From Betaproteobacteria bacterium (GTDB lineage: Bacteria; Pseudomonadota; Gammaproteobacteria; Burkholderiales; Gallionellaceae): 12,966 nucleotides of DNA. Both the position numbers and the translations under genes were made by a program. Below, piece by piece: positions 1 to 12,966 of the stretch; the first letter of the stretch is position 1; every line of letters starts with the position of its first letter. Location: NCBI GenBank assembly GCA_028871775.1, contig JAGWMH010000026.1:1-12966 (forward strand), given 5' to 3'. Below the pieces are notes generated by a model. The model was not told the origin of the DNA and made no database searches. It was given only the letters and a program-made list of their open reading frames with translations.

Positions 1-383
1 AACATTTACCCTCTCCCTTAAAGGGCGAGGGAGCGACCGTTGGCTCTATCGCGCCGACAATTTCGATCGACGAGTTCAGCAAGATCGATTTGCGCGTGGC
101 GAAGATCGTCAACGCGGAGCATGTGGAAGGTGCGGAGAAACTGCTGAAGCTGACGCTGGATATCGGCGAGGCGCAACCGCGCACGGTGTTCGCCGGCATC
201 AAGTCGGCATACGATCCGGAAAAGCTCAAAGGCCGCATGACCGTGATGGTCGCCAACCTGGCACCGCGCAAGATGAAGTTCGGCATGTCGGAAGGCATGG
301 TGCTGGCAGCCTCCGGCGATGCTCCCGGATTGTTCATCCTCAGCCCGGATGACGGCGCGCAGCCGGGCATGCGCATCAAATAA
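1..383 (+). CDS. metG: Methionyl-tRNA synthetase, C-terminal tRNA-binding domain (partial, 5' end outside window)
   Basis: The reading frame is open from base 3 to a TAA stop at 381-383, so this is the 3' part of a longer gene. From about base 60 the protein is the OB-fold tRNA-binding domain found at the C-terminus of many bacterial MetRS proteins. It has a recognisable [14 protein letters not shown] start, an AEKLLKL segment, the VFAGIKSAY strand, the [17 protein letters not shown] block and a GMRIK end. This domain helps dimerise the enzyme and bind tRNA during cytoplasmic charging with methionine. A stand-alone CsaA/Trbp111 protein is the alternative. However, the frame runs on upstream through a linker-like stretch to the window edge with no stop, which favours full-length MetG. 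The TTG at 90 is inside the domain and is not the start. The gene converges on hyfI. Confidence 0.9.
9..31. repeat. Short palindrome in the coding frame of metG
   Basis: The arms 9-19 and 21-31 are complementary at 10 of 11 positions around one central base. The sequence is of the CCCTCTCCCTT / AAGGGCGAGGG kind that is common as a dispersed intergenic hairpin in proteobacteria. Here it lies in an open frame and would be read as roughly L-P-S-P-L-K-G-E-G just before the tRNA-binding domain, in the linker where MetG length normally varies. That it is a dispersed repeat is from memory of similar sequences; only this copy is visible. Confidence 0.55.
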
Positions 384-398
384 TTCTAAAATCAGTTA

Positions 399-527
399 GC
401 CACAGAGAACACAGAGATCACAGAGGGGAAACCGGCAGTTGAAAGAAAGAGTTAGTTCACCATAAGGGTGGGCGTAAGAAACGGAAAAAACCTCCACCCT
501 CTCTGTGTGCTCTGTGATCTCTGTGGC
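399..527. repeat. Inverted repeat made of 9-bp CACAGAGNN units, between convergent genes
   Basis: The left arm carries three head-to-tail 9-bp units, CACAGAGNN, at 401-427. The right arm carries three copies of the complement, CTCTGTGNN, at 501-527. The two arms form a near-perfect inverted repeat of about 30 bp around a loop of some 70 bp. It fills most of the space between the metG stop (383) and the hyfI stop (575). The transcripts could fold into a long hairpin and might end transcription from both sides, but there is no clear T-run of the standard intrinsic terminator type. The unit resembles dispersed CACAGAG-type intergenic repeats seen in many proteobacteria. No transposase or target duplication is visible. 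Confidence 0.75.
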
Positions 528-574
528 TTGAATTATGGTTTTTCCACTGAGAGGTTGTTCCTCAAAACGCGTCG

Positions 575-1087
575 TTATTTCTGCGCGCTGATCGCGGTGA
601 GTATGCCCTGCAATATCGCGCTGGGCGTGGGTGGGCAACCGCTCACCATCACATCCACCGGAATGACGCTGGCGACCCCTCCGCAACTGGCATAGCTCGC
701 GCCGAATATTCCGCCATCGCGGGCGCAGTCGCCGATTGCCACCACCAGCTTGGGTTCCGGTGTGGCGTCGTAGGTAAGTTTGAGCGCCGTTTCCATATGC
801 CGTGACACCGGGCCGGTGACCAGCAATATATCCGCATGGCGCGGGCTGGCGACGAATTTGATGCCCAGCCCCTCGATGTTGTAATAGGCGTTGTTCACCG
901 CTTGTATCTCCAGCTGGCAAGCGTTGCATGAGCCGGCATCCACGTGGCGTATGGCGAGCGCGCGCCCGAGCACATCGAGGATTTGCTGCTGCAGCCGCTG
1001 CGGCTCGACGCGCATCGCCTCATCCGGCTGCGGCGCGGCTTCGGTCTTGATGCCGGTTTTGACGATCTGTTTGAGGATTTGGTACAT
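575..1087 (-). CDS. hyfI: HyfI/HycG-like (NuoB-like) Fe-S subunit of Hyf-type complex
   Basis: A protein of 170 residues of the NuoB/HycG/HyfI 20-kDa family, which holds the [4Fe-4S] cluster nearest the active site or quinone site of complex I and group 4 hydrogenases. The four expected ligands are present: Cys54 and Cys57 in GSCNACQLE, Cys121 in GDCARDGG and Cys151 in SGCPPTP. The CxxC spacing is of hydrogenase type, not the adjacent CC of complex I. The ATG at 1087 is chosen because it overlaps the hyfG stop by one base (TAATG) and has an AGGA ribosome site six bases upstream. A longer in-frame extension to 1195 would run into hyfG and looks non-native. It is the last gene of the operon and sits on the cytoplasmic face of the complex. 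Because its cluster is intact, electron transfer through this subunit is still likely although the neighbouring large subunit has no NiFe site. Confidence 0.9.
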   Translation of the reverse strand: MYQILKQIVKTGIKTEAAPQPDEAMRVEPQRLQQQILDVLGRALAIRHVDAGSCNACQLEIQAVNNAYYNIEGLGIKFVASPRHADILLVTGPVSRHMETALKLTYDATPEPKLVVAIGDCARDGGIFGASYASCGGVASVIPVDVMVSGCPPTPSAILQGILTAISAQK

Positions 1088-2637
1088 TACAAATCCTGCC
1101 CTGAATAACTGAGATTGAAAGATTTGTTGATCAGCGGGAAATCCGGCACGATGTTGTCCAGCACGGCGTGTTCCAGCACGGGCCAGTTCTGCCACGACGG
1201 ATCATGCGGATGCACGCGCGCGAGATTGCCCTGCGCATTGCTGTGGACCGCTACCATCACTTCGCCGCGCCAGCCTTCCACCATGCCCACGCCGAAGCCG
1301 TTGCCGGGCAATTTTTCCAGCGGCATCGCCAATTCATCGCCGCCTGTCAGGTTGACCAGGATCTCGCGCTGCAAGCGCAATGATTCGAGCAGCTCATCGA
1401 AGCGCACGATCACGCGCGCCGCGACATCGCCGTTGCGATAAGTCGCCATCTGCACGTCCAGCCTGTCATAAGGGGCGCAGGGAAACTGCACGCGCGCATC
1501 CCAGGCCTGCGCGCTGGCGCGCCCTGCCAAGCCGCATAGTCCAAGCTGGGCGGCCAGTTTCGGCTCGATCCGCCCGGCACCGATGAAACGATCCTGTACC
1601 CCGGCGTGGTCATCATAGATGCCGCGCAACAGGCGTACTTCGCGCTCCAGCATGGCGCATTCTTCTTCAATCATGCGTCTGCCTTCAGCGGACAGGTCGG
1701 CGGTTACACCACCCGGAATAATCCTGTCCATCAGATAGCGATGCCCGAACAGCGCGGCATTGTTGCGCAGCATCTGCTCCTTCAAAATCCAGAACTGCGC
1801 AAAGCCAAACGACAGCGCAACATCGCTGCCCAGATAACCGAGATCACCCAGGTGGTTGGCGACACGTTCACGTTCCAGAAACAACGCGCGCAGCCACAGC
1901 GCACGGGCCGGCGGCGTAATGCCGGCAATGCCTTCCGCTGCCATTGCATAAGCCCACGCGTAAGCCACGCTGCTGTCGCCGCTCACCCGGCCAGCGAGCT
2001 TCGCGCCTTGCTGCAAAGTCATGCTCTCAAAACGTTTCTCAATGCCCTTGTGGGTATAGCCCAGGCGTTGTTCAAGGCGCAGCATCTTTTCGCCAACGAC
2101 GGAAAAACGGAAATGCCCCGGCTCGATGATGCCGGCATGTACCGGCCCCACGGGAATTTCATGCACGCCTGTTCCTTCCACGTGCACGAAAGGATAAGCA
2201 TCCAACTCATCGCTGCGGCTCTGTGCAGCGTCGAAATCCTTGCGCAATGGAAAACTGCCGCTGTGCCATGCACCGTGGCGCAACCATTTGCGGTGATCGC
2301 CGCCTTCATGCGCGTAGATGCCGAGTAAATCGTACGCAGCACGTTGCATGCGGTTGGCCTGAGGAAAGATGTGGCTAATGTCCGGGTAGACGGGGTGATC
2401 TTCGGCCAGCGGCAGGTTCAGGCAAACCAGACCGGCCTCATTCACCAGCAGCGTGTGCAGCACAAAGCCGTGCTGCGTCACGCGCCAGTCGCTGCCCCAC
2501 AACGCCAGCAATCGCCCGCCGCCGTCGCGCACGCCCTGGCAGATCGGCTGCAAATCACCGGCGGCGATCTTGCCGTGCCAAGCCGGAATCGCGCCGTTCA
2601 TGGGCTCAGGTTGCAGATTGGGATGTTTGATCGGCAT
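1087..2637 (-). CDS. hyfG: HyfG/HycE-like (NuoC-NuoD fusion) large subunit lacking the NiFe-binding cysteines
   Basis: A protein of 516 residues with an N-terminal NuoC-like (30-kDa) part at about 1-150 and a NuoD/hydrogenase-large-subunit part at about 160-516. E. coli HycE/HyfG are about 570. In true group 4 hydrogenases two CxxC pairs bind the nickel-iron centre, in R-V-C-G-I-C and D-P-C-x-x-C. Here the first site reads R217-V-S-G-D-S222, so both cysteines are serine, and the following His position is Tyr226. The C-terminal site, aligned by its S-F-N-L-S-Y-S-G-Q-D-L ending, has Ser510 and Gly513. The protein stops there, so no processed C-terminal extension exists. The loss at both sites with the fold intact points to an Ehr-type subunit and not to a hydrogenase. 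The ATG at 2637 has AGGA eight bases upstream and follows the hyfF stop by four bases. Confidence 0.9.
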   Translation of the reverse strand: MPIKHPNLQPEPMNGAIPAWHGKIAAGDLQPICQGVRDGGGRLLALWGSDWRVTQHGFVLHTLLVNEAGLVCLNLPLAEDHPVYPDISHIFPQANRMQRAAYDLLGIYAHEGGDHRKWLRHGAWHSGSFPLRKDFDAAQSRSDELDAYPFVHVEGTGVHEIPVGPVHAGIIEPGHFRFSVVGEKMLRLEQRLGYTHKGIEKRFESMTLQQGAKLAGRVSGDSSVAYAWAYAMAAEGIAGITPPARALWLRALFLERERVANHLGDLGYLGSDVALSFGFAQFWILKEQMLRNNAALFGHRYLMDRIIPGGVTADLSAEGRRMIEEECAMLEREVRLLRGIYDDHAGVQDRFIGAGRIEPKLAAQLGLCGLAGRASAQAWDARVQFPCAPYDRLDVQMATYRNGDVAARVIVRFDELLESLRLQREILVNLTGGDELAMPLEKLPGNGFGVGMVEGWRGEVMVAVHSNAQGNLARVHPHDPSWQNWPVLEHAVLDNIVPDFPLINKSFNLSYSGQDL

Positions 2638-2641
2638 AGTC

Positions 2642-4099
2642 TTATCCTAGCAGGGCCGCTGCCTGGCGATACCAGCCCGCCAGATAGGGTGGCATGTACA
2701 AACCCAGTATCAATGCCAGCAGCAGATGGACGAACACCGGGATCAGCGCGGGCGGATGCGGCAAGCGGCGCGCGGTGGTTTCGCCGAACACGATGGGCTG
2801 TATCTTGCCGAAAATCGCGGCGAAGGCAATGCCCAGAGCGGCGAGCAGGATCGGCGTGGACCACGGGTAGCTGTGCATCGCCGTGGTGATAATCAGAAAT
2901 TCGCTGGCGAATACGCCGAACGGCGGCATGCCGAGAATGGCGAAGGTTCCCAGTGCCAGCCCCCAACCCACCGTCGGGCTGATCTGCAGCATGCCGCGTA
3001 TGTGTTCCATCTGCTGCGTTCCGGATTTTTGCACGGCGTGGCCCACGGCGAAGAAGATCGCCGACTTCACCAGGCTGTGCACGGTCATATGCAACATTCC
3101 GGCGAAAGTCGCCACGGCGCCGCCCATGCCGAAAGCAAAAGTGATGAGCCCCATGTGTTCGATGGAGGAATAGGCGAACATGCGCTTGATGTCTTTTTGC
3201 CGCGACAGGAACAATGCGGCGACTACCACGGAGAGCAGGCCGAAGCCCATCATCAGGTTGCCGGCGAAATGATTGCCCAGCGAACCATCCACCAGCACCT
3301 TGCTGCGCATCACCGCGCACAATGCAATGTTCAGCAACAAACCTGAAAGCACGGCGGAAACCGGTGTGGGGCCTTCCGCATGTGCATCCGGCAGCCAGCT
3401 GTGCAGCGGCACCAGGCCGATCTTGGTGCCGTAGCCTACCAGCAGGAACACGAATGCCAGCTTGAGCACGGTGGGCTCCAGATCAGTTTTGACCTGGTTC
3501 AAGTGCGTCCACAGCAAGGCGGTGCCGCCCTGGCCAAGGACGCGCTCGGCGGCAAAATACAACAGAATGGTGCCGAACAAGGCCAGCGCGATGCCCACGC
3601 CGCACAGGATGAAATACTTCCACGCCGCCTCAAGGCTGGCGGGGGTACGATACAGGCTGACCAGCAGTACCGTGGTCAGCGTGGCCGCTTCCATCGCCAC
3701 CCAGATAATGCCCATGTTGTTGGTGGTCAAGGCAAGCAGCATGGTGAACGTGAACAGCTGATACATGCTGTAGTACAGATGGAGCATCGGCGTGCTGAGC
3801 TTGCCGTGATGCTGTTCAACCCGCATGTAGGGGCGCGAGAACAGCGAGGTGGTGAAGGCCACAAAGGCGGTCAGGGCGACCAGAAACACGTTGAACGGAT
3901 CAATAAAAAACTGTTCGTTAAACGCGACTTGCGGGCCTTGCTCGACCACGCGCATGGTGAGCGCCACCGAGGCGAGAAAAGTGAAACCGCTCATCAGCGA
4001 ATTCAGCTCGGCAGCCCAGCGGCGCGAGCCGAACACGGCCAGCAAACCGCCACCCAACAGCGGTGTGAGTAATAGCGCCAGAAGTTGCAGGTCAATCAT
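2642..4099 (-). CDS. hyfF: HyfF-like proton-pumping membrane subunit (NuoN/NuoM/NuoL family)
   Basis: An integral membrane protein of 485 residues (E. coli HyfF is 526) of the Mrp/antiporter-like family. It has about 14 hydrophobic helices. The family's charged pathway residues are visible: Glu137 in WVAMEAATL, Lys161 in AAWKYF, and Lys226 and His233 in GTKIGLVPLHSWLPDAHAEGP, followed by the KRMFAYSSIEHMG helix. It probably carries one proton (or sodium) channel of the complex. The start at 4099 is preferred over an extension to 4210 because it gives a normal membrane N-terminus (MIDLQLLALL), overlaps the hyfE stop by eight bases and has a GGAAAA site upstream. The extension would be a Ser-rich shadow of hyfE. 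Confidence 0.9.
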   Translation of the reverse strand: MIDLQLLALLLTPLLGGGLLAVFGSRRWAAELNSLMSGFTFLASVALTMRVVEQGPQVAFNEQFFIDPFNVFLVALTAFVAFTTSLFSRPYMRVEQHHGKLSTPMLHLYYSMYQLFTFTMLLALTTNNMGIIWVAMEAATLTTVLLVSLYRTPASLEAAWKYFILCGVGIALALFGTILLYFAAERVLGQGGTALLWTHLNQVKTDLEPTVLKLAFVFLLVGYGTKIGLVPLHSWLPDAHAEGPTPVSAVLSGLLLNIALCAVMRSKVLVDGSLGNHFAGNLMMGFGLLSVVVAALFLSRQKDIKRMFAYSSIEHMGLITFAFGMGGAVATFAGMLHMTVHSLVKSAIFFAVGHAVQKSGTQQMEHIRGMLQISPTVGWGLALGTFAILGMPPFGVFASEFLIITTAMHSYPWSTPILLAALGIAFAAIFGKIQPIVFGETTARRLPHPPALIPVFVHLLLALILGLYMPPYLAGWYRQAAALLG

Positions 4100-4754
4100 C
4101 TTTAAGCTTTTCCATGTGGGTGATGTCGAGGCTGTCGAAGGTCTCGCGCAGCTGGAAGAAGAAGATGCCGAAGATGAAGGTGCCCACCAGCACGTCCAAT
4201 GCGATGCCAAGCTCCACCACTAACGGCATGCCGTGCGTGGCGCTGGTCGCGGCAAAGAACAGGCCATTTTCCATCGCCAGAAAACCAACCACCTGCGGCA
4301 CTGCCTTGCGCCGCGTAATCATCATCAGCAGCGACAGCAGCACGCTGGCCAGCGCAATACCGATCAAACCGCGGGTAATGCTTTCGGATAACTGGGAAAT
4401 GGGCGCGGCCAGGTTGAAGGCGAAAATCACCAGCACGATACCGACCAGCATGGTGGTCGGAATATTGATCAGTGTTTCCACATCCCATTTCACGTTCAGC
4501 TTGTGGATCAGGCGGTGCAGCAGCCAGGGCAGGATCAGCACCTTGAGCAATAGCGTCAGTGCGGCGGAGTAATACAGATGATGCTGCGCAGTGGAATAGG
4601 CCACCACGAAGGTGCTGGCCGACAACGCCAGCCCCTGCCAGGCAAACAATTTGATCAGGGAAAGGATGCGGCGTTGCGACAGCATGGCGAAGGCGATCAG
4701 CAGCAGGATGGATGCGAGCAGGTTGATGATTTGTGTGGTGAACGGAATGGACAT
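4092..4754 (-). CDS. hyfE: HyfE-like membrane subunit (NuoK-like)
   Basis: A hydrophobic protein of 220 residues, matching the HyfE family length (E. coli 216). The C-terminal half contains the conserved GFLAMENGLFFAATS helix with its buried glutamate, the hallmark of the NuoK/MrpC-like part of HyfE. It helps connect the antiporter-like subunits to the rest of the complex in the inner membrane. The ATG at 4754 is unusual in that its only visible ribosome site, AGAGG at 4762-4766 on the minus strand, seven bases upstream, lies inside the end repeat of the palindromic element at 4755-4899. The stop overlaps the start of hyfF, so those two genes are translationally coupled. Confidence 0.88.
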   Translation of the reverse strand: MSIPFTTQIINLLASILLLIAFAMLSQRRILSLIKLFAWQGLALSASTFVVAYSTAQHHLYYSAALTLLLKVLILPWLLHRLIHKLNVKWDVETLINIPTTMLVGIVLVIFAFNLAAPISQLSESITRGLIGIALASVLLSLLMMITRRKAVPQVVGFLAMENGLFFAATSATHGMPLVVELGIALDVLVGTFIFGIFFFQLRETFDSLDITHMEKLKDD

Positions 4755-4899
4755 ATGGGAGCCTCTAAAAATTCAGAGTTCGCCCAAATGCAAGGCGCGG
4801 AAAAAATTTCGCCGCGCAGCATATGGGGTATATGTAAGCAAGAAATTTTTTCCGCAACACAGCAGTTGGGATGAAGTGTGGATTTTTAGAGGCTCCCAT
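4755..4899. repeat. 145-bp palindromic MITE-like element between hyfC and hyfE
   Basis: The ends are a perfect 18-bp inverted repeat: 4755-4772 pairs with 4882-4899, around a GGGAGCCTCTAAAAAT core. A second perfect pair of 14 bp lies inside (4797-4810 with 4842-4855, GCGGAAAAAATTTC type), and the centre is CATAT/ATATG. The whole is one long imperfect palindrome able to fold as a hairpin in DNA or mRNA. It fills the gap between the hyfC stop (4901) and the hyfE start (4754) almost to the base. A 2-bp AT repeated at both sides may be a target duplication. Without the element the two genes would be about 3 bp apart, like the other junctions in the operon. There is no coding capacity, so mobilisation would have to be in trans. 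Confidence 0.8.
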
Positions 4900-4900
4900 G

Positions 4901-5863
4901 TCACGCACCCAGCAGGAAATGAATCAACAGCCCCAACACCGCCAGCAAAAACGCCGTACCCAGAAATTCCGGGGCACGGAAGATGCGCATCTTGGCGAGC
5001 AGGGCTTCGAGCAAGGCGAGTCCCGCGCCGGCCAATGCCAGTTTCACCAGCAACGCGGCGATGGCCAGCGGCAGTACACCCCAATTGCCCACCTCGGCGA
5101 TGCCGTATGGCACGAACAAGGCGATGCCTATGGATATGTAAGCCAGCAACTTCAGGTTGCTCGCCCATTCCACCAGGGCCAGATGTCGCGCCGAGTATTC
5201 CAGGATCATCGCTTCATGGATCATGGTCAATTCCAGATGTGTGCTGGGATTGTCCACCGGGATGCGCGCATTCTCGGCCAGCAGCACAATCACAAAAGCC
5301 AATCCGGCAAAAGCGAGGCTCGGGTACAGCACGAACTCGTGATGTGCGAACGTTCCCACGATGTGCGGCAACTGCGTCGAGTGGCTGATCAGCGAGGAGG
5401 TGAAGAACACCATCAGCAAGGCCGGTTCGGCGAGGAACGACACCAGCATTTCGCGCCGTGCGCCGAGCGAACCGAACGCCGTGCCGATATCCATCGCGGC
5501 CAGCGAAATGAATACGCGTGCCAGCGCAAACACGCCGACCAGCGCGATCACATCGGCAGCTGGCGAGAATGGCAAATCTATCGCGATGATGGGAATGATG
5601 GCCGCCGCCAGCCACATGCAGCCGAACAGAATGTAGGGGGTGATGCGGAATAGCGGCGAGGCGTTATAGGCCAGTACAGCATCCTTGTGAAACAGCTTGC
5701 GCAACGTGCGATAGGGTTGCAACAGGCCGGCGCCAGAGCGGTTTTGCAGCCAGGCACGGCACTGGTTCACCCATCCGGTCAGTAGCGGCGCGAGTGCCAC
5801 CACCAGCAGCGACTGGCAGAGCTGGAAAAGAATGCCGAGTGTTTGACTTGCGTTATTCGTCAT
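4901..5863 (-). CDS. hyfC: HyfC/HycD-like membrane subunit (NuoH-like)
   Basis: A membrane protein of 320 residues in the NuoH/HycD/HyfC family, the subunit that docks the hydrophilic arm and, in complex I, forms the quinone entry. Family motifs are clear: QPYRTLRKLFHKD near residues 49-61, GSLGARREML at 131-140, LAEPALL at 144-150, and AENARIPVDNPSTHLELT at 196-213 followed by EAMILEYS. About eight helices are predicted by eye. The length equals the usual family length. The ATG at 5863 overlaps the hyfB stop as ATGA. No strong ribosome site is visible, so translational coupling to hyfB is likely. Its stop is followed one base later by the palindromic element, which separates it from hyfE. 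Confidence 0.9.
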   Translation of the reverse strand: MTNNASQTLGILFQLCQSLLVVALAPLLTGWVNQCRAWLQNRSGAGLLQPYRTLRKLFHKDAVLAYNASPLFRITPYILFGCMWLAAAIIPIIAIDLPFSPAADVIALVGVFALARVFISLAAMDIGTAFGSLGARREMLVSFLAEPALLMVFFTSSLISHSTQLPHIVGTFAHHEFVLYPSLAFAGLAFVIVLLAENARIPVDNPSTHLELTMIHEAMILEYSARHLALVEWASNLKLLAYISIGIALFVPYGIAEVGNWGVLPLAIAALLVKLALAGAGLALLEALLAKMRIFRAPEFLGTAFLLAVLGLLIHFLLGA

Positions 5864-7869
5864 ACAAAAGCGAGCAGCACAACCAGCGTGGCAAAGGTAT
5901 AGGTCAGATACAAATGAATGCGCCCATGCTGCAACAACGAAGCCCGGGACGAGAGTTTTTCGGTGAGGCTCTTGATCGGAAGATACAGCGCGAACCAGAT
6001 GCGATCATCGCTGCGGCCGTGATAGCGGGGATGCGTATCGAATGCACTCGGCAGCTCGCTTTCGATGCGGAAGAATGGCTCGAAAATGCGCCGGATCGGT
6101 TGCCCGAACCCTTCGGCGGTGTCTTGCATACGCGCATTTTGCACCGGGAAACCGCAGTTCCATGCCGGGCCGCGGCGCAGCCGGCCGTGATAGAAGCGAT
6201 GCACCCCCAATGCGGTCATCAGCATCACCCCCAGCACCGCCGACAGGAAGATCACCGGGCTGTAACTGGCACGCTCGATGTCCACCGGCGCGAGAAATAA
6301 CCAGCCAGCCGCCGCATTGCCAAGGCCGTGGCCAAGCAACATGCGAGTGACCTGATCGAGGTGCTGCACTACAAATACCGGTGCCAGGCCCAGTACCACA
6401 CAAACAATGGCCAGCCAGGTTAACCCGATACGTTCCCAGATGCCTGCATCGTGGGCCTGCTCCAGTGCTTTCTCGCGGTGCTGCCCCAGAAAAATAATCC
6501 CGTAGAATTTCACCATCACATATGCCGCCAACGCCGCAGCCAGCGCAATCACGGCAGCGGCCACCGGGATCAGCATATTGATGTAGCTGTTTGGCAAGCC
6601 GGGGGACAGCAAGAAGGCTTGCAACAACAGCCATTCCGAGACAAAACCATTGAACGGTGGCAGGCCGGATATGGACAGCACACCGACCAGCATCAGCGCT
6701 GCGGCCCAGGGCATCTTGCGGATCAGTCCGCCCAGGCGCCCCATGTTGCGCTCGCCGGTCGCATGCAGGATCGAGCCTGTGCCGATAAACAGCAAGCTTT
6801 TGAAGAAGGCGTGATTCAGGCAGTGGTACAACGCCGCGGTGAGCGACAAAGCCGCCAGCGCGTCCTTGCCATATACGTGGAAGATGACAGTCAAGCCGAT
6901 ACCCACCAGCAGCAGCCCGGCGTTCTCAATTGAAGAATAGGCCAGCAGGCGTTTCATATCGCCTTGCACGGCGGCAAACATCACACCGAAAACCGCGGTA
7001 ATCAGCCCCAGTGCCAACGCCAGCACGCCCCACCACCACAGCTGTGTAGCCAGCAAATCGAAAGTGATGCGCAGGATGCCGTAGATCGCAGTCTTTAACA
7101 ACACGCCGCTCAGCAGCGCGGCAACCGGTGAGGGCGCGGCAGGGTACGCCTCGGGCAACCAGACGTGCAGCGGCAACACACCGGCCTTGGCGCCGAAGCC
7201 GAATAACGCCAGCAAAAACGCTATTGATGACCAGAACGGCGACAGGTGCGCCTCGCGCATTGCGGCAAAAGTGTACGCGCCGATGCCGTGTCCGCCTTGC
7301 ATCACGCCAAAGCAGAGCAGAATGCTAATGGCACCGACGTGCGCAACCAGAAGATACAGGAAGCCCGCCTTGCGGATGTCGGGAATAGCGTGATCGGTGG
7401 TCACCAGAAAATAGGAGGATAACGCCATGGACTCCCATGCCACCATGAACATATAGGCGTCATCGGCAACCAATATCAGCGCCATGCTGGCGAGAAACAG
7501 ATGGTATTCGAGGCACAGCAGAGCGAGCATACCGCCGGCCATGCTCCGGAAATAACCGGCACTGAACAGCGACACACCAAATGATGCGCCACCCAACAGG
7601 ATCAGGAAAAATGCGGCGAGCGGGTCGAGACGGAGGTGTAAAGGCAGATCAGGCAGACCGAGCGGCAACACGGCAATGCTGGGGGCTGCACCGAGAGCCC
7701 ACAAGCCCGTTCCGGCCACAACGAGCGCGGCAATCGCGCCGAGGGGGAAGATGATGCTGCTGATGAGATGCGGTGTGTTTTGCAACACCAGCCCGAATAA
7801 TCCGAGCACCAGCCAGAGCAGAATCACTCCGCCCAACACATCCAACGGCAATATGCCCACTGCATCCAT
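5860..7869 (-). CDS. hyfB: HyfB/HycC-like proton-pumping membrane subunit (NuoL-like)
   Basis: A large antiporter-like membrane protein of 669 residues (E. coli HyfB is 672). Conserved pathway residues include Glu146 in FMVAWESMALSSYFLV, Lys228 and His235 in GFGAKAGVLPLHVWLPEA, Lys259 in the next helix, then MKRLLAYSSIENAG and SISGLPPFNGFVSEW. The last third has a long polar stretch (about 575-640) between terminal helices, as in HycC/HyfB. It starts the operon. The ATG at 7869 has only a weak ribosome site directly upstream. An AAGAGGTG lies about 15-21 bases upstream, and the GTG in it runs straight into a stop. With HyfF it would give two ion channels per complex. HyfD, a third antiporter-like subunit in E. 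coli Hyd-4, is absent. Confidence 0.9.
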   Translation of the reverse strand: MDAVGILPLDVLGGVILLWLVLGLFGLVLQNTPHLISSIIFPLGAIAALVVAGTGLWALGAAPSIAVLPLGLPDLPLHLRLDPLAAFFLILLGGASFGVSLFSAGYFRSMAGGMLALLCLEYHLFLASMALILVADDAYMFMVAWESMALSSYFLVTTDHAIPDIRKAGFLYLLVAHVGAISILLCFGVMQGGHGIGAYTFAAMREAHLSPFWSSIAFLLALFGFGAKAGVLPLHVWLPEAYPAAPSPVAALLSGVLLKTAIYGILRITFDLLATQLWWWGVLALALGLITAVFGVMFAAVQGDMKRLLAYSSIENAGLLLVGIGLTVIFHVYGKDALAALSLTAALYHCLNHAFFKSLLFIGTGSILHATGERNMGRLGGLIRKMPWAAALMLVGVLSISGLPPFNGFVSEWLLLQAFLLSPGLPNSYINMLIPVAAAVIALAAALAAYVMVKFYGIIFLGQHREKALEQAHDAGIWERIGLTWLAIVCVVLGLAPVFVVQHLDQVTRMLLGHGLGNAAAGWLFLAPVDIERASYSPVIFLSAVLGVMLMTALGVHRFYHGRLRRGPAWNCGFPVQNARMQDTAEGFGQPIRRIFEPFFRIESELPSAFDTHPRYHGRSDDRIWFALYLPIKSLTEKLSSRASLLQHGRIHLYLTYTFATLVVLLAFV

Positions 7870-8210
7870 CTCGGCTTACTTGTTCACCTCTTACTTGAAT
7901 GCATCTTTGGCTTGAGTGTGTTTCTGGTAAGGCAGGATTCTACTCCCGAGCAATCATGCGGCTCAACATTAACTGTTGCGGTTGGTTCTTGACTCAGCAC
8001 TTGCTTTAGCCGTGGCTCCACAAAAGATGCATGTCCTTTATGAGTGCGAGCAAACTTCCGGTTTTGGCACAAACCCGTCGTTCACGAATGGCCACTTTGG
8101 ATCAACATTCGCAAATCTCTAATTTGTGTCCACGCTGGCGAGCCAGTCAGGGTAGCAACGCTTTCGTCTGCCAGTTGAAAACACCTTTAGTATTACCTAT
8201 CAGCCCTGGA
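7870..8210. other. 341-bp gap without a supported gene, between the cytochrome cluster and hyfB
   Basis: A 62-codon frame on the minus strand (7884-8072) starts only at TTG, has no ribosome site and no recognisable family, so I do not call it. Two adjacent short dyads are visible: 8058-8077 (CCGG-TTT against AAA-CCCG, one mismatch) and 8086-8110 (GAATG / CATTC around 15 bases). They look like decayed units of an intergenic palindrome. As both flanking genes run leftwards, the end of the cytochrome transcript and the hyf promoter should lie here, but no convincing -35/-10 pair or T-tailed hairpin is seen. Confidence 0.5.
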
Positions 8211-8900
8211 TCACCAGGTCATGGTGGGCTCATAAACATGGCGCAGTTGCCAGTTGGCATCCTTGTAAGACCCGCCGGCATGTTTCCCGGTATCCTCACT
8301 GCCTATGTTATAGCCGCCCAGGTTGACCTGCCGCTGGCGTTCAACCCTGTAATATTCGCCCATTTTGGCAGGAGGCAACGCCTGCCTCTGGCCCATCATG
8401 GGATTGTGGCAGGACGGACAGCCCAGGGTCTTGACGGGGTGCCCGCTGGCCACCACGGCTCCCATCGGGACAACCCAGGCAAGCCCGGCATAGAGGGCAA
8501 TCGCCGCGATTGACGTGGCCTTGATCCCGGCACGGAGTCTGCTGCGCTTGCGAAAAATAACGGGCACCAGAAACAGAAAAATCACCGCCAGGAACGGGAG
8601 CCAGAACGTGCCCACCGGCAACCATTTGGCGTTGTCCCCCGTCAGATACCAGAAAGGCTGAAACAGAAACATCAGATACCATTCCGGGGCGGGTATGTGG
8701 AACCCCTCATCAGCCATGGGCGGCATCGTGGGATCCATGGGCACCCTGATGAAATAGGACAACACCAGCAACCCCAGGAATATGACCGCTATCAGCGTGC
8801 CGGCCTTCACCGCATGTTTCGGCCAGAAGGGATAAAACGACTGCGGATAAGGAGGAGCGTACTTGGGTTCCATGATGATTTCTGTCTTTTTGTGTGCCAT
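8211..8900 (-). CDS. Cytochrome b C-terminal domain (subunit IV-like) fused to a heme c tail
   Basis: A protein of 229 residues. The first 150 resemble subunit IV of b6f complexes (C-terminal part of cytochrome b). It has three helices at about 33-52, 98-116 and 129-150 and the quinol-site motif P72-E-W-Y75 in HIPAPEWYLMF. After the third helix a short tail carries one CxxCH heme c site (Cys161, Cys164, His165) and ends in K213-D-x6-H221-x3-P225-x3-W229. With an N-terminus inside, three helices place the tail in the periplasm, where heme c is attached, so the topology agrees. It follows the b6-like gene by 32 bases and would pair with it to make a full cytochrome b. The tail is shorter than a normal cytochrome c domain. 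The ATG at 8900 is chosen by reading-frame extent; Met10 is an alternative. No Rieske gene is adjacent. Confidence 0.85.
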   Translation of the reverse strand: MAHKKTEIIMEPKYAPPYPQSFYPFWPKHAVKAGTLIAVIFLGLLVLSYFIRVPMDPTMPPMADEGFHIPAPEWYLMFLFQPFWYLTGDNAKWLPVGTFWLPFLAVIFLFLVPVIFRKRSRLRAGIKATSIAAIALYAGLAWVVPMGAVVASGHPVKTLGCPSCHNPMMGQRQALPPAKMGEYYRVERQRQVNLGGYNIGSEDTGKHAGGSYKDANWQLRHVYEPTMTW

Positions 8901-8932
8901 GAGCTGGTTACCCCCGTGAAGCTTGCAGTGGT

Positions 8933-9553
8933 TTATAGAGGCCCTGAGATTCCGTAGCGCCGCACCATCTTGAAGTGAAAAAACAAGATAGTGGCAAGAA
9001 TCAACGGAATTGCCAATATATGGGTGTAATACGCCGCATTGAGGGTAAAGGTATCAAGCATCACGGACTTGAGGGATTCCCCCCCGATCGTCCACGTTCC
9101 CACGTAATCCATCCACAGCGCAAAAGACCAGTAGGACCTCCAGTCCCATGGGAGAATAATCCCGGTTGCGACCATCAGGAACACCATGAGCAACTGGGAG
9201 ACTCCGGTCAGCCAGGTAAACTGCCTGGGGCTCTGGTAGGCTTTCAAATAAAAGACGATGACCATGTGGGAAAACACGGTTGCCACAAGAAGGGTGGAGG
9301 TCCAGCGGTGCATGTTTCTGAACAGCCATCCCAGGGTCACCTCGTTGCTTAAGTGCGCAATGCTTTGCAATGCCTTGGTGGGTTCGGGAGTGTAGAAGAA
9401 AAGCATGAACCCACCCGAGACCAGCTGGAGGAGGATGAGGAACAGTGAAAAGCCGCCAAAGCAGTAGAAGAAATTAACGTGTGCAGGGATCGGCTTCCCT
9501 TTTTTTAACCGGATCCGCTCCTTGATCCACTCCGCAACCTTGGCAGAACTCAT
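8933..9553 (-). CDS. Cytochrome b6-like N-terminal half of a split cytochrome b
   Basis: A four-helix protein of 206 residues, like cytochrome b6 (about 215). The four heme b ligands are visible: His82 (NMHRWT) and His96 (FSHMV), 14 apart; His178 (YTHIL) and His193 (FFHFK), 15 apart. The 15-residue spacing in the last pair is the b6 pattern, not the mitochondrial one. Cys31 in HVNFFYCFGG sits where b6 has the cysteine that binds heme c_i, so a third heme at the cytoplasmic-side quinone site is likely. The PWDWR motif at 135-139 matches the quinol-side loop. The ATG at 9553 has a GAAGGG ribosome site and follows the lipoprotein stop by two bases. The subunit IV-like partner is immediately downstream. 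It would form the quinol-oxidising/reducing core in the inner membrane. Confidence 0.9.
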   Translation of the reverse strand: MSSAKVAEWIKERIRLKKGKPIPAHVNFFYCFGGFSLFLILLQLVSGGFMLFFYTPEPTKALQSIAHLSNEVTLGWLFRNMHRWTSTLLVATVFSHMVIVFYLKAYQSPRQFTWLTGVSQLLMVFLMVATGIILPWDWRSYWSFALWMDYVGTWTIGGESLKSVMLDTFTLNAAYYTHILAIPLILATILFFHFKMVRRYGISGPL

Positions 9554-9555
9554 CG

Positions 9556-10059
9556 TTATTTACCCTTCGGTGAAATTTCGGACTTGCTTGCAGCTATTGC
9601 CTCGTCTTTTTGCATGCCATAGCTATCGCCGGTAAAATCAATCTTCCAGGTGTTGGTAGCGGGATCAACATTAAGAGGCAGCACCTCTTGCACCGTATAT
9701 TCGCCACCAAAGCTGGAGGGCATTTTATAGCTTATGGTGACGAGGGCTTGCGTCCCTTTGATCTCGGCTTTGCCCACATCCACCGCGAATTTTTCCGGAT
9801 AACCCTTGATAACCTCCAGAAACTGGTTCACGTTCAAATTGGAAACCCTGGTATCGACCATCTTGTACGCTTCACTGGCGGTCGTAGCGCCACCTTCGAC
9901 CTTTGCAGCCGAGATCAATTCATAGAACCGTTTTGCGACGTCTTCAGGTTTTTCATCAGGCAAAGAACTGGTGCCCCCCAAACGACCACAGCCCGTTATC
10001 GCAATGGCGAGAATAAATAACAGGCAGCTATAAAACTCTTTATTACGCTTCAGGATCAA
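9556..10059 (-). CDS. Predicted lipoprotein of the cytochrome b cluster
   Basis: A protein of 167 residues with a lysine/arginine-containing N-terminus, a hydrophobic stretch and a lipobox I-T-G-C with Cys24 as the lipidated residue. Glycine and not aspartate follows it, so outer-membrane sorting or periplasmic exposure is allowed. The mature part (PEDVAKRFYELI, a long middle with VSYK/PSSFGGEYTVQEV-like strands) suggests a small alpha+beta NTF2-like or DUF4878-like fold; this is an impression, not a firm match. There is no CxxCH and no Rieske CTHLGC-type motif, so it is not the missing redox subunit. The start is TTG at 10059, supported by GAGGAG at 10066-10071 with a six-base spacer; no ATG is suitably placed. 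It lies two bases ahead of the b6-like gene, so it is probably an accessory or assembly factor of that complex. Confidence 0.75.
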   Translation of the reverse strand: MILKRNKEFYSCLLFILAIAITGCGRLGGTSSLPDEKPEDVAKRFYELISAAKVEGGATTASEAYKMVDTRVSNLNVNQFLEVIKGYPEKFAVDVGKAEIKGTQALVTISYKMPSSFGGEYTVQEVLPLNVDPATNTWKIDFTGDSYGMQKDEAIAASKSEISPKGK

Positions 10060-10065
10060 AGCACA

Positions 10066-10071
10066 CTCCTC
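10066..10071 (-). promoter_or_regulatory. Ribosome-binding site deciding a TTG start
   Basis: GAGGAG on the minus strand, six bases before TTG at 10059-10057. A GTG within the spacer hits a stop two codons later, so TTG is the only start compatible with this strong site. Confidence 0.7.
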
Positions 10072-10198
10072 TATTTTCAGTTGAAAACAAGCTCATCCAT
10101 AATTTGTTTTAATATTTGCAAACGCAATTAGGCAACTCCATCAAGATATTGTTCCGTTAATTCACCATGTTTGTTGCCGTGGCTCAAAATGTTTTTTC

Positions 10199-11374
10199 CT
10201 ACCAGATAACTTGCGGATAAAACCAGTGCCCCACCATAAACGTATTATCTTTGAGATTGGGGTTCATTACCCTATCCTTGAATGTTGCTGGAGGCAGCCC
10301 CAAGCGGAGTCCTGCAGTAATGTTGTGACATGAATTACAGCCATACGTTGGGGATTTATGGGAAACAGCATAAAGTGGACCGAACAAGACCATCGACACC
10401 AGAAAAACAGTTAGAAAGGCTAACGTTTTTGCATAAGCTCTTGCCCCCAAGGCTTTCTGGAAAGGCGCCATAATTTTTGTAAACGCACCACTCCTCTCGA
10501 TGGGATGGGTCTCTTGCTCAATGTTTCTGCCACTCTTGCCCCTCCTTCTCCTAGTAAAATAAGGGAATATCGCCAATACCAGAAAAATGATAACCGGGAT
10601 ATAGAAGGCGAATAATGTCGCCATAAACCCCTTGAAATACAAGTAGGGTACATAAAATATAAGAATGAACCATTCGGCAGTGGGAATATTTTCACCATCC
10701 AATGGCATCGGTATTATCGCCGGATCCTGGGAAGGCATCGGCAATGCATACGCCAGCACGGCAATAGCCAGCAAAAACGGAAGGGTAAGCGGAGTATGTT
10801 CAAGGACATACAGGGTAAGTCCACCCGTTCTTTTCATAACCCGGGTAAAGGTGTGAATACCCATTAACACTAACGTGACTGCCGGAAGAATACAAACATG
10901 CATTACCAGCGTTCGATTAAGGGTAAAGGCGCTGATTAGGAAATCACTTAAAGAAGGTCCGATCAAGGGGAGTTCATACACGTAATTAGGCACCATCTCC
11001 ATGAACCAGTACCCTCTCCATTCCCATGGCAAGATAACTCCTGTAAACAAAAAACCCAACATGGGCAGGTAGAGCAGGATTCCGGTCAGCCACAATGTCT
11101 TGCTGTCCCGGTTAAGATAATCCTTTCTTAAAAAGCTTCTTATGAAATGCATTATTACTGCAACCATCAAGAATAGTGCGGCCCAGCGGTGGGTATCCCT
11201 GATCCATGCAACTACACTAAGCTCATTGTAGATTTTTTGCACACTGGCGTAGGCTTCGTTCAGATGAGGATCATAAAACATCGTCAAAACCGAGCCGGAA
11301 AGAATTTGAATAATCAGGAGGAGAAGAGCAACCCCGCCAAAAAAGTGGTGCCAATGCGCTTGTTTAATTTTCAT
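10199..11374 (-). CDS. Full-length cytochrome b fused to a C-terminal heme c site
   Basis: A protein of 391 residues that joins a b6-type N-terminal half, a subunit-IV-type half and a heme c tail in one chain. Heme b ligands are His62 (DTHRW) and His76 (IMHF), and His159 (VMHV) and His174 (GIHTF), again with the b6-like 15-residue spacing. The quinol-site PEWY motif is altered to A233-E-W-F236, but the glutamate is kept. The position equivalent to the heme c_i cysteine is phenylalanine (HHFFGG), unlike the neighbouring split protein. An Arg-rich cytoplasmic loop (275-279) follows the sixth helix. The tail has Cys346, Cys349, His350 and ends K375-D-x6-H383-x3-P387-x3-W391, matching the other heme c tail. 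Seven helices put it in the periplasm. The ATG at 11374 has CAGG about seven bases upstream; a TTG at 11398 is less likely. Base composition is visibly lower in G+C than the hyf operon. Confidence 0.87.
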   Translation of the reverse strand: MKIKQAHWHHFFGGVALLLLIIQILSGSVLTMFYDPHLNEAYASVQKIYNELSVVAWIRDTHRWAALFLMVAVIMHFIRSFLRKDYLNRDSKTLWLTGILLYLPMLGFLFTGVILPWEWRGYWFMEMVPNYVYELPLIGPSLSDFLISAFTLNRTLVMHVCILPAVTLVLMGIHTFTRVMKRTGGLTLYVLEHTPLTLPFLLAIAVLAYALPMPSQDPAIIPMPLDGENIPTAEWFILIFYVPYLYFKGFMATLFAFYIPVIIFLVLAIFPYFTRRRRGKSGRNIEQETHPIERSGAFTKIMAPFQKALGARAYAKTLAFLTVFLVSMVLFGPLYAVSHKSPTYGCNSCHNITAGLRLGLPPATFKDRVMNPNLKDNTFMVGHWFYPQVIW

Positions 11375-11508
11375 AAATAACCTGAGTGTGTGTAGCAACC
11401 CGCATTTGATCTGGCAGGCAACGAAGCTTAAATGAATTGAGGGAACGCACTATAAACTCCATACCTGAAGGTCGCATGGAATTGATACTCGGGTGGATGA
11501 GTCACTAC

Positions 11509-11551
11509 ACCAACTCTCCACATGGTACGTAGCAGACTGTGGGGAGTTGGT
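11509..11551. terminator. Strong hairpin downstream of the SUMF1-like gene
   Basis: The arms 11509-11522 and 11538-11551 pair at 13 of 14 positions around a 15-base loop. It lies about 90 bases beyond the stop of the SUMF1-like gene and about 135 bases before the fused cytochrome b start. No T-run follows on the minus strand, so it is not a standard intrinsic terminator. It may end or protect the upstream mRNA, or be a binding site. The rest of the 11399-11641 gap shows no gene. Confidence 0.4.
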
Positions 11552-11641
11552 TGCATCACGCGAATTATTATGAAACGTTCTGGTTAAGAGTGCATCTGGT
11601 TGTTCCTGAACCATCCTTTTTCCAACCGACAACCTCCCGTG

Positions 11642-12331
11642 CTACTTAACGTCCTTGACGCAACGGAAACCGGCATAGTCCTTGGCGTCATCGGGAATGC
11701 TGAGAAGGTTGCTGTAAACCGTGGCATAATTTCTGTTCTCAAAATACGAGCCGCCCCTGAGAACGCTATAGCGCTGGTCGGTGCTGGATGTCCACTCCCA
11801 CACGTTACCGGCCATATCCGCGACGCCATACGGACTATTCCCTTTTTCGCATGACCCGACTGGCGCAAGCATCGCGGGTTGTCCCGCTGCGACGGCGTCG
11901 CTTTCACTGGTTATGCAAAGCACCTTATCGAACTCGTTTCCCCAAGGGTAAATCCTGCCGTCGGTGCCCCGCGCAGCCTTTTCCCATTCCTGCTCCGTGG
12001 GGAGCCTCTTGTCGAGTGCTTCGCAATGGGCTTCGGCGTCATGAATAGAAACCATTGTTACGGGGTAATTGTCTCCGCCACGCCCGTATTTGTGATCCAG
12101 ATTGAACTTGGCATACTGTTTATTGGTAACTTCATACTTGTCGATCATAAAGGCGGGGAGGGTGATTTCCTTGGTTGCGCCGGGTTTGCCGTAGATGAAT
12201 TTCCCGGCAGGGATGAGCACCATTTCGTCGTAATTCTTGGCTTTTTCACCCGCAATGGCACTCGACATCCCCGCCACCAGAACAGTCAAAAGCCCAAGAA
12301 CTGCCTTACTTTCCGCGAATCGTTTTTTCAT
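11642..12331 (-). CDS. Secreted SUMF1/FGE-sulfatase-domain protein without the FGE catalytic cysteine pair
   Basis: A protein of 229 residues with a signal peptide (positively charged start, hydrophobic 11-22, likely cleavage after A-I-A27). The remainder is a compact formylglycine-generating-enzyme-like fold: MVLIPAGKFIYG, IDKYEVTNKQYAKF, RLPTEQEWEKAARG, YPWGNEF, ADMAGNVWEWT, LRGGSY and the terminal GFRC. Known FGE enzymes use two cysteines in a CYRYRC-like stretch after the GGS motif; here that stretch (about 195-212) has none, so sulfatase activation is unlikely. Such proteins also occur next to respiratory genes, for example NirV beside nitrite reductase, with unknown roles. The start has AAGGA six to seven bases upstream. 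It precedes the fused cytochrome b by 267 bases on the same strand, so a periplasmic role in that cluster is plausible. Confidence 0.85.
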   Translation of the reverse strand: MKKRFAESKAVLGLLTVLVAGMSSAIAGEKAKNYDEMVLIPAGKFIYGKPGATKEITLPAFMIDKYEVTNKQYAKFNLDHKYGRGGDNYPVTMVSIHDAEAHCEALDKRLPTEQEWEKAARGTDGRIYPWGNEFDKVLCITSESDAVAAGQPAMLAPVGSCEKGNSPYGVADMAGNVWEWTSSTDQRYSVLRGGSYFENRNYATVYSNLLSIPDDAKDYAGFRCVKDVK

Positions 12332-12598
12332 AATAATTCCTTATAAGTGAGCATTTGATTTGGTGGACGCTTCTACAAAAAATATGGCAACAACCCCGAG
12401 TTGACCTGACAAACCGTCGGCTTTAATTTTCTCAAAATGTTAAGTCATGCTCCTGCTCCTGGGATGTCGTTCATCCGATGCTTTGCTGGATAGCAAACTG
12501 GCGTGCCTGGCTTCGAGAATGGCAATCATGATTACAACGATATTTGTTATCGAATGCTAATTATATTAACATGCAGTTAACATTAAATGGAAGCGTAT
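12332..12598. other. Divergent intergenic region between the SUMF1-like gene and the CopG-like gene
   Basis: No gene is supported on either strand. It must hold both divergent promoters. The part near the CopG-like gene is A+T-rich with TAATTATATT-like sequence that could serve as a -10 region, but no good -35 box is seen. On the minus strand a TTGTCA is followed 20 bases later by CATATT, a spacing too long to trust. Confidence 0.4.
12538..12580. promoter_or_regulatory. Two dyads upstream of the CopG-like gene, possible operators
   Basis: CGATA-N5-TATCG at 12538-12552 and TTAAC-N5-GTTAA at 12566-12580 lie just ahead of the ribosome site. The centres are 28 bp apart. Ribbon-helix-helix regulators often bind paired dyads in their own promoter, so self-regulation is a reasonable guess. 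The arms are short and could arise by chance in this A+T-rich stretch. Confidence 0.35.
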
Positions 12599-12793
12599 AT
12601 GGAAAACCGCATTGCCCGACTCACTCTCTTGATTGACCCCACCAAGAAACAGATATTCGAAGAAGTCTGTGCCCTGCGCGATCTGACGCCATCACAAGTG
12701 GTGCGCCAGATGATTCGGGATTATGTCCAGCAATATGGCACTCCCGAGCAGATTGCCCGCATGCCTCTCAACGTCAAGGCGAGTGACCGATGA
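12599..12793 (+). CDS. CopG/Arc-type ribbon-helix-helix DNA-binding protein
   Basis: A protein of 64 residues with the ribbon-helix-helix layout: a strand at 4-12 (RIARLTLLI), a first helix from about 14 (PTKKQIFEEVCALRD) and a second helix after the LTPSQVV turn (31-46), with a polar tail. Such proteins dimerise through the strand to bind DNA as repressors or as antitoxins. The second ATG at 12599 is preferred over 12587 because GGAAG lies five bases before it, while the first ATG has no ribosome site. No toxin gene follows directly; the next gene begins its own unit. It may be a lone regulator or an orphan antitoxin. The target is unknown. Confidence 0.75.
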   Translation: MENRIARLTLLIDPTKKQIFEEVCALRDLTPSQVVRQMIRDYVQQYGTPEQIARMPLNVKASDR

Positions 12794-12843
12794 GGTTGCC
12801 GATTTTCTTCAACCACTGCCATTAGCCGCTAAGCGGTCGTGCA

Positions 12844-12872
12844 TTGACATTTATGGCAAATGTAGCTATATT
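12844..12872 (+). promoter_or_regulatory. Sigma-70-type promoter of the RelB/DinJ-like gene
   Basis: A perfect TTGACA (12844-12849), 17 bases, then TATATT (12867-12872). The start codon follows at 12900 with AGGAG (12887-12891) at eight bases. It is the clearest promoter in the window. Confidence 0.8.
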
Positions 12873-12879
12873 GTTGCCA
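12854..12879. promoter_or_regulatory. Dyad over the -10 box, possible antitoxin operator
   Basis: TGGCAA at 12854-12859 and TTGCCA at 12874-12879 are exact complements separated by 14 bases, flanking TAGCTA near the centre. The dyad covers the -10 box, where antitoxin or toxin-antitoxin binding would block transcription. Self-repression is typical of RelB/DinJ systems, so this is a plausible operator, not a shown one. Confidence 0.5.
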
Positions 12880-12899
12880 CGAATACAGGAGCATTATTT

Positions 12900-12966
12900 A
12901 TGCTAACAACCCTTAAAACCACTGATGTCCGTTCGCGTATTGAGCCGGAAATAAAAGATCGCGCTA
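12900..12966 (+). CDS. RelB/DinJ-family antitoxin, N-terminus (cut by window end)
   Basis: Twenty-two codons are visible from ATG 12900. The start, MLTTLKTTDVRSRIEPEIKD, matches the N-terminal strand of RelB/DinJ antitoxins (V-R-x-R-I-[DE]-P-x-[IL]-K). In this family the N-terminus forms a ribbon-helix-helix that binds the operator, and the C-terminus wraps the toxin, usually a RelE/YafQ-like mRNA endonuclease encoded just downstream. The strong promoter and AGGAG site directly in front support a real gene. The toxin should lie beyond the window. Confidence 0.7.
   Translation, partial: MLTTLKTTDVRSRIEPEIKDRA

Follow-up and report, generated by a model that had tools for sequence, protein, structure and literature searches.

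Energy-converting-hydrogenase-related (Ehr) complexes, reportedly treated by Coppi in 2005 and by Marreiros in 2013, go under hydrogenase names and pose a long-open question of what they do. Their hosts range from oxidisers of iron, sulfur, methane, and nitrogen to heterotrophs of soil. In Sulfobacillus, six syntenic genes lie near each catalytic subunit and the RxCGxC and DPCxxC motifs are missing (PMC4378227); Ehr is also reported in about half of Nitrospirales genomes (PMC12342949), in comammox (PMC10284858), in a review of ammonia-oxidising archaea (PMC10432482), and in Riflemargulisbacteria (PMC6349859), here and below according to the portions of each paper covered. The chemolithotroph A. 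ferrooxidans likewise has six genes (AFE2149-54), named hydrogenase there and likened to Ehr here by description, for which one offered role is to generate reducing power at the expense of proton-motive force (PMC2621215). Another NiFe-less relative with the quinone residues lost, Pyrococcus furiosus MBS, keeps two of the four cysteines, has a three-Cys cluster, and lacks a residue equal to MbhL E21 (PMC7684303).

We analysed a stretch of 12,966 nucleotides (the window) from a Gallionellaceae genome of 2.04 Mb, 96% complete (GCA_028871775.1, contig JAGWMH010000026.1). Its HyfG is almost certainly the large subunit of an Ehr complex: like the published examples, compared by description rather than alignment, the locus has Hyf/complex-I-like genes and a large subunit without RxCGxC and DPCxxC. 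With E. coli hydrogenase-4 and formate hydrogenlyase, it shares subunit types B, C, E, F, G, and I, the fold being assigned by homology, and its HyfG has the beta1-beta2 Glu, the canopy Arg, and most of the proton path in common with E. coli HyfG/HycE; in contrast to these, HyfA, HyfD, and HyfH are missing from the block, the four cysteines and the C-terminal peptide are gone, and the canopy Asp is Asn. Complex I (NuoCD) has the same C-terminal end, no [NiFe], and a homologous membrane arm, but its quinone His and Tyr are absent from the window, NuoE, NuoF, NuoG, and NuoI are not found among the ORFs of the block, and the cluster cysteines are spaced as in hydrogenases. Unlike MBS, HyfG has all four Cys sites changed and the Glu kept, and HyfI, judged by sequence only, has four cysteines.

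Ehr being already in print, the loss of the cysteines is not itself a new observation, nor is this kind of complex. What we add is a six-gene unit without HyfA and HyfH, a pocket with its own pattern, intact channel residues, the HyfI cysteines, and a SulP neighbour; the canopy Asp-to-Asn change, the SulP link, and a HyfH relic were not met in the portions of the Ehr literature covered. Term searches of a Gallionellaceae pangenome paper (PMC10734462) gave no "Hyf" and, among the matches listed, "Ehr" only as Ehrenberg; in a freshwater iron-oxidiser paper (PMC3770913), such a search gave no words starting with "hydrogenase". Precise residues and partners for testing come from the pocket as mapped residue by residue, from the lack of an electron-input subunit, and from neighbours of the SulP and carbonic-anhydrase-like kinds, and such tests are now feasible in cultured carriers such as Methylococcus capsulatus, Cupriavidus necator, and Sideroxydans lithotrophicus.

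The large subunit and its pocket

The gene hyfG (1087..2637, minus strand) encodes a 516-aa NuoC-NuoD-like large subunit whose best PDB match is formate hydrogenlyase subunit 5 (E 5e-52). In an alignment with E. coli K-12 HyfG, HycE, and NuoCD, the HycE ligands C241, C244, C531, and C534 fall on S219, S222, S510, and G513, bearing out the central claim of an earlier note on this DNA that all four [NiFe]-binding cysteines are lost. The motif letters given there (R217-V-S-G-D-S222, Ser510, Gly513) agree with the translation, and the strand, which it left unstated, is minus: the first ligand motif (residues 216-223, G-R217-V-S219-G-D221-S222-S) lies at 1969..1992, coordinates derived from the frame, and the C-terminal motif (residues 504-516, NKSFNLSYSGQDL; N504-KSFNLSYSGQDL516) at 1090..1128, both on that strand. 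The five cysteines of HyfG (33, 72, 327, 368, and 387) are nowhere in CxxC spacing, so the displaced pairs that the note had named as counter-evidence are absent. Because the protein stops at the mature HycE end (R537) and the NuoCD end, it has no peptide for a HycI-type protease to remove; RxCGxC, DPCxxC, and a cleavable C-terminal peptide, the marks of active group 4 [NiFe] hydrogenases, are thus all missing. Comparison with four relatives gave dN/dS of 0.10-0.13, and a value of about 0.1 indicates purifying selection on a gene that looks functional, which speaks against decay.

These substitutions recur across the family. Among 81 members including the window, from loci collected by a scan with six peptide patterns, none covering the ligand sites, D221, G220, S510, and G513 are present in 81/81 and S219 in 80/81, while position 222 is S in 71, T in 8, and A in 2. 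The only CxxC in this set sits in the N-terminal extension of one ORF (L047), and 157 columns, including nearly the whole C-terminal tail, are identical in at least 80 of the 81 rows. The wider set comprises 61 type-A rows, one of which (L118) ends before the last two ligand sites; here position 219 is S in 57, C in 2, V in 1, and A in 1, position 222 is S in 49, T in 5, C in 3, A in 3, and M in 1, position 510 is S in 55 and A in 5, and position 513 is G in 59 and A in 1. Among six plasmid type-A rows, two carry A at position 219 together with N at position 510. None of the family rows read has four cysteines, and the cysteines at 219 (two rows) and 222 (three rows) are compatible with stepwise loss of the ligands.

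In a tree of 52 NuoD-like domains, a branch with 100/99 support separated the 33 type-A rows, together with five further rows that are NiFe-less, from the Cys-bearing Hyc/Hyf and MbhL rows and the rows of complex I. The root is a midpoint, the cysteines are represented only by seven Hyc/Hyf rows and one MbhL fragment, and the tree program warned that long branches meet at that branch. This split accords with the Ehr-type reading proposed in the earlier note, and the clustering inside active group 4 hydrogenases that would have spoken against it was not seen. With all four [NiFe]-holding residues gone, hydrogen handling is very improbable; to that extent the note's statement that the subunit neither makes nor uses H2 stands, but metal loss tells nothing of the real reaction. 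Its warning about automatic names was fair, since databases call the family hydrogenase, formate hydrogenlyase, or NADH-quinone oxidoreductase subunit C.

For the meaning of pocket residues we relied on a map of the superfamily (PMC9474812, section 10). The beta1-beta2 loop Glu193 of HycE corresponds to E172 (61/61 type-A rows), and the adjoining Asp192, the position of the complex I quinone His, to I171 (61/61); the position of the quinone Tyr is G220 (G in 60, A in 1), so HyfG has neither quinone-site residue. The Ile of CGIC has become D221 (61/61). Of the canopy pair, Arg478 of HycE is kept as R457 (60/60 type-A rows reaching that position), and Asp529 is N508 (60/60); that Asp is called "strictly conserved" in the superfamily, and its loss impairs quinone reduction by complex I (PMC9474812). 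HycE Ser283/His284 align with N261/H262 and E437 with E415 (61/61 for each), and R395 of the proton path aligns with R373 (R in 53 rows, K in 8). E172, D221, N261, N508, and the DL end are also kept in the six plasmid rows. Among plasmid carriers, the motif was read in one record each from Burkholderia, Methylovirgula, Paraburkholderia, C. metallidurans, Variovorax, and Azospirillum.

The type-A clade thus departs from the hydrogen pattern as well as from the quinone pattern and keeps to a strict one of its own. This pocket, with Ser-Gly-Asp for Cys-Gly-Ile, Asn for the canopy Asp, and an NKSxN...DL C-terminus, could be a further active site of the complex I superfamily, beside those for hydrogen, quinone, and sulfane sulfur. 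It would then host a new reaction, possibly tied to inorganic-carbon or anion uptake, coupled to proton pumping without a ferredoxin-type subunit; we regard this as unlikely.

The six-gene operon and its carriers

Six genes run on the minus strand from 7869 to 575 in the order hyfB, hyfC, hyfE, hyfF, hyfG, and hyfI. HyfB (5860..7869) and HyfF (2642..4099; the ORF is listed from 4210, and 4099 is the likely start) are antiporter-like subunits whose matches exceed NCBIfam cut-offs. They contain residues that match the channel positions of NuoL/NuoM and of E. coli HyfB/HyfF, including the channel Lys, Glu, and His of HyfB: E146, K228, K259, H349, H353, K357, and E412 in HyfB, and E174, K263, H378, and E437 in HyfF, where the NuoM K265 position is Asn, as in E. 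coli HyfF. The E-channel is partly conserved in HyfC (4901..5863), a NuoH/HycD-like membrane anchor: R116, E138, E146, E197, E211, and E217 are retained, and HycD E199, E201, and Y102 are replaced by Ser, His, and Gly. The HyfE-like membrane subunit (4092..4754) matches below the curated cut-off and gave no useful alignment with NuoK around Glu36/Glu72. HyfI (575..1087) is a proximal [4Fe-4S] subunit of 170 aa; the hyfG stop and the hyfI ATG share one base (TAATG), so the two genes are probably translated together.

The complete B-C-E-F-G-I order recurs in 85/105 loci (65/80 near, 20/25 distant) and in four annotated plasmid regions, and no other order was found in the 105. The remaining 20 lack one or more genes, many of them at contig ends; one (L127) has hyfG alone, and another (L147) has SulP followed by hyfF and hyfG. 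From the operon and homology we infer that the six Hyf proteins form one complex. Among the 100/105 loci with a hyfI match, the cluster cysteines (ORF numbering) are present throughout: C90 and C93 in 100/100, C157 and C187 in 99/99. Their spacing is of the hydrogenase type (CNxC), with four cysteines and no deletion.

Searches of 25 type-A loci with E. coli proteins gave no HyfH/HycF match in the space separating hyfG from hyfI. The first 20 or so residues of HyfI weakly resemble the N-termini of HyfH (E 0.0026) and HycF (E 0.0035) in a set of 27 proteins; the alignment starts at residue 1, and NuoI has the lowest score, but the top three matches, the fused proteins of L149, L150, and L187, cover only the other half of the profile. 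The N-terminus of HyfI may thus be a faint relic of HyfH. In type B NiFe-less operons (L149-L152), HyfH and HyfI are fused in one protein, as they are, with Fer4 domains confirmed, in the first operon of Variovorax L187. The tree labels that operon type B, a label we reject: its large subunit (IVGDSS, SFDLSYCGNDL; 32-33% identical to type A) has diverged type-A-like motifs with the canopy Asp kept and fits neither type, so it may be an intermediate. The pattern suggests that HyfH was fused to HyfI and that its ferredoxin part was then lost in type A. In-frame TGA flags (e.g., in genome G245) were not read as selenocysteine; these are most likely gene-end stops where the query overruns the end, and the host genome gets the same flag as TAA.

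By HyfG, the nearest relatives of the window are Nitrosomonadales and Gallionella genomes, with 88% identity to L003. Type A is present in 25 of 185 class genomes, a draw of about one genome per family, under a threshold set by hand at E<=1e-80, the next matches being at 3e-57 and weaker. Carriers include Sideroxydans, Gallionella, Thiobacillus, Sulfuricella, Sulfuriferula, Methylococcus and other methanotrophs, Mariprofundus, and a Nitrospinota MAG; plasmid carriers are found in Cupriavidus, Paraburkholderia, Burkholderia, Rhizobium, Azospirillum, and Methylovirgula. HypD (PF01924) has no match in the 96%-complete host genome or, the host included, in 13 of the 25 carriers, which makes the complex independent of the [NiFe] assembly machinery; among the 185 genomes, HypD is not clearly enriched with Ehr (p 0.38).

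Candidate mechanisms

The best overall explanation, in our tentative judgement and at somewhat less than an even chance, is a proton pump, reversible and driven by redox chemistry, in which the empty pocket accommodates another acceptor, most likely quinone. That the complex is a redox-coupled pump at all is probable; quinone as the acceptor is possible but doubtful. A soluble low-potential carrier would dock on the surface that the absence of HyfH exposes and swap electrons with the one [4Fe-4S] cluster in HyfI, which in turn would swap electrons with the organic acceptor in the former [NiFe] pocket. There, Glu172 of the beta1-beta2 loop and Asp221 may assume the head-group and proton roles of complex I His38 and Tyr87, and loop motion would pass along the charged axis of HyfC to HyfF and HyfB and move protons. 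Because iron, sulfur, and methane oxidisers feed electrons at high potential, the pump is proposed to run mostly backwards in them, spending proton-motive force for low-potential electrons. Lifestyle is what suggests this reverse flow, and carriers in Rhizobium, Azospirillum, and Burkholderia have no need of it.

This explanation is supported by the six-gene block, the HyfI cysteines, the HyfB and HyfF channel residues, the invariant E172, D221, N261, H262, E415, and R457, the dN/dS, and the lack of hypD. The absent quinone His and Tyr, Asn508 for the canopy Asp, and Lys at the R395 position in eight rows count against it. The Ser, His, and Gly changes in HyfC, the Asn in HyfF, and the failure of neighbour clustering to find any recurrent electron-input gene beside the six-gene block also argue against it.

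Several other readings compete with this pump. One, distinctly unlikely, is that Ehr works with SulP and carbonic-anhydrase-like partners to energise the uptake of bicarbonate (or sulfate), a task that DAB and NDH-1MS accomplish for inorganic carbon by other means. SulP is the largest upstream neighbour cluster of the Ehr block. In 19/73 eligible loci it shares the strand of hyfB and lies no more than 800 bases upstream of that gene, eligibility being decided by one rule for all 105 loci, a hyfB preceded by 2.3 kb or more of sequence; this count supersedes the looser 21/84, taken from the longest ORF within 1.5 kb with loci lacking a true hyfB included, and 18/54. All 19 cases fall among the 54 eligible near relatives, however, against 0/19 from other families, and the window has no SulP. 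A relative of CsoSCA, the carbonic anhydrase of the carboxysome shell, is found near Ehr in 7/105 loci, including one (L130) from a distant family, but five of the seven genes are on the opposite strand; the two proteins tested score below the TIGR02701 cut-off (E 1.4e-9 and 2.1e-10), and one misses Pfam. Near Ehr, L074 has a CbbR-like LysR regulator and an Mrp antiporter operon, and L049 a true beta-carbonic anhydrase, although the SulP of L049 is above the cut-off as a sulfate permease and not as BicA. Nor is RuBisCO enriched (14-15/25 carriers vs 76-77/160 others, p 0.29-0.52).

It is improbable that a formate dehydrogenase or another molybdoenzyme feeds electrons into the complex, as proposed with FDH-Ehr for Riflemargulisbacteria (PMC6349859). 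E. coli formate hydrogenlyase offers a model, Fdh-alpha is above cut-off in 10/25 carriers vs 34/160 others (p 0.07), and molybdoenzyme-type DmsB-like and DmsC-like genes flank 3/80 and 4/80 loci, respectively. At the looser E<=1e-100, Fdh-alpha is in 17/25 carriers vs 90/160 others (p 0.29), and even at this threshold the host has no Fdh-alpha (TIGR01591) match; the FeS subunits that join FdhF to the hydrogenase arm are absent as well.

The redox arm might instead be dead or a mere sensor, with the membrane arm working as an antiporter; the window has no input subunits, and HyfG has lost the canopy Asp and the quinone residues along with all four ligands, which would allow this. We give it little credence, however, as full or near invariance is seen in the cluster cysteines, H262, E415, R457, and the greater part of the C-terminal tail.

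It is very improbable that the HyfI [4Fe-4S] cluster itself acts in the empty pocket to reduce a substrate, whether polysulfide or some other. This is modelled on Pyrococcus MBS, in which the proximal cluster reduces sulfane sulfur and the quinone His and Tyr are likewise lacking (PMC7684303), and many carriers are sulfur oxidisers by name. Yet methanotrophs and rhizobia are also among the carriers, and the cysteine motif of MBS is shorter by three residues, so that one Cys has ceased to bind, whereas HyfI has four cysteines at hydrogenase spacing.

That HyfG is an active hydrogenase whose ligands are displaced or variant, as the database names and the cysteines kept at 222 (three rows) and 219 (two rows) might hint, is already contradicted by the lack of CxxC in HyfG, of a four-Cys row, and of a host hypD match, and we assign it next to no likelihood.

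Other neighbours of the operon are recorded here in their own right. Two cytochrome b units upstream in the window were considered as redox partners and set aside: of 80 loci, only L003, which begins inside the matching cytochrome b gene, has a match, so they are local neighbours. A spermidine-synthase-like gene is found in the flanks of 13/105 loci, a further match in L003 being a decayed fragment; three annotated plasmids also have one close to the operon.

Cytochrome b genes beside the Ehr block

The window carries two cytochrome b units, at 8211-9553 and 10199-11398, both on the minus strand. One is a split pair of b6 and subunit-IV genes, the second part of which contains the c-type haem motif CPSCH, and the other is fused, with CNSCH. 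The b6 parts match the ExtP-type cytochrome b, at a score below the curated cut-off. Between the units, also on the minus strand, lies a gene for a 167-aa protein (9556-10059) that returned no Pfam match and is possibly a lipoprotein. Upstream of the cytochrome b genes, on the same strand, is a gene for a secreted-looking FGE/SUMF1-domain protein (PF03781; 11642-12331). Among the 80 loci compared, we found a match to the window cytochrome b only in the near relative L003, where it is separated from hyfB by a decayed fragment (146-444), the C-terminal part of a spermidine-synthase-like gene.

Departures from the window-like operon

At L127, hyfG is solitary (8530-10128, oriented with hyfG on the plus strand), with no further hyf match in the 14.1 kb around it. 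L053 carries a second, diverged hyfB, C, E and F set immediately behind its first operon (7675-11849; 45-55% identical), within which the contig ends.

A second family lacking the NiFe cysteines, type B, comprises L149, L150, L151 and L152; here Gly occupies the canopy Asp position, in the motif [ST]FGL, and HyfH and HyfI are apparently joined in one protein. On a Variovorax plasmid (L187), a diverged type-A-like Ehr at 1270-3485, directly followed by a normal type-A operon, retains the canopy Asp and has a Fer4-HyfI fusion; it may represent an intermediate.

Complex-I-like sets

In the host genome, four consecutive antiporter-like complex I subunits are encoded at L089 (contig C336, 3325-9911), a row that resembles 2M complex I. 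This contig ends close to nuoJ, and a PF00346 search of the genome yielded no second NuoD. The NuoB-C-D sets of L120-L123, in some of which the NuoB partner is cut or scored as HyfI, are complex-I-like; they bear the motif RICVPDPV / SLDACPPEVDR and are accompanied by a HycF-like protein of 448-467 aa.
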